In this document: positions 1-64,000 of the stretch, one piece after another
Layout: each line of letters starts with the position of its first letter
Numbering within the stretch: the stretch's first letter is position 1
Assembly (NCBI GenBank): GCA_029862005.1
Contig: JAOTYD010000016.1
Coordinates: 1 to 64,000, forward strand
Direction: 5' to 3'
DNA: 64,000 bases
Source of the DNA: Gammaproteobacteria bacterium
GTDB lineage: Bacteria; Pseudomonadota; Gammaproteobacteria; GCA-001735895
Notes under the pieces: generated by a model
Told to the model about the DNA's origin: nothing
Databases searched by the model: none
What the model saw: only the letters and a program-made list of their open reading frames with translations
Made by a program: the position numbers and the translations under genes

Positions 1-229
1 CGATGCGCGTATTCTTGCCGATGTGTACCTCGCAATGACCGGTGGCCAAACCAGCCTCGGACTGGAAGCGGAGCAGGGCATCGATACGGATTCCGAGCAG
101 ATCGAAATAAATCGCATTGAATCCGGTCAGCCGCTACCAATATGGCAGGTTGACGAGGCAGCTCTGCGGGCCAATCGTGAATACATCGAATTTCTCGCCA
201 CCCAGCACGACGATCCCGCCTGGAAGTAA
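1..229 (+). CDS. dnaQ: DNA polymerase III epsilon subunit, C-terminal part (truncated by window start)
   Basis: The frame is open from base 2 and ends at TAA 227-229; the start lies before the window. It reads DARILADVYLAMTGGQTSLG, which matches the end of the DnaQ 3'-5' proofreading exonuclease domain (LAxVYLAMTGGQ is a hallmark), followed by a short variable tail ending in Trp-Lys. In the family this tail binds the polymerase alpha subunit. About 75 codons are visible and the catalytic DEDDh residues lie upstream. The gene converges on smpB, with a palindromic element between them. A GTG at 23-25 is internal, not a start. Confidence 0.9.
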   Translation, partial: DARILADVYLAMTGGQTSLGLEAEQGIDTDSEQIEINRIESGQPLPIWQVDEAALRANREYIEFLATQHDDPAWK

Positions 230-364
230 CACCGCAACCGTTATCCCGATAAGTATCCAGTACTGCCCCACAGGATTTATTAACGATATCCTTAGCCACA
301 CACCCAGGGTATGAAGCCTTCTCGGGATAGACTTCAAATTGGAAAATCTAGCCTCGATATTTGG

Positions 365-510
365 AGCTGCGTTGGAAACATGCCCGTAAAAGTGTAGCGA
401 GGCAGGATGCCGTGGTCCGACACCTCGGGCTCCAAGCGATTCCATGGATGGACCAACCGGTGCTTTAGCCGGTTGGGAGCGTCTTTTACGGGCATGTTTC
501 CAACGCAGCT
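365..510. repeat. 146-bp element bounded by perfect 28-bp inverted repeats
   Basis: Bases 365-392 and 483-510 are exact reverse complements over 28 bp (left arm begins AGCTGCGTTGG, right arm ends CCAACGCAGCT). The 90-bp centre holds a second perfect hairpin, CCAACCGG (453-460) with CCGGTTGG (469-476), and a possible outer pair GGTCC 414-418 with GGACC 450-454. It lies between convergent dnaQ and smpB and codes for nothing recognisable. No clear target duplication is visible beyond a possible TTG on both sides. It could be a MITE-like non-autonomous element, a genome-dispersed palindrome, or a structured RNA or bidirectional terminator. The structure is certain; the identity is not. Confidence 0.75.
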
Positions 511-516
511 TTGAAC

Positions 517-990
517 TTAGGAGGGTTTGAGGAGACGCGCCTGGTCGCGTTTCCAGTCTCGATCCTTGATGCTGGCGCGCTTGTCGTGCGCTTTCTTGCC
601 TTTGGCGATGCCGATTTTCATCTTGGCTCGACCGCGACTCCAGTAGGCCGATAGAGCGACCAGGGTGTAGCCCTTACGCTCAACCATGCCGACCAGGCGA
701 TCAATTTCGTTGCGATGGGCGAGCAACTTGCGTGTGCGGGTGGGATTGGCAGTCACATGCGTGGAAGCACTGCTGAGCGGGCTGATATGGGCACCAATCA
801 GCCAGAGTTCGCCGTTCTTAACCATCACGTAGGTTTCCCTGAGCTGCAGATTTCCCGCTCTCAGGCTTTTAACCTCCCAGCCTTCGAGAACCATACCAAC
901 CTCGATTTCATCTTCGATAAAATAGTCATGTCGCGCGATGCGGTTAAGCGCGATCGTATTGTCGGAAGACTTGTTTTTTTTCTTACCCAT
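517..990 (-). CDS. smpB: SsrA-binding protein SmpB
   Basis: SmpB binds tmRNA (SsrA) and delivers it to stalled ribosomes for trans-translation. The 157-aa product begins [20 protein letters not shown] and contains the family core [20 protein letters not shown], then WEVKSLRAG, and the lysine-rich C-terminal tail ([20 protein letters not shown]) that occupies the mRNA channel. Length is normal. An in-frame ATG 36 bp upstream (1026) would add 12 residues. The inner start is preferred because family members begin with a short basic MxKKK segment. The gene is divergent from the SRP RNA and dnaX. No tmRNA gene is seen here. Confidence 0.93.
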
Positions 991-1076
991 TCTCGGGATT
1001 CCCTGCTCGCTGCGACTGGCGGCCATATTCTCGGTTTAATTCAAATGCATGACAAGCCAATCGCCGCAATAGCGCC

Positions 1077-1104
1077 TTGAAAAGAGACGCATCTTCACTA
1101 TACA
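1077..1104 (+). promoter_or_regulatory. Sigma-70 promoter for the SRP RNA
   Basis: TTGAAA (1077-1082) and TATACA (1099-1104) are separated by 16 bp. This predicts a start near 1111-1113, just before the folded SRP RNA begins at about 1121. It is placed by eye from consensus match and position. Confidence 0.55.
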
Positions 1105-1120
1105 CTCTCGCTCTTGCAAT

Positions 1121-1232
<112 letters not shown>

Positions 1233-1272
1233 CCAGTTTTCTAATGAAAAGCCCGGCTTCCATAAAATCCGA

Positions 1273-2961
1273 ATGAGTTACCAGGTTCTAGCGCGCAAAT
1301 GGCGCCCGGCTAATTTCGAACAGATGGTCGGCCAGGAACACGTATTGCAGGCCCTGATTAATGCCCTCGATAGTAATCGGTTGCACCATGCTTATCTGTT
1401 TACAGGGACCCGTGGCGTAGGCAAGACGACAATTGCCCGAATCTTTGCGAAGTCGCTGAACTGCGAGCAGGGGATCAGTTCCCGGCCTTGCGGAACTTGT
1501 TCATCCTGCGTTGAAATAGATGAGGGTCGCAGCGTTGATTTGATCGAAATCGATGCAGCCTCGCGCACCGGCGTCGCCGATATGCGCGAACTGCTCGATA
1601 ATGTGCAATATGCGCCAACGCGTGGGCGCTTCAAGATTTACCTGATCGATGAAGTCCATATGCTGTCCGGGCATAGTTTCAATGCTTTGCTCAAGACACT
1701 CGAAGAGCCGCCACCGCATATCAAATTTCTACTGGCGACCACCGATCCACAGAAAGTTCCGGTGACGGTGTTATCACGTTGCCTGCAATTCAATTTAAAG
1801 CGCATGTCGAGAGCGCAGATACTGGCGCAACTCCAGTTTCTGACCGAACAGGAAAACGTAGATGCGGATACCCTGGCGCTAACCCGACTCGCCGGCGCCG
1901 CCGACGGCAGTATGCGCGATGCCCTCAGTTTGCTCGACCAGGCAATTGGATATGGTGGCGGAGCAGTGCGACAGGAAGCCGTCGAGTCAATGCTGGGTTC
2001 AATCTCGCGTGATTACCTGGCGCGGCTTTTTAATGCCCTGTACGAGCAACAGGCTCCGGAGCTGTTAGCTGAAGCACGCGCGGTTATCGAGCTTAATCCT
2101 GACTATCAGCGGGTTTGTGCGGAAATGATTTCGCTGTTGCAGCAGGTTGCGCTATATCAGAACGACCCGAAGTTGACAGTCGAAGACGAGTTCGATGGTG
2201 AACTGTTGCAGAATTTAAGTGCGGGCTGGTCTCCCGAGGAAGTTCAACTCTATTACCAGATCTTGCTGCAGGGACGCCAGGATTTGTTGATCTGCCCCGA
2301 CGAGGCCTCGGGTTTTGAAATGTTAATGTTGAGGTTACTTGCATTTGTACCTCAAACCCGAATGCAGGACGAGACCGGCGAAATAAAAAAAAAGCCTGAA
2401 TCACCCCTAGCGACGACTACCCGGACTCACAAGCAGCCCTGTCCCAGGCCTGAACCTGAAGAAACCGATCCGGCAAGCCCGACGCTGCCTGCCGAGGCTC
2501 GCGATCAGAATCCGTCCAGTCAGGTAATCGAGACAGGCGATCATCAGCAACCGGATGCCATTGGCGACGACATGCTGGACTGGCCAGAACTTGCCTATGA
2601 TTTGGGGCTGACAGGCCTCACCCAGGAAATTGTTGCCAACAGTGTGGTCGATTTGTACCGGGACGGCACATTAAAATTACGGCTGTTACCCGAAATCCAC
2701 GAACTCGCGAATGAACTGAATACGACCGAAATTAGGCGGGCGCTCGAACAAAAACTTGGGGTATCATTGCAACTGGACCTGGTCGCAGCAGCTTCGGTGG
2801 GAGGACAAACCCCGCTGCAGGCGAAAATACAGCGCCAACAACAGGAGCGTCTTGTTGCAATCGATGCAATAAAGGATGAAAAGCTGGTTAAAAAGTTACA
2901 GCATGCGTTTGCCGCCGAGCTCGATGAAGCGAGCGTGGTCAAGATCGAAAACAACCACTAG
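1273..2961 (+). CDS. dnaX: DNA polymerase III tau (and gamma) subunit
   Basis: This is the clamp-loader ATPase and replisome organiser. The 562-aa tau starts MSYQVLARKWRP, the family N-terminus. The longer in-frame start at 1204 overlaps the SRP RNA and is rejected. It shows Walker A GTRGVGKTT at residues 45-53, zinc-binding cysteines in the following segment, Walker B region YLIDEVHML near 121-129 and sensor LATTDPQK, then a proline- and acid-rich linker and the tau-specific C-terminus that contacts DnaB and alpha. The linker begins at an A-run (2385-2393) with a slippery heptamer where a -1 shift would give a 375-aa gamma. The gene is followed by ybaB-recR in the conserved order. Confidence 0.97.
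   Translation: MSYQVLARKWRPANFEQMVGQEHVLQALINALDSNRLHHAYLFTGTRGVGKTTIARIFAKSLNCEQGISSRPCGTCSSCVEIDEGRSVDLIEIDAASRTGVADMRELLDNVQYAPTRGRFKIYLIDEVHMLSGHSFNALLKTLEEPPPHIKFLLATTDPQKVPVTVLSRCLQFNLKRMSRAQILAQLQFLTEQENVDADTLALTRLAGAADGSMRDALSLLDQAIGYGGGAVRQEAVESMLGSISRDYLARLFNALYEQQAPELLAEARAVIELNPDYQRVCAEMISLLQQVALYQNDPKLTVEDEFDGELLQNLSAGWSPEEVQLYYQILLQGRQDLLICPDEASGFEMLMLRLLAFVPQTRMQDETGEIKKKPESPLATTTRTHKQPCPRPEPEETDPASPTLPAEARDQNPSSQVIETGDHQQPDAIGDDMLDWPELAYDLGLTGLTQEIVANSVVDLYRDGTLKLRLLPEIHELANELNTTEIRRALEQKLGVSLQLDLVAAASVGGQTPLQAKIQRQQQERLVAIDAIKDEKLVKKLQHAFAAELDEASVVKIENNH
2385..2399 (+). promoter_or_regulatory. dnaX slippery site: -1 frameshift yielding gamma
   Basis: Nine A residues (2385-2393) plus G2394 contain A-AAA-AAG (2388-2394) in the dnaX reading phase, the same heptamer used by E. 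coli dnaX. After a -1 slip the next codons are GCC (2394-2396) and TGA (2397-2399), so the shifted product ends one residue later at 375 aa, after the ATPase core. A purine-rich AGGACGAG lies about 15 nt upstream. The long A-run could also allow transcriptional slippage, as known in Thermus. The downstream stimulatory hairpin is not obvious. Confidence 0.8.
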
Positions 2962-2976
2962 GAAGGAGAAGATGTC

Positions 2977-3300
2977 ATGAAAGGTGCGCTCGGAGATATG
3001 ATGAAAAAAGCGCAGGAAATGCAGGAAAACCTGCAAAAGGCGCAGGCTGAGCTCGCGAATAAAGAAGTAACCGGGGAAGCAGGTGGTGGCATGGTTTCGG
3101 TTGTCATGCGCGGCACCCACGAAGTCAATCGTGTCGTCATCGACCCTGGCCTGGTTGATGAAGACGTAGAAATGCTCGAAGACCTGGTGGCAGCAGCGGT
3201 TAACGATGCCGTCCACAAAGTAGAGAAGTCGAACCAGGCCGCGATGCAGGAAATGACGGCGGGATTGAACCTGCCTCCGGGATTCAAGCTGCCGTTCTGA
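2977..3300 (+). CDS. ybaB: YbaB/EbfC family nucleoid-associated protein
   Basis: A 107-aa protein with the YbaB pattern: a glutamine- and lysine-rich coiled N-terminal helix ([20 protein letters not shown]), the central [21 protein letters not shown] strand region and a C-terminal helix ending [12 protein letters not shown]. The family forms tweezer-like dimers that bind DNA. A strong ribosome site (AAGGAGAAG) precedes ATG 2977. It sits between dnaX and recR with 15 bp and 4 bp gaps, the standard recombination-repair operon. Its exact cellular role is unclear in all bacteria. Confidence 0.94.
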
Positions 3301-3304
3301 TCTT

Positions 3305-3901
3305 ATGTCATCCCCCAGTCTCGACGAATTGATTACTTCGCTGAAGTGCCTGCCGGGCGTTGGCCAGAAGTCTGCCCAGCGCATGGCCTTGCATCTTCTC
3401 GAACGCGAACAGGCGGGTGCAAAGCGTATTTCGACTGCGATTCTGAATGCGATTGATACGGTAAAACACTGTCAGCGATGTCGTAATTTTTCGGACGACG
3501 CGGTTTGTGAAATCTGCCGGGATGAAGGGCGCGACCAGGCCACACTGTGTGTGGTAGAGACACCCGCGGACGTGCTGGCTGTCGAATCGTCAGCAGCTTA
3601 TCGAGGACGTTATTTCGTGTTGCTGGGTAGACTGTCGCCATTGGACGGATACGGACCGGGTCAGCTGGGGATCGACGAACTCGAACAGCAATTCGGCGAT
3701 GGTGATATTCGGGAGGTAATCCTGGCGACGAGTGCTACTGTGGAAGGCGATATCACCGCGCAGTACATAGCAGATTGCGCGGCCAGGCACGGAATAAAGA
3801 GTAGTCGACTGGCACGGGGAATACCCCTGGGCGGTGAACTCGAGTTTGTCGATAGCGGTACATTGTCGAAAGCACTGTCTGGCCGGCAGGAAATAGATTA
3901 G
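3305..3901 (+). CDS. recR: Recombination mediator RecR
   Basis: RecR works with RecO (and RecF) to load RecA on SSB-coated gaps. The 198-aa product has an N-terminal helix-hairpin-helix (SLKCLPGVGQKSAQRMALHL), a four-cysteine zinc finger CQRCRNFSDDAVCEIC, and a Toprim domain with VVETPADVLAVE and the GRLSPLDGYGP segment. Full length and typical. Four bases separate it from the ybaB stop, indicating translation in one operon with dnaX and ybaB. Confidence 0.97.
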   Translation: MSSPSLDELITSLKCLPGVGQKSAQRMALHLLEREQAGAKRISTAILNAIDTVKHCQRCRNFSDDAVCEICRDEGRDQATLCVVETPADVLAVESSAAYRGRYFVLLGRLSPLDGYGPGQLGIDELEQQFGDGDIREVILATSATVEGDITAQYIADCAARHGIKSSRLARGIPLGGELEFVDSGTLSKALSGRQEID

Positions 3902-3922
3902 CTTAACCAATACGGAGGCGTA

Positions 3923-4270
3923 ATGTCCGAAACCATCTTCTCTAAAATTATCAGGCACGAGTTACCCGCTGACGTCGTCTACGAGGACAATGAAATTATC
4001 GCTTTCCGTGATATCAACCCCCAGGCACCGGTCCATGTCCTGGTTGTTCCCAAAGTTGAAATCGAAACGGTCAATGATATCAAGCCCGAACAGGCTGAAC
4101 TGATCGGCAGACTCGTATTAACTGCGCAAAAGATCGCCGCTGACGAAGGTGTCGCGGAAGATGGATACCGGCTCGTGATTAACTGTAACCGCCACGGCTG
4201 CCAGGAAGTATTTCATCTGCACCTGCATTTGATAGGCGGCCGGCAGCTACGGGGTATTTCAGCGGGTTAA
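3923..4270 (+). CDS. hinT: HIT family purine nucleoside phosphoramidase (HinT-like)
   Basis: This 115-aa protein has the histidine-triad active site in VFHLHLHLIGG (H-x-H-x-H) near residue 97 and the N-terminal pattern IFSKIIRHELPADVVYEDNEI followed by AFRDINPQAPVHVLVVPK, typical of HinT/PKCI proteins that hydrolyse AMP-N and AMP-O linkages. The last four bases overlap the 3' end of rsgA on the other strand (4267-4270), so the two stop codons interlock. Confidence 0.93.
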   Translation: MSETIFSKIIRHELPADVVYEDNEIIAFRDINPQAPVHVLVVPKVEIETVNDIKPEQAELIGRLVLTAQKIAADEGVAEDGYRLVINCNRHGCQEVFHLHLHLIGGRQLRGISAG

Positions 4271-5223
4271 CCGGCGCTGACCTGTTCCCGCATCTTCACG
4301 TAATGCAGGTAACGTGATTCGGCAATTTTTCCCTGTGCCAGGGCCTTGATGACGGCACAGTCGGGTTCATTAAGATGCAGGCAGTTGTGGAAGTGGCAAT
4401 TTTCCGCGAATGCACTGATCTCCCTGAATCCATGCGCGAGCGGCCTGTCGTTATCGACGAAAGGATTGAAACCCCGGATTCCTGGCGTATCGATCAAATC
4501 TCCGCCGGCGGGTAAATGGTAGAGTCGGCTGGCGCGCGTGGTATGGCGTCCTTCCTCGTTGGCCTCTGAAATGCTGGCAATCTTGATATCTGTCCCCGGA
4601 AGCAGCCACTTGGTAAGCGATGACTTGCCCACACCGGACACCCCGCTTAACACGGACACCTGGTCGGTGAGTAGCGTGGTGAACTCATCCATTCCCTGGC
4701 CGGTCTTCACGCTCGTAGCTATCATTTTGTAACCCAGGGGAGTGTAGGTACTAGCGATTGCAAACGGGTCGCTCGTGTCGGTTAGCAAATCTATTTTATT
4801 CAGCAGAATGCAGGCTTCGATATGCTGCTGCTCTGCCGAAAGCAGGTACTGATCAAGTAAATATAGATTGGGTTCCGGTGTTACCGCGAGACAAACGAAC
4901 AATTGGCTGATGTTGGCGGCGACTGCTCGAACCTGCCCGAAACCGTCGATGCGCTGTAGCAGGTTATCCCGAGCCAGGATGGCAAGCACCCGGTGTTCCT
5001 GGTTGGAGGTCGTTTCGATCGCCACCCGATCACCGCAAACGATATTGCCGAGATTTGACTTGATCTTGCAGTCGATGGTATTGCCGGATTCCAGTTCTAC
5101 CAGGATTCGCCCTCCCTGGTGCGAAACAACAATGCCATGCTGGTGTTCGGCACTTTCCGAGACTTCTAACTGAGCTGCCTGGATCCGATTCTTCTGCTGC
5201 TCACTAAGTCTGCGTTTTGCCAT
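4267..5223 (-). CDS. rsgA: Ribosome small subunit-dependent GTPase A
   Basis: RsgA is a late 30S assembly GTPase. The 318-aa protein has an N-terminal OB fold and the circularly permuted GTPase order: G4 LLNKIDLL, then G1 LSGVSGVGKSSL, then G3 DTPGIRGF. The C-terminal zinc module is CHFHNCLHLNEPDC. It starts at ATG 5223 with a basic MAKRRLSEQQKNR segment. It lies head-to-head with orn, with the M48 protease gene inserted between; rsgA next to orn is conserved in Gammaproteobacteria. Confidence 0.96.
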   Translation of the reverse strand: MAKRRLSEQQKNRIQAAQLEVSESAEHQHGIVVSHQGGRILVELESGNTIDCKIKSNLGNIVCGDRVAIETTSNQEHRVLAILARDNLLQRIDGFGQVRAVAANISQLFVCLAVTPEPNLYLLDQYLLSAEQQHIEACILLNKIDLLTDTSDPFAIASTYTPLGYKMIATSVKTGQGMDEFTTLLTDQVSVLSGVSGVGKSSLTKWLLPGTDIKIASISEANEEGRHTTRASRLYHLPAGGDLIDTPGIRGFNPFVDNDRPLAHGFREISAFAENCHFHNCLHLNEPDCAVIKALAQGKIAESRYLHYVKMREQVSAG

Positions 5224-5269
5224 GAAAGTCTTATCTCATCCTGGTGCGTGAGCGCTGTGCCGATCCTGT

Positions 5270-6529
5270 TTAATCTGCCGATCCTCCGGAGGCTATGGCT
5301 TCCAGGTGGTTAATACGAATTGTGGCCGGTGGATGGGAATCATAGAACATCGAATGAATTGGATCGGGCGTCAAGGTACTGGCATTATCCCGGTAAAGGT
5401 TTACCAATGCTGAAATCAGTGCCCTGTAGTCGCTGTTCAAATGGGCGAATTCATCCGCCTCGAATTCATGTTTGCGTGACAGAGCCGAGAACAGGGGGCT
5501 AACGAAATAGGTAAATACCGGCATAATCATCATGAACAGTATCAGCGCGGCATGGGTAGAGGCAGCTTCAACTCCAAGCGAACTATAAAACCAGTCGGAG
5601 CGCATCAGCCAGGCCAGCAGTGCGAAACCGACGAAAGAAATGGCACTCGACAGCAGCAGCGATTTTTTGATGTGATTGCGTTTGAAGTGCCCCAGTTCAT
5701 GTGCCAGCACTGCCTCCACCTCGTCCTCGGATAGTGATTCGAGCAGGGTATCGTAGAAAACTATTCGTTTGTTCCTGCCGAAGCCGGTGAAGTAGGCATT
5801 GCCGTGTGACGAGCGGCGCGATCCGTCGACGACAAAAACGCCCTGGCTTTGAAATCCGCAGCGATTCAGTAATGCCTCGATACGGGCACGCATAGACGCA
5901 TCTTCCAACTGGCTGAATTTATTGAAAATCGGTGCAATAAATGCCGGGTAGGCCCATATCATGGTTAAACTGAATACCATCCATAGAATCCAGGCATAAA
6001 TCCACCAGCGCTCACCCGCCTGGTTCATTAGCCACAGGATTGCAGCCACCAGCGGTACCCCGATGATAATGGCCAGCAGAACAGTTTTCACCAGGTCCAG
6101 CAGCCAGGTCTTTAGCGTGGTCTGGTTAAATCCGAAACGTTCCTCGATAGTAAAGGTCTGGTACAGCGAGAACGGCAGGTTCAGGATTGCGGTGATCAAA
6201 GTCACCGAAAAGATAAACGCGATACCGGTTAGCAGCGCTGAATATCCAAAGCCGGACCACCACTGGTCAAGCAGATTTAATCCGCCACCAATGGTCCAGA
6301 TGAGTAACCAGGTGGTCTCCCACGCGAGTATAATTCTACCCAGGCGTAACTTGGTGCAGCTGTAATTAGCTGCACGGTGGTGGTCGGTGAGAGCGATTCT
6401 GTCAACGAACGCGTCGGGCACCCTGGCAGCATGGGCCTGGATATGGTTGATCTGACGTTGACTCAGCCACAGGCGGACCACGACCGTCGCGGCAACAAAG
6501 CTCAGGAATATTGCGGTGAATACATGCAT
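5270..6529 (-). CDS. M48 family zinc metallopeptidase (Ste24-like), membrane
   Basis: The 419-aa protein resembles the Ste24/CAAX-type M48 proteases. It has an N-terminal hydrophobic segment (MHVFTAIFLSFVAATVVV), further membrane helices near residues 65-85, 100-125, 145-165 and 175-195, the zinc motif HELGH in VLAHELGHFKRNH, two more hydrophobic segments, and the third zinc ligand in HEFEADEFA. The Ste24 N-terminal domain (TIEERFGFNQTTLKTW) is recognisable. Bacterial homologues are thought to act in membrane-protein quality control; the substrate here is unknown. It lies 46 bp before rsgA on the same strand and may be co-transcribed. Confidence 0.9.
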   Translation of the reverse strand: MHVFTAIFLSFVAATVVVRLWLSQRQINHIQAHAARVPDAFVDRIALTDHHRAANYSCTKLRLGRIILAWETTWLLIWTIGGGLNLLDQWWSGFGYSALLTGIAFIFSVTLITAILNLPFSLYQTFTIEERFGFNQTTLKTWLLDLVKTVLLAIIIGVPLVAAILWLMNQAGERWWIYAWILWMVFSLTMIWAYPAFIAPIFNKFSQLEDASMRARIEALLNRCGFQSQGVFVVDGSRRSSHGNAYFTGFGRNKRIVFYDTLLESLSEDEVEAVLAHELGHFKRNHIKKSLLLSSAISFVGFALLAWLMRSDWFYSSLGVEAASTHAALILFMMIMPVFTYFVSPLFSALSRKHEFEADEFAHLNSDYRALISALVNLYRDNASTLTPDPIHSMFYDSHPPATIRINHLEAIASGGSAD

Positions 6530-6607
6530 GTTTCAACTAGCAGCAAAAAAACTTGCTATAGTTTAACGCATATTAAAAATACGTGAAGCCTGGAGCATTT
6601 GATTTCG

Positions 6608-7147
6608 ATGGATGAAAATAACCTGATCTGGATCGATCTTGAAATGACGGGTCTGGATACGCAGCATGACCAGATCATTGAAATAGCAACCGTAGTGACA
6701 GATTCGAATCTCGCCATCCTCGCACAGGGCCCCGTGATCGCCATTCATCAACCAGATGAAATTATGACTGCCATGGATGCCTGGAATACAAGCCATCATG
6801 GAGAATCCGGCCTGACCAGTCGGGTCAAGCAAAGCACCAGCAATACGCGAGACGCCGAGCAGGAAACCCTGGCATTTCTGCGTCAGTATGTTGTTCCGGG
6901 AAAATCACCCATGTGCGGCAACAGTATCTGCCAGGACCGGCGCTTCATGGCACGCCTCATGCCCGAGCTGGAAGGCTATTTCCACTATCGTAATCTGGAT
7001 GTCAGTACGCTGAAGGAACTGGCGCGCCTGTGGAGACCCGATCTGGTTTCAGGATTTGTCAAAAGAGGTGCGCACCTCGCGCTGGATGATATTCTCGAAT
7101 CGATCGATGAGCTTAAATACTACCGGGAGTGCCTGATTCAAGACTGA
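6608..7147 (+). CDS. orn: Oligoribonuclease
   Basis: Orn degrades 2-5 nt RNAs and finishes c-di-GMP turnover by hydrolysing pGpG. The 179-aa DEDDh exonuclease shows [12 protein letters not shown] (Asp, Glu), [11 protein letters not shown] (Asp) and [14 protein letters not shown] (His, Asp). ATG 6608 is chosen because GGAG at 6592-6595 is well spaced for it; an in-frame TTG at 6599 is too close to that site. It is divergent from the M48/rsgA pair and precedes the stator operon. Confidence 0.96.
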
Positions 7148-7311
7148 ATCCCGGGGCCATATTAATTATCCCGGTAAGTTCATCCGGGCTGCGGGCCCAG
7201 GATTGCATACCTCGGTTCTCTCCCCATTGCTGAAAAACATCGCCCCGACAGGTGGCGAAATAAAGAAATCCACGGGCCATGTCATGGACGCCAAAATAAT
7301 GGTTATAGGCT

Positions 7312-7337
7312 TAAAGATTCTGCGTTTCTGCCGATAA
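7312..7337 (+). promoter_or_regulatory. FliA (sigma-28) promoter for the stator operon
   Basis: TAAA (7312-7315) followed after 14 bp by GCCGATAA (7330-7337) matches the flagellar class 3 consensus TAAA-N15-GCCGATAA, with an exact -10 octamer. The predicted start near 7345 leaves a leader of about 30 nt before motA ATG 7377. The rest of the 229-bp gap after orn contains only a GC-rich CCCGG/CCGGG repeat near 7168-7187. Confidence 0.85.
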
Positions 7338-7376
7338 ATAATCCTGACACAGAATATATCATTGACCAGGTTTTCT

Positions 7377-8150
7377 ATGGATCTCGCCTCGCTTATTGGC
7401 ATTATTTCCGGTATCGGACTGATTATCGCCGCGATCATACTTGGCGGGGATATGCATAACTTTTTCAATACCCCGGGACTGATGATTGTCATAGGCGGTA
7501 CCATGGCTGCAACCCTGCTCACGTTTCAGTTCAGGGATGTGCTGACCGCGTTTAAAAGTGCCTATTTTGTGTTTTCCTCACCCAAGCAGGATTCGCAGGA
7601 GTTGATCAATACTATGATCAAGCTTGGCACCATCAGCAGACGCAAGGGCCTGCTGAGTCTCATGGATGTCAAGACCAAGACGCCATTTTTGAAGAGAGTC
7701 TGCACGCTGATCGCAGATGCCGCCGATGAAGAAACCCTGCGTTCGGCAATGCGTACCGAAATAGAATCCATGCAAATGCGACATTACATAGTGCAGGACG
7801 TGTTCCGGAAAATGGCCATGTATGCACCATCGTTTGGAATGCTGGGTACCCTGGTTGGCCTGATCCAGATGCTGTCGTTGCTGGCAAGCCCCGATAACCT
7901 CGGCCCTGCAATGGCCATCGCCTTGTTGACGACCTTTTATGGGATCCTGTTATCGACCGCTATATTCCTGCCCATCGCCGGCAAGTTACGTTCCAGGACG
8001 CTGATCGAGGTCATGAATTTCGAAATTATTTTTCAGGGTGCGGTCAGCATTCTGCAGGACAATAACCCGCTCTCGGTGTATGAAAAACTGTCGTCTTTCG
8101 TGCCGGCAAAAAAACGCAAACCGATGCAAAAACTAAGGCAGCGTAGTTGA
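7377..8150 (+). CDS. motA: Flagellar motor stator protein, MotA/PomA family
   Basis: The 257-aa MotA/TolQ/ExbB-type protein begins MDLASLIGIISGIGLIIAAI, close to the sodium-type PomA N-terminus. It has two N-terminal membrane helices, a cytoplasmic loop carrying charged residues (SRRKGLL, RTEIESMQMRH) that would contact FliG, then two more helices (APSFGMLGTLVGLIQMLSLL and AMAIALLTTFYGILLSTAIF) with the conserved proline near the loop end. ATG 7377 is used; an in-frame upstream TTG (7362) lies before the ribosome site. With MotB it forms the 5:2 ion channel. The sodium preference is inferred from similarity and from motY. Confidence 0.93.
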   Translation: MDLASLIGIISGIGLIIAAIILGGDMHNFFNTPGLMIVIGGTMAATLLTFQFRDVLTAFKSAYFVFSSPKQDSQELINTMIKLGTISRRKGLLSLMDVKTKTPFLKRVCTLIADAADEETLRSAMRTEIESMQMRHYIVQDVFRKMAMYAPSFGMLGTLVGLIQMLSLLASPDNLGPAMAIALLTTFYGILLSTAIFLPIAGKLRSRTLIEVMNFEIIFQGAVSILQDNNPLSVYEKLSSFVPAKKRKPMQKLRQRS

Positions 8151-8902
8151 TGTCCGCACGATCCTTAAGCAATGTTTTCGAAGACGAGGAGGGCGGTAGT
8201 ACCTGGATTGTCACCTTCGCCGATATGATGACCCTGATTCTCGTATTTTTCATCCTGTTATACACGCTCGCCGATTTCGAGGACGAGGCGTATAAAGAGC
8301 TGATTGAATCGGTGCAGGTTATTGATGGAGACGGTAATCAAATCAGTGTCATTGATTTTGCTACTCGCAAAGGCCGGAATCCACAGCCGCTGAAAGCGAT
8401 TGAGGATATGCTGGGTTTGAATCCGAGCCAAGTCCCGGTGGAGAACCTGAAACCGGCACTGGTGGCCGAGATGGAAAGCATGATTGACAACACCGATCTC
8501 GCGGAAAGCGTTGAACTTACTTACAACGGTGATCAAATAATCCTGCAAATCGATGGACGATATCTGTTTGAATCGGGTCAGTCGGAGCTCAAGGACCGGG
8601 CCAGATTCATTTTTGCCAACCTCGCGCAAATGTTCAGGGACTACGCGGATTACAAGATAGCCATCAGGGGGCATACCGATGACCAGGGCATACAGACAGC
8701 CCGTTTTCCATCTAACTGGGAACTTTCGGCAGTGCGTGCGACCACGGTACTTCGATATTTTATTCAACGGGGAATCGACCCCAGACGCATGACCGCGACC
8801 GGGTACGCGGATTACTTACCACTGGTTGAAAACAATAGCTCTGAAAACAGGGCCAGGAACCGGAGAGTCGAGTTTGTTCTGGAAAAAGAAAAAGATATTT
8901 GA
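8150..8902 (+). CDS. motB: Flagellar motor stator protein, MotB/PomB family
   Basis: The 250-aa product has the single stator helix WIVTFADMMTLILVFFILL with the ion-binding Asp at residue 25 (equivalent to PomB D24), an amphipathic plug region after it, and a C-terminal OmpA-like peptidoglycan-binding domain (IAIRGHTDDQGI, NWELSAVRATTV, NRARNRRVEFVL). Its ATG shares one base with the motA stop (TTGATG), so the pair is translationally coupled. Driven by the FliA promoter upstream of motA. Confidence 0.94.
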   Translation: MSARSLSNVFEDEEGGSTWIVTFADMMTLILVFFILLYTLADFEDEAYKELIESVQVIDGDGNQISVIDFATRKGRNPQPLKAIEDMLGLNPSQVPVENLKPALVAEMESMIDNTDLAESVELTYNGDQIILQIDGRYLFESGQSELKDRARFIFANLAQMFRDYADYKIAIRGHTDDQGIQTARFPSNWELSAVRATTVLRYFIQRGIDPRRMTATGYADYLPLVENNSSENRARNRRVEFVLEKEKDI

Positions 8903-9254
8903 TGTAGAGCTCGATTCGCGCCATAACGATAATCGAGCGGCCTATCGGATTGCGCCCGAGCGCTCCAGACCGGTGATCATTACGATTATGGGTAATGCCT
9001 TCCACGCGCTCAACATTAGCGGTACCGGTGTCGCGTTCAGGTCACATAATTTTCCGCTAGGAACGCGAACTGCTGCGACCATCCGACTGCCCAGCGAAGA
9101 CCTCATATTTCCGGTTGTTTTAGAGGTAGTTGCCAAGCAGCGCGACCTTTGCCGATGCAGTTTTCGAGAAATTCACGAAGATGCTGAAAATCTACTACAC
9201 TCCTATATACTTGGGTTACAAAAGCGAAAAATCAGGCAGAACAGTCGGCATTAA
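8874..9254 (+). CDS. PilZ domain protein, third gene of the stator operon
   Basis: The 126-aa product has PilZ c-di-GMP-binding features: R21-A-A-Y-R25 (RxxxR) and NISGTGVAF (N/DxSxxG), then the beta-barrel strands and a C-terminal helix. The start is TTG 8874, chosen because GGAG at 8862-8865 lies 8 nt upstream; there is no ATG before the conserved domain. It overlaps the motB 3' end by 29 bp in another frame, which implies coupling. By context it may tune stator function in response to c-di-GMP, as PilZ proteins such as YcgR do; this is inference. Confidence 0.8.
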   Translation: MFWKKKKIFDVELDSRHNDNRAAYRIAPERSRPVIITIMGNAFHALNISGTGVAFRSHNFPLGTRTAATIRLPSEDLIFPVVLEVVAKQRDLCRCSFREIHEDAENLLHSYILGLQKRKIRQNSRH

Positions 9255-9285
9255 AGTCGCTGATCGGCGGTGGCGTAACTCGAAA

Positions 9286-9305
9286 CTGAAAGTGGAAACT
9301 TTCAG
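9286..9305 (+). other. Perfect 8-bp hairpin after the stator operon
   Basis: CTGAAAGT-GGAA-ACTTTCAG forms an 8-bp perfect stem with a four-base loop 32 bp after the PilZ stop. No U-tract follows, so it is not a classical intrinsic terminator. It may stabilise the 3' end. The remaining 140 bp before lpxC hold AT-rich sequence with no convincing promoter. Confidence 0.45.
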
Positions 9306-9447
9306 GAATTTCAGCCGTTTAGTGAGACAATCTCTTGAATTGGATTGATTTTCGACTTGAATTCGGCGATGATACGCGGTTCGTTGGCGGTATAAAAACT
9401 ACCAAAGCCAACCACCTGATTTTATTCGATTTTTTTGGGAAGCGGTC

Positions 9448-10362
9448 TTGATAAAACAGCGCACGTTGAAGAATGTTATCCGCGCCATGGGCGTTGGTCT
9501 GCATACAGGAAAGAAAGTTTACCTGACGTTACGTCCGGCACCGATCGATTCAGGTATCCGTTTTCGTCGAATTGACCTGGATACCCCGGTTGAGATCCTG
9601 GCTCGTCCGGAAAACGTAGGCGACACAAACCTTTCCACCACCCTGGTCGAGGATGATGTCCGTATTTCGACAGTGGAGCACCTGCTGTCCGCGATCGCGG
9701 GTCTCGGGATCGATAACGCGTTCATCGATCTCAGTGCGGAAGAAGTTCCGATCATGGATGGCAGTTCGGGGCCTTTCGTGTTCCTGATACAGTCGGCCGG
9801 TATTGTCGAGCAGAATCAGGCCAAGAAGTTTATCAAGATCAAGAAGTCGGTGCGGGTTGAAGAGGGTGACAAGTGGGTCGAGTTCAAACCTTTCAACGGT
9901 TTCAAAGTCAGTTTCGAAATCGATTTTGATCACCCACTGTTTACCAAGCAAAAACAAACCTGCCATATCAATTTTTCCACCACTTCTTTTGTCAAGGAAG
10001 TCAGCCGTGCCAGAACCTTCGGGTTTCAGAAGGACATAGAATACTTGCGTGCTAACAATCTTGCTTTGGGTGGAAGCCAGGATAACGCGATCGTGATGGA
10101 TGACTACCGGGTCCTGAATGAAGATGGGTTGCGTTATGAGAACGAATTCGTCAAGCACAAGATTCTCGATTCGATCGGGGATCTCTACCTGCTCGGTCAC
10201 AGTCTGATCGGTGCTTTCTCCGGTTACAAGTCGGGGCATGCATTGAATAATCGTTTGTTGCTGACCTTGCTTGAAGACCCGGATGCCTGGGAAGAGGTGA
10301 CCTTCGAAGACGCCGCAACGGCGCCGATATCTTACGCCCAGCCAGTGGAAGCAACGGTCTAG
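9448..10362 (+). CDS. lpxC: UDP-3-O-acyl-N-acetylglucosamine deacetylase
   Basis: LpxC carries out the committed step of lipid A synthesis, a zinc-dependent deacetylation. The 304-aa protein shows [19 protein letters not shown] with the first zinc His, [32 protein letters not shown] (second His and Asp ligands) and GHALNN with the catalytic His. The start is TTG 9448 behind GGGAAG. It is followed by the M23 peptidase and secA, the usual gammaproteobacterial neighbours, but the ftsZ division cluster that normally precedes lpxC is absent. Confidence 0.97.
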
Positions 10363-10370
10363 GTGGAATT

Positions 10371-11285
10371 GTGAATATACTTTTCCTTTCATCGAGCAGG
10401 GGTCAAATTTGCGGCTTAAGCCTCAAAAAACCGCTGCATCTGTTGGCGATGATTGTAATGGTAAGTCTTGTTGTCGGCGGATCGGTGTACGTGGGTTATA
10501 CGCTCAATCCAAGTCAGGACAACCTGGCCCTGATCGATGAATGGCAGGCGGATGTGCACCGTCAGCAGGTGCAGCTGAAACACATCCGTGAAGAAGCCGA
10601 TGCTGATATCGATGCACTATCATCACGTATAGGTCTGCTGCAAGCGCATGTGATGCGCCTGGACGCCCTGGGACGCAAACTGGTACACATGGCCAGTATC
10701 GATAAAAGCGAGTTTGATTTTGAGAACACGCCGGCGCTGGGTGGTCCCGAAGTTGTGACCAATAAGGGACTGGAACCGGACGAGTTATCGCAGGCTATCG
10801 ACAAGTTGAGCTTTGAACTTGAGAACCGGGAAAACCAGCTGGTCGTGCTCGAAAACCTGGTGCTGAATGAAAACCTGCAAAAGGAAGTTCAACCCAGCGG
10901 ACGCCCCATCGTCAAGGGCTGGATTTCGTCCTACTACGGCATGCGCACGCATCCCCTCACGGGACGTCGTGAAATGCACAAGGGCATTGACTTTGCGGGT
11001 ACACTTGGAGGGCCGGTTATCGCGGTCGCCAAGGGAGTGGTTACCTACGCCGGCAAGCGTTACGGCTATGGCAAGGTGATCGATATTGCCCACGGCAATG
11101 GTTATACCACGCGCTATGCGCACAATTCCCGCCTGCTGGTTTCGGTGGGTGATACCGTAGAAAAAGGTTTTCAGATAGCCGAGATTGGCTCTTCCGGCCG
11201 CTCTACCGGTCCACACGTGCATTTTGAGGTACTCAAGAACGGACGTGAGACCAACCCGGTACGATTCATTCGTGCTGCGAATTGA
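10371..11285 (+). CDS. M23 family peptidoglycan endopeptidase-like protein
   Basis: The 304-aa membrane-anchored protein has one N-terminal helix (residues about 23-45), a coiled-coil stalk (about 60-170) and a C-terminal LytM/M23 domain. Zinc ligands look intact: HKGIDFAG (HxxxD), TRYAHNSRL and HVHFEV. It may therefore be a real endopeptidase rather than an inactive NlpD/EnvC-type activator. GTG start, 8 bp after lpxC. This gene between lpxC and secA is conserved in many Gammaproteobacteria. Confidence 0.9.
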   Translation: MNILFLSSSRGQICGLSLKKPLHLLAMIVMVSLVVGGSVYVGYTLNPSQDNLALIDEWQADVHRQQVQLKHIREEADADIDALSSRIGLLQAHVMRLDALGRKLVHMASIDKSEFDFENTPALGGPEVVTNKGLEPDELSQAIDKLSFELENRENQLVVLENLVLNENLQKEVQPSGRPIVKGWISSYYGMRTHPLTGRREMHKGIDFAGTLGGPVIAVAKGVVTYAGKRYGYGKVIDIAHGNGYTTRYAHNSRLLVSVGDTVEKGFQIAEIGSSGRSTGPHVHFEVLKNGRETNPVRFIRAAN

Positions 11286-11372
11286 TCGGGAGTGCCGTTT
11301 TTGCATCATCCCGCTTGAAACTTTTCAAGTAAACTCCACCTCTTAAAACAGTCCTGTTAATGCAGTTGTACG

Positions 11373-14066
11373 ATGTTGTCTAAAATCTCAAGAACATTAT
11401 TCGGCAGTCGTAACGACCGAATCATCAAGAAACTCAAGCAGCGCGTCACCCGGATAAATCAGTTCGAACCGGAAATGCAGGCTCTCGATGATAGTCAGCT
11501 GCAGCAAAAAACCGGGCAACTCAAACAGCGATTTGCGGACGGCGAAACCCTGGAACAGCTGCTCGACGAGGCATTTGCAGTCTGTCGCGAGGCGTCGGTG
11601 CGGGCCCTCGACATGCGGCATTACGACGTGCAGCTGATAGGCGGCATGATTCTGCACAATAACCAAATCACTGAAATGCGTACGGGTGAGGGTAAAACGC
11701 TGGTGGCAACCCTGCCTGCCTATCTAAATGCGCTCAGTGGTAAAGGTGTCCATATCGTTACCGTAAACGATTACCTGGCGGAGCGTGATGCCGAATGGAT
11801 GGGAAAAATTTACAACTTTCTCGGTTTAAGCGTCGGCGTTGTCTTAAGCACCATGGATTATGCCGGCAAGCGCGAGGCCTACGCTGCCGACATTACCTAC
11901 GGTACCAATAATCAGTTCGGATTCGATTACATGCATGACAATTTATGCTTTTCGCTGGAAGAGCGCGTGCAGCGAGAGTTGAATTACGCGATTGTCGACG
12001 AAGTCGATTCGATTCTGATCGATGAGGCCCGCACACCGCTGATCATATCCGGACAGGCCAGTGACAGCTCCGATCTGTATTCCCGAATCAACAAGGTAAT
12101 TCCGCGCCTGACCCGGGTCGAGGAGGAGGACGGTCCCGGCGATTACAGCCTTGACGAAAAATCCAAGCAGGCATTTTTAACCGAGTCAGGTCATGATACG
12201 GCGGAGCAACTGATGATTGAGTCCGGTCTGCTCGGCGAGGGAGAAAGCCTCTATGATGCGGCAAATATCGCACTTGTCCATCATCTCAATGCCGGTCTTC
12301 GAGCACACGCCATATACTCCCGCGATGTTGACTATATCGTGCAAGACGGTGCGATCGTTATCGTCGATGAATTTACCGGGCGCACCATGCCGGGCAGGCG
12401 CTGGTCAGAGGGTCTGCACCAGGCGATTGAAGCCAAGGAAGGGGTCAGTATCCAGCATGAAAACCAGACGATTGCGTCGATTACCTTTCAAAATTACTTC
12501 AGGTTGTATAACAAGCTTGCCGGTATGACCGGTACTGCCGACACCGAGGCTTTCGAATTCCAGCAGATATATGGACTTGAAGTCGTCGTGGTCCCCACCA
12601 ATCAGCCGATGATTCGTGAAGATTATGGTGATTTGATTTATCTGACGGTGCGCGAGAAATTTGAAGCGATTATCGAAGATATCCGCGACTGTGTCGGCCG
12701 CGGTCAACCGGTGCTGGTCGGTACCACCTCGGTCGAAACCTCTGAGTATCTTTCCGGGTTACTCGACAAGGTCAAAATTAAACACCAGATACTGAACGCC
12801 AAGCAGCATGAGCGCGAAGCGATGATTATCGCCGATGCGGGTATGCCCGGAAAAGTTACCATCGCCACCAACATGGCGGGGCGTGGAACCGATATTGTAC
12901 TGGGGGGAAATCTCGAAGTTCAGTCGAAAGATCTCGCGCAAGACCAGCAGGACCAGCGCGATAAGCTGAACACCGAATGGCAACAGCTGCATGACCAGGT
13001 AATCGAAGCGGGCGGATTGCATATTATTGGTACCGAGCGGCACGAATCCCGACGTATCGATAATCAATTGCGTGGCCGGTCGGGACGCCAGGGCGATCCG
13101 GGTTCATCTCGATTTTACCTGTCGATGGAAGACAGCCTGATGCGCATATTTGCATCGGAAAAGGTAGCAGGCCTGATGCAAAGACTGGGCATGGAAGAGG
13201 GTGAAGCGATTGAGCATCCCTGGGTGAGCCGGGCGATTGAAAATGCACAGCGCAAGGTCGAGGCCCACAACTTTGATATTCGTAAACAGTTACTACAGTA
13301 CGATGATGTTGCCAACGATCAGCGCAAGGTTATCTACCAGCAGCGCGATGACCTGTTGCATAGTGAAAGCATTACCGAGGCGATTGGCAATATGCGTAAG
13401 GATGTCCTGCAGGGCACATTTCTGGCGCATATACCGCCAAATAGTATTGATGAGCAGTGGGATATTTCGGGTCTGGAGCAGATTTTAGCGAATGAGTTCG
13501 GTGTTGAATTACCGATTCAGAGCTGGCTCGACAGTGAAGATCAAATTACCGATGATGACATCTACGAACGCATTCTCGAACAGTTTGAAAAATCTTACCA
13601 GGCCAAGGCTGATATGCTGGGCGAGGAATTACTGATCCGCCTCGAAAAAGAGATTACATTGATGATTCTCGATCGTCACTGGAAAGACCATCTGGCGGCA
13701 ATGGATTACCTGCGCCAGGGCATCGGTTTACGTGGCTATGCGCAGAAAAACCCGGTCCAGGAGTACAAGCGTGAATCATTCGAAATGTTCACCAGCATGC
13801 TCGAAGGAATTAACTACGAGGTTATCCAGGCCCTGACCCGGGTGCAGATTCGAGGCGAGGAACAGGTTGCAGCCCTGGAGCAAAGCCATGAGCCCGATCA
13901 GGATATAAAAATGGAGCATGCCAGCGCACAGAATCCGCTAAATGTATCGCAACCCCAGGAAGAGCAACATCAACCCTACGTGCGCAAGGAGCGCAAGGTG
14001 GGTCGCAATGAACCCTGCTGGTGCGGCTCGGGTAAAAAGTTCAAACAGTGCCACGGTAAACTCTGA
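11373..14066 (+). CDS. secA: Preprotein translocase ATPase SecA
   Basis: The 897-aa motor of Sec export is full length: Walker A in [20 protein letters not shown], the DEAD region [20 protein letters not shown], a second nucleotide-binding domain ([26 protein letters not shown]), helical scaffold and wing, and the C-terminal zinc motif [14 protein letters not shown] that binds SecB. ATG 11373. No SecM-type arrest peptide is visible upstream; the preceding gene is the M23 peptidase, 87 bp away. Confidence 0.98.
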
Positions 14067-14077
14067 GATCAGCTGTC

Positions 14078-15289
14078 ATGGCCGTTGGATTGAAAGCGCC
14101 GGGAAAGCTGTATCCAGTCAGGGGTATCCGTCTGAGCGCTGCTCACAGTGGTATCAAGCAAAACAGTGAACTCAAGGACCTCGTGCTGATTGAGACCGCG
14201 GCAGGTTCGAGCGTCGCTGCCGTGTTTACCCGTAATCGCTTTTGCGCTGCCCCGGTGACGGTCGCACGTCGGCACCTGGCGAAAATGCCTGCGCCTCGTT
14301 ACCTGCTGATAAATTCCGGTAACGCGAATGCCGGCACCGGTGATCTCGGAATCGATGACGCTGTTGGTAGCTGCGCCGCTGTTGCCGATGTCGCCAATGT
14401 AAACTCCGACACCGTCCTGCCGTTTTCCACCGGCGTCATTGCGACTCCTTTACCAAGGCAGAAAATCGTTGATGCGGTTCCGTCTTTATATGCATCGCTT
14501 GCTCCCGATAACTGGTTGCCGGCGGCAGAAGGGATAATGACCACCGATACCTTGCCGAAAGCTTTCAGCACGCAACTGATGTTTGGCGAAAACACGGTTT
14601 CGATAACCGGGATATCGAAGGGCTCGGGCATGATCAAGCCGGATATGGCGACCATGCTGAGTTATGTTGCGACCGACGCCCTGATCGAAACAGGTGAATT
14701 GCAGAGCATCCTGCGGCGGGTCGTGGCGAGTTCATTCAACTCGATCACGGTCGATGGTGACACCTCGACCAACGATGCCTGCGTGCTGATTGCAACCGGT
14801 GCCAGCGGTCAACGAGTATCGATCGAAAACGACGATTTTGTCGCTGCCCTGACACAGTTGTTCGAGCAGCTTGCTCAGGCGATTATTCGCGATGCAGAAG
14901 GTGCTACCAAATTCGTTGAAATCGAAGTGCTGCAGGCACGGGACGGGGCTGATGCGCGGGAAGTCGCAGACTGTATTGCCCATTCACCGCTGGTCAAGAC
15001 CGCACTGTTTGCATCGGATCCCAACTGGGGTCGAATCCTGGCCGCTATCGGTCGCGCCCGGGTTGATAATCTCGACATCGAGTCCGTGGATCTCTATCTT
15101 GGGGATACCTGCCTGTTGCGGCAAGGTCTGCCTGATCCCACATATACGGAAGCCAGCGGGCAGGCGGCGATGGATGGTGAGGAAATAAAGATAAGGGTCA
15201 ATTTGAATCAGGGGGACGCGAGCGCAAGGATCTGGACCTCGGATTTGTCTTACGAATATGTCAGGATAAATGCCGAATACCGCAGCTGA
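14078..15289 (+). CDS. argJ: Bifunctional ornithine acetyltransferase / N-acetylglutamate synthase
   Basis: ArgJ transfers the acetyl group from N-acetylornithine to glutamate, running the cyclic arginine pathway. The 403-aa precursor carries the autocleavage site KPDMATMLSYVATDA, where the Thr of MATML becomes the nucleophile and N-terminus of the beta chain. Other family segments are SGNANAGTGD, AEGIMTTDTLPKAF and DPNWGRILAAIGRA. It starts 11 bp after secA. A separate argA at 27.5-28.9 kb suggests argA replenishes acetylglutamate, as in Pseudomonas. Confidence 0.97.
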   Translation: MAVGLKAPGKLYPVRGIRLSAAHSGIKQNSELKDLVLIETAAGSSVAAVFTRNRFCAAPVTVARRHLAKMPAPRYLLINSGNANAGTGDLGIDDAVGSCAAVADVANVNSDTVLPFSTGVIATPLPRQKIVDAVPSLYASLAPDNWLPAAEGIMTTDTLPKAFSTQLMFGENTVSITGISKGSGMIKPDMATMLSYVATDALIETGELQSILRRVVASSFNSITVDGDTSTNDACVLIATGASGQRVSIENDDFVAALTQLFEQLAQAIIRDAEGATKFVEIEVLQARDGADAREVADCIAHSPLVKTALFASDPNWGRILAAIGRARVDNLDIESVDLYLGDTCLLRQGLPDPTYTEASGQAAMDGEEIKIRVNLNQGDASARIWTSDLSYEYVRINAEYRS

Positions 15290-15731
15290 AAACTTCGTCA
15301 TCAATCCTGCCAGGATTAGCGGCGATTACATCCATGTTGTCGCGGCACTCATCTGGAAACAGCCGGATCGTGAACAGTTTCTGATCGCGCAACGCCAGAA
15401 GGGCAAGCACCTGGAGGACTACTGGGAGTTTCCGGGCGGCAAACTGGAATCGCATGAGTCGCCCTGGCAGGGCCTGCAACGCGAACTCGCCGAAGAAGTT
15501 AATATACAGATAATCAGGGCATTACCCTTCATGCAGGTTTATTATCGTTATCCCGATCGCAACATTTTGCTCGATACCTGGTCGGTCGAAGAATACCAGG
15601 GAGAGATAATATCCAGAGAACAACAGGCAATCAGTTGGGTCGATTTGATTCAGGTCGATAACTTTCGTTTTCCACCCGCCGATATTCCGATTCTCGAGGC
15701 TATAAAGAACAGCGGGATAGCTGGAACTTAA
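15270..15731 (+). CDS. mutT: 8-oxo-dGTP diphosphatase MutT-like Nudix hydrolase
   Basis: The 153-aa Nudix protein has the box GGKLESHESPWQGLQRELAE followed by EVNI, matching Gx5Ex7REUxEExGU except that the late Gly is Asn. Trp-Glu-Phe-Pro-Gly-Gly before the box is the MutT-type lead. It follows argJ with a 20-bp overlap, the conserved secA-argJ-mutT order. Its 3' end overlaps the convergent zapD gene by 32 bp (15700-15731). A pool-sanitising role is likely from context. Confidence 0.88.
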   Translation: MPNTAAENFVINPARISGDYIHVVAALIWKQPDREQFLIAQRQKGKHLEDYWEFPGGKLESHESPWQGLQRELAEEVNIQIIRALPFMQVYYRYPDRNILLDTWSVEEYQGEIISREQQAISWVDLIQVDNFRFPPADIPILEAIKNSGIAGT

Positions 15732-16473
15732 CATCTTCCTTGACCTGGGTAGCCAATGTGTCCCCGGGAGTGACCTGCATAAACCTTACCGAGTATCGAT
15801 GTTTACCGGCACTGATCTCCGGATATATCAGTTTACTGGTGTCAACGCCGATGCGAATCAATTGTGTTGATTGCTTTGTATCCAGCGACTGTTGGTAGAA
15901 TCCCTTTTCGGCGACCACTGCTTTAGCCGAGGCACTGTCGCGAATGGTTGTCAAAATCAGATCGATAACCTGTTCCAGTCTGGCATAGGGTGCTATCCAT
16001 TCATGCAGGTCCGAGAGTCGTTCCTCGTGGGTTTGATTGAGCCAGAATCGCAGTTGCGGCAGATCAAAGTCACAGGTGCCTCCCGGAATCGAGATACGCT
16101 GTTTTATACCAAGCAGAAAATCAACGCGTTTCAAATGCTCGCCCAGTTTCCCATCAAGCTTGTGCAATTGATCGAGAGAGTTCTTTTGTTTGCTTAGTAT
16201 CAGATCCAGCTTTGAATGATCAATGCCCTGGTGTTTTGACAGCGCCTTGAGAGAACTGTGCTGTCGCTCGAGTTCTTTCATCAACTCCTGTTTCAAATCG
16301 CCGCGTTCCAGCAGCGCGGTAAGTTCGAGTACTGTCAGCAACGCGCTGTAGGCACTCCAGTCACCTTTTAATGTCTCGAAGTAATGAAAGCGTTTCATCA
16401 GGGTCTCGACACGCAGGCACATGCGGATGCGCTCGTTTAATGGCTGCTCGAAAATCTGGTATTTAGGCGACAT
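15700..16473 (-). CDS. zapD: Cell division protein ZapD
   Basis: ZapD cross-links FtsZ filaments. The 257-aa product follows the family from its N-terminus (YQIFEQPLNERIRMCLRVET, then FETLKGDWSAYSALLTVLEL) through IPGGTCDFDLPQLRFWLN to the C-terminal beta-rich part (RFMQVTPGD). Length is close to the E. coli protein. It lies after coaE on the same strand, as in E. coli coaE-zapD. A TATACT hexamer about 20 bp upstream of the gene may be a -10 element. Confidence 0.93.
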   Translation of the reverse strand: MSPKYQIFEQPLNERIRMCLRVETLMKRFHYFETLKGDWSAYSALLTVLELTALLERGDLKQELMKELERQHSSLKALSKHQGIDHSKLDLILSKQKNSLDQLHKLDGKLGEHLKRVDFLLGIKQRISIPGGTCDFDLPQLRFWLNQTHEERLSDLHEWIAPYARLEQVIDLILTTIRDSASAKAVVAEKGFYQQSLDTKQSTQLIRIGVDTSKLIYPEISAGKHRYSVRFMQVTPGDTLATQVKEDVKFQLSRCSL

Positions 16474-16552
16474 CGCTCGTGGAGATCTGCAAAACAGTTA
16501 AAGTATAGCCGAAAACAGGTACCACATGTCGAGGGCCTGATGCTGGCCCAGT

Positions 16553-17155
16553 TCACCGGTCTGCAGATTGTTCCAGGTAGGCCTGGTGCAGGGATTCGAC
16601 CTGAGAACGGAGGTCACTGTCATTGCTCCGGTTATCGATAACGTCGTGGGCCCGGGCCAGTCTCGCTGAGTTGCCAAGTTGCTGGGAAATCATCTTGCGG
16701 GCCAGATCCTCATCGATGTTGTCGCGTTTAACCAGGCGTTCGATTTGCACCTCGGGTGGGCAATCCACGACCAGGATGCGATCGACCAGTGATTGAAAGT
16801 TTGTTTCGAATAACAGCGGAATGACCACCAGCACGTAACTCGCTCGCGAGTGTTCGAGCACTGCCTCATGACTGCGTTGATAAATCAATGGATGCAGCAT
16901 GGTTTCCAGCCATGATTTTTCATCCGCCGCAGTGAAAACAATCTTGCGTAACCTGGTCCGGTCGATTCGCTCATCGGCGTCCAGGATATCACTGCCAAAA
17001 TGAGAACAAACCTGCTGGTAGGCAAGTTCGCCGGGCTCCAGCAGTTTTCGACTGATGACGTCGGTATCAATAACCGGTACCCCGAGTTCGGCAAACAGGT
17101 TACTGATCCTGGTCTTGCCTGAGGCGATACCACCGGTTAGTCCGACTGCAAACAT
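16553..17155 (-). CDS. coaE: Dephospho-CoA kinase
   Basis: CoaE phosphorylates dephospho-CoA, the last step of coenzyme A synthesis. The 200-aa protein starts MFAVGLTGGIASGKT with the P-loop GGIASGKT, followed by DTDVISRKL, the CoA-binding LHPLIYQ and the lid segment. ATG 17155 is preferred to an upstream in-frame TTG (17179), which would overlap the pilD end. pilD-coaE-zapD is the conserved order. Confidence 0.95.
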   Translation of the reverse strand: MFAVGLTGGIASGKTRISNLFAELGVPVIDTDVISRKLLEPGELAYQQVCSHFGSDILDADERIDRTRLRKIVFTAADEKSWLETMLHPLIYQRSHEAVLEHSRASYVLVVIPLLFETNFQSLVDRILVVDCPPEVQIERLVKRDNIDEDLARKMISQQLGNSARLARAHDVIDNRSNDSDLRSQVESLHQAYLEQSADR

Positions 17156-17168
17156 GAGCCCCGTATCA

Positions 17169-18044
17169 CTAGAGTTCAAACAGTGAGTTATAGAAAAGCA
17201 TCAACTCGTCACCCCATAATAGCGTCAACCACCCGGCCGCGGCGAGGTAAGGACCAAACGGTATCTGGGTACTGCGCTCGGTTTTCTTTAATACGATCAT
17301 GGTAATGCCGACCACGGCGCCTACCGCCGACGAAGTCAGGATGACGACGAAGAGCGGTTTCCATCCCAGCCAGGCACCCAGCATGGCGAGTAGTTTAAAA
17401 TCTCCGTACCCCATGCCTTCCTTGCCAGTTACCAATTTGAACATCATAAACACAGACCACAAACTCAAATAACCGGCCATCACCCCGATCACGCTGGTTT
17501 CGAGACTGATAAAAACGTTGAATAGCGAAAGCAGAATACCCAACCACAGCAGGGGTAGCGTGATCGAGTCCGGCAGGAGTTTATGACCAATATCGATGCC
17601 GCTTGCCGCGATAAGGCACCAGGTCAGGAGGAGGGCTGCAAGGGCCTGCAGACTAACGCCGAAGTGCCAGCCGACAACCACCGATAACAGGCCAGTAAAC
17701 AGTTCGACCAGCGGGTATTGCAGGGAGATCCCGGCCTTGCAGTCCGAGCATTTGCCACCGAGCACAAGGTAACTGATGATCGGGATGTTTTCCAGCGCGG
17801 TGATTTGATGTCCGCAGTTACTACAACGCGAACGAGGTGTACTCAGGTTGAATTTCTCGGGCTCGGCCGCATCGGGTTGTTCCAGGAACTCGAGACAGTC
17901 CTGGCGCCATTCGCGCTGCATCATGACCGGCAGGCGATAAATGACGACGTTCAGGAAACTACCGACAACGGCACCAAACACAAACAGTGTGCCGAGGTAT
18001 AGAGCCTGCTGCTGTTCGAATAACGAAGTAAACGGATCGAGCAA
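17169..18044 (-). CDS. pilD: Type IV prepilin leader peptidase / N-methylase
   Basis: The 291-aa inner-membrane aspartic protease cleaves and N-methylates prepilins. It has the zinc-binding CSNCGHQI and CSDCKAGI pairs in the cytoplasmic loop, FGAVVGSFLNVVIYRLP at the N-terminus, the first catalytic Asp in AASGIDIGHKLLPD and the GxGD site in GMGYGDFKLL. About eight membrane helices. It would process both pilins at 21.3-22.4 kb, which carry matching leaders. Confidence 0.96.
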   Translation of the reverse strand: MLDPFTSLFEQQQALYLGTLFVFGAVVGSFLNVVIYRLPVMMQREWRQDCLEFLEQPDAAEPEKFNLSTPRSRCSNCGHQITALENIPIISYLVLGGKCSDCKAGISLQYPLVELFTGLLSVVVGWHFGVSLQALAALLLTWCLIAASGIDIGHKLLPDSITLPLLWLGILLSLFNVFISLETSVIGVMAGYLSLWSVFMMFKLVTGKEGMGYGDFKLLAMLGAWLGWKPLFVVILTSSAVGAVVGITMIVLKKTERSTQIPFGPYLAAAGWLTLLWGDELMLFYNSLFEL

Positions 18045-18054
18045 GCAGCTTTCC

Positions 18055-19278
18055 TTAAACCACCGAACCCAGCTTGAAGATCGGCAGGTACATCGCGACG
18101 ATTAATCCGCCGACGAGCACACCCAGCACCGCCATGATGATGGGTTCGAGCAGCGAGGTTAATGCGTCGACCGCGTTATCAACCTCGGTCTCGTAAAAGT
18201 CAGCAACTTTAGCCAGCATCGCATCGAGCGAACCCGCTTCTTCACCGATAGACACCATCTGGATCGCCATGTTTGGAAACAGCCCGGTATTGCGCATCGA
18301 GGTTTGCAATTGGGTGCCTTGTGAAACTTCGTCCTTAATCTTCAGGCTTGCATTGTGGTAGATGATATTACCGGTCGCGCCTGCTACTGAATCCATCGCT
18401 TCGACCAGCGGTACACCCGCTGCGGACATGGTTTCCAGCGTGCGCGAAAACCTGGCAATGGCAGACTTGGTGGTGATTTCTCCAATTACCGGGGCTTTTA
18501 ACGCGAATCGATCGAAAGCTTCCTGCATTTTGGGGGAGGTCTTCTTGATCCTGAGCAACAGGTAAACACCACCGGCAATACTGCCCGCAATGACCCACCA
18601 CCATTGCTGCATGAACTCGGATAAATTAATAACAAATTTAGTCAGCGCCGGTAAATCAGCGCCGAATGACTGGAACAGTTCCTCGAACTGAGGTACCACG
18701 AATACCAGCAGAATTACGGTTACGATAAAAGCTACTATCAGTACCGCTATTGGATAGAAAAGGGCCTTTTTGACCTTGGCCTTCAGCGCCTCGACTTTCT
18801 CCTTGTAGGTCGCCAGCTTGTCGAGCATGGTTTCCAGCGCACCCGATTGTTCACCGGCATTGACCAGGTTGATAAAGAGTGGATCGAAATACAGCGGATG
18901 CTTGGAAAGGGCTTCAGCCAAAGACACGCCGCCTTCCACTTCGGATTTGATGGCAAGGATCAGCTTCTGCATCGATTGCTTATCATTGCCCTGCCCAATA
19001 ATTTCAAAAGATTGGACCAACGGCACGCCGGCCTGCATCATGGTTGCAATCTGGCGGGCAAAGATGGCGATATCGGCGGGCTCGGGCTTTGCGGCACCAC
19101 CGAATAACGGCTTCGGCTTTTTCTTGACCTTGAGCGGGTTGATACCCTGTTTGCGCAGTTCATTTTTCGCGAGGGTATCGCTGAGCGCGAATATCTCGCC
19201 TTTTACCTTCGAGCCACCTCGATTGGTGCCCTCGTATGTAAATTCGACTTTTTCTGCTGTTGCTGCTTTCGCTGCCAT
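18055..19278 (-). CDS. pilC: Type IV pilus inner-membrane platform protein
   Basis: The 407-aa GspF-family protein has an N-terminal cytoplasmic arm (VKGEIFALSDTLAKNELRKQ), two T2SSF repeats each with a membrane helix pair (FARQIATMMQAGVPLVQSFE and FSRTLETMSAAGVPLVEAMD), and a C-terminal helix (PIIMAVLGVLVGGLIVAMYL). It converts PilB ATPase work into pilus assembly. Three bases separate it from pilB. Confidence 0.96.
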   Translation of the reverse strand: MAAKAATAEKVEFTYEGTNRGGSKVKGEIFALSDTLAKNELRKQGINPLKVKKKPKPLFGGAAKPEPADIAIFARQIATMMQAGVPLVQSFEIIGQGNDKQSMQKLILAIKSEVEGGVSLAEALSKHPLYFDPLFINLVNAGEQSGALETMLDKLATYKEKVEALKAKVKKALFYPIAVLIVAFIVTVILLVFVVPQFEELFQSFGADLPALTKFVINLSEFMQQWWWVIAGSIAGGVYLLLRIKKTSPKMQEAFDRFALKAPVIGEITTKSAIARFSRTLETMSAAGVPLVEAMDSVAGATGNIIYHNASLKIKDEVSQGTQLQTSMRNTGLFPNMAIQMVSIGEEAGSLDAMLAKVADFYETEVDNAVDALTSLLEPIIMAVLGVLVGGLIVAMYLPIFKLGSVV

Positions 19279-19281
19279 TAC

Positions 19282-20988
19282 TTAGTCCTTTGTTACCCGG
19301 TTTGCTTCTTCAAGGCTGATAAGGCCTTGTTTTACCTTTTTGAGGGCAGATCGACGCAGATCGTCGATGCCTTCTTTTCTCGCCTGATCGGCGAGGTCGA
19401 TCGAGTTGGCGCCGCCCATGATCAGCCGCCCCATTTCCTCTGAAATTCCCATGACCTGGTAAATACCGACCCGGCCCTTGTAGCCACCCGTGCATTTATC
19501 GCAACCCACGGCCTTGTAGATTTTGAAATCTTCACCAAGGTCTTCCTTGGTAAAACCCTCTTTCACCAGGACCTCCTTGGGCAGATCATCCACGGTTTTA
19601 CAATCGCCGCACAGGCGCCTGCCAAGACGCTGCGCGATGATCAGGCTGACCGAGGTCGCGATGTTAAAGGCGGGCACGCCCATGTTCATTAACCGGGTCA
19701 GCGTCTGTGGCGCATCGTTGGTATGTAACGTGGAGAGCACCAGGTGGCCGGTTTGCGCGGCCTTGATCGCGATACCGGCCGTCTCGAGGTCACGAATCTC
19801 GCCCACCATGATGACGTCGGGGTCCTGGCGCAGAAATGCTTTCAAGGCCTCGGCGAAAGTCAGTCCGACCTTGTCGTTCACATTGACCTGGTTGATGCCT
19901 TCGAGATTAATTTCCGCGGGATCCTCGGCGGTCGATATGTTGGTTTCTGGTTCGTTGAGGATATTGAGACCCGTATATAGCGAAACCGTTTTACCACTAC
20001 CAGTTGGGCCGGTTACCAGGATCATGCCGTAGGGATTGGCCAGCGCATCCATGTAAAGCTTTTTTTGTTCGGGTTCGTATCCCAGCGCGTCGATTCCGAG
20101 CTGCGCGCTTGACGGATCAAGAATACGCAGTACCACTTTTTCCCCGAACAGTGTCGGACAGGTGTTAACACGAAAGTCGATGGCGCGCTTCTTCGACAGC
20201 TTGAGCTTGATACGACCGTCCTGTGGTACGCGTCGCTCGGAGATATCCATGCGTGACATGACTTTAACACGGGCGGTTAACTTGGCGGCGATGTTGATCG
20301 GTGGCGATGCGACTTCCGACAAAATGCCATCGATACGATAACGCACGCGGTAGCGTTTTTCGTAGGGTTCGAAGTGTATGTCCGAGGCGCCCTTGTTGAT
20401 CGCATCGAGCAGAATCTTGTTGACGTATTTAACAACCGGCGCGTCTTCGGCGTCGACAGCACTGGCCGCCTGCTGTTCCTCTTCCTCAGCGCCGATATCG
20501 AGATCTGCAAGATCGTCGTCAAGCATATCCTCCATCCCGGTATCCATCGCACTGACTGCTTTTTCGATGAATTCGGCGAGCTGGTCTTCCTGAACCAGCA
20601 CCGGTTCGGTGGAGAGTCCGGTTGCAAATTTGAATTCGTCGAGAGCCTGGGTATTGGTCGGGCTCGAAATTGCGATGAACAGGCGGTTGCCACGTTTGAA
20701 TAACGGTACCGCGTTAAGCTTGCCGATCAGTTTTTCTTCGACCAGGTTGAATGCGCCCATCTCGGTATCCATGACGGATAAATCGAACACGGGCAGGCCG
20801 AATTCCTGCGATGAAATCATCGCTACAACGTTCGACGGCACAATATTCTTCTGCACCAGGTAGCTGCCGAGTTGAATACTTTCCTTATTCGCGTTTTCAA
20901 CCGCCTCGATTGCAGCAGCTTCATCGAGGTGATTATCCATCACCAGCTTGCGCGCGATCCCGGTCAGATTCATGTTGGTTGCGGCCAT
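19282..20988 (-). CDS. pilB: Type IV pilus assembly ATPase
   Basis: The 568-aa extension ATPase has the N-terminal MshE/GspE-N domain (residues about 1-150), Walker A GPTGSGKTVSLYTGL, the Asp-box DPAEINLEGINQV, Walker B PDVIMVGEIRD, the His-box HLVLSTLHTNDAPQ and the tetracysteine CGDC-to-CDKC zinc site. An acidic EEEEQQAA linker separates the domains. The 215 bp upstream contain TATACT near 21040 on this strand, a possible -10, and an imperfect palindrome near 21135-21155. No sigma-54 site is seen there. Confidence 0.97.
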   Translation of the reverse strand: MAATNMNLTGIARKLVMDNHLDEAAAIEAVENANKESIQLGSYLVQKNIVPSNVVAMISSQEFGLPVFDLSVMDTEMGAFNLVEEKLIGKLNAVPLFKRGNRLFIAISSPTNTQALDEFKFATGLSTEPVLVQEDQLAEFIEKAVSAMDTGMEDMLDDDLADLDIGAEEEEQQAASAVDAEDAPVVKYVNKILLDAINKGASDIHFEPYEKRYRVRYRIDGILSEVASPPINIAAKLTARVKVMSRMDISERRVPQDGRIKLKLSKKRAIDFRVNTCPTLFGEKVVLRILDPSSAQLGIDALGYEPEQKKLYMDALANPYGMILVTGPTGSGKTVSLYTGLNILNEPETNISTAEDPAEINLEGINQVNVNDKVGLTFAEALKAFLRQDPDVIMVGEIRDLETAGIAIKAAQTGHLVLSTLHTNDAPQTLTRLMNMGVPAFNIATSVSLIIAQRLGRRLCGDCKTVDDLPKEVLVKEGFTKEDLGEDFKIYKAVGCDKCTGGYKGRVGIYQVMGISEEMGRLIMGGANSIDLADQARKEGIDDLRRSALKKVKQGLISLEEANRVTKD

Positions 20989-21203
20989 AAGCGAAATTTT
21001 TCTATTGGCGGAGTTATTTCCTCGACGAGTAGCTAAAGTATAGCTGGTTTGTTGAGGAATCTAGGACGATTTTAGCTCGAATTGGCGGTATAACAACCCT
21101 ATTTTCGAAATTGTAATAAATTCGAAGAATCAAGCGCTTATCAAAAACGCTTCAATTAGTTTATAAGCAATAGACCGGCCGTCAGACGAACTTTCAAAAG
21201 GAC

Positions 21204-21227
21204 AAAAAAACGGGCCCGAAAGGCCCG
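21204..21227 (-). terminator. Intrinsic terminator of the downstream pilin gene
   Basis: Read on the minus strand, CGGGCC-TTTCG-GGCCCG is followed by seven T residues. It lies 26 bp after the pilin stop and separates the pilin transcript from pilB. Confidence 0.9.
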
Positions 21228-21252
21228 CCTCGAGACTGCAATTGAGCGGTTA

Positions 21253-21705
21253 TCAACTACCCGTACAGTCTATGGCACGACCCAGTTCGGCAGCAGCGTC
21301 GCCGATACAGCCGTTACCCGTAAGATTCCAGTTAATCGCAGCCGCATTAGAGGAATTGGGAGTCAGGGTAATTGCGATCGCGGTTGAAGTAGACTGTACT
21401 GCCGTGGTGGTCAGCGTAATAACCCCGCTAGCCACGGCCATAGCGTTGATATAGTTGATGTCACCCGCTACGGGCGCCGGCGGGATGCCGTTGGTGCCGG
21501 CGTTACAGGCGATAAAAGAGCCCGTCTCCTGTTGACAAATTACAATCGAGGAGCGATAGCTTGAGATTGCAGTCAGTGCGCCGGAAATCTTGGTGCGTTG
21601 GGTATAGTCGGTATATTGCGGGATTGCGACCGCGGCCAAAATGCCAATTATCGCGACCACGATCATTAATTCGATCAAGGTAAAGCCTGAATGACGTTGG
21701 TTCAT
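21253..21705 (-). CDS. pilA: Type IV pilin, second (downstream) copy
   Basis: The 150-aa prepilin has the seven-residue leader MNQRHSG cut before [20 protein letters not shown], with Glu5 of the mature protein present. The body has cysteines at VICQQ and IACN and a C-terminal pair in NGCIGDA and DCTGS, forming a likely disulfide loop. The ATG at 21705 is chosen for the standard leader and a GGTGGGG ribosome site; an upstream ATG (21729) would add eight residues. It shares the [10 protein letters not shown] segment with its neighbour but differs through the middle. No sigma-54 promoter is seen before it. Confidence 0.92.
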
Positions 21706-21884
21706 ATTCTTTACCCCACCTGTGTACATTGGGTTCGGCGTTCATCCACCGATCAATGTCCCGATTGTGTAAAACACGTGCACATCGTTGCGCATCTTAT
21801 TAACAGTTAACACGTCGCTAGATCAGTCAATTTCGAGTTTGCGCGTGTTATTTTTTTGTAATGATTAGTTTATTCAGCGTAGCG

Positions 21885-21908
21885 AAAAACGGGCCTTTGC
21901 AGGCCCGT
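21885..21908 (-). terminator. Intrinsic terminator of the upstream pilin gene
   Basis: On the minus strand, ACGGGCCT-GCAA-AGGCCCGT is followed by TTTTT. It lies 28 bp after the pilin stop and isolates the two pilin transcripts. It closely resembles the terminator at 21204-21227, consistent with duplication of a whole pilin unit. The opposite side has TTTT, so some plus-strand activity is possible. Confidence 0.88.
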
Positions 21909-21935
21909 TTTCCGTATTGCTAAAGCAGGTCTAGC

Positions 21936-22397
21936 TTATGAACCTGTGCAGTTGAGGACGCGTCCAGCTTCTGCGCCAGCATCGCCTTCACAACCGTTAC
22001 CGGTAAGGTTCCAGTTGATCGCAGCGGCATTACCGATATTAGGTGTCAAGGTAAGGCTAATTGCTGCACCAGCAGATTGTCTGGCTGAAGTTGTCAGTGC
22101 AATCACACCGTTAGTAACGTTTGCAGCGTCAACATAGTTAACCTGGCCAACAGCGGCGATAGCGGGAGGGATACCGGTGCCGACAGCGCCAGCATTACAA
22201 CCAGTCAGCGTGCCGAGTTGCTGAAAGCACAGCGCGACAGTTGTCTTATAGGTTGAAACACCAGCCAGGCCACCAGAGAGCTTGGTGCGCTGGGTATAGT
22301 CAGCATACTGCGGGATCGCGATCGCGGCCAGGATGCCGATAATCGCGACAACGATCATAAGTTCGATCAATGTAAAACCAGATTGTTGCTTTTTCAT
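21936..22397 (-). CDS. pilA: Type IV major pilin candidate
   Basis: The 153-aa prepilin has leader MKKQQSG before [20 protein letters not shown], mature Glu5, and a C-terminal disulfide loop between NGCEGDA and NCTGS. ATG 22397 is set by GAGGAAA 8 nt upstream and by leader length; an upstream ATG (22460) falls at the predicted transcription start. It is preceded by a sigma-54 promoter and by pilSR, the classical PilA arrangement, so it is the likely major pilin. The body is low in charge and rich in Ala, Gly and Thr. Confidence 0.95.
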
Positions 22398-22470
22398 TTG
22401 AGTTTCCTCTTGTCTAATAAACTTGGTATTCGATTCAGAAATCGACAAATGCCGTTTCATAGTGTTATCT

Positions 22471-22488
22471 AAGCAATCGTGATGCCAA
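22471..22488 (-). promoter_or_regulatory. Sigma-54 promoter of the upstream pilin
   Basis: The minus strand reads TTGGCATCACGATTGCTT, with GG at -24 and GC at -12 spaced exactly 12 bp apart, matching TTGGCACG-N4-TTGCT. The predicted start near 22461 gives a leader of about 64 nt. PilR, encoded just upstream, is a sigma-54 activator of this promoter class. Confidence 0.85.
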
Positions 22489-22572
22489 CTTTGCCGATAG
22501 AATTTAATCCTTTAAAAACAATGCGTTAGATAATTCGGCGTCAAGACTGGTGTCGATGACGTGGCAAAATCA

Positions 22573-22606
22573 TGACAAAATTGTCAAGTTTTTACATTAA
22601 TTGTCA
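22573..22606 (-). promoter_or_regulatory. Candidate PilR upstream activating sites
   Basis: TGACAA (22573-22578), TTGTCA (22581-22586) and TTGTCA (22601-22606) form a palindrome and a repeat 110-145 bp upstream of the predicted start. PilR of Pseudomonas binds several TGTC-containing sites at a similar distance. The assignment is by analogy. Confidence 0.5.
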
Positions 22607-22631
22607 GAAAACAACCGCTCGTCGGGTAAAT

Positions 22632-23963
22632 TTAGCGTTCCTTCAGGTTTAACTTGTCGATACGGTAGCGCAGTTGGCGCAGCGTGAGACCCAGTGCACG
22701 CGCGGTTGCCGACTGGTTCCAGCGATTATCCTCGAGCGCATTGATAATGTGTTCTTTTTCCATGTTCTGCGTCATTTCACCCAGGCTTTGCTGTTTTTCA
22801 TCATTGTCTGCAGTGATCTCGGGTAGCTGCAGGTCGGCGGTTTCGATCAGTTCGTTCTCGCACAATGCAAGCGCGCGTTCGAGGATATTTTCAAGCTCGC
22901 GCACGTTACCTGGAAACACGTAGTTACTCAACGCGGTCAACGCATCATCGCTGATCTTTACGTTGCTCGCATTTTCATAGTTGTGCTTTTCCACTAGGAA
23001 GTCGGCGAGTTGCGGAATATCCCCGGTGCGCTCGGACAGGGTCGGCACGATGATGCCAATAACGTTGATTCGATAGTAAAGATCCTGTCTGAATGAACCA
23101 TCCGCTACCATGGCATCAAGATCTTTGTGCGAGGCGCTGATAATCCTGACGTCGATCGGTTCTTCCTGTTGCGCGCCGACGGCACGGATCGATTTTTCCT
23201 GGATCACGCGCAGCAGCTTGACCTGCATTGCGAGCGGCAAGTCCGCTATTTCATCGAGAAACAACGTGCCACCATCGGCCGCCTTGAACAATCCCTCGTT
23301 ATCGCTGGTAGCACCGGTAAAACTTCCCTTGAGGTGGCCGAAGAGTTCGCTTTCCATCAGCTCAGACGGAATCGCCCCGCAGTTTACCGCGACGAAGGGT
23401 GCTTCGGCACGCGAGCCCTGCAGGTGTATCTGGCGCGCCACCAGCTCTTTACCGGTACCGGAATCACCGCAGATAAATACCGGTGCCTGGCTGCGGGCGA
23501 ACTTGGCAATCGAGCGCTTGAGTTCGGTCATCGTGCTGGAGTCACCGATGATCTGATACCGGGTATCAGACGTGCTGCTGGAAAGCAGAGGTGAACTCGG
23601 CAGCGTCAGGGCCTTGTCGACCAGCTTGCGCAGCGTTTCCAGCGACACGGGTTTGGAGACAAAATCGAAAGCGCCGCATTTCATCGCCTTGATTGCGAGA
23701 TCGATACTGCCGTGAGCGGTGATCACCGCGGTTGGCGTATTCGGGTAGTGCTGTTGAATGTGTTCGACCAGCGCGATACCATCACCATCGGGTAGTTTCA
23801 TATCGGTTAGACAAAGATCGAAGGCCTCGTCATGCAGCATGCGCGTGGCATTACTGTAATCCTCGGCGCTACGTGTCTCGAGCCCCATGCGCAACAGGGT
23901 TATTTCGAGCAATTCACGAATGTCGGGTTCATCGTCGACGATGAGGACGCGTTGCTTGGTCAT
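22632..23963 (-). CDS. pilR: Sigma-54-dependent response regulator PilR
   Basis: The 443-aa NtrC-type activator has a receiver domain (LIVDDEPDIREL, phospho-acceptor in LCLTDMKLPDGDG), an AAA+ domain with Walker A CGDSGTGKELVARQIH, the sigma-54 loop GSFTGA, Walker B GTLFLDEIADL and a Fis-type helix-turn-helix (QSATARALGLTLRQLRYRID). Its ATG shares one base with the pilS stop. The target promoter lies 150 bp downstream. Confidence 0.96.
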   Translation of the reverse strand: MTKQRVLIVDDEPDIRELLEITLLRMGLETRSAEDYSNATRMLHDEAFDLCLTDMKLPDGDGIALVEHIQQHYPNTPTAVITAHGSIDLAIKAMKCGAFDFVSKPVSLETLRKLVDKALTLPSSPLLSSSTSDTRYQIIGDSSTMTELKRSIAKFARSQAPVFICGDSGTGKELVARQIHLQGSRAEAPFVAVNCGAIPSELMESELFGHLKGSFTGATSDNEGLFKAADGGTLFLDEIADLPLAMQVKLLRVIQEKSIRAVGAQQEEPIDVRIISASHKDLDAMVADGSFRQDLYYRINVIGIIVPTLSERTGDIPQLADFLVEKHNYENASNVKISDDALTALSNYVFPGNVRELENILERALALCENELIETADLQLPEITADNDEKQQSLGEMTQNMEKEHIINALEDNRWNQSATARALGLTLRQLRYRIDKLNLKER

Positions 23964-25585
23964 TATTCGGACTGCCGGTCTAGGTCGGTTGCGAGCGAGG
24001 TCATCTGCAAGATAAAGCTGGTGCCGTTGTGCTCATTGATCTTAGCTGAAATAAATGCATTGTTGAGCTCGCACAGTTGTCCGACGATGTAGAGACCGAG
24101 CCCCGACCCCTGGTGGCTCGTGGTATAAAACGGCTCGAAGATCTGGTCCAGGATATCGCTTTTCATTCCCGGTCCCTGGTCTGCAATTTCAATACATAAG
24201 GGATATGCCTCGGTTTCGAAGACCCGGATCGTAATCGGTTTGCCGTCGTCGCCATGCACGCAGGCATTGGTACAAAGGTTGGTCAGGATCTGGCTCAGGT
24301 GCCCGGAATCGAATTGCAGCACGGGATTTGCCGTTTCGATTTCGAGATTGAAGGTATCCGCGTCGGCCATGCCGGATTGGCAAAAGCGATCGATGAAGAT
24401 CGGCAACCAGCTGTGCAGGTTGATATGTTCTTTCACCGAGGGGCTGCTGCGCGAAATTTTCAGGATGTCTTCAATAATATTGTTAATGCGCAACGTATGC
24501 TGGTTGATGATTTCGATCATGCGCTGGTCCGCGTCGACAAATTCATCGCTTTCATTGAGTAATTCAGCCGCGTAGGAGATTGCCCCGAGCGGGTTCCTGA
24601 TTTCATGTGCGATGCTCGCGGTCAGGTGGCCGAGCGAAGCGAGTTTGGCCTGCTGCATGGTATCCCGAATCGACGATACATCGTTCAGGAATATCATCGT
24701 ATTGGGTTGGCCTTCGCTCTCGAGTTGGCGAAAACTGACCTGGATATTGTCGATTCCGATTTCCGCAGCAGGGGAGGTCGATTTCTGGTCCGCTGTTCGA
24801 CGCCAGTGCTCCAGTGCATCGAGCAGCGTGGGACAGTCTTTTTGCATCGTGATGGATCTCTTGTTGGCAATGTGCAACATGTCCAGTGCCGCCCGGTTGA
24901 TGTGCCGAATCTGATCGTTACGGTTGAGCACGATTACACCGGCCTGCAGGTTTTCGATAATTTCCTGGTTCAACGCTGACAGTAACGCGACGTCACGTTC
25001 GCGTTGCTGAATCAATTGCTCACTGCTACGCACCCGTAAAATCAGGTTATGGGTAACGATTGCGGTTGCGATCAGGCTGGCGCCGAGAATGCCAACCTGG
25101 GTCGAAGTTCCGGTATAACCGGGTATATTAATGACCGAGTAAACGTGCTCGGTCAGCAGGCCAAGTGAAGCCAGCGATGCAAACAGAACGGCCATCGCCT
25201 GCTCGGTGAGTAAGCCGGTGACCGCGACCGAAATAATCAACAACATACCGAGACCACTGGAAATCCCTCCGCAAGCATGCATGAGCAGGATAATCAGCAC
25301 CGTATCACTATAAATCTGCAACGATACCTGGCGCTTGAAGCCGCGTCGTTCGGTCCAGGCCGCAACGATCCACACCAGGGCCAGCACCAGGAAAGCGAAA
25401 CTGGTCCACGAATAGAGTGTCAGGTTGACGATGTTGAGCAGGGGGGAAGGGCTGACGAAGCTCTGGCCGAAAAAAATAGCGGACAGTCCCAGCCGGTAGA
25501 CATTCAGCAGGCGAACTGAAGTCCAGTTCGTCGAGCGTGTCTTGTAACCGCTATCCAGCGGATTATTGCTGGTCAAGGTCTGCAT
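23963..25585 (-). CDS. pilS: Sensor histidine kinase PilS
   Basis: The 540-aa kinase has about six N-terminal membrane helices (residues 30-185), a PAS-like segment (NQEIIENLQAGVIVLNRNDQ), the H-box ASIAHEIRNPLGAISYAAEL, an N-box LTNLCTNACVHGDDG and G-boxes (EIADQGPGM, GSGLGLYIVGQL). In Pseudomonas PilS senses membrane PilA levels and controls PilR. Its start overlaps the 3' end of the preceding PP0621-like gene by 23 bp. Confidence 0.95.
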   Translation of the reverse strand: MQTLTSNNPLDSGYKTRSTNWTSVRLLNVYRLGLSAIFFGQSFVSPSPLLNIVNLTLYSWTSFAFLVLALVWIVAAWTERRGFKRQVSLQIYSDTVLIILLMHACGGISSGLGMLLIISVAVTGLLTEQAMAVLFASLASLGLLTEHVYSVINIPGYTGTSTQVGILGASLIATAIVTHNLILRVRSSEQLIQQRERDVALLSALNQEIIENLQAGVIVLNRNDQIRHINRAALDMLHIANKRSITMQKDCPTLLDALEHWRRTADQKSTSPAAEIGIDNIQVSFRQLESEGQPNTMIFLNDVSSIRDTMQQAKLASLGHLTASIAHEIRNPLGAISYAAELLNESDEFVDADQRMIEIINQHTLRINNIIEDILKISRSSPSVKEHINLHSWLPIFIDRFCQSGMADADTFNLEIETANPVLQFDSGHLSQILTNLCTNACVHGDDGKPITIRVFETEAYPLCIEIADQGPGMKSDILDQIFEPFYTTSHQGSGLGLYIVGQLCELNNAFISAKINEHNGTSFILQMTSLATDLDRQSE

Positions 25586-25790
25586 GTTCTTGACAGCAAT
25601 AAGGTTTTTCCCTGACCAGCAGAATCGAGGACTCGGGCACGTGTACCCCGCAATACTTGCATTGACGTATGTTTTCCGGTTTCCCGGCTTCCAGTTGATC
25701 TGGCTCCGGCGGAGCGCTGAAAAGACGTTTCAGCAACCACAGTAAAATGGCAACAATGATTAACAGGATAACGAGGCGCATCAGGAACAT
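25563..25790 (-). CDS. PP0621-family small membrane protein
   Basis: The 75-aa protein has one N-terminal membrane helix (residues 2-22), a short linker and a small metal-binding-like motif CKYCGVHVPES then YCCQEH. It matches the PP0621 family that precedes pilS in Pseudomonas and relatives. Function is unknown. It overlaps pilS by 23 bp, so the two are probably coupled. Confidence 0.82.
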   Translation of the reverse strand: MFLMRLVILLIIVAILLWLLKRLFSAPPEPDQLEAGKPENIRQCKYCGVHVPESSILLVREKPYCCQEHADLDQQ

Positions 25791-25873
25791 AGAACCAGAA
25801 AAAGAGATGTTTTACTGCAGTAATGATAGCTAAGTCTATGATTAATGCGCTAAAAGAACAAACCGCGAACAAT

Positions 25874-25912
25874 CTCCCGCCGGTCAGGCCTTCGGAGGCC
25901 GGAATTCGGGAG
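25874..25912. other. GC-rich nested hairpin in the dksA upstream region
   Basis: CTCCCG (25874-25879) pairs with CGGGAG (25907-25912), enclosing CCGG/CCGG and GGCC-TTCGGA-GGCC. A further CCCC-AA-GGGG follows at 25913-25922. The 284-bp gap between the PP0621 gene and dksA has no coding frame. The structure stands out from AT-rich flanks and could be an RNA element or terminator relic; the dksA promoter lies 90 bp further on. Confidence 0.4.
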
Positions 25913-26002
25913 CCCCAAGGGGTTGATAAACCCGGTCGGTTCAGCCTTTTGGCCCGCCAATCGGCGATATTTGGTGATTGAAAAAAAAAGTTAACAGGTG
26001 AC

Positions 26003-26031
26003 TTGCCGAACTGAAAAAACGCCCCTATACT
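26003..26031 (+). promoter_or_regulatory. Sigma-70 promoter of dksA
   Basis: TTGCCG (26003-26008) and TATACT (26026-26031) are spaced 17 bp apart. The next bases, TCCCGCCC, make a GC-rich discriminator of the kind found in growth-rate and ppGpp-controlled promoters. Start near 26038, leader about 37 nt. Confidence 0.7.
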
Positions 26032-26074
26032 TCCCGCCCTTTATTGTTAAAGGTCATCAGGGGAGCGCCCATAA

Positions 26075-26581
26075 ATGGCAGTAGCAAGATCCAGAAAAGC
26101 AGCAGCACCCAAAAAAGCAGCAGCACCTAAAAAAGTGGTAAGACCCAAAAAAGCGGTTACACCTAAAAAAGTGACATTATCCAAAAACTACAAGCCGACT
26201 GCGAAAGAAAAATACATGTCTCCGAAGCAACTGGAGTACTTTCGCCAGAAATTGCTGGCCTGGCGTGCGGAGTTGCTGCAGGAGTCCGAGAACACGATTT
26301 CACATTTGAAGGAGGAAAACTGGCAGGAACCCGATATCAACGATCGGGCCTCGCTGGAAACCGATGCTGCCCTGGAACTTCGTACCCGCGATCGTTATCG
26401 GAAGCTGGTAAACAAGATAGACCTGGCGCTCTCGAGGGTTGCCGACGGCACCTATGGCTACTGTGATGATACCGGCGAAGAAATTGGTCTGTTCCGACTT
26501 GAAGCACGGCCCATAGCGACCTTAACGGTCGAGGCCCAGGAAAAACACGAGCGGCTCGAAAAGCAGCGGCGTGACGACTAG
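26075..26581 (+). CDS. dksA: RNA polymerase-binding transcription factor DksA, cysteine-poor with basic tail
   Basis: The 168-aa protein has the DksA coiled coil with the catalytic tip D87-I-N-D90-R-A92 (DxxDxA), and the C-terminal finger fold GYCDDTGEEIGLFRLEARP. The four zinc ligands of classical DksA are reduced to one: C130, T133, T151 and A154. Such proteins are known elsewhere as zinc-independent DksA variants. The first 45 residues add a lysine-alanine-proline tail with APKK-like repeats, unlike E. coli DksA. ATG 26075 has a strong AGGGGAG site. It should potentiate ppGpp control of transcription. Confidence 0.92.
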   Translation: MAVARSRKAAAPKKAAAPKKVVRPKKAVTPKKVTLSKNYKPTAKEKYMSPKQLEYFRQKLLAWRAELLQESENTISHLKEENWQEPDINDRASLETDAALELRTRDRYRKLVNKIDLALSRVADGTYGYCDDTGEEIGLFRLEARPIATLTVEAQEKHERLEKQRRDD

Positions 26582-26610
26582 CCAGTCATCCGATCACCAG
26601 TATTAAAACA

Positions 26611-26635
26611 ACGGCCTGTTACTCAGGCCGTTTTT
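26611..26635 (+). terminator. Intrinsic terminator of dksA
   Basis: ACGGCCTG-TTACT-CAGGCCGT is followed by TTTTG. It starts 30 bp after the dksA stop. It contains the stop codon of the convergent 5'-nucleotidase gene, and the reverse side (TGTTTT) may serve that transcript too. Confidence 0.85.
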
Positions 26636-27549
26636 GTTTCGTCGCTCTTGTGTGGTACGCGTGCTGTCGGCACCACTCTCGAAGCGCCTTCACAATGCTG
26701 GTGCTGATCGTCGAAGAAAATGTGCGGCGAAAAGGACTCCAGAATCTTATGCTTGGGTACGCCGCCGAGGAAAAAGGTTTCATCGATACGAACATTCCAG
26801 GTACGCAGGGTTCTTATCACCCTTTCATGGGCAGGACTGTTGCGTGCCGTGACCAGGGCGGTGCGAATCGGCGGGATCTTCTGGGTCGTACTATTGACCA
26901 GGTCGAACTGCAAAAACGACAGCGTCTTCAGCAACTTTGCGAACGGACCCTCTGGTAGCGGTTTTTCAGCATTTAACTTTTCATGCTCAATGAAAGCCTC
27001 GAGTCCCTGCTGCTGATAAATCATTTCAGATTCCTTGGAAAACAGAACGGCGTCTCCGTCGAAGGCAATCCTGATCTGCTCGAGCGGGTCGGTTTGATTG
27101 CGGCTCGGGCCGTCATAAATCAGTCCCGCAGCTACATTGGATTCGACTGCCGCCTGCACGTCTTCTTCGGTGGCTGACAGGAATAAATCGACCTCAAAGG
27201 CGTTGAGATACTTGGCCACGGGTTCCCCGCCAGTAAATGCGGCGCGGGTAATGTCGAGCCGGTAACTGTCGATCGAGTTGGAGATGCGTAAGCTGGTGTC
27301 GGCCGAGTTGCGCGAAATGATAACGACCTCGGTTCGCCGAACCCCGGCCTCGAGTTCATTGATACGCAGGATAGCTTCAATCAGCGCAAACCCGGTGCCC
27401 GGTTTCAAGATGTCGTTTTCATGCTCCAGCTGGTATCGGCAGTACGCCTCGAGACCTTCTTTCTCATATATTTCATTCTCTAGACTGAGGTCAAACAGGG
27501 CGCGCGATGATACGCCGATGACGAGGTAGTTAGTTAGATCGTAGGGCAT
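26623..27549 (-). CDS. 5'-nucleotidase, cytosolic cN-I (NT5C1) family
   Basis: The 308-aa protein follows the bacterial family related to cytosolic 5'-nucleotidase 1: VIGVSSRALFDLSLENEIYE, then the HAD-like segments VVIISRNSADTSLR, ISNSIDSYRLDITRAAFTGG, RIAFDGDAVLFSKESE and FLGGVPKHKILESFSPHIFF followed by DDQ. It would release nucleosides from monophosphates; the substrate cannot be told. Its ATG shares one base with the argA stop (TGATG), so the two are translationally coupled. Confidence 0.85.
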   Translation of the reverse strand: MPYDLTNYLVIGVSSRALFDLSLENEIYEKEGLEAYCRYQLEHENDILKPGTGFALIEAILRINELEAGVRRTEVVIISRNSADTSLRISNSIDSYRLDITRAAFTGGEPVAKYLNAFEVDLFLSATEEDVQAAVESNVAAGLIYDGPSRNQTDPLEQIRIAFDGDAVLFSKESEMIYQQQGLEAFIEHEKLNAEKPLPEGPFAKLLKTLSFLQFDLVNSTTQKIPPIRTALVTARNSPAHERVIRTLRTWNVRIDETFFLGGVPKHKILESFSPHIFFDDQHQHCEGASRVVPTARVPHKSDETKTA

Positions 27550-28850
27550 CAGATTGACTTCAACAGGATCTTGGATCTCCGCTCCGGATTGTATCTGGCA
27601 AGCCTGGCCTCGGGTAACTTGAAATCCCCGGATTCGACAAAACCATGCTCGATAAACCAGTGCGACGTACGGGTGGTCAGCGTGTAGAGTTTCGATATTC
27701 CTGATTTCGAGGCACGGTCTTCGGCAATCTGCAGCAACTGGTTACCTAAGCCCGAACGCTGGTAGCTTTCATGAACTGCAAGACAGGCGATTTCAGCTAT
27801 CCCCGCACTGCTGTCTGGTATACAGGCAATGCAGGCGATGATCATGCCGTCTTTTTCGATGACCTGGAAATGCGAGATTTCGAGTTCAATTTGTTCACGC
27901 GACCTGGCGACGAGCACACCACTGGATTCGTGCGGCTCGATCAGGCTCAGGATTCCGCCAACATCGTCAATACTCGCTGCCCTGCTACCTTCGTAGAACA
28001 AGTTGGTTACCATGATCCCGCAGCCATCGCGCGTGAATAATTCCAGCAACAGGCCGCCATCGACACCTGGATCGATCAGGTGTACCCGTTTAACCTGCGC
28101 CTGGATTGCGTGGATTGCCTGACGTAACAGGCTTCTCAATTCGTTCGGAGTCGCGGGGTCTTGCAGCATCGAATCGCATTCGCTGGTGGAAAGGGTGCTC
28201 GCCGGTGCTTCTCCGTCGGCAATATCCTGCTGAATATAAATAAGCTTGTCCGCTTTAAGTGCCCGCGCGACTTCGCCGGCAAGTTCCTCGGCGGGTAAAT
28301 TAAAAACCTCGCCAGTGCGCGAGTAGCCAAGATTCGATAGCAGTACCACGTGATTGAGCGCGAGCAGTTCGTTAATTGCGTCGTGCTTGATATCGCGCAC
28401 CTTGCCGGAGTGCTGCATATCAATCCCGTCGATCACCCCGAGCGGCATGCCGGTAACAAAATTGCCGCTAACCAGCGAAAGTTCCGAACCGGACATGGGG
28501 GTATTGGGCAGTCCCGTCGATAACTGGGCTTCGAATACAGTCCTGACTTCATTAATCGCCTGTATGACAAATGGCATCACAGCCGTGTCGGTAATTCTGA
28601 TGTTGTGGTGGAAACCGGATTCAAGTTTGTTTTTGGCGAGGTGTGAATCGATGCTGCTACGGCTACCGAGAAGTATCACCAGCTTGATACCAAGATGATT
28701 CAGCAGGGCGATATCATGCACCAGGCCAATAAACCGGTCTGAATAAATGACTTCGTCCGAAACCATGATGACGAAGGTTTTTTTACGGTGCGCCTTGATG
28801 TAGGGCGCGGCACCACGAAACCACTGCACGTAGTCCTGCGTATTGCTCAT
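27549..28850 (-). CDS. argA: N-acetylglutamate synthase (amino-acid acetyltransferase)
   Basis: ArgA acetylates glutamate with acetyl-CoA, the first step of arginine synthesis. The 433-aa protein joins an amino-acid-kinase-like regulatory domain (YVQWFRGAAPYIKAHRKKTF to about residue 285) to a C-terminal GNAT domain (IAEIACLAVHESYQRSGLGN followed by QLL). Length and layout match the classical ArgA that arginine inhibits. With argJ also present, it likely replenishes the acetyl cycle. Confidence 0.96.
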   Translation of the reverse strand: MSNTQDYVQWFRGAAPYIKAHRKKTFVIMVSDEVIYSDRFIGLVHDIALLNHLGIKLVILLGSRSSIDSHLAKNKLESGFHHNIRITDTAVMPFVIQAINEVRTVFEAQLSTGLPNTPMSGSELSLVSGNFVTGMPLGVIDGIDMQHSGKVRDIKHDAINELLALNHVVLLSNLGYSRTGEVFNLPAEELAGEVARALKADKLIYIQQDIADGEAPASTLSTSECDSMLQDPATPNELRSLLRQAIHAIQAQVKRVHLIDPGVDGGLLLELFTRDGCGIMVTNLFYEGSRAASIDDVGGILSLIEPHESSGVLVARSREQIELEISHFQVIEKDGMIIACIACIPDSSAGIAEIACLAVHESYQRSGLGNQLLQIAEDRASKSGISKLYTLTTRTSHWFIEHGFVESGDFKLPEARLARYNPERRSKILLKSI

Positions 28851-28929
28851 TGCTGCTGATATCCGCTAAACTCGATCTGCACTATAGTACATTCACGGAA
28901 GCTAACAAAGACCGTAAAGGGATTTCCCG

Positions 28930-30126
28930 ATCAACATCGAATCCAAACCAGTCAACACGCATCACCTTCAGCAACAGGAACTTGTTGCCTTTCTCTATAA
29001 TCGTTTTCGCTTCGGTATTTTTATTACCCTTTTTGTTTCAGCGCTGGCATCGGCGCTGGCCTATATAGAACTCGAAATTCAGGGTCGAGAGCACTGGGTT
29101 ATCGGCTGGTTCGTGCTGTTGTGCCTGGTAATGCTGGGCAGATGGTGGTTGCTGCAAAAATTTTTGAGCATGCGCAATAAGGCTTATTTCCCTTACCAGC
29201 AATGGCACGACTGGTTTTTGATCGGTGTCATCGCCGCGGGTTTGATGCTGGGTTGTGGCGCGGCCTTATTGATGCCCTACATTACGACCAACATACAGAT
29301 AATACTGCACGCGATGTTGCTGACGATGTGTGCCGGGGCCATCGCCTATCTTTCAACCTCCTTGCGCGCATACATCGCTTACATGATTACAATCATGCTG
29401 CCGGTGACCATCTGGTTGTTCCTGCAAATGAATACTGGCAGCTTTGTCCTCAGTTCCCTGTACCTGTTTTTCATGATTGCAGGATTTGTGAGCGTCAAGC
29501 GGATGCATGAGTTGGTCAATGATGCGTTGTATTACCGTTATGACAATGAAACCCTGATCGAAGACTTACAGCGCCTGCTCGAGTCGGTTTCGAAAACAAA
29601 TAAGGCACTGGAGAAAATATCGACCACTGACGAGCTCACGGGCGTGTCGAATTATCGTGCCTTTCGGGTTTACCTCGAAGACGTCTGGCGTCAATACCAG
29701 GGTACTAACATACAGGTTTCACTGATCAAACTTAGTATTGATCATTTTCACGAATTTAATGAACACTATGGCCAGGAAGCAGGGGATCAGTGCCTGCGCC
29801 GGGTTGCGGGAATGCTGGACAATCTGATTTTACAGCCGGATCAAATGATAGCGCGCCTGCACGGTGCGGAATTCGCGGTATTACTGCCCGGTATGAGTGG
29901 TGACAACGCTCGCCAGGTAGCGCTCGAGTTCATGCAAAACCTGGCGCAGCAAAAAATCGAGCATGTGAAGTCTGCGACGCAATCGTTTGTGACAATGAGC
30001 GTGGGGCTCGGCAGCCAGGCGGTGAGACCAGAATCTTCCGCGCGCGAATTACTGGTTAGATCTGATACCGCGCTCAAGCTGGCCAGTCAGCGTGGTCGCA
30101 ACCGCCTCGAAGTTCTCGACGGCTAG
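28930..30126 (+). CDS. Membrane protein with degenerate GGDEF domain, probable ATC start
   Basis: The product has about six membrane helices then a GGDEF fold ([32 protein letters not shown]). The signature is HGAEF instead of GGDEF, with the metal-binding acidic residue replaced by Ala, so cyclase activity is doubtful. The first usual start in frame is GTG 29113, inside a hydrophobic stretch without ribosome site. The frame stays open and protein-like back to 28918 ([18 protein letters not shown] is a good first helix) but has no ATG, GTG or TTG. AGGGA at 28918-28922 sits 7 nt before ATC 28930, proposed here as the start (398 aa). The 3' end overlaps argF by 4 bp. Confidence 0.7.
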
Positions 30127-31034
30127 AATCCGGGTTTGAGCAGGAATTCGAGCAGTGCTTTCTGGGCATGCAGACGATTTTCCGCTTCCTGCCAAATGAC
30201 GGATTGCGGGCTGTCCAGAACCTCGGCAGTGACTTCCTCTCCCCGGTGGGCCGGCAGGCAATGCATAAAGAGTGCATCTCCATCAGCCTGTGCCATGACC
30301 GACCGATTAACCTGGTAGGCAGCGAAAGTCGCGGCGCGTTGCTGTTGTTCCTCCTCCTGGCCCATGCTGGCCCAGACATCGGTAACGACCAGGTCAGCAT
30401 CCCTGGCAGCCGCTTCGGCAGAATCATGAAGCGTTACCGACGCACCGCCACTTTGCACCAGTTCATCGACCGGCTCGTGCCCCGGTGGGCAGGCAATCCT
30501 GAGCGAGAAACCGAATCTAAGCGCCGCGTTGATATAGGAATGGCACATATTATTACCGTCCCCGATCCAGGCAACGCTGGCCCCGGCAATATCGTCGCGC
30601 TGCTCGAACCAGGTTTGCATGTCGGCTAACAGCTGGCAAGGGTGTAACAAGTCGCTGAGACCGTTGATAACGGGTACACGCGAGTTTTGTGCCAGTTTTT
30701 CGATGCGATCATGGCCAAAGGTACGAATCAGAATACCGTCGACCATGCTCGATATGACGCGGGCACTGTCTTCGATCGGTTCTCCGCGACCCAGGTGGCT
30801 GTCTCGCGGTGACATGAAGATCGCGTGACCGCCAAGCTGGTACATGCCGGCCTCAAACGAGACCCGGGTGCGAGTCGAGGATTTTTCGAAAATCATCGCC
30901 AGCAGTTTTCCGTTCAGCGGTGTATGCCGGGTACCCTGCTTCAGTTTCTGCTTGACCTCGATCGCGTGTGCGATTAACGCCCGCAGTTCGTCGCCACTGA
31001 AATCCAGCAAGCTTAAAAAATGGCGCGTCGACAT
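30123..31034 (-). CDS. argF: Ornithine carbamoyltransferase
   Basis: It makes citrulline from ornithine and carbamoyl phosphate. The 303-aa protein has the carbamoyl-phosphate motif SSTRTR in [20 protein letters not shown], the [11 protein letters not shown] segment and the ornithine site [12 protein letters not shown]. It follows argD by 4 bp on the same strand. Carbamoyl phosphate would come from carAB at 50.5 kb. Confidence 0.97.
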
Positions 31035-31038
31035 GCCT

Positions 31039-32211
31039 CTACTCCGTGAATTGGTTGATGCAGGTGATCAGCTTGTCCGCGATCTCGCCGGTTTGCATTT
31101 CGCTGAGGATTAACGGCGGTAGCAGGCGGATAGTCCGCTCGGCAGTTACATTAATCAGCAATCCCTGTTGTAACGCCTGTGCCACCAGGGCCTGGCAAGG
31201 AATTCTCATTTCGACTGCCATCAGTAATCCGAGGTGGCGCACTTCCTGCACCTGCCGGTTTTCGAAAAGACCTTGCTGCAGGGCATTGAACAGCTGCGCT
31301 CCGCGTTGTGCCGCGTTATCGGCAATCTTGTTTTCGAGCATGCTCGTCAGCACGGTATAGGCTGCGCGACTGGCCAGCGGATTGCCGCCAAAAGTGGACC
31401 CGTGGTTGCCGGGCTGGAATACTTCGGCTGCTTTTCCCCGCGCGATGCATGCTCCAACCGGGACGCCGTTACCGAGTGCCTTGGCGAGCGTCATGACATC
31501 GGGAAGCACGGGTTCGTGCTGGTGGGCAAACATCTTGCCGCTGCGCGCCATGCCGGTTTGTACTTCGTCCAGCATCAGCAACCAGTTGTTTTGATCGCAT
31601 ATTTTACGCAGTGCAACCAGGTAACCAGAGTCAGGAATCACGATGCCGGCTTCACCCTGTACCGGTTCAACCAGTATTGCGACCACCTTCCGATTATTTT
31701 CCGCGATAGCTTCAAGTGCGGCAATGTCGTTGTAGGGAGCGCGCACAAAACCGGAAACCAACGGCTCGAAGCCCGCCTGCACCTTGCGACTGCCGGTGGC
31801 GCTGAGCGTAGCCATGGTGCGACCATGAAAGGCATTCTGCATCACTACTATGTGTGGATCCTTGATGGTTTGTTGATGTCCATACAGGCGCGCTAGCTTG
31901 ATCGCCGCCTCGTTGGCTTCGGCGCCGGAGTTGGCAAAGAAAACCCGGTCCATTTCTGTAGCAGCACACAGCAGGTCGGCAAGTCTGGATTGCCAGGTGA
32001 TCGAGTAGAGGTTTGATGTGTGCAGCAGGGTTGCCGCCTGTTCCTGGATCGCTGCGGTCAGGGGCGGGTAGTTGTGGCCCAGGTTGGTGACAGAGATGCC
32101 GCAAAGCGCATCCAGGTACTGTTTACCATCAGAGTCCCAGAGGTAGCAGCCGTCGCCGTGGGTAAAATTGACGGGCAGGGACCGATAGGCATTGATCAAA
32201 TGGTCTGGCAT
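31039..32211 (-). CDS. argD: Acetylornithine aminotransferase
   Basis: This PLP enzyme forms N-acetylornithine; many also accept succinyldiaminopimelate. The 390-aa protein shows [46 protein letters not shown] (PLP-binding Asp) and [14 protein letters not shown] with the Schiff-base Lys. It starts at ATG 32211 and precedes argF in an argDF operon. Confidence 0.95.
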
Positions 32212-32277
32212 TTGCTGGCTGCGTGAAAAAAACGCTCAAACATACAGTGATTTTCATCGAATACAAGCCTTTGAAGT

Positions 32278-32304
32278 AAAAAAAAGCCCCATATTGACGG
32301 GGCT
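32278..32304 (-). terminator. Intrinsic terminator of the PuuD-like gene
   Basis: On the minus strand AGCCCC-GTCAATAT-GGGGCT is followed by seven or more T residues. It lies 26 bp after the PuuD-like stop and 67 bp before argD, so the two are separate transcripts. Confidence 0.9.
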
Positions 32305-32329
32305 TCGGTTTATGCAGGAATGCCGGCGC

Positions 32330-32941
32330 TTAAAACAGCATGCCATGCCCCTGGGCAGTCATGGCGAATAGCATCGGAATCGATAACAGTGTATTGGTAC
32401 GCGAGGCCATCAAAGCCACGGTTTTAGCCTTGGCGATAACATCGGCTTCGTGGGTCTGCCCGTCGAGGCCAAGAATCTTTTTCTGATTCGGCCAGATCAG
32501 CACCCAGACATTGAACAGCATAATCGTGCCTAGCCAGGCACCCATGCCAATAGTCTGAAATCCTTCCGCAAACGTGAAGGCGGCGACAACACCCGAGCCT
32601 TCGCCGCCATGCATGGCTTCGAGCGCCATCGCGCCCGTGAGCCAGGTCCCGATGGCAGCCCAGCGAAACCAGAGCAGTGCGCTTGGCGCGACATATTTAT
32701 TGATTGCAGCAGGCCCCGGGCCTCCGCTGTCGGCCTCGGACAGCGCCTTGGCAACACCGGGTACCTGGATAAAGTTGAAGTAATACAGTAAGCCTATCCA
32801 GGTGATACCAACCAGGACGTGCATCCAGACCCAGAATTGCCAGGGATTCACGGTACCCGTTGTGCCCAGGATGAACATGAGCACGAATGCCAAAACAAAA
32901 CCGGAGATAATCGTACCCGGTATCGATTTTAATGGATTCAT
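32330..32941 (-). CDS. PuuD-like membrane protein (urate oxidase N-terminal domain type)
   Basis: The 203-aa integral membrane protein has about five helices with conserved WVWMHVLVGITWIGLLYYFN, FRWAAIGTWLTGAM, IMLFNVWVLIWPNQKKI and SRTNTLLSIPMLFAM. These match the N-terminal membrane part of urate hydroxylase PuuD (Urate_ox_N). The cytochrome c half of PuuD is absent, and no purine genes lie nearby, so a urate role is not supported. Stand-alone versions are common and uncharacterised. Conserved His and Trp residues would allow haem binding, but that is a guess. Confidence 0.75.
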   Translation of the reverse strand: MNPLKSIPGTIISGFVLAFVLMFILGTTGTVNPWQFWVWMHVLVGITWIGLLYYFNFIQVPGVAKALSEADSGGPGPAAINKYVAPSALLWFRWAAIGTWLTGAMALEAMHGGEGSGVVAAFTFAEGFQTIGMGAWLGTIMLFNVWVLIWPNQKKILGLDGQTHEADVIAKAKTVALMASRTNTLLSIPMLFAMTAQGHGMLF

Positions 32942-32998
32942 TGATGACTCCCGATTATAAACGATTAGAATACGGGGCCCGGTAACGATGTTCTGACC

Positions 32999-33026
32999 TT
33001 GCCCGCCACACGCGGCGCAGTATAAG
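32999..33026 (+). promoter_or_regulatory. Candidate sigma-70 promoter of the amidotransferase gene
   Basis: TTGCCC (32999-33004) and TATAAG (33021-33026) are spaced 16 bp apart, about 70 bp before ATG 33100. Placed by consensus only. Confidence 0.4.
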
Positions 33027-33099
33027 GACTTTCAGTATGGGGTGCAATGCATGGTTGGACGCAACCCTTGTCGGGAAATGGTATTTATTGTGAGGTTTT

Positions 33100-34878
33100 A
33101 TGTGCGGTTTATTTGGTGCCCTGAGTTTCGACGGTAGCTCGATAAATCCCGACTATGCGAGCAGTATGTCGGCCAGGGTTGCGCAACGTGGTCCGGATGA
33201 TAAAGGCGAATTTTTCGATGGCCCGGTCATGCTGGGACATCGTCGGTTGGCAATAATCGACTTGTCAGAGGCGGGACATCAACCGATGCTGGATGCCAGC
33301 AGGCGCTACGCGATCGTCTTCAATGGGACCATCTATAACTACCCGGAGTTACGCGAAGATCTCATTGCACGAGGTTACCGCTTTAATTCCCACAGCGATA
33401 CCGAAGTTATTGTCAATGCTTACGCCTGCTGGGGTGACGCCTGTGTCGAGCGATTACATGGCATGTTTGCATTTGCGATCTGGGATTCGAGACGGCAGAA
33501 CCTTTTCCTGGCGCGAGATCGCATGGGAATCAAGCCGCTTTATTACGCGCTTGCACCGCAGGGTTTCTATTTTGCTTCGAATCCGCAGGCCTTGCTTGCA
33601 ACCGGTTTATTTTCGACCGGGATCGATCCGGTCGGGCTGCATCACCAACTGAGTTTGCATGCCGTGATACCCGCGCCGCGAACGCTGCTCAAATCGATCA
33701 GGAAATGTCGGCCCGCCTTCTCTATGAATGTAACAGCGGAAGGTAAGGTGACCGACGAGCGTTACTGGAACCTGCTGGCCAGGCGGCCCGCAAAGCCGAT
33801 GTCAGACGAGGAATGGACGCAGGCAATCCACGATTCGTTAATGCAGGCGGTCAAGAAACGACTGACCATCGCCGACGTGCCGGTCGGCGTGCTGCTTTCC
33901 GGCGGCCTCGATTCCAGCCTGCTGGTGGCCCTGCTCGCCGAGGCCGGACAGCGGGACATCCGCACCTTCAGCATCGGTTTCGAAGACCAGCCCGAAGAAA
34001 GAGGCAACGAGTTTGAATTTTCCGATCCGGTTGCCGAGCGCTACGCCACCGATCATGAAAAATTCCTGATTCCCAATGCCGACGTGCTAACCCGTCTGCC
34101 GGAAGCGGTTAACGCGATGGCGGAGCCCATGTTTGGTCAGGATGCGGTCGCCTTTTATCTGCTTTCCGAACAGGTTTCAAAATCGGTAAAAGTAGTACAA
34201 AGCGGCCAGGGTGCGGACGAGGTCTTTGCCGGTTACTTCTGGTACGCGCAAATGTGGGCCGCCGAAGGAAACGCGCTGAATCGATTTTCTAACCATTACA
34301 TTGATCGTGACCATGACGAGTTCTGCGATACGGTAGCAGCAGCTTACCGGGGCGAGGACCATACCGCTGCACTCATCGAAGAGTTTCTGAATACCGATCA
34401 GGCAGACAATTTTCTGGATGCCGTGTTGCGCTTTGACGTGACCACGCTGGTCGTCGACGATCCGGTCAAGCGGGTTGATAACATGACCATGGCCTGGGGG
34501 CTAGAGGCACGTGTTCCGTTTCTCGACCATCATCTTGTCGAACTGGCGGCGTCCTGTCCCCCCGAGCTTAAGCTGAAGCATGACGGCAAGGGGGTGCTCA
34601 AGGAAATCGCGCGCGGCCGGATTCCGGATGCCGTGATCGATCGGCCGAAGGGTTACTTTCCGATGCCGGCATTAAAATATGTCAGGGGTGACTTTTACCA
34701 GTTCATGGCGGACACGCTGAATAGCCAGCGCAGCCGGGAGCGGGGATTGTTTAACCGGGAATACATTGATCGATTGCTGGCAGAGCCCGAGCAGCATTTC
34801 ACGCGTTTGAACGGCAGTAAACTCTGGCACAGTGCCTTGCTTGAGTATTGGCTACAGCAACATGTCGATTCCGTCTGA
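33100..34878 (+). CDS. Asparagine synthase-family amidotransferase, N-acetylglutaminylglutamine type
   Basis: The 592-aa enzyme has the Ntn glutaminase domain with catalytic Cys2 (MCGLFGAL), RGPDDKG, GHRRLAIIDLS and FNGTIYNY, then the ATP-pyrophosphatase domain (GVLLSGGLDSSLLVALLAE, QSGQGADEVFAGY). The C-terminal half (RFDVTTLVVDDPVKRVDNMT, RPKGYFPMPALKYVRG) matches the amidotransferase of the osmolyte N-acetylglutaminylglutamine amide pathway better than AsnB. The usual partner, a GNAT/ATP-grasp NAGGN synthetase, is not adjacent; grxD follows. Plain asparagine synthetase is the alternative. Confidence 0.82.
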   Translation: MCGLFGALSFDGSSINPDYASSMSARVAQRGPDDKGEFFDGPVMLGHRRLAIIDLSEAGHQPMLDASRRYAIVFNGTIYNYPELREDLIARGYRFNSHSDTEVIVNAYACWGDACVERLHGMFAFAIWDSRRQNLFLARDRMGIKPLYYALAPQGFYFASNPQALLATGLFSTGIDPVGLHHQLSLHAVIPAPRTLLKSIRKCRPAFSMNVTAEGKVTDERYWNLLARRPAKPMSDEEWTQAIHDSLMQAVKKRLTIADVPVGVLLSGGLDSSLLVALLAEAGQRDIRTFSIGFEDQPEERGNEFEFSDPVAERYATDHEKFLIPNADVLTRLPEAVNAMAEPMFGQDAVAFYLLSEQVSKSVKVVQSGQGADEVFAGYFWYAQMWAAEGNALNRFSNHYIDRDHDEFCDTVAAAYRGEDHTAALIEEFLNTDQADNFLDAVLRFDVTTLVVDDPVKRVDNMTMAWGLEARVPFLDHHLVELAASCPPELKLKHDGKGVLKEIARGRIPDAVIDRPKGYFPMPALKYVRGDFYQFMADTLNSQRSRERGLFNREYIDRLLAEPEQHFTRLNGSKLWHSALLEYWLQQHVDSV

Positions 34879-34964
34879 ATAAAGGCGAAACCTGATTTCC
34901 CTGCTTGAAAAAAACGGTTATGATAATACTTTAGTAATTTACTTGGTTATTTTTGAGGTATTCA

Positions 34965-35291
34965 ATGGACGTCCTGGAACGTATTAAGCAGCAAGTCGAA
35001 ACCCACCCGGTCATCATCTACATGAAGGGTACCCCGCAGCTGCCCCAGTGTGGCTTTTCAAGCAGGACCGCCGAAGCGCTTAAGTCCCTCGAGATCGAGT
35101 TCGCCTATGTCAACGTGTTATCCGATCCGGAAATTTTCCAGAATCTGCCAAGGTTTGCTGACTGGCCGACCTTCCCTCAGGTTTATGTAGACGGGGAATT
35201 GATTGGAGGTTGTGATATTACGCTCGAGATGCACGAAACGGGTGAGTTAGAAAAACTGACCAGGGCAGCACTCGAAAATAAGGCAAGCTAA
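34965..35291 (+). CDS. grxD: Monothiol glutaredoxin Grx4 type
   Basis: The 108-aa CGFS-class glutaredoxin handles [2Fe-2S] clusters. It shows VIIYMKGTPQLPQCGFSSRT with the CGFS site, WPTFPQVYVDGELIGGCDI and the family C-terminus. ATG 34965 follows TGAGG with 6-nt spacing; an in-frame TTG (34953) upstream overlaps this site. It lies 86 bp after the amidotransferase. Confidence 0.95.
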   Translation: MDVLERIKQQVETHPVIIYMKGTPQLPQCGFSSRTAEALKSLEIEFAYVNVLSDPEIFQNLPRFADWPTFPQVYVDGELIGGCDITLEMHETGELEKLTRAALENKAS

Positions 35292-35333
35292 CCAGCCAAG
35301 TTCACAATAAATCCACGCCGCAGAGGGACTTTC

Positions 35334-36245
35334 TCAGCTCGCACGGTTGATGGGTTGGCAGGCCTGGTGTGCCAGTTTGATGATTTCCGATACCGAGGGC
35401 GCGGAGTCTATTCCGTGGCCGTGCCACACACCAATCGAAATATCCAGCTGCTTCCCCTGGTCGGTGGCTTGCATCGTGTGTCGCTTGATGCTTCGAATCA
35501 GGCGATCAAACAGGTCTGGATTAAAGATTTCAGGATCCTGAAACTGCACCGAAACCGCGAAGGTATTAATATTGAATCGCGATACCATATCCATCGGTCG
35601 CAGCGACAGTTGGATCGAATTGGCGATCGTCTTCAAGGTTCCAAGGCGCAGCTCATTGTTGGGCGAACTGACCTCGATCAAACCCAGGCCAAGCCCGCCG
35701 CCACGCGTATTGCAATGCTCGATTAAGGATTCGATATGCAATTCGAGCTGTGCCCGATTCGGCAGGCTAGTCTCTGGATCCAGCAGGCTGTATTGCTTGA
35801 CGCGCAGGAACTGGCTGCTGAGGTTGCGCATGCGCTCGCGCACCTCATTTTGCTGGTAGGCATTTCTGCCGGCACCAAAAACGCGGGCCGCGAGTTCGAA
35901 CTGGTTTGCCGACTTGGATATAAAATCATCAACCCCGCGGTCAAAGGCAACCACGATGCTCGAAGCGGTATCTTCCGCGGTCAGCAATACGATGCCTGTA
36001 TAGCGATCATTATTTTCGTCCCAGCGACGAACCAGGTCGGTCATCTCGAGACCGTTCATGCCTGGCATCCAGAAATCAGCCAGCACCACGTGGGCACGCC
36101 TCTGGTTCAGTAGATACAGTGCTTCGTCTGCAGACGAAGCGGTGCGTATGTCGGTGAATCCGGATTTGCCGAGACCGGATTTAACCACTTCGCGGCTAAA
36201 CTGCAGGTCATCAACGACAATGATGGAGAGGTCTTCTTTGCGCAA
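35334..36245 (-). CDS. Response regulator with degenerate GGDEF output domain
   Basis: The 303-aa protein joins a receiver (LSIIVVDDLQFSREVVKSGL, phospho-Asp in VVLADFWMPGMNG, Lys in DDFISKSANQ) to a GGDEF-like domain (SLLDPETSLPNRAQLELHIE). Its signature reads FNINTF in place of GGDEF, so it cannot be a cyclase; it may bind a partner or nucleotide. The only in-frame start is TTG 36245 with no clear ribosome site. Two TATACT-like hexamers lie about 25-40 bp upstream. No cognate kinase is adjacent. Confidence 0.82.
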   Translation of the reverse strand: MRKEDLSIIVVDDLQFSREVVKSGLGKSGFTDIRTASSADEALYLLNQRRAHVVLADFWMPGMNGLEMTDLVRRWDENNDRYTGIVLLTAEDTASSIVVAFDRGVDDFISKSANQFELAARVFGAGRNAYQQNEVRERMRNLSSQFLRVKQYSLLDPETSLPNRAQLELHIESLIEHCNTRGGGLGLGLIEVSSPNNELRLGTLKTIANSIQLSLRPMDMVSRFNINTFAVSVQFQDPEIFNPDLFDRLIRSIKRHTMQATDQGKQLDISIGVWHGHGIDSAPSVSEIIKLAHQACQPINRAS

Positions 36246-36295
36246 GGCTTGAGACGGATGATTTTATTAAGCCGGAGTATAGAGTATATCTTTCA

Positions 36296-36907
36296 CTAAG
36301 GCGGGACAAATGCCGCGTCATTGACAATCTTGCAGAATAACATCGCCGTCATTTCGGCATCGTAGACTGCAGAATGCGCTTCACTTGAATCCCACTCGCC
36401 CCCGGCTGAATTGACGGCTCGCGCCAGTACGGTCTGACCATAGGCCAGGCCCGCAAGGGTGACGGTATCAAAGGTACTGAAGGGATGGAAGGGATTGCGC
36501 TTAATGCCGGCTCGAGCGGCTGCGGCATTGATAAACTTGAGATCGAAATGTGCGTTGTGCCCTACCAGTATGGCTTTCTTGCAGCAGTGATGCTTGATCG
36601 CTTCGCGCACCGGTTTGAAAATCTTGGGTAGCGCCTGTTTCTCTTCTACCGCGAGACGAAACGGGTGGTCGACGTCGATACCGTTTACCTCCATCGACTT
36701 GGGATCAAGATTGGCTCCTTCGAAAGGGGTTACGTGACAGGAGACGGTTTCACTGCAATAGAGTCTTCCCTGTTTATCAATATCGATAAGGACTGCGGCA
36801 ATCTGCAGTAAGGCATCGGTTAGCTCGTTAAAGCCCCCGGTTTCGACATCGACGACGACCGGAAGATAACCTCGAAAACGCTGCGATAAGCGCGTCGTTT
36901 CAGTCAT
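36296..36907 (-). CDS. rnt: Ribonuclease T
   Basis: RNase T trims tRNA and other RNA 3' ends. The 203-aa DEDDh exonuclease shows [11 protein letters not shown] (Asp, Glu), [14 protein letters not shown] (Asp) and [13 protein letters not shown] (Asp) with the His in [10 protein letters not shown]. The aromatic and GIK segments of the family are present. ATG 36907 overlaps the pyrC end by 8 bp; an in-frame TTG (36916) is less likely. Coupled to pyrC. Confidence 0.94.
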
Positions 36908-37940
36908 TATCAGCAATTTTCCAGTGCAGCGTCTGTCCCGCCTTGAACGGTACCAGGCTTGAGTCAGGGTAGGGCAGAGAGTCCGGTATTTTCCACGCGC
37001 TGCGGTTGAGGGTGATCGATCCCTGGTTCAGTGGAAGTCCGTAAAAGCCAGCCCCGTTGCGGCTCATGAAAGCTTCGAAATGGGTAAAGTCGTCGACCTG
37101 ATCAAAGGCCTCGGCGTAGAACTCAAGCGCGCTAAACGCAGAGTAAATACCGGCACAACCACAATCGGATTCTTTCGAACTTTTACTGTGCGGGGCACTG
37201 TCGGTACCGGCAAAAAATCGGCTTTCACCGCCTGACGCGACCTCGAGTAGTGATTGCCGATGCTGTTCGCGCTTGGCGACCGGCAGGCAATAATGATGCG
37301 GTCTGATACCGCCTGCAAAAATCGCGTTACGGTTTATCAGTAAATGATGCGGGGTTATCGTGGCTGCCAGGTTGGCATCGCAGGCGCGCACAAAATCGAT
37401 CGCCTCGCGCGTAGTGATATGTTCAAACACGATTTTCAGTTCGGGAAAGTCTTTACGAATTTTTGCGAGACTCTCGTCGATGAATACTTTTTCGCGATCA
37501 AAGACATCGACCGTCGGTGCAGTAGCCTCTCCATGTACCTGCAGTACCAGGCCGTGCATTTGCATTGCCTCGAACACACGATCAAGTTTCGCCAGGTCGG
37601 TAACTCCGGCCTCCGAGTTGGTGGTCGCACCTGCCGGGTAAAGCTTGGCGCCATAGATATATTCCGATTGACTTGCCTCCCTGATATCTTCAACCAGCGT
37701 ATTGTCAGTCAGGTACAGCGTCATCAATGGTGTAAAGCCGCTTTGTGCCGGTAGTGCCGCCAGAATCCGTTCGCGGTAAGCCATTGCCTCGGTACAAGTC
37801 CGCACCGGCGGGCTCAGGTTCGGCATGATGATTGCGCGTCCGAACTGTCGTGCCGTATCGTTGACAACGGCTTCCATGTATGGCGTGTCGCGCAGGTGCA
37901 GATGCCAGTCATCGGGAGCGATGATGGTGAGTTTATTCAT
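36900..37940 (-). CDS. pyrC: Dihydroorotase
   Basis: PyrC cyclises carbamoyl-aspartate in pyrimidine synthesis. The 346-aa class II enzyme has the metal site DDWHLHLRD (HxH), [12 protein letters not shown] with the carboxylated Lys, [16 protein letters not shown] and [10 protein letters not shown]. It starts at ATG 37940 and faces away from aceE across a 114-bp gap. Confidence 0.96.
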
Positions 37941-38019
37941 CGATTTCTGAGCCTAGATTTAGAATACGAATGTTGGAATTAGATATGATAATAACATCTG
38001 GACGCGGAATAATATGCTG

Positions 38020-38025
38020 TATAAT
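38020..38025 (+). promoter_or_regulatory. Possible -10 element of the pyruvate dehydrogenase operon
   Basis: An exact TATAAT lies 29 bp before the aceE GTG, which would leave a leader of only about 22 nt. No good -35 hexamer is seen (CTGGAC at 37998 is weak), so an activator may be needed. The assignment rests on the -10 alone. Confidence 0.35.
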
Positions 38026-38054
38026 CCCGCCAGAATAAAACAAAGGCAATACAC

Positions 38055-40712
38055 GTGGCAGACCAGACCGATATTGATCCTGAGGAGACCCAGGAATGGA
38101 TAGAATCGCTTGACTCGGTGCTCGAGCGCGAGGGTCCGGAGCGGGCCCATTTTCTGCTCGAGCGACTCATCGATAAAACTCGGCGTTCGGGTGCCTATCT
38201 CCCTTTCTCCGCCAATACGGCATACGTCAACACGATTCCGGTTGCGCAGCAGCGCCCGATTCCCGGCGACCAGGCGATCGAGCACAGCATACGCTCGGTC
38301 ATCCGCTGGAATGCCGCGGCGATGGTCGTGCATGCCAATCGCAAGTCCAGCGAACTGGGTGGACATATTGCCAGTTTTGCATCGGCTGCGACGCTTTACG
38401 ACGTTGGATTCATGCACTTTTTTCGTGCGCCCAACGAAGAGCACAAGGGCGACCTGGTTTTTTTCCAGGGGCACTCGGCACCGGGCGTCTACGCGCGCGC
38501 ATTCCTCGAAGGACGTATCAGCGAAGATCAACTGAAAGCATTTCGACAGGAAGCGCTGGATCAAAATGGTCTCTCGTCTTACCCGCACCCGTGGTTGATG
38601 CCGGATTTCTGGCAATTTCCGACCGTATCGATGGGGCTCGGCCCGATCATGGCGATCTACCAGGCACGCTTCATGAAATACCTTGAAAATCGCGATATTC
38701 AACCGCAACACGATCGCAAGGTCTGGGCCTTTATGGGTGACGGTGAAATGGACGAGCCGGAGTCTCTGGGTGCGATTTCGCTGGCCAGCCGCGAGAACCT
38801 GGACAACCTGATTTTCGTTATCAACTGTAACCTGCAGCGACTCGACGGACCGGTGCGTGGTAACGGGAAAATTATCCAGGAACTGGAAGCTGTTTTCCGC
38901 GGAGCAGGATGGAACGTCTTGAAAGTGGTCTGGGGATCTTACTGGGACCATTTGCTTGCCAAAGACAAGGATGGTGTATTGCAGCGACTCATGGAGGAAA
39001 CTATCGATGGTGAGTATCAGGCTTGTAAGGCGAAAGGTGGTGCTTATACGCGTGAACATTTTTTCGGTAAATACCCCGAAACACGTGACATGGTCGCCGA
39101 AATGTCCGACGAAGATATCTGGCGCCTTAACCGCGGCGGTCACGATCCGCACAAGGTTTACGCAGCCTATGCCGAGGCGGTTGAATCTACCGGCAGGCCG
39201 ACGGTAATTCTGGCCAAGACGGTTAAGGGTTACGGCATGGGAGAATCGGGCGAGGGGCAGAATATCACCCATTCACAAAAGAAAATGGGTGAGGAATCGC
39301 TCAAGGCTTTTCGTGATCGTTTCAATATTCCGATCAGCGATGAGGATATTGCGGAAACGCCGTTTTACAAGTTTCCCGAGGACAGCGTGGAAATGGAGTA
39401 CATGCGCAATAGTCGCGAGAAACTCGGTGGATATATGCCGGTGCGCAGCGATACCGCAGATCCGCTGGTTATCCCCGGGCTGGAGATTTTCGATGCGTTG
39501 TTAAAAGACAGTGGGGAACGCGAGTTCTCAACCACGATGGCCTTCGTGCGCATATTGTCGACTTTGGCGCGCGACAAGAAAATCGGCAACAATATCGTTC
39601 CGATTGTTCCGGACGAGGCCCGGACCTTCGGTATGGAAGGCATGTTTCGTCAACTCGGAATCTACTCGTTTAAAGGTCAGCTGTACGAACCTATGGACTC
39701 GGACCAGGTGATGTACTACCGCGAGGATATCAAGGGACAGATTCTCGAGGAGGGCATCAACGAGGCGGGTGCGATGTCTTCCTGGATTGCCGCAGGCTCG
39801 GCCTACAGTGCACATGGTGTCAGCATGATTCCGTTCTATATCTACTACTCGATGTTTGGCTTCCAACGTATCGGTGACCTGGCATGGGCAGCCGGCGATA
39901 TGCAGGTACGTGGGTTCCTGATGGGTGGAACAGCGGGTCGCACCACACTCGCTGGCGAGGGCCTACAGCACCAGGACGGTCATAGCCTGGTTGTCGCCGG
40001 GACGATTCCAAACTGCGTATCCTACGATCCGACTTTCGCCTACGAGCTTGCGGTCATAATCCACGACGGGATGAAACGCATGTATCAGCTGAAGGAAAAT
40101 GTCTTCTATTACATTTCGGTCATGAACGAGAATTATCTGCATCCGGCGATGCCCAAGGATTCGGAAGAGGGCATTATCAAGGGTCTCTATTGCCTTGAAG
40201 AGGGTGAACAGCGAGGTCTCAAGGTGCAATTAATGGGATCAGGCACGATCTTGCGCGAAGTCATCGCTGCTGCTGAACTCCTGAAAAAAGATTTCAAGAT
40301 TAATGCCGACGTCTGGAGTGTCACCAGCGTTAACGAACTCGCTCGCGAGGCCAAGAGCTGCGCGCGCTGGAACAAACTGCATCCAACCAAAAAGGCGCGT
40401 CAAAGTTATCTTGAAACCCAGATGCGGGGGCGCAAGGGGCCGGTTATCATCTCGACCGATTATATTCGTGCCTATGCCGAACAGATACGTGAATTTGTCT
40501 GGTCACGATTCGTCAGTCTCGGTACCGATGGCTTCGGTCGCAGTGATACCCGTGAGAACCTGCGCATCTTCTTTGAAGTTAATCGCTACTACATCGTGGT
40601 CGCTGCATTGAAGGCCTTGAGCGACGACGGCGACATTGAAAGCAAGGTCGTGCAGCAGGCGATCAAGAAGTACGGCATAGACCCTGAAAAACCTAATCCG
40701 GTGACGGTTTAG
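38055..40712 (+). CDS. aceE: Pyruvate dehydrogenase E1 component (homodimeric type)
   Basis: The E1 subunit decarboxylates pyruvate with thiamine diphosphate and acetylates the E2 lipoyl group. The 885-aa protein is full length: FSANTAYVNTIPVAQQRPIP, the ThDP motif GDGEMDEPESLGAISLASRE with NLIFVINCNLQRLDGPVRGN, KTVKGYGMGESGEGQN, and the C-terminal half (GMEGMFRQLGIYS, AAGSAYSAHGVSMIPFYIYY). GTG start with a weak AAGGCA site. First gene of aceE-aceF-lpdA. Confidence 0.97.
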   Translation: MADQTDIDPEETQEWIESLDSVLEREGPERAHFLLERLIDKTRRSGAYLPFSANTAYVNTIPVAQQRPIPGDQAIEHSIRSVIRWNAAAMVVHANRKSSELGGHIASFASAATLYDVGFMHFFRAPNEEHKGDLVFFQGHSAPGVYARAFLEGRISEDQLKAFRQEALDQNGLSSYPHPWLMPDFWQFPTVSMGLGPIMAIYQARFMKYLENRDIQPQHDRKVWAFMGDGEMDEPESLGAISLASRENLDNLIFVINCNLQRLDGPVRGNGKIIQELEAVFRGAGWNVLKVVWGSYWDHLLAKDKDGVLQRLMEETIDGEYQACKAKGGAYTREHFFGKYPETRDMVAEMSDEDIWRLNRGGHDPHKVYAAYAEAVESTGRPTVILAKTVKGYGMGESGEGQNITHSQKKMGEESLKAFRDRFNIPISDEDIAETPFYKFPEDSVEMEYMRNSREKLGGYMPVRSDTADPLVIPGLEIFDALLKDSGEREFSTTMAFVRILSTLARDKKIGNNIVPIVPDEARTFGMEGMFRQLGIYSFKGQLYEPMDSDQVMYYREDIKGQILEEGINEAGAMSSWIAAGSAYSAHGVSMIPFYIYYSMFGFQRIGDLAWAAGDMQVRGFLMGGTAGRTTLAGEGLQHQDGHSLVVAGTIPNCVSYDPTFAYELAVIIHDGMKRMYQLKENVFYYISVMNENYLHPAMPKDSEEGIIKGLYCLEEGEQRGLKVQLMGSGTILREVIAAAELLKKDFKINADVWSVTSVNELAREAKSCARWNKLHPTKKARQSYLETQMRGRKGPVIISTDYIRAYAEQIREFVWSRFVSLGTDGFGRSDTRENLRIFFEVNRYYIVVAALKALSDDGDIESKVVQQAIKKYGIDPEKPNPVTV

Positions 40713-40734
40713 GCCGGCCAGCAGGAGCATTCAA

Positions 40735-42099
40735 GTGGCAGAGAATAAAACGATAACGCTTCCCGACGTCGGTGACTTTCAGGATATCGAGATTATAGAA
40801 ATACTCGTTGCCGCTGGAGACGAAGTCGAAGCCGAACAGTCAATCATCGTACTGGAATCAGACAAGGCGACAATGGAGATACCGACTCCTTACGATGGCA
40901 CCATCGAATCGATACTGGTTAGCGTCGGAGACCGACTTAACGAGGGCGATAAAATTGCAACACTGAGCGCGAGTGATGGTGCCACAGAAGCGCAAGCAGC
41001 TGAGAGTGCACCAGCGTCGGTCAAGGATTCAGCACCGGCTACAGCAGCTGTGCCGGATTCCGCGCCCGTGCCGGAGGTTCGTGACGCCGCGCCGTCGACG
41101 CCCGACCCCAGTTTCGCAAAAGCCGAAGCCAGCCCCGGAAAAACGATGCGACCACACCCGGGAACGGGAGTCGACCAGGCAGATAGCTCGCGCAACACGA
41201 TGATACATGCCAGTCCGTCAATTCGCAGGTACGCGCGTGAACTGGGAGTTAACCTGGAACAGGTCATTGCCAGCGGTGCCAAGGGCCGTATCGTCAAGGC
41301 CGACGTCAAGGCTTTCGTTAAATCAGCCATGACCGGTAGTGCTGCTCCGGGCGCAACCGGCATCAGTGTCGGCAGCATCCCCGAAGTCGATCATTCCAAG
41401 TTTGGTGAAATCGAGACGGTTGCGCTGAGCCGGATCCAGAAGATCTCGGGCGCACATCTGCATCGCAGCTGGGTTAACGTCCCCCACGTTACCCAGTTCG
41501 ATGACGCTGATATCACCGAGCTCGAAGCCTTCCGCAAGTCACTCGCGAAAGAGGCGGAAAAGAAATCCGTGCGCCTGACGCCACTGGTCTTTTTAATGAA
41601 AGCAGTGGTCAGCGCACTACAGGAGTTTCCGACCTTTAATGCGTCGCTCGATGCACGTGGTGAAAACCTGATACTGAAAAAATATTTTCATATCGGTATT
41701 GCTGTAGATACACCCAGTGGCCTCGTGGTTCCGGTGGTCCGCGATGTCGACCAGAAAGGCCTGTTTGAACTGGCCGCTGAGCTCGGAGAAGTGTCGCTAC
41801 GCGCGCGCGACGGTAAATTGTCGCCGACGGATATGCAGGGGGGCTGTTTCACGATCTCGAGCCTGGGCGGAATCGGTGGAACTTATTTTACGCCCATCGT
41901 CAATGCGCCCGAAGTCGCCATACTCGGCGTTTCGCGATCAAAAATGCAACCGGTTTACCTTGACGGCGAGTTTGAGCCGCGTCTAATCTTGCCGCTTGGC
42001 CTGTCTTATGATCATCGGGTTATCGATGGCGCCCAGGCAGCGCGTTTTACCACTTTCCTGAGCCAGGTGATCTCGGACATCAGAAGGATACTTTTATAA
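40735..42099 (+). CDS. aceF: Dihydrolipoyllysine acetyltransferase (E2)
   Basis: E2 passes the acetyl group to CoA. The 454-aa protein has one lipoyl domain (lipoyl Lys in ESDKATMEIPTPY), an Ala/Pro-rich swinging linker (about residues 85-145), a peripheral-subunit-binding domain (SIRRYARELGVNLEQVIASG) and a catalytic core ending LSYDHRVIDGAQAARF with the active-site His. E. coli has three lipoyl domains; one is common elsewhere. GTG 40735 follows CAGGAGC. Confidence 0.96.
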   Translation: MAENKTITLPDVGDFQDIEIIEILVAAGDEVEAEQSIIVLESDKATMEIPTPYDGTIESILVSVGDRLNEGDKIATLSASDGATEAQAAESAPASVKDSAPATAAVPDSAPVPEVRDAAPSTPDPSFAKAEASPGKTMRPHPGTGVDQADSSRNTMIHASPSIRRYARELGVNLEQVIASGAKGRIVKADVKAFVKSAMTGSAAPGATGISVGSIPEVDHSKFGEIETVALSRIQKISGAHLHRSWVNVPHVTQFDDADITELEAFRKSLAKEAEKKSVRLTPLVFLMKAVVSALQEFPTFNASLDARGENLILKKYFHIGIAVDTPSGLVVPVVRDVDQKGLFELAAELGEVSLRARDGKLSPTDMQGGCFTISSLGGIGGTYFTPIVNAPEVAILGVSRSKMQPVYLDGEFEPRLILPLGLSYDHRVIDGAQAARFTTFLSQVISDIRRILL

Positions 42100-42101
42100 T
42101 C

Positions 42102-43856
42102 ATGAGCGAAAAAGAGCTATTACTGCCGGATATCGGTGATTTTGAAAACGTCGAAGTTATCGAGATGCACGTTGCGGTGGGGGACACGGTCAAGATTGAA
42201 GATCCCCTGCTAACCCTCGAATCGGACAAGGCGACGATGGATATCCCGTCTCCTTTTGCCGGGACCATAAAACAGTTGAACGTCGCGGTCGGGGATAAAA
42301 TTTCCGAGGGCGGTAAACTCGGCCTGATTGAAACCTCTGCCGCGGCTTCCGGGTCGAAGCTTGATGCAAAGTCGGCGAAATCAGAAGCGGCCAAGCAACC
42401 GCCCGCGAAGGCCGAAAAGGCGGCACCTGCCGCGCCAGGTAATGCCGATATCGATGCGGAATTGGTTGTTCTGGGCGCCGGCCCGGGCGGCTATACCGCG
42501 GCTTTTCGCGCTGCCGACCTGGGCAAAAAAGTCGTTTTAATCGAGCGTTACGAATCGCTCGGTGGCGTGTGTTTGAATGTTGGCTGTATTCCGTCGAAGG
42601 CACTCTTACATACGGCACAAATCATTAACGAAGCCGACCACATGAAGGCTAACGGGGTCACTTTCGGTAAGCCCAAGATCGATCTGCCCGGAATTAACCA
42701 ATTTAAAAGCAAGGTAGTCGGGAAGCTCACGGGTGGCCTGTCGGGTCTTGCCAGGCAACGCAAGGTAACGGTAGTGCATGGCGTCGCGGAATTTATTGAC
42801 AAGAACAATATTCAGGTTGATAAAAATGGCGCAGTAACCCGTATCAAATTCGAACACTGCATTATTGCTGCGGGATCGCAGCCGACCGAGATACCGCCGT
42901 TCCCAAATGACGATCCGCGCCTGATGGATTCTACCGACGCCCTTGAATTAAACGATGTTCCAAAAAAACTGTTGATTGTCGGTGGTGGCATAATCGGACT
43001 GGAAATGGCGACTGTCTACCATGCCTTGGGTTCAGAAATTACGGTCGTAGAATTCATGGATACTCTGATTCCTGGATGTGACAAGGACCTGCTGCGAGGT
43101 TTAACCAAGATTATATCGAAACGTTACAAGGCAATTCTTCTCAACACCAAGGTTTCCGCGATCAAGGCGCAGAAGAACGGCCTCAAAGTAAGTTTCGAAG
43201 GTGACAAGGCGCCTGCACCGGCTCTATTCAACAAGGTGCTGGTAGCGGTAGGTCGTCGTCCCAACGGCAATAAAATCGGGGCCGACAAGGCGGGTGTTAA
43301 TGTCGACGAAGCGGGTTTTATTGCAGTGGACAAGCAGATGCGAACCAACGTCCCCAATATATTTGCGATTGGCGATATCGTCGGCAATCCCATGTTGGCG
43401 CACAAGGCGACGCATGAAGGCAAGGTTGCAGCGGAAGTAATCGCCGGTATGAAGTCCTATTTCGAGCCGTTGACGATTCCTTCCGTGGCCTACACCGATC
43501 CCGAGGTTGCCTGGATGGGATTGAGTGAAGCTGACGCCAAGGCGCAGGGTATCGAGTATGAAAAAGGGGCTTTTCCGTGGGCCGCAAGCGGTCGTTCGCT
43601 GGGTATCGACCGGGACGAAGGCATGACAAAAGTAATATTTGACAAGGAAAGTAAACGCATTCTCGGGGCTGGTATCGTGGGTCCAAACGCGGGTGAGTTG
43701 ATTGCCGAGACTGTGCTGGCCCTGGAGATGGGTGCCGATGCCGAGGATATCGGCCTGACGATCCATCCGCACCCGACGCTATCTGAAACTTTCAATTTTG
43801 CGGCAGAAATGGCCGAAGGCACCATTACCGACCTCTATATACCGCGCAAGAAATAG
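42102..43856 (+). CDS. lpdA: Dihydrolipoamide dehydrogenase (E3) with N-terminal lipoyl domain
   Basis: E3 reoxidises the lipoyl groups with NAD+. The 584-aa protein begins with its own lipoyl domain (LPDIGDFENVEVIEM, ESDKATMDIPSPF) and a Lys/Ala/Pro linker to about residue 118, then the flavoprotein: FAD site VVLGAGPGGYTAAFRAADLG, redox disulfide GGVCLNVGCIPSKALLH, NAD site IVGGGIIGLEMATV and catalytic HPHPTLSE. Lipoylated E3 occurs in Neisseria and some proteobacterial PDH complexes. It starts 2 bp after aceF. Confidence 0.97.
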   Translation: MSEKELLLPDIGDFENVEVIEMHVAVGDTVKIEDPLLTLESDKATMDIPSPFAGTIKQLNVAVGDKISEGGKLGLIETSAAASGSKLDAKSAKSEAAKQPPAKAEKAAPAAPGNADIDAELVVLGAGPGGYTAAFRAADLGKKVVLIERYESLGGVCLNVGCIPSKALLHTAQIINEADHMKANGVTFGKPKIDLPGINQFKSKVVGKLTGGLSGLARQRKVTVVHGVAEFIDKNNIQVDKNGAVTRIKFEHCIIAAGSQPTEIPPFPNDDPRLMDSTDALELNDVPKKLLIVGGGIIGLEMATVYHALGSEITVVEFMDTLIPGCDKDLLRGLTKIISKRYKAILLNTKVSAIKAQKNGLKVSFEGDKAPAPALFNKVLVAVGRRPNGNKIGADKAGVNVDEAGFIAVDKQMRTNVPNIFAIGDIVGNPMLAHKATHEGKVAAEVIAGMKSYFEPLTIPSVAYTDPEVAWMGLSEADAKAQGIEYEKGAFPWAASGRSLGIDRDEGMTKVIFDKESKRILGAGIVGPNAGELIAETVLALEMGADAEDIGLTIHPHPTLSETFNFAAEMAEGTITDLYIPRKK

Positions 43857-43898
43857 TCCCGATTCACTGACCGTAATTCTTCACGGAGCGGCAGCAAA

Positions 43899-44672
43899 AT
43901 GGCGGAACTTCACTTCACCTCGAACGGCAGCGGTCAACCATTAGTTGTTCTGCATGGCTTGTTTGGCTCTGGCAAGAACTGGCAAACGCACGCGCGCCAG
44001 TTCGCCAGTCGCTACCGGGTTGTAACCATTGATCTGCGCAACCATGGCGACTCCTTCCATGCCGATGAAATGAACTACCCGGTGATGGCCAACGATGTTG
44101 AGGCGTTGTTGCGTCAGCTAGATATCGACAAATGTTACATTCTGGGCCATAGCATGGGCGGTAAGGTTGCGATGGCCCTGGCCTTGCAGAACACGGATCT
44201 TTTTGCGGCCATGATTGTCGCCGACATAGCCCCGGTCGCTTATTTCCACCACTACGACGACCTGATTGATCCGATTCTGGCACTGCGTCTGGATCGACTG
44301 GAATCGCGCGCCGAGGCCGATCAGTTGCTTCGTCAAAATATTCCCGAAGACCAGCTGCGTGCATTTTTATTGCAGAATTTGATCCGTGAATCCAGTGGTT
44401 GGCGCTGGCGAGTCAACTGGCAGGTTATCCAGCGAGACATTGAATGGCTGACCGGGTTCATCGATTTACCGGCAGATGAAGTCATCGAGGTACCGACCTT
44501 ATTTCTGCGTGGCGAAAAGTCGGACTATATTGGTGACGCCGAAATCGAGGTCATCAATCGGATATTCAGCAAGCCGTCGATTACTACCATCGAGGATGCG
44601 GGTCACTGGCTGCACGCCGAAAATCCGGATGCTTTTAGCAGTGCGGTGCTCGATTTTCTGCAACTCAACTAG
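43899..44672 (+). CDS. ybfF: Alpha/beta-hydrolase fold esterase, YbfF type
   Basis: The 257-aa hydrolase has the oxyanion segment VVLHGLFGSGKNWQTHARQF, the nucleophile elbow ILGHSMGGKVAMALAL with Ser, and the His in DAGHWLHAENP. The RNHGDS loop and IADIAPV segment match the YbfF acyl-CoA esterase group. The substrate here is unknown. It follows lpdA by 42 bp and may be the last gene of the PDH transcript. Confidence 0.88.
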   Translation: MAELHFTSNGSGQPLVVLHGLFGSGKNWQTHARQFASRYRVVTIDLRNHGDSFHADEMNYPVMANDVEALLRQLDIDKCYILGHSMGGKVAMALALQNTDLFAAMIVADIAPVAYFHHYDDLIDPILALRLDRLESRAEADQLLRQNIPEDQLRAFLLQNLIRESSGWRWRVNWQVIQRDIEWLTGFIDLPADEVIEVPTLFLRGEKSDYIGDAEIEVINRIFSKPSITTIEDAGHWLHAENPDAFSSAVLDFLQLN

Positions 44673-44675
44673 TAT

Positions 44676-44702
44676 TCAAGAATAAGCGCGCCGCGCCGAT
44701 AC
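44676..44702 (+). promoter_or_regulatory. FliA (sigma-28) promoter of motY
   Basis: TCAA (44676-44679) and GCCGATAC (44695-44702) are spaced 15 bp apart, close to the flagellar consensus with T-A/C-A-A at -35. Start near 44710, about 25 nt before the motY ATG. It mirrors the promoter at 7312-7337. Confidence 0.8.
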
Positions 44703-44733
44703 ATCGACTAGTTTCGAAACTGACTGGTTGCCG

Positions 44734-45591
44734 ATGGCCCTTAGATTAATTGCGCTTTTCATTCTCCTGCCGGGCCTTTGTGCACCGGCACAGGCGCTCG
44801 AGCGTCGCTACCAGGCCTCGATGGATGTTTCCCAATGGACCCTGAGTCAGAATAGCGCGATCGGTTGCCGGATTGAGCACCAGATTCCGCGTTTTGGACG
44901 TGCTGTTTTTACCCAGGAAGCGGGTCGAGGATTGAAACTCGAGCTCGATACCTCGCATCGGTTCGCGAAAGGCATTAATGTCGAGCTGCGTTCGGAGGCT
45001 AACGCCTGGAATGCCAGTGGTACCCGTGCTGTTCTGGCTCGCTTCGAGACCAGTGGTCGAAAAGGGCTGTTCAAAATTCCCTCTACCATCGCCGAGCAAG
45101 CCTACTTCGAATTGCGCAAAGGGTACCAGCCCGGATTTCTTTTCTACGATGACCAGCCGATGATTGCGTCGCTGTCGAGCGTCAGATTCGGTGAAGTCGA
45201 GACCGAGTTTAACCAGTGTGTCGCGCGGCTATACCGGCATAACTTCAACGACGTGCGCGTCAGCAGCATTCATTTCGAGCCCGATAACGAGTTTGCCAGT
45301 ATCCGCGAAGAAGAATCCGCTTTTGTCAATATGCTGGACTACCTGAAGGTTGATAGCGCGATTTCTGAAATCGTCGTGACCGGTCATACCGACAATACGG
45401 GGTTGGCCTGTTATAACGATGGGCTGTCCGAACGTCGCGCCTGGTATGTGTACGATTTACTGATTGCTCGCGGTATAGATTCGAAGCTTCTGCGTGTGGA
45501 CTACGTCGGTGAACAAAACCCTGCGCGTAATGGCAGTAACAAGAAATCGCTGGCTGCAAACCGGCGTGTTACTGTCGAGCTGCGTCGCTAG
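44734..45591 (+). CDS. motY: Sodium-type flagellar motor protein MotY
   Basis: The 285-aa exported protein has a signal peptide of about 21 residues (MALRLIALFILLPGLCAPAQ, then Ala), a MotY N-terminal domain (YQASMDVSQWTLSQNSAIGC, then IEHQIPRFGRAVFTQEAG) and a C-terminal OmpA-like peptidoglycan domain (IVVTGHTDNTGLACYNDGLS, NRRVTVEL). MotY builds the T ring that holds PomAB stators in Vibrio. ATG 44734 is used; an in-frame TTG six bases earlier is possible. Together with the PomA/PomB-like pair it argues for a sodium-driven polar flagellum. Confidence 0.88.
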   Translation: MALRLIALFILLPGLCAPAQALERRYQASMDVSQWTLSQNSAIGCRIEHQIPRFGRAVFTQEAGRGLKLELDTSHRFAKGINVELRSEANAWNASGTRAVLARFETSGRKGLFKIPSTIAEQAYFELRKGYQPGFLFYDDQPMIASLSSVRFGEVETEFNQCVARLYRHNFNDVRVSSIHFEPDNEFASIREEESAFVNMLDYLKVDSAISEIVVTGHTDNTGLACYNDGLSERRAWYVYDLLIARGIDSKLLRVDYVGEQNPARNGSNKKSLAANRRVTVELRR

Positions 45592-45600
45592 CAGACTCCG

Positions 45601-46176
45601 CTACTCGGTTTTTTCTCCACGATTCAAGCGCGAGTATTTCGAGTTCCAGTAGACTTCGCCGCTACCATCGCTATGCGCCTGAGCCCTGCTGATAATAAAA
45701 AGCAGGTCCGATAAACGATTGATATAGCGACAGGTGATCGGGTTAATTTCTTTCTGGTCATTTAAACCCACCAGCGCCCGTTCGACGCGTCGGCACACGG
45801 TTCTCGCTAGATGCAGGCAGGCGATCGCCTGTGAACCACCCGGTAAAATAAACTCTTTTAGCTCGCTCAGCTCGGCATTGAATTCATCGGCACTGGTTTC
45901 GAGACCCGCGACATAGTCATCTGTTATTAGCTGTTTGCCGGGCTGGCACAGTTCGGCCCCGATATCGAACAGGTCATGCTGCACGGCGAACAGCACCTGC
46001 TGTGCTGGCCCATCATCGAGCAGGCTCAGTGCAAGACCAATACAGGCATTGAGTTCATCGACCTCGCCCATGCAATGCACGCGGGGATCGTTTTTCGCGA
46101 GCCTACTGCCATCCGCCAGCCCGGTCGTCCCCTGATCCCCGGTGCGGGTATATACTTTTGTCAGTCTATTACCCAT
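45601..46176 (-). CDS. Cob(I)alamin adenosyltransferase, PduO type
   Basis: The 191-aa enzyme adenosylates corrinoids to make coenzyme B12. It has the PduO N-terminal ATP site YTRTGDQGTTGLADGSRLAK, the GEVDELNACIGLAL helix, ILPGGSQAIACLHLARTVCR and ITCRYINRLSDLLFIISRA. Its ATG shares one base with the receptor stop (TAATG), so it is coupled to the outer-membrane transporter and under the same cobalamin riboswitch. Confidence 0.95.
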   Translation of the reverse strand: MGNRLTKVYTRTGDQGTTGLADGSRLAKNDPRVHCMGEVDELNACIGLALSLLDDGPAQQVLFAVQHDLFDIGAELCQPGKQLITDDYVAGLETSADEFNAELSELKEFILPGGSQAIACLHLARTVCRRVERALVGLNDQKEINPITCRYINRLSDLLFIISRAQAHSDGSGEVYWNSKYSRLNRGEKTE

Positions 46177-48137
46177 TATTCAAAGCGATAGCCTGCGGTT
46201 AACGTGAAATTACGCTCTGGACTGGGCTGATAAACAGGCCCAAGACCGTTGTTGGTAACAAAGTCTGCATACTCCTCATCCGCCAGGTTGTTGATCCTGA
46301 AGTTTACATCCCATGCCTTGTATTGGTAAGCAATACCCGCATTGTATACTGTGTTCGAACCGATTTTGCCAAACTCGTTGGCATTATCGCCCTGTGCGTA
46401 CCTCGGGGAGCTGTATTGGTATTCAAGGTAAGTCGTGAAGTAATCGTTTATACGATAATCACCGCGTAGTTTGGCAATCGCATCCGAAACACCCGAGATG
46501 TCCTTGCCGTCAAAAGTGCCGGAACCGAATTCGGCATCTACTATCCCGATCTCTGTCCTGAGATCTAACGATGCGCTGAGCTGACTGAATAACGACAGGG
46601 TCAGGCCATTACGCCGGGTGTCTTCGAGATTGACGTTTTCTCCAAACATACCTGCATTAGGATCAAATTCGATTTCGTCTTCCAGGTCGAGCCGATAAAT
46701 CGAAGCGATCAACTGGTGAACGCCACGGGTAATTTCTACGCCGATTTCGTAGGATTCGCCGGTCTGGGTGTCGAGGATTTCATCAGGTGTTGCCAGGGCT
46801 AGCTCGTTAACCTTGGCAAAGCGAAAATTTTGATCCAGGCGAGCCGTAATCCGGGTTCGCGGGTCGACGAATAAGGCGAGCCCCAGTTCGGCTACGGTGA
46901 TGTCGTCATCATACTCACCTCCATCTGGAAAAGCGGTACCATCGATAAAGTCGTTTTCTACATCGGTGTGTCGCATTCCAAAAGTCAGCTGTGTCATTTC
47001 GGTAAGCTGGGGATTGATCTGAAAATACAGACTCTTGCTTTCCTGTTCATTACTGGAGGCTGTTTCTCCCGGGAAGCCAAAAAATACAAAAGGTATTTCA
47101 AGCTCATAATCTACCTCTTCAAGGTCGATGCCGATCACGTAGGGAATTTCGATTCCGTTGAAAAAAATGCCGGAAAGCTTTGGATTGATACTGTTGTTTT
47201 CCCGGTCATCGAAGCCAGCCATCTGGCTCGGATTGTCACGGAAACTCTGAAAAATATCGGCATCGGTGTTGCGCTGCGTTGCATCGATGCTAAAGCGATG
47301 TGCACCCAGGTCGCGTGCGTATCCGAGTCTGAAAACACTGATGTCTTCGTTGCGAAAATCGTTGCTAAATGCAGAATTTATCTGCGTCGGATCGTCTTCA
47401 AACTCGTCTTCAAATAATGCCCCGGGTAACTCCAGATCATTGTCGATTTGCTGTAACTCGATAAAAAAACTGTTCTCTTCCTTGCCGTATTCCAAAACGC
47501 CGCTGAAACTGGTGTTATCTTCCTTGTTGTGGTCGCGGTAATTATCGGCTTCGAAGGTGCCGGCGGACAGGCGATAACCCAGCGTAGGCGAGAGGCGTCG
47601 TGAAGAGCTGAAATCGATGCCACGGTAGTCGAAGCTACCAACGCGAGTACTGACCTGGTGAAAATTGTCATCCGGCTTTTTGGTAATGATGTTGATGACT
47701 CCGCCGACTGCCTGATCGCCATACAGGCTACCGGCACTGCCGACCATCACTTCAATACGTTCGATATCCCTTGGAAGAATATGGTGCAAATCTGGTGAAG
47801 CAGTATCGCTATAATTGAGACGACGCCCGTTTACGAGAATCAGGGTATTTGCATTCGCGGTTGACGAAAATCCGCGCACGCTGACGTTAATCTGGCTGCC
47901 ACTACCGAACAGATCGTCTACCTGTACTCCCGGAATACCGCGTAATACCTCGCTGGTAGTCGACACCCCACTAGACTTGATCTGTTCGGAGGTAAGCACG
48001 TAAACCGTGGCGCTGGAATTGTTTTGTACCTGCTCGGTTCGGGTTGGAGTGATGACGATGGGCCCGAGATCGGCGGGACTGCCGAGCGGCAGTGCAAGCA
48101 GGCAAGCACCGGCTATAATAATACGATTGGATTTCAT
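46176..48137 (-). CDS. btuB: TonB-dependent outer-membrane receptor, BtuB-like
   Basis: The 653-aa protein has a signal peptide (MKSNRIIIAGACLLALPLG), a TonB box at the mature start (PIVITPTRTEQ), a plug domain (LRGIPGVQVDD, RIEVMVGSAGSLYGDQAVGG, NIITKK) and a 22-strand type barrel (NLADEEYADF). ATG 48137 is chosen for the signal peptide; an upstream ATG at 48215 would bury it. The cobalamin riboswitch upstream and the adenosyltransferase downstream identify the cargo as a corrinoid. The C-terminus ends YRFE rather than in the usual terminal aromatic. Confidence 0.92.
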   Translation of the reverse strand: MKSNRIIIAGACLLALPLGSPADLGPIVITPTRTEQVQNNSSATVYVLTSEQIKSSGVSTTSEVLRGIPGVQVDDLFGSGSQINVSVRGFSSTANANTLILVNGRRLNYSDTASPDLHHILPRDIERIEVMVGSAGSLYGDQAVGGVINIITKKPDDNFHQVSTRVGSFDYRGIDFSSSRRLSPTLGYRLSAGTFEADNYRDHNKEDNTSFSGVLEYGKEENSFFIELQQIDNDLELPGALFEDEFEDDPTQINSAFSNDFRNEDISVFRLGYARDLGAHRFSIDATQRNTDADIFQSFRDNPSQMAGFDDRENNSINPKLSGIFFNGIEIPYVIGIDLEEVDYELEIPFVFFGFPGETASSNEQESKSLYFQINPQLTEMTQLTFGMRHTDVENDFIDGTAFPDGGEYDDDITVAELGLALFVDPRTRITARLDQNFRFAKVNELALATPDEILDTQTGESYEIGVEITRGVHQLIASIYRLDLEDEIEFDPNAGMFGENVNLEDTRRNGLTLSLFSQLSASLDLRTEIGIVDAEFGSGTFDGKDISGVSDAIAKLRGDYRINDYFTTYLEYQYSSPRYAQGDNANEFGKIGSNTVYNAGIAYQYKAWDVNFRINNLADEEYADFVTNNGLGPVYQPSPERNFTLTAGYRFE

Positions 48138-48204
48138 GTGGTTCTCGCTGAAATAGGGAGACACACACAGTTGGCGAGAAGTTGGTCCAACGCGACAGGC
48201 TGTG

Positions 48205-48225
48205 AGAATTACCACCCGTAATTCT
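48205..48225 (-). other. Hairpin between riboswitch and receptor gene
   Basis: AGAATTAC (plus-strand coordinates 48218-48225, read on minus) pairs perfectly with GTAATTCT across a five-base GGGTG loop. It lies between the aptamer and the receptor start and has no U-tract, so it may be part of the expression platform rather than a terminator. Confidence 0.45.
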
Positions 48226-48242
48226 GGTCTTGTTTATTTCAC

Positions 48243-48360
48243 TTTCAGGCCGGTCTCCGGACTTGGAAGCGGAAAAACTTCCTTTACCGTTGCGGGGGCA
48301 GTACTCGATTTTCGCGAGTTTCCCGATTCTCGTGTTTCCACGCACCTGAAAACGTGGCGC
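48243..48360 (-). ncRNA. Cobalamin riboswitch
   Basis: The minus strand carries the B12-box set: CTGCCCCCGCAACGGTAA, then a variable stem (GGAAG...CTTCC), then GTCCGGAGACCGGCCT, preceded by CGGGAAACTCGCGAAAATCG. These match the AdoCbl aptamer core. It sits about 105 nt upstream of the receptor ATG and fills most of the 358-bp gap before the kinase gene. It should repress the receptor-adenosyltransferase operon when B12 is abundant. Edges are approximate. Confidence 0.93.
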
Positions 48361-48495
48361 AATGATTATGAAAGTAACCAGGTTTGTCCAGTCGGTTTTG
48401 ATAATTTGTCGCAACCAGGCAAGGTTTGCGTCGGTTCCGGTTCTATCGCATGATCTAATTTCTACATCACAATCGTTGGTAAGTCGGTACAGAAA

Positions 48496-49341
48496 GTGAA
48501 TTCTCAATTCCCGCCAATCGGTAATTACCGCCTGCTGAAGAAAATCGCCACGGGTTCGACTGCGTTAGTGTACGAAGCTATCGATCTTAGCAGTCAAAAT
48601 CGTGTTGCCCTGAAGGTCATGCGAATTCGCAAGGACGAGAAAATTGAGCGGGATCGCATCGATCACTGGCTGCACGAGGCAGTTATCGTATCGCAACTCG
48701 ATCACGAGAATATCGTCAAGATCTACGATGCCGAAAAAATGGGCGATGGTGCCTTTATCGCGATGGATTACATTTCGGGTTACTCGATGTCCCTGCGCTT
48801 GCGCAAACGTGAATACCTGACGGTAGGGGAGTGCATTCGCATCTCGAAGGCGATGTTGAGGGCGTTATCGGTGGCACATGAGCATGGGGTGATACATGGC
48901 GACATCAAGCCGGCCAATATCATGTATGACACCGAGCATGATACCTATATCCTGACGGATTTTGGCGCCGCATATAGCGAGCATCGGGCGCACCTGACCG
49001 GAAATTTGATAATCGGAACCCCGGCCTATATGTCACCCGAGCAGCTGAAGGGTAAGAAACTGGACGGGCGCTCGGATCTTTATTCGTTGGCGGTGACGCT
49101 TTATCATTTGCTCACGGGTTACCAGCCATTTTCCGGTAGCTCGTTACCCGAACTAAAGCGCGACATCCTTGCGGGAGAACCCGATCTCAATCACTTGACC
49201 CTGCCGGTCGGGATCATCGAGGTCCTGATCAAGGCCTTGCAGAAAAAGCCGTATATGCGTTTCGCCGATGCCCAGCAAATGCTAGTCTCGGTCGAATTCT
49301 GTGAACAGCAGTTGCTTGAACGAATGCAGCAGCACGGTTGA
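48496..49341 (+). CDS. Soluble serine/threonine protein kinase, non-RD type
   Basis: The 281-aa protein is a bare Hanks-type kinase domain: ATP Lys in NRVALKVMRIRK, alpha-C Glu in HEAVIVSQLDHENIVKIYDA, catalytic loop VIHGDIKPANIM, DFGAA, and GTPAYMSPEQLKGKKLDGRS followed by DLYSLAV. The catalytic loop reads HGD instead of HRD, and the glycine loop is ATGSTALVYEA. There is no membrane helix or sensor domain. GTG start. Substrate, phosphatase and partner are not nearby. Confidence 0.9.
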   Translation: MNSQFPPIGNYRLLKKIATGSTALVYEAIDLSSQNRVALKVMRIRKDEKIERDRIDHWLHEAVIVSQLDHENIVKIYDAEKMGDGAFIAMDYISGYSMSLRLRKREYLTVGECIRISKAMLRALSVAHEHGVIHGDIKPANIMYDTEHDTYILTDFGAAYSEHRAHLTGNLIIGTPAYMSPEQLKGKKLDGRSDLYSLAVTLYHLLTGYQPFSGSSLPELKRDILAGEPDLNHLTLPVGIIEVLIKALQKKPYMRFADAQQMLVSVEFCEQQLLERMQQHG

Positions 49342-49347
49342 AGGCCG

Positions 49348-50262
49348 CTACTCGGTAATGACCGGTGTCGCATCGACGCGTTTCTTACGTTCGCGCCAGG
49401 CGATCAGCAAGCCTCCTGCGACAATCAGGAATACGCCGGGAATGAGCTTTTCGAAGGGCGCCTCGTCGAAGAATATCCATCCCAGCACAAACGCGAACGG
49501 GATGCCGAAGTACTCGTAGGGCGACAGGTTAGCAGGCCGGGTGAGGCGGTAGGCATTGATTAAAGACAATACCGCAAATCCGCCCACGAATCCCATTGTC
49601 AGCAGCAATAACCAGTCCTCGGTGGTCTCTACACCGAGATAACCGGTGGTTGCGAACAGGATTGCCAGTGCCCCGAGCAGTGCACCCGCGGACGCGTACA
49701 TGTTGATCAATGCGGTCGGGACATGGTCATCAAAAAGCTTAACGCAGACGGTGGACAACGAGTATCCCAGCGAAGCGACTATTGGTAACAGGCTGTACGG
49801 GGTAAATACCTCGGTGCCCGGCGCCATGATCATCAACACACCGACAAAGCCGACAGCAACTGCCATCCAGCGCCACAAGCCCACGTCGTGCCTCAGAATC
49901 GGGATCGATAACATGGTTATCAGAACCGGGCTGATGTAGGTCAGGGTCGTAGCCGTGGCCAGCTCCATCTTGGTGATCGACAGGTAAAAACAGAATTGAG
50001 CAACTGCAATGCAGAGCCCACGGACCAGGCCAAGCCGCCACTGACGGATTTTCAACAGCCTGCCCCTGGAGTGCCACTCGCGCGACAGGAACAGGACCAG
50101 CATGCTCGGGATCAGTCCGAAAATGTTGCGAAAGGTTGCCAGCTGCTGCACCGGGTAGCGTTCCCCCAAAAACTTGATAATGACGCCCTGCAGGTCGAAT
50201 AACAGGATTGCGAGCAGGATGTAAGCGACAGCTCGCGCAAAGTGATTTGAGCTCGGGAGCAT
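49348..50262 (-). CDS. EamA/DMT family transporter
   Basis: The 304-aa protein has ten predicted membrane helices in two EamA repeats (AVAYILLAILLFDLQGVIIK, then PVLITMLSIPILRHD; second repeat PIVASLGYSLSTVCVKLF to FEKLIPGVFLIVAGGLLIAW). DMT proteins of this type export amino acids or other small metabolites, but the substrate cannot be told. It converges on the kinase gene with a 6-bp gap. Confidence 0.88.
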   Translation of the reverse strand: MLPSSNHFARAVAYILLAILLFDLQGVIIKFLGERYPVQQLATFRNIFGLIPSMLVLFLSREWHSRGRLLKIRQWRLGLVRGLCIAVAQFCFYLSITKMELATATTLTYISPVLITMLSIPILRHDVGLWRWMAVAVGFVGVLMIMAPGTEVFTPYSLLPIVASLGYSLSTVCVKLFDDHVPTALINMYASAGALLGALAILFATTGYLGVETTEDWLLLLTMGFVGGFAVLSLINAYRLTRPANLSPYEYFGIPFAFVLGWIFFDEAPFEKLIPGVFLIVAGGLLIAWRERKKRVDATPVITE

Positions 50263-50331
50263 CAGCAGTTCTCAATTTACCGCAAAGGAAGGTTTTGAAG
50301 TGCCGTAATTTAACAAAATTTAATCCAGCCG

Positions 50332-50360
50332 TAGACTCATATCTGCATTAAGCATACAAT
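50332..50360 (+). promoter_or_regulatory. Candidate sigma-70 promoter of carAB
   Basis: TAGACT (50332-50337) and TACAAT (50355-50360) are spaced 17 bp apart. The predicted start near 50367 gives a leader of about 110 nt that contains the hairpin at 50412-50444. Placed by eye. Confidence 0.5.
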
Positions 50361-50411
50361 TTGCGTTCAAGAAGATGCTGCACCCGCGGTATTAATGCAT
50401 GGTGAATTCTT

Positions 50412-50444
50412 AGATGGGACGAACCTCTGGTTCATCCCATTTTT
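50412..50444 (+). terminator. Intrinsic terminator in the carA leader (possible attenuator)
   Basis: GATGGGA-CGAACC pairs with GGTTC-A-TCCCAT around a short loop and is followed by TTTTT. It lies on the coding strand 34 bp before the carA GTG, so it cannot end an upstream plus-strand gene (the neighbour EamA gene is divergent). A 34-codon open frame (ATG 50395 to TAG 50499) crosses it and overlaps the carA start, but has no clear ribosome site. Confidence 0.7.
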
Positions 50445-50477
50445 GCGCGCGCGCATTTTTTTGAGACTGGAGATTTT

Positions 50478-51623
50478 GTGCACAAACCCGCAATACTAGC
50501 CTTAGAGGATGGAACCATCTTTAAGGGCAGGTCGATCGGCGCTGATGGAACATCAGCCGGTGAAGTGGTATTCAACACCGCGATGACTGGATATCAGGAA
50601 ATTTTGACCGATCCCTCCTATTGCCAGCAACTCATAACCCTGACTTATCCCCATATCGGTAATACCGGTGTCAATGACGAAGATGAAGAAGCGTCCCGGA
50701 TTCATGCGAGCGGCCTGATCATTCGCGACCTGCCGTTGCTGGCAAGTAACTGGCGCAGCCAGCACAGCCTGCAGGATTACCTCGAATCCCGCGAAGTCAT
50801 CGCTATATCCGATATTGATACCCGCAAATTGACGCGACTGCTGCGCGACAAGGGTGCCCAGTCGGGTGCGATTATGGCCGGCGACCGGGTAACCGAGGCC
50901 GCGGCGGTCGAAGCGGCCCGGGCCTTCGGCGGTCTCGCGGGTTGTGATCTGGCCAAGGTGGTCACGACTGCGGAAACTTACACCTGGACCCAATCGACCT
51001 GGTCCATCGGTGCCGGGTATGGCGAGAATCCCGATACGCCTTACCACGTGGTTGCCTACGATTACGGGATCAAGAAAAATATCCTGTGCATGCTCGCGAG
51101 TCGGGGTGCACGCGTTACCGTCGTCGCGGCCAAAACCCCGGCCGACGAGGTACTGGCAATGCAGCCTGACGGGGTATTCCTGTCGAACGGGCCGGGAGAT
51201 CCGGAACCCTGTGACTATGCCATCGAGGCCATCGACCGGATTTTACAGGCCGACCTGCCGGTGTTTGGTATCTGCCTGGGTCATCAATTGCTCGCGCTGG
51301 CGAGCGGTGCCAGAACAGTCAAGATGAAGTTCGGGCATCACGGGGCGAACCACCCGGTGCAGGACCTGGCGACCGGCGTGGTGATGATCACCAGTCAAAA
51401 CCATGGTTTCGCGGTTGATGAAACCAGTCTGCCTAAGTGCCTAAAGGCGACGCATCGATCCCTGTTTGATGGCAGCCTGCAGGCGGTAGAGCGAACCGAC
51501 AAACCGGCATTCAGCTTCCAGGGGCATCCCGAGGCAAGTCCCGGGCCGCACGATGTAGCACCGATGTTCGATCGCTTCTTAGATTTGATTGTCGCGCATA
51601 AAACCGGCGCAGGGGTGAGCTGA
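50478..51623 (+). CDS. carA: Carbamoyl-phosphate synthase small subunit
   Basis: CarA hydrolyses glutamine and passes ammonia to CarB. The 381-aa protein has the N-terminal CPSase domain ([35 protein letters not shown]) and a class I glutaminase: nucleophile Cys in [16 protein letters not shown], and His/Glu in [16 protein letters not shown] start. It is joined to carB by a TGATG overlap and supplies both arginine and pyrimidine synthesis. Confidence 0.97.
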
Positions 51624-54600
51624 TGCCACGGCGTCAAGACATCGAGTCGGTCATGATCATCGGCGCCGGACCGATCGTCATCGGCCAGGCCTGCGAGTTT
51701 GACTACTCGGGGGCGCAGGCCTGCAAGGCGCTCAAGGAAGAGGGTTTTCGCGTCATCCTGATCAATTCGAATCCTGCGACGATCATGACCGATCCGAACT
51801 CTGCCGACGCTGTCTATATCGAGCCGATTAACTGGCATGCGGTTGAGAAAATTATTGCCAGGGAGCGTCCCGATGCCCTGTTGCCGACCATGGGTGGTCA
51901 GACCGCGCTCAATTGCGCACTCGACCTGGTGCGCGAGGGGGTATTGCAAAAGTACGGTGTGCAAATGATTGGCGCCACGCGCGAAGCGATCGATATGGCA
52001 GAAGACCGCGAGCAGTTTCGCAAGGCCATGACCGAAATCGGGCTCAAGACCCCCAAGGCGTTTATTGCACACAGCCTCGAAGAGGCCTGGCAGGGTCAGT
52101 CCCAGATCGGGTTCCCGGTCATTATCAGACCGTCTTTCACGATGGGCGGCAGCGGTGGCGGAATCGCGTATAACCGCGAGGAATTTGAAGACATAATACG
52201 GCGCGGACTGGATCTTTCACCGACCAGCGAGGTGTTGATAGAGGCATCGGTGCTTGGCTGGAAGGAATTCGAGATGGAGGTAGTGCGCGATAAAAATGAC
52301 AATTGCATCATTATCTGCTCGATCGAGAATCTCGACCCGATGGGCGTGCACACCGGTGATTCGATAACCGTGGCACCGGCGCAAACCCTGACCGACAAGG
52401 AATACCAGATCATGCGCAACGCGTCACTCGCGGTATTGCGCAAGATCGGGGTTGAAACCGGCGGCTCCAACGTGCAGTTCGCGATCAATCCCGAAAACGG
52501 CGAAATGATTATCATCGAGATGAATCCCCGGGTGTCGCGTTCGTCGGCTCTGGCTTCCAAGGCCACTGGGTTCCCGATTGCCAAGATTGCGGCCAAGCTC
52601 GCGGTTGGCTATACGCTGGACGAGCTTCAGAATGATATAACCGGCGGTGCAACCCCGGCCTCGTTTGAGCCCAGTATCGACTACGTGGTCACCAAGATTC
52701 CGCGGTTTACCTTTGAAAAATTCCCGCAGGCCGATAACCGGCTGTCGACCCAGATGAAATCGGTTGGCGAGGTCATGGCGATTGGTCGTAATTTCCAGGA
52801 GTCCTTTCAGAAAGCGTTGCGGGGACTGGAAACGGGCGTGCATGGTCTCGACGAGATCGTCGATCAGCAACAGGACCCGGATGAACTCGAGGATTTGTAT
52901 CGCACCGAACTGCGCCTGCCGGGCGCGCGTCGAATCTGGTATGTCGCGGATGCTTTTCGTTCCGGATACAGTCTCGAGCAGGTATTCGAGCATACCGCGA
53001 TTGATCCCTGGTTCCTGGTGCAAATTGAAGAACTGGTGCAAATCGAAAAAGATCTCGACGGACGTAGCACGGAAGATTTGAGTGCTTACGAAATCCGCAG
53101 GCTTAAACGCAAGGGTTTCTCGGACCGGCGCCTGGCGACTTTATTGAAGACCGATGAGACGAGTTTTGCAGCGCAGCGCAGGGCACTGGATATCAGGCCA
53201 GTTTACAAGCGAGTCGACACCTGTGCCGCCGAGTTTGCATCAAGCACGGCCTACCTCTATTCGAGTTACGATGAAGAGTGCGAGGCAGAACCGAGCGATC
53301 GTGAAAAGATCGTCGTGCTTGGGGGCGGGCCGAATCGAATCGGGCAGGGCATCGAGTTCGATTACTGTTGCGTGCACGCGGCGCTGGCAATGCGCGAGGA
53401 TGGCTACGAAACCATCATGATCAACTGTAATCCGGAAACCGTATCAACCGACTACGACACCTCGGATCGGCTTTACTTTGAGCCCTTGACCTACGAGGAT
53501 GTGCTCGAAATTATTGATCTGGAAAAACCGACGGGCGTTATCGTCCAGTTCGGTGGGCAGACGCCGCTGAACCTGGCGCGCTCGCTGGAGGCGGCCGGGG
53601 TGCCGATTATCGGTACCACCCCCGATTCAATTGACCTTGCCGAGGATCGTGAGCGTTTCCAGAAAATGATCCAGGACCTCGGGTTGTTGCAGCCTCCTAA
53701 CCGCATCGCTTTCGATGTCGAGTCGGCCGCACAGCTGGCTGATAAGGTCGGCTTTCCGCTGGTGGTACGTCCTTCCTACGTTCTCGGTGGCAGGGCGATG
53801 GAGATTGTCTACGACCAGGACGATCTGGCGCGATACATGCAGGAGGCTGTTAAAGTCAACCGCGATTCACCGGTGCTGCTGGATCGCTTTCTCGATGAGG
53901 CGGTTGAAGTCGATGTCGATGCGATTTGCGATGGTGAAAACATACTGATCGGCGGACTGATGGAGCACATCGAACAGGCCGGCGTGCACTCGGGTGATTC
54001 AGCCTGCTCGCTGCCACCCTATACGCTTTCCGATGAAATCCAGCAGCGTCTGTGCGAACAGGTCGGCGCCATGGCGCGAGCACTCAACGTGGTCGGACTG
54101 ATGAATACGCAGTTTGCGATCAAGGATGACGAGGTTTATATCCTCGAGGTTAATCCCCGTGCTTCGCGCACGGTGCCGTTCGTATCGAAAGCGACCGGCA
54201 TCCCGCTTGCCAAGGTAGCGGCGCGTTGCATGGTCGGACAGAGCCTGGAGCAACAGGGTAAAACCGTGCAGGTGGTACCGGATTTTGTATCGGTCAAGGA
54301 GTCGGTATTTCCGTTCACCAAGTTTCAGGGGGTTGATCCCATCCTCGGCCCGGAAATGAAATCAACGGGTGAGGTCATGGGTATCGGGCGCAGTTTCGCC
54401 GAAGCCTTTGCCAAGGCAATGATCGCATCGGGCGGCAAAGTACCTAGCCCGGGTACCGCGTTCCTGAGCGTGCGCGAAACCGATAAGAAAGCGATCGTGG
54501 AACTAGCGCAAGAGCTGCATAACCAGGGATTTAACCTGGTTGCAACCGGTGGCACCGCGAAGGTTATTCGCGCGGGTGGGATCGCGTGTCAACACGTCAA

Positions 54601-54841
54601 CAAGGTCAAGGAAGGACGTCCGCATATCGTCGACATGATCAAGAATGACGAAATCGTGTTGATCGTCAACACCACCGAGGGTCGCGCGGCGATTGCGGAT
54701 TCCTATACGATTCGTCGGGAAGCACTCATGCATTCGGTGTGTTATACGACTACCATGGCAGGGGGCAGGGCTACTAGCATTGCGATGTCGCATCGAGAAA
54801 TACAAGAAGTATACTGCTTACAATCTTTACACCAGGTGTAA
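51623..54841 (+). CDS. carB: Carbamoyl-phosphate synthase large subunit
   Basis: The 1072-aa protein makes carbamoyl phosphate from bicarbonate, ammonia and two ATP. It has two homologous ATP-grasp halves: [20 protein letters not shown] at the start and [20 protein letters not shown] near residue 560, with [17 protein letters not shown] and [17 protein letters not shown] as their ATP loops, and a C-terminal MGS allosteric domain ([20 protein letters not shown]) that binds UMP and ornithine. Its ATG shares one base with the carA stop. Confidence 0.98.
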
Positions 54842-54845
54842 ATTA

Positions 54846-55322
54846 ATGAATCAAATTCCGCTAACCGCTGCCGGTGCAGAGAGGCTTAAACTGGAGCTCA
54901 GGGAACTGAAGTCCGTCAAGCGACCGGCCGTGATCGAGGCGATTGCGACCGCCAGGGAGCATGGTGACCTCAAGGAAAATGCCGAGTATCACGCCGCGCG
55001 TGAGGAGCAGAGTTTTACCGAGGGGCGTATCGCCGAGCTGGAAGCAGCACTGTCAAACGCGCAGATCATCGATATCACAACACTGAAACAGACGGGTCGC
55101 GTGGTGTTCGGATGTAGCGTAACCCTGGTCGATGCGGAAACAGAGTCCGAAGTTGCTTACCAGATCGTGGGTGATATCGAGGCCGATATAAATGAAAACC
55201 GAATCGCCATCAGCTCGCCGATAGCGCGCGCATTGATTGGCAAGGAAGAGGGCGATGACGTGGTTGTCGAGGCGCCTGCCGGCACCCGGGAATATGTCAT
55301 TACCGGTGTGGAGTACAAGTAG
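54846..55322 (+). CDS. greA: Transcription elongation factor GreA
   Basis: GreA rescues backtracked RNA polymerase by stimulating transcript cleavage. The 158-aa protein has the N-terminal coiled coil with acidic tip ([20 protein letters not shown], tip residues D and E) and the C-terminal FKBP-like domain ([20 protein letters not shown]). ATG 54846 starts 4 bp after the carB stop. carB-greA is a conserved pair. Confidence 0.97.
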
Positions 55323-55324
55323 TA

Positions 55325-55633
55325 TCAGCTGCCAAGCAGTGGAGCAAAGCGATCGGTTTCTTTATTGCGTCGATAAATGACGATGACATTGCCGATGTGT
55401 TCAACCAGCTGTGCCTGGTGTCGTTCGCAAAGCGACTGGCTGAGTCCACGTTTCCCCGCCTTGTCGAACGCCGGGATGCGCAATTTTATCAGTTCGTGGT
55501 GAGTCAGGGCGACTTCCAGTTCCTGGTGCAGATTCTCGCTCAGGCCTTTTTGCCCAATGATTACGACCGGTTTTAACTTTAGCCGATGGCCCTCCGTGCG
55601 CAGGCGCTTGATTTGTCCCCTGGTTAATTCCAT
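55325..55633 (-). CDS. yhbY: YhbY-type CRM-domain RNA-binding protein
   Basis: The 102-aa CRM domain protein associates with pre-50S ribosomes in E. coli. It shows LTRGQIKRLRTEGHRLKLKP, VVIIGQKGLSENLHQELEVA and HHELIKLRIP. ATG 55633 is chosen over an upstream ATG (55666), because the family starts just before TRGQIKxLR and GGAG lies 11 nt upstream. It is divergent from rlmE, the standard arrangement. Confidence 0.94.
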   Translation of the reverse strand: MELTRGQIKRLRTEGHRLKLKPVVIIGQKGLSENLHQELEVALTHHELIKLRIPAFDKAGKRGLSQSLCERHQAQLVEHIGNVIVIYRRNKETDRFAPLLGS

Positions 55634-55689
55634 GATGCCACTGACTCCGAGCCCGAAGGCGCGCATGGTATCACAGCAACAGGCAGGTT

Positions 55690-56307
55690 ATGTCCCGATC
55701 GAAATCGAGTAAACGCTGGTTACAGGAACATCATCGCGATGCCTACGTGCTGAAAGCACGCGAGCAGGGATATCGTTCGCGTGCAGTATTCAAGCTTGAA
55801 CAGATTCAGCAAAAAGATCATGTCCTGAAACGCGGGCAGTTTGTGCTCGATCTTGGTGCGGCGCCGGGTGGCTGGAGTGAGTACGCGAGCCGTATCGTAA
55901 GTGACGAGGGCAGGATCATAGCGCTCGATTTATTGCCGATAGAGCCCATTGCCGGGGTTGAAGTAATACAGGGAGATTTCACATTACAGGAGACGCTGGA
56001 TCGATTGCTGGCGTTAACTGGTGGGCGTCAATTTGATCTTGTATTATCGGATATGGCCCCCAACTTAAGCGGTATGGAGTCTGTAGACCAGCCGAAATCG
56101 ATCCACCTGGCTGAACTGGCATTTGACCTGGCACGTGAATGGTTAAGCCCTGACGGTATTTTCGTCAGTAAACTGTTCCAGGGCGCTGGATTTGATGATC
56201 TAGTAGCGCGGTTACGCGCGACGTTTGAATCAGTCAAGCTGCGTAAGCCCGATTCGTCGCGGTCGCGATCGAATGAAATTTATGCCGTTTGTCATGGTCT
56301 TAGGTAG
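55690..56307 (+). CDS. rlmE: 23S rRNA (uridine 2552-2'-O) methyltransferase RlmE
   Basis: The 205-aa FtsJ/RrmJ methyltransferase has RSKSSKRWLQEHHRDAYVLK, YRSRAVFKLEQIQQ, the SAM site VLDLGAAPGGWSEYAS, LVLSDMAPNLSGM and catalytic Lys-Asp-Lys-Glu positions (VSKLFQGAGFD; RKPDSSRSRSNEIY). It modifies the ribosomal A loop. It precedes ftsH as in E. coli. Confidence 0.97.
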   Translation: MSRSKSSKRWLQEHHRDAYVLKAREQGYRSRAVFKLEQIQQKDHVLKRGQFVLDLGAAPGGWSEYASRIVSDEGRIIALDLLPIEPIAGVEVIQGDFTLQETLDRLLALTGGRQFDLVLSDMAPNLSGMESVDQPKSIHLAELAFDLAREWLSPDGIFVSKLFQGAGFDDLVARLRATFESVKLRKPDSSRSRSNEIYAVCHGLR

Positions 56308-56400
56308 GTCGGCGCAGGGAAAATGCGCTAGAATCTGTTAGTAATAGCAGTAATAATGAACCGGATAAGGCATTAGTAAGAAGCCAATACAGGTGTAATA

Positions 56401-58320
56401 GTGAATGATGTAGTTAAGAATTTGGTATTGTGGGTTGTCATCGCGGTCGTGTTGCTGTCGGTATTCCACAGTTTCGGCGAGCGTACCAGTAGCTCGCAGA
56501 CGTTGATCTACTCGGATTTTCTGACCCAGGTCAAGCAGGGCCAGGTACGCGAAGTTACCATCGAAGGGCAGAATATTACCGGCAAAATGAATTCCGGTAC
56601 CCCGTTCACGACTTACAGCCCGGAAACCAACAACAGTGCCCTGATTGGTGATCTCGAGCGTGCCAATGTCTCCATCCTCGGTAAACCGCCGGAGCCACCC
56701 TCGCTACTGGGACACATGTTCATCAGCTGGTTTCCGTTTATCGTCCTGATCGGGCTGTGGATATTTTTCATGCGCCAGATGCAGGGCGGTGGCAGTGGCC
56801 GCGGTGCGATGTCCTTTGGCAAGAGCAAGGCACGCCTGCTGGGTGAAGACCAGATCAATATCAGCTTTAATGACGTGGCCGGCGTCGACGAGGCCAAGGA
56901 AGAGGTTGCGGAACTGGTCGAATTTCTGCGCGATCCTTCCAAGTTCCAGAAACTGGGCGGCAAAATACCGCGCGGCGTCCTGATGGTTGGTTCTCCCGGC
57001 ACGGGTAAAACCTTACTGGCCAAGGCGATCGCGGGCGAAGCCAAGGTACCCTTTTTCACGATTTCAGGTTCCGACTTTGTTGAAATGTTTGTCGGTGTCG
57101 GTGCGTCGCGGGTACGCGATATGTTCGACCAGGCCAAGAAGCATGCGCCCTGTATCATTTTTATCGATGAGATCGATGCGGTTGGACGACATAGAGGCGC
57201 CGGTCTGGGTGGTGGGCACGACGAACGCGAGCAGACATTGAACCAGTTGCTGGTCGAAATGGACGGATTCGAAGGTAACGAGGGCGTCATCGTTATCGCG
57301 GCGACCAATCGTCCCGACGTGCTTGATCCCGCCCTGTTGCGACCCGGACGCTTCGATCGCCAGGTGGTAGTGCCCCTGCCCGACGTGCGTGGCCGCTCGC
57401 TGATCCTCAAGGTACACATGCGCAAGGTGCCGGCGGCCGAGAACGTCGACCCGATGGTAATCGCGCGCGGAACACCGGGTTTCTCCGGTGCCGATCTGGC
57501 CAACCTGGTCAACGAAGCCGCACTGTTTGCCGCACGTGCCAATAAAAAGATGGTGACGATGGCGGAATTCGAACGCGCCAAGGACAAGATCATGATGGGT
57601 GCGGAACGTAAGTCGATGATCATGAAGGACGAGGAAAAGAAGTTAACGGCCTATCACGAAGCCGGTCACGCGATCGTCGGACGCCTGGTGCCGGAACACG
57701 ATCCGGTATACAAGGTGAGTATCATTCCAAGAGGGCGGGCACTCGGGGTAACCATGTTCCTGCCCGAAGAAGATCGCTACAGCTATAGCAAGCGTCACCT
57801 CGAAAGCCAGTTATCCAGCCTGTTTGGCGGGCGCATCGCGGAACAGCTGATCTTTGGTACCGAAGCCGTGACGACCGGGGCTTCCAACGATATCGAGCGT
57901 GCGACTGGTATCGCCCGTAGCATGGTTACGCAGTGGGGTCTGTCAGATCGTATGGGTCCGTTGACCTATAGCGAAGAAGAGGGTGAAGTATTCCTTGGCA
58001 AGACCTACGGCAAGCAGAAAACGGTATCCGACGAAACCGCACAGGCGATCGACTCCGAGATTCGCGCGATCATCGATCGTAACTATCAGCGTGCGCATGA
58101 CATCCTCACTAAAGAGGAGGACAAACTGCACAAGATGGCGGATGCGTTGATGAAATACGAAACCATCGATTCCGGTCAAATTGACGCGATCATGGAAGGC
58201 AGGGAACCGGGTCCTCCCGCGGACTGGTCCGACGACGAGACCGGCCCGACACCGGATGAACCCACGGGAACCGCCAGTACCGGCGAAGATCCTGATTTAG
58301 ATCCCGCCAAGTTGCACTAG
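56401..58320 (+). CDS. ftsH: ATP-dependent zinc metalloprotease FtsH
   Basis: The 639-aa membrane protease has two N-terminal helices around a periplasmic loop, an AAA+ module (Walker [21 protein letters not shown], Walker [44 protein letters not shown]) and the zinc site HEAGHAIVG with the third ligand in a downstream acidic segment. It degrades LpxC and SecY in E. coli; lpxC and secG are also in this window. GTG start. The Walker A has Ser where E. coli has Pro. Confidence 0.97.
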
Positions 58321-58349
58321 CGAGTATGGGCTGAGAATCGCCCGGTTCG

Positions 58350-59168
58350 ATGGCGCAGCTGTCAATTTCCAGTAATCTGCAAATTATGGGGGTTGTTAAC
58401 GCAACCCCCGATTCGTTTTCGGATGGTGGAAAATTTAACACGATCCAAAAGGCCCTGAAGCATGCCCAACGATTGATTTCCGAGGGCGCTGATATCCTTG
58501 ATATCGGGGGTGAATCCACCCGGCCCGGATCCCGCCAGGTGGGCCTGGATGAAGAGCTCGAACGCACCATTCCATTAATCGAAGCAATTCGGGAGATGTC
58601 CGACATACCGATTTCCATCGACACCAGCAAGCCGGGTGTCATGCAGGCTTCGGTAACAGCCGGCGCAACCATGATCAATAGTATCTGGGCTTTACAACTC
58701 GAGGATTCCTTGCAGGTTGCGGCAGATTTGAAGGTGCCGGTGATTTTAATGCATATGCAGGGATCGCCGGCGACAATGCAGCAAGACCCCACTTACGCTG
58801 ACGTTGTCGGAGAGGTAAAAGAATTTCTCAAGGCGCGAATCGATGCCGCACTCGATGCCGGGATTGCGCTCGAACACATTATTATCGATCCAGGATTTGG
58901 ATTTGGTAAAACCATCGAGCATAATCTGCTGCTATTGAAATCATTATTCGAATTTAAACAACTGGGGGTTCCCGTGCTGGCAGGATTATCTCGCAAGCGC
59001 ATGATCGGTACGATACTGGACAAGCCGGTTGACCAGCGTCTATACGGCAGTCTGTCGACCGCGGTTATGGCGGCAATGCTGGGCGCCGATATCCTGCGCG
59101 TGCATGATGTGGCCGAGACGGTGGATGCAATCAAGATGGTTAAAGCCCTGGGGCAGGTGGCAACGTGA
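58350..59168 (+). CDS. folP: Dihydropteroate synthase
   Basis: FolP joins p-aminobenzoate to the pterin in folate synthesis and is the sulfonamide target. The 272-aa TIM barrel shows [73 protein letters not shown] and [12 protein letters not shown]. It ends inside the glmM start (4-bp GTGA overlap). Confidence 0.97.
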
Positions 59169-60514
59169 GTCGAAAGTACTTTGGAACTGATGGTATTCGC
59201 GGTCGGGTCGGTCAGGTGCCGATGACCGTCGATTTCATCATGAAACTCGGCTGGGCGGCAGGCAAGGTTCTGTCGCAGTCGAGCCGAGGGCAGGTTGTTA
59301 TCGGTAAGGACACCCGGATTTCCGGGTACATGTTCGAGTCTGCACTGGAAGCGGGTCTTGCTGCAGCCGGACTCGATGTCCTGTTACTCGGTCCCATGCC
59401 CACCCCTGCAATTGCCTATATCACCCAGTCGCAGCGTGCCAGTGCCGGAATCGTAATCAGTGCGTCGCATAACCCGTATCACGATGACGGCGTCAAGTTC
59501 TTCAACGCGGACGGCTTCAAGCTGCCGGATTCGGTCGAGCAGGAAATCGAGGCCTTGCTGGACCAGGAACTGACAATGGTCGAGCCGGAGCAGATTGGCA
59601 AGGCCACCCGGATGGAGGATGCCAAGGGACGCTATATTGAGTTTTGTAAAAGCTCGATCGCTTTTCACAGGTCATTGCGCGGCATGAAACTCGTGGTCGA
59701 CTGTGCCAACGGTGCTACCTATCATATTGCGCCGACGGTTTTTCGTGAACTGGGTGCCGACGTGATCGAACTGGGTACCAGCCCCAACGGCATGAATATA
59801 AACCAGGACGTTGGTGCACTGTACGCTGAGAACATGCGTGCGCACGTGCTTGAAAACCAGGCCGACCTGGGCATTGCCTTCGATGGCGACGGCGACCGTG
59901 TGATGATGATGGATGCACGCGGTGATGTGAAAAACGGCGATCAGCTACTTTACACCATTGCCAAGAACAAACTGGTTAACGGAGAGCTCGAGGGTGGCGT
60001 GGTCGGTACCCTGATGACTAATCTCGGCTGTGAACACGCACTTAAAGCCCAGAATATTCCATTTGAGCGTGCCGCCGTCGGTGATCGTTACGTGCTGGAG
60101 AAGCTGGTTGAGCACGGCTGGTGCCTGGGTGGTGAATCCTCCGGCCACCTGATTTGCCTGGATAAGACGACAACGGGAGACGGCATCATCGCCGCGCTGC
60201 AGGTCCTCGACGGACTGGTCAACAGTGGGCAGACGCTTACCGAAGCCTGCAGCGATATGGAGATTTATCCGCAAACCATGATTAACGTGCCGATCTCGAA
60301 GACGCTCGACCTGGAAAACTCGGCACTGATACAGGATGCTCTCAAATCTGCCGAATCTGCGTTGGGTGATTCGGGCAGAGTGCTGTTGCGTGCCTCCGGC
60401 ACCGAACCGTTGATTCGGGTTATGGTGGAAGGTCAGGATCAGGCCGAGGTTGAAAAGATAGCGGCCATACTGGCTGAGGCAGTCAAGGAAGCCGCGCAAA
60501 ACCAGGGAAAATAG
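59165..60514 (+). CDS. glmM: Phosphoglucosamine mutase
   Basis: GlmM makes glucosamine-1-phosphate for UDP-GlcNAc, feeding peptidoglycan and lipid A. The 449-aa enzyme has the phospho-Ser in [16 protein letters not shown], metal site [34 protein letters not shown] and [18 protein letters not shown] start overlapping folP. Confidence 0.97.
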
Positions 60515-60603
60515 CACTTGAAATAGATTAAATCCCGATTTGCGGATTGATTTATTCGGCCGAGGTGAGTACTCTTTGCCGCCTTTAAAAACCGGTATCA
60601 AAC

Positions 60604-61347
60604 ATGCGTTCTAGCCTCATTGCTGGCAACTGGAAAATGAACGGCGATCTGCAGTCCGTGATCGACCTGGTTGAAGGGATTAAGGCCGGAAATCCGGGTA
60701 AAGCCGAACTGGTGGTTTGTCCGCCGGCTGTGTTTTTGATGAAGGTTGGCGGCATGCTGGCTGACACCAAAATTTCACTCGGTGCGCAGAATGTCTGCGA
60801 CCAGGAACAGGGTGCCTATACTGGGGAAATTTCGGCAAGTATGCTAAAAGAATGTGGCTGTCGTTATGCGATTGTCGGTCATTCGGAAAGGCGATCGCAT
60901 TACCTGGAATCGGATCAGCTGGTAGCCGCAAGATTTGCGTTGGCAGTCAGTGCCGGCCTGAGCCCGATTCTCTGTATCGGTGAAACCCTGTATGAGCATG
61001 AGCAGGGAGTCACCGAAGCCATCGTCGCAAAGCAGATCGATGCGGTTCTCGATCTGTGCGGAATTGCTGGTTTCGGGCGTGCCGTAATTGCCTATGAACC
61101 GGTGTGGGCGATTGGAACCGGGCTGGTTGCATCGCCCGATAAGGCGCAGGCGGTACACGCGTTTATTCGCGGCAAGCTTGCCGCAAATGATGCTGAAATA
61201 GCTCAACGAGTGCAGATTTTATACGGTGGCAGTATGAATCCTGCGAATGCGGCTGATTTATTGTCACAGCCGGATATTGATGGTGGATTAATCGGCGGGG
61301 CGTCGTTAAAAGCCGATGATTTTCTGGCCATCGCACAATCAGCCTAG
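60604..61347 (+). CDS. tpiA: Triosephosphate isomerase
   Basis: The 247-aa glycolytic isomerase has GNWKMNGD with the catalytic Lys, the electrophile His in YAIVGHSERRSH, the base Glu in VIAYEPVWAIGTGLVASPDK and the phosphate loop YGGSMNPANAADLL. It lies between glmM and secG; in E. coli the place is glmM-secG, while glmM-tpiA-secG is common in other Gammaproteobacteria. Confidence 0.97.
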   Translation: MRSSLIAGNWKMNGDLQSVIDLVEGIKAGNPGKAELVVCPPAVFLMKVGGMLADTKISLGAQNVCDQEQGAYTGEISASMLKECGCRYAIVGHSERRSHYLESDQLVAARFALAVSAGLSPILCIGETLYEHEQGVTEAIVAKQIDAVLDLCGIAGFGRAVIAYEPVWAIGTGLVASPDKAQAVHAFIRGKLAANDAEIAQRVQILYGGSMNPANAADLLSQPDIDGGLIGGASLKADDFLAIAQSA

Positions 61348-61355
61348 GACATATT

Positions 61356-61733
61356 ATGGAAAACATTAACAGCATTTTACTGATCGCACAGGTGTTATTG
61401 TCGATTTCCCTGATCGCGCTTATCCTGATACAGCATGGCAAGGGCGCCGATGCGGGTGCAGCCTTTGGCAGTGGTGCCTCGGCGACCGTTTTTGGTGCAC
61501 GCGGTTCTGGCAATTTTTTAAGCAGGGCCACGACCGCCGTTGCGATCCTGTTTTTTTGCGTTTGCCTTGCGCTTGCCTATGTTACGACCAACCGCGAGAT
61601 ACCTGATGGCGTTACCGGTAGCGTTACTACGCAGGAGTCGATGGTTGTGCCCGCGCAGGGAGCTGACGAATTACCGCCAGTCGAGCCGCAAGGCGATAGC
61701 GTCCAGCAATCAGATTTACCCCCGGCCGAGTAG
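61356..61733 (+). CDS. secG: Preprotein translocase subunit SecG
   Basis: The 125-aa protein has two membrane helices (NSILLIAQVLLSISLIALIL and TAVAILFFCVCLALAYVT) around the cytoplasmic GKGADAGAAFGSGASATVFG loop, the SecG hallmark, and an acidic Pro/Glu-rich tail. It completes SecYEG. It starts 8 bp after tpiA and precedes tRNA-Leu. Confidence 0.95.
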   Translation: MENINSILLIAQVLLSISLIALILIQHGKGADAGAAFGSGASATVFGARGSGNFLSRATTAVAILFFCVCLALAYVTTNREIPDGVTGSVTTQESMVVPAQGADELPPVEPQGDSVQQSDLPPAE

Positions 61734-61744
61734 GGTGGGGCAAA

Positions 61745-61829
61745 GCCGATGTGGTGGAATTGGTAGACACGCTATCTTGAGGGGGTAGTGGCGAAAGCTG
61801 TGCCGGTTCGACTCCGGCCATCGGCACCA
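61745..61829 (+). tRNA. tRNA-Leu (anticodon GAG)
   Basis: The 85-nt cloverleaf has acceptor GCCGATG pairing with CATCGGC, an encoded CCA end, D-arm TTGGTAGACAC, anticodon stem CTATC/GGTAG around loop TTGAGGG (GAG), a long class II variable arm and T-arm GGTTCGACTCC. secG followed by tRNA-Leu(GAG) is the same order as in E. coli (leuU). Confidence 0.97.
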
Positions 61830-61878
61830 TACTTAAGCTTCGATCGAACCAAAACGGGAACGAAACGATGCGATTGAA

Positions 61879-61914
61879 AACCTGGTTCCGGGCCTGCCCG
61901 GAGCCGGGTTTTTT
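61879..61914 (+). terminator. Intrinsic terminator after tRNA-Leu
   Basis: AACC-T-GG-TT-CCGGGC pairs with GCCCGG-AG-CC-G-GGTT around a short loop, followed by six T residues. It ends the secG-tRNA transcript and isolates the nuo operon. Confidence 0.88.
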
Positions 61915-61954
61915 AACGATACGAGAGCGTTACAGGGAGCCGTTTGGAGATTTC

Positions 61955-61983
61955 TTGACACTATATAAGGGCCACAATAGACT
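61955..61983 (+). promoter_or_regulatory. Sigma-70 promoter of the nuo operon
   Basis: A perfect TTGACA (61955-61960) and TAGACT (61978-61983) are spaced 17 bp apart. Start near 61990, leader about 42 nt before nuoA. An overlapping TATATAAG could be an alternative. Confidence 0.65.
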
Positions 61984-62031
61984 GACCCCTCGCTTTAGTT
62001 TTGCAGGCTTCCGGGGGGCAGTATTCGAATC

Positions 62032-62388
62032 ATGCTAGGTAATTATCTACCCATCCTGATTTTCATGTCGATTACGCTCGTAATGGGGACTGTTTTCATT
62101 ATTCTGGGCAAACTGCTGGGCCCCTCGCGCCCGGATGCGGAAAAAAATTCTCCCTATGAGTGTGGCTTCGAGGCTTTCGAGGACAGCCGCATGAAATTCG
62201 ACGTGCGTTACTACCTGGTTGCGATCCTGTTTATCATTTTTGATCTCGAAATTGCCTTCCTGTTTCCGTGGGCTATCGTGCTGGACCAAATTGGGACATT
62301 TGGCCTCGTAGCGATGGCAATTTTCTTGACGGTTCTGGTTGTCGGATTCGTCTACGAGTGGAAGAAGGGAGCACTCGAATGGGAATAG
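62032..62388 (+). CDS. nuoA: NADH-quinone oxidoreductase subunit A
   Basis: The 118-aa membrane subunit of complex I has three helices with the conserved loop [20 protein letters not shown] then [20 protein letters not shown]. First gene of the operon; its 3' end overlaps nuoB by 10 bp. Confidence 0.97.
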
Positions 62389-62855
62389 AAGGCGTATTTG
62401 AACAGGGCTTTGTTACCACCTCGGCCGATAAATTAATCAACTGGGCCCGGACCGGTTCGATGTGGCCGATGACCTTCGGCCTCGCCTGCTGCGCGGTCGA
62501 AATGATGCAGGCCGGGGCGGCGCGTTATGACCTGGATCGGTTTGGCATTATATTCCGGCCGAGCCCCCGCCAGTCAGATGTCATGATCGTGGCTGGAACC
62601 CTGGTCAACAAGATGGCTCCGGCGCTGCGCAAAGTCTATGACCAGATGGCGGAACCTCGCTGGGTGATCTCGATGGGTTCCTGCGCCAATGGCGGCGGTT
62701 ACTATCATTATTCGTACTCGGTGGTGCGCGGCTGTGACCGGGTAGTCCCGGTTGATGTCTATGTGCCCGGCTGCCCGCCGACCGCAGAGGCGCTGCTGTA
62801 TGGCATTATACAGCTGCAAAACAAAATCAAGCGCACCAATACGATAGCGCGCTAG
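62379..62855 (+). CDS. nuoB: NADH-quinone oxidoreductase subunit B
   Basis: The 158-aa subunit carries the N2 iron-sulfur cluster next to the quinone site. Ligands are the tandem cysteines in [20 protein letters not shown], and Cys in [20 protein letters not shown] and [18 protein letters not shown] 62379 lies within the nuoA end. Confidence 0.97.
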
Positions 62856-62856
62856 T

Positions 62857-63582
62857 ATGCCGAATCCGAAACAGCAACTGGCTGACGCGCTGCAAGCGGC
62901 GTTTGCCGAGAGACTCGACTCGGTGACGGTCGCCCACAACGAGGTTACCGTTGAAGTTGCTACCGAAAACCTTGTCGCCGTCGCCACTGAACTGCGTGAT
63001 GATCCCCAGTTTCAATTTAAGCAGTTAGTCGATGTCTGTGGTGTCGATTACTCCCAGTTTGGTCGCTTCGAATGGATCACCGAGGATGCCAGTCGCTCGG
63101 GTTTTAGTCGCGGTGTCGCCGCCGCGTCATCCGGTCACCTGCAGTTCGGCGATGAACTCGAGTCAATGACAACACAGGGCAGGCGCTTCGCCGCGGTTTA
63201 TCACTTGCTGTCCTATGTCCACAACCGACGCTTGCGGGTGCGTGTATTCGCCCCCGACGACGACTTCCCGGTGGTCCCTACCGTGACTGAAATCTGGGCA
63301 TCGGCTGACTGGTATGAACGCGAGGCTTTCGATTTATTCGGTATCCTGTTTAGTGACCATCCCGATTTACGTCGCATCCTTACCGACTATGGCTTTGTTG
63401 GTCACCCGTTTCGCAAGGATTTTCCGATGGTCGGGCACGTGGAAATGCGTTACGACCCGGAACGCGGACGCGTGGTTTATGAACCGGTAACCATCGAAGC
63501 GCGGGTGCTGGTGCCGCGCGTTAAACGCGATGATCATCGCTACATCATCGACGCACCGGAAGAGGCACAGGACGATGCCTGA
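62857..63582 (+). CDS. nuoC: NADH-quinone oxidoreductase subunit C
   Basis: The 241-aa 30-kDa subunit shows [38 protein letters not shown], the signature [20 protein letters not shown] and [20 protein letters not shown]. It is a separate gene here, not the fused NuoCD of E. coli; it overlaps nuoD by 8 bp. Confidence 0.97.
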
Positions 63583-64000
63583 AATCAAGAACTACACGCT
63601 CAATTTCGGTCCCCAGCATCCCGCGGCCCACGGGGTATTGCGCCTGGTTCTGGAAATGGATGGTGAAGTCATCGAACGTGCCGATCCGCATATCGGTTTG
63701 TTGCATCGTGCCACCGAAAAACTCGCCGAAACCAAACCATATAATCAAACCATTGGCTACATGGACCGCCTTGATTACGTATCCATGATGTGTAACGAAC
63801 ATGGATACGTACTCGCGATAGAGAAATTACTCGGCCTCGAGATACCGGAACGCGCGCGCTACATCCGGGTTATGTTTGATGAAATAACACGTATTTTGAA
63901 TCACCTGATGTGGATCGGTACGCATGCCCTCGATGTCGGCGCAATGACCATGTTCCTGTACGCTTTTCGCGAGCGCGAAGACCTGATGGATATGTACGAG
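63575..64000 (+). CDS. nuoD: NADH-quinone oxidoreductase subunit D (truncated by window end)
   Basis: The first 142 residues are visible, starting [20 protein letters not shown]. They include [60 protein letters not shown] and [20 protein letters not shown], the 49-kDa subunit pattern with the quinone-site His of HRATEK. The frame runs off the end at 64000. Confidence 0.96.

Follow-up and report, generated by a model that had tools for sequence, protein, structure and literature searches.

What is the long palindrome that lies between dnaQ and smpB at the start of the window (the whole 64,000-nucleotide stretch of DNA that was analysed), and on what does its structure depend? An initial annotation had described a 146-bp palindrome with perfect 28-bp arms around a 90-bp core that holds a perfect 8-bp hairpin of its own, and this description proved exact: the two 28-nt arms are 100% complementary with 90 nt between them, and the inner hairpin pairs CCAACCGG (453–460) with CCGGTTGG (469–476). 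Its placement of the element between dnaQ and smpB was also correct. Only a C-terminal fragment of dnaQ is present, ending at 229 (+) and matching profile NF004316 with a score under the whole-protein cut-off because the sequence is a fragment. The smpB gene occupies 517–1026 (−), scores above the cut-off of the SmpB profile NF003843 and has its stop codon 6 nt from the end of the 3′ arm. As RNA, the element is predicted to fold with −88.4 kcal/mol (z = −9.7), a value equalled by none of 200 shuffled sequences. At gathering scores, an Rfam search of positions 1–2000 of the window yielded no family for the element; its one match was the bacterial small SRP RNA (RF00169, 60.1 bits) at 1130–1225 (+), between smpB and dnaX. 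The parts of the element are given in Table 1.

Table 1 Features of the palindromic element in the window and the basis on which each was assigned
Feature	Position	Strand	Basis
5′ arm of outer stem	365–392	+	Exact inverted repeat; 27 bp by plan, 28 here
Hairpin 1, loop AGGAU within CAGGAUG, GGA at 405–407; first putative CsrA site	401–411	+	Sequence, loop tally
Hairpin 2, UCC-AUGGAU-GGA, GGA at 446–448; second putative CsrA site	441–452	+	Sequence, loop tally
Hairpin 3, CCAACCGG...CCGGTTGG, loop without GGA	453–476	+	Sequence
3′ arm of outer stem	483–510	+	Exact inverted repeat

The element belongs to a dispersed family. A scan for inverted repeats with perfect arms of at least 14 bp and a span of at most 300, run over 464 kb (20 stretches of the same genome plus the window), returned 21 rows compared with 1 in one mononucleotide shuffle. 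Ten of these rows are members of the element's own family (family E), four belong to a second family (A), four are nested rows of two elements of a third family (B) and three are unrelated. The scan gave just one such repeat in the window, as the initial annotation had stated, and its suggestion that the element is a dispersed structured repeat with many genomic copies is borne out by the 31 places that DNA similarity assigned to family E in the same genome (33 rows, two of which are arms matching each other). A covariance model (R1) built on 28 of these own-genome copies matched 52 places in the same genome. Among the matches listed under stricter filters, R1 was found in 17 of the 41 genomes of the order: five congeners have 41, 33, 31, 27 and 15 matches, G054, from another genus, has 11, ten other genomes have 1–7 each, and the other 24 have none. 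An exact 24-nt core pattern occurred in 69 stretches of named genome records and had no exact match in viral contigs. The titles of these records all give metagenome-assembled Gammaproteobacteria, in one case Pseudomonadales. In a 400-kb stretch of one congener (G039), 19 inverted-repeat rows were obtained, several of them runs of N, and none was recognised by eye as belonging to these families. The element has likely been mobile in the past, because the match count spans 0 to 52 among congeners; past mobility does not explain the structure of the element. The copy set of family E comprised 151 places, from which 14 that could not be anchored were dropped and duplicates were merged to leave 117, some of these being mis-anchored or belonging to family B.

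The arms of family E are specific to each copy and the core is constant. Over 22 variable positions in 30 own-genome copies, arm identity is 48% between copies and 94% within a copy, core identity between copies is 92%, and 12 of the 30 have perfect 27-bp arms. A set of 90 copies from several species, which excludes 8 rows in which under 20 of the 27 arm positions pair, as well as short cores, other stem ends and truncated arms, has a mean of 1.33 arm mismatches in 27. In this set, the paired fraction is still 0.94 at position 27 but only 0.49 at position 28 and 0.31 at position 30. This drop past ~27 bp indicates that the arm is a fixed-length part of the element, the 28th pair of the window copy being an extra one. 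A loose sequence preference, about GCYACCYCGGGRGAAWGYYCGCAAAAG, is retained in the arms. The possibility that the element landed on a pre-existing terminator was rejected, since the arms are of fixed length, the A-tract lies on the core side, and a search for promoter-like or terminator-like sites at the window element found none.

These features speak against the MITE that the initial annotation had considered. Of the two signs it had named for such an element, multiple genomic copies were found and target duplications were not: in none of the 30 own-genome copies did a target-site duplication of k = 3 to 9 abut the 27-bp arms, and for k = 2 there were 4 of 30 versus 1.9 expected, in a test that a duplication behind a longer arm would escape. 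Moreover, arms that are 0.48 identical between copies are not family-wide terminal repeats, and the MITE class was rejected on these grounds. Mobilisation of a REP-type repeat by a RAYT (Y1) transposase was also weighed. GTAG is a signature of REPs, the core starts with GTAG ahead of a hairpin, and the genome has two Y1_Tnp genes; nevertheless, neither Y1_Tnp locus (L039, L040) showed a core match by BLAST or the repeat in the flanks inspected. With no RAYT gene flanked by the repeat at these two loci, this candidate was rejected and we give it almost no credence. L039 and L040 are RAYT-like genes, and the flanks of L040 carry a short inverse repeat, GGGGACAGTATACC / GGTATACTGTCCCC, unlike the element studied here.

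In the outer stem, the sequence is loose and the pairing is selected. Across 28 own-genome copies, 97.2% of cells are paired, 22 of the 27 arm pairs show variation in both partners, and double-change cells number 200, compared with a shuffle mean of 44.2 and 22–47 in slid controls. Within the core of these copies, the outer pair of hairpin 2 shows a double change from UA to CG in 2 of 28, and 3 of the 10 modelled pairs of hairpin 3 change on both sides. Paired change is also seen between species, in 17 orthologous pairs (mean identity 0.90 in the flanks and 0.95 in the core) that represent every pass of the flank filter, among them pairs whose arms are recombinant or shifted (L063, L119 and L011). 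Their arm positions comprise 377 unchanged, 46 with one-sided and 36 with two-sided changes; 35 of the 36 two-sided changes pair in both species, and part of the one-sided changes stems from recombinant-looking copies. At the dnaQ–smpB junction itself, two congeners carry the element adjoining the end of smpB, with close cores and with arms that differ yet pair (a perfect 28-bp stem in one congener, 25 paired positions of 27 in the second). The element is absent from this junction in many other congeners, and family A or B occupies it in others. The first 130 bases past the smpB stop codon in G023 (L140) hold an unrelated palindrome with perfect 27-bp arms, in which AGGGAC and AGGGAU hairpins were noted by eye on one strand.

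The orthologous loci also bear on a selfish, MITE-like miniature element whose structure would serve its own transposition without a host function. Its patchy copy number, from 0 to 52 matches among congeners, and its presence or absence at the dnaQ–smpB junction would fit such an element, but the arms are copy-specific and target duplication was not seen. Furthermore, a dead copy needs no paired changes, whereas paired changes keep the structure at orthologous loci long past insertion; arm pairing in old copies should decay at the neutral rate, and the opposite was found. We therefore regard this reading as improbable.

Both small hairpins of family E hold a constant GGA next to a variable base in their loops. 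In loop 1, A(N)GGA or AGGA is kept in at least 95 of 101 cores, N being T, G, A or C, with the GGA lost in 3, all of them own-genome copies, and a further 3 unparsed. Loop 2 is mostly AUGGAU and sometimes AGGGAU, and its G, G and A are retained in 97, 98 and 99 of 99. The two GGA sites of the window copy, in CAGGAUG and in CAUGGAUG, lie 38 nt apart. The spacing among 103 family E cores is 23 nt in 47, 38 nt in 21 and other values in 9; for 26 the script recorded no pair of A-N-GGA motifs, in part because CAGGA loops fall outside its pattern. The CsrA consensus is given as RUACARGGAUGU, its GGA lying in a hairpin loop, in excerpts from PMC4347634, and a single CsrA dimer is described as bridging sites 10–63 nt apart in excerpts from PMC7652899. 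As measured against these excerpts, family E has the features of a CsrA/RsmA RNA, namely a loop GGA resembling the consensus and two sites within that range. CsrA itself is encoded in the genome in canonical form, along with two other loci that have a CsrA domain. Besides the canonical CsrA, a 112-aa open frame (L157 and L159; G000:C56:6472–6762, −) contains two tandem CsrA-domain matches.

Families A and B are neighbouring dispersed families that share a common plan with family E. Family A elements are ~100–111 bp long and have copy-specific arms and two A-N-GGA loops on one strand with a GGA spacing of 20 nt. Family B elements are ~195 bp long with a GGA spacing of 25 nt, and A-N-GGA is present in every loop (58 of 58) of the 29 copies used, out of 58 B-like places. 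The own genome holds nine places of family A, some of them partial, and five of family B, one of them partial. The strand of family A is usually opposite to that of family E at a shared locus: all 19 nearby pairs in relatives have A to the left of E and on the opposite strand, and this arrangement recurs in the own genome for 6 of the 8 A neighbours and all 5 B neighbours, a count that includes some partial matches. Nine R1 matches were inspected in five more genomes, in a choice that leaned towards two-loop structures; eight have a pair of A-N-GGA(C/T) loops on the same strand, and the ninth (L248) carries one such loop and an AUGGAG loop.

Neutral decay is expected to leave G–U and A–C mismatches about equally frequent. 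On the + strand, however, the arm mismatches of family E comprise 63 G–U, 21 A–C and 36 others in the 90 copies (p = 5e-6). Taking one copy per arm cluster, there are 49 G–U versus 15 A–C (p = 2e-5); in the own-genome copies alone, the 18 G–U versus 11 A–C are not significant. Family A, whose strand was set in the script ahead of counting, has 37 G–U, 1 A–C and 12 other mismatches on the strand of its A-N-GGA loops; these come from 37 of the 59 A-like places, the rest being 8 failures and 14 duplicates. Family B arms have too few mismatches for testing (3 G–U versus 1 A–C). The G–U excess indicates that the pairing is most likely selected in the + strand RNA, and an RNA structure on the + strand of family E is well supported. 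A local mutational strand bias is unlikely, because A and E lie on opposite strands and each is biased on its own loop strand. A role of the pairing at the DNA level is conceivable, since single-stranded DNA likewise tolerates G–T pairs. The initial annotation had offered an RNA as its alternative to a mobile element, and this is the better fit, with pairing selected on one strand and G–U tolerated.

Template switching between the arms of the DNA (quasi-palindrome correction) might instead keep the arms identical without selection, as several close pairs with four to five paired changes and few unpaired ones would suggest. Such correction should not favour G–U mismatches on the loop-bearing strand, yet G–U dominates there, and the recombinant-looking L063 and L011 retain uncorrected mismatches, which makes this explanation very improbable. 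In L063 and L011, each arm fits family E, but the two arms mismatch each other. L063 is closest to one species in its left flank and 5′ arm and to a second species in its right flank and 3′ arm, so that it looks like a recombinant between the alleles of two species; L063 and L011 are also possible assembly chimeras.

By a crude gene call, which gave the left neighbour of the window copy as a spurious ORF rather than dnaQ, the flanking genes are convergent for 31 of 63 copies, tandem for 28 and divergent for 4. Seven copies in the own-genome stretches comprise three convergent and four tandem settings, one of the latter overlapping a called ORF. There is no sense preference in tandem settings (11 copies in sense with the genes and 17 against). 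The location at gene ends, with many convergent and few divergent settings, and the long selected stem are what would be expected if the stem alone mattered, as a read-through barrier, an RNase III substrate or a 3′-end protector, the GGA being incidental or meant for another protein. A stem of this kind needs neither the loops nor a wobble bias confined to one strand, and it leaves unexplained both the constancy of GGA beside a variable base in the two loops and the recurrence of two such loops on one strand in families of unlike sequence. We consider it unlikely. The best explanation, and in our view a probable one on the sequence evidence, is that the + strand specifies a structured RNA whose ~27-bp stem would present two GGA loops to a CsrA dimer.

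The closest Rfam entry to the element is TwoAYGGAY (RF01731, clan CL00106), which was the top hit of the window copy at 19.9 bits (E 0.87), under the cut-off of 43 bits. Other family E copies also scored under this cut-off (36.4 and 37.5 bits in a search of the whole own genome, and 32.9 bits for L013), and family B scored above it. According to excerpts of the respective papers, TwoAYGGAY originates from a comparative screen (PMC2864571) and was later proposed as a CsrA ligand whose external stem is described as 'not well conserved' (PMC4333381). Its plan, two AYGGAY-type hairpins on one strand inside an outer stem, is found in family E; loop 1 of the window copy is AGGAU, not AYGGAY. Of 31 congeners, 14 have an RF01731 match and 12 a match over the cut-off, while none of 14 control genomes has one. 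Among 185 sampled genomes of the class, 13 have a match (11 over the cut-off), with at least 14 copies in three genomes and 10, 6 and 5 in one each, and multi-copy relatives are present in other gammaproteobacterial families. The matches in 13 of 185 genomes suggest that the pattern is wider than the clade of the window. Eight RF01731 pairs lie within 500 nt of each other among the matches listed, of which six are divergent, one convergent and one same-strand. Loci L254–L273, from three genomes of other gammaproteobacterial families (G197, G126 and G065), contain many RF01731 matches, often as close divergent pairs. Elements were extracted from 8 of these 20 loci, and the stems of the G126 and G197 copies are shorter and common to the copies; the copy-specific 27-bp arms may thus be special to the clade of the window. 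Our best reading is that the element represents a new, high-copy, TwoAYGGAY-like, structure-selected dispersed RNA.

How such an RNA might act can be outlined from these features. The + strand of the element would give a structured RNA of ~130–146 nt, perhaps made mainly by read-through from neighbouring genes, in which the ~27-bp stem would hold out two small hairpins, their loops being A-N-GGA or CAGGA. From the motif, the spacing and the Rfam relative, we infer that family E RNA binds CsrA and that a single CsrA/RsmA dimer would occupy both loops. A divergent A–E pair would supply one sense element per DNA strand. More tentatively, the copies could offer CsrA binding sites scattered over the genome and so either titrate it or let it act on those 3′ regions in which they lie; the decoy role is speculative. 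It is possible, though rather doubtful, that there exists a distributed CsrA system in which tens of two-site RNAs, often in divergent pairs, arise by read-through and titrate CsrA. Such a system would replace or accompany a dedicated CsrB-type sRNA.

CsrA is a global regulator that is classically restrained by a few sponge RNAs. If the proposed reading is true, ~45 scattered two-site elements (31 E, 9 A and 5 B) would place many CsrA sites outside the known regulator genes, and CsrA activity might be tied to read-through at gene ends. The copies also constitute a natural experiment in RNA evolution, with one core and dozens of stems, and the strand-specific wobble excess provides a sequence-only test that could show which strand of other palindromic repeats is functional.

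Like the element, the ERIC, Correia/NEMIS and REP/BIME repeats are ~100–150 bp, intergenic, palindromic and dispersed; by description, they are set apart by terminal repeats that are family-wide, whereas the arms of the element are copy-specific. Family E resembles the sponge RNAs CsrB/CsrC and RsmX/Y/Z in having GGA in hairpin loops, but these are single RNA genes with many sites, whereas family E has two sites in each of tens of elements. The CAGGAUG of the window copy equals the CsrB repeat, CAGGA(U/A/C)G, as given in the excerpts from PMC7652899. At the level of listings and the openings of abstracts, no printed account of dispersed CsrA-binding repeats was recognised in the PMC library searched. 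Bacillaceae-1 RNA (RF01690, reverse complement), to which excerpts from PMC4333381 assign two predicted CsrA hairpins and a strand set from the loops, is like family E by description in these two hairpins and unlike it in its hosts, Bacillales and Lactobacillales. As far as the excerpts describe it, TwoAYGGAY shares with family E a poorly conserved outer stem and two A-Y-GGA-Y type loops on one strand. Family E differs in its third hairpin, in a 15-nt insertion in many copies, in loops beyond AYGGAY (AGGGAC and CAGGAU) and in a fixed 27-bp copy-specific stem, where low conservation is coupled with strong pairing, while the TwoAYGGAY stem is described in these excerpts by its low conservation.
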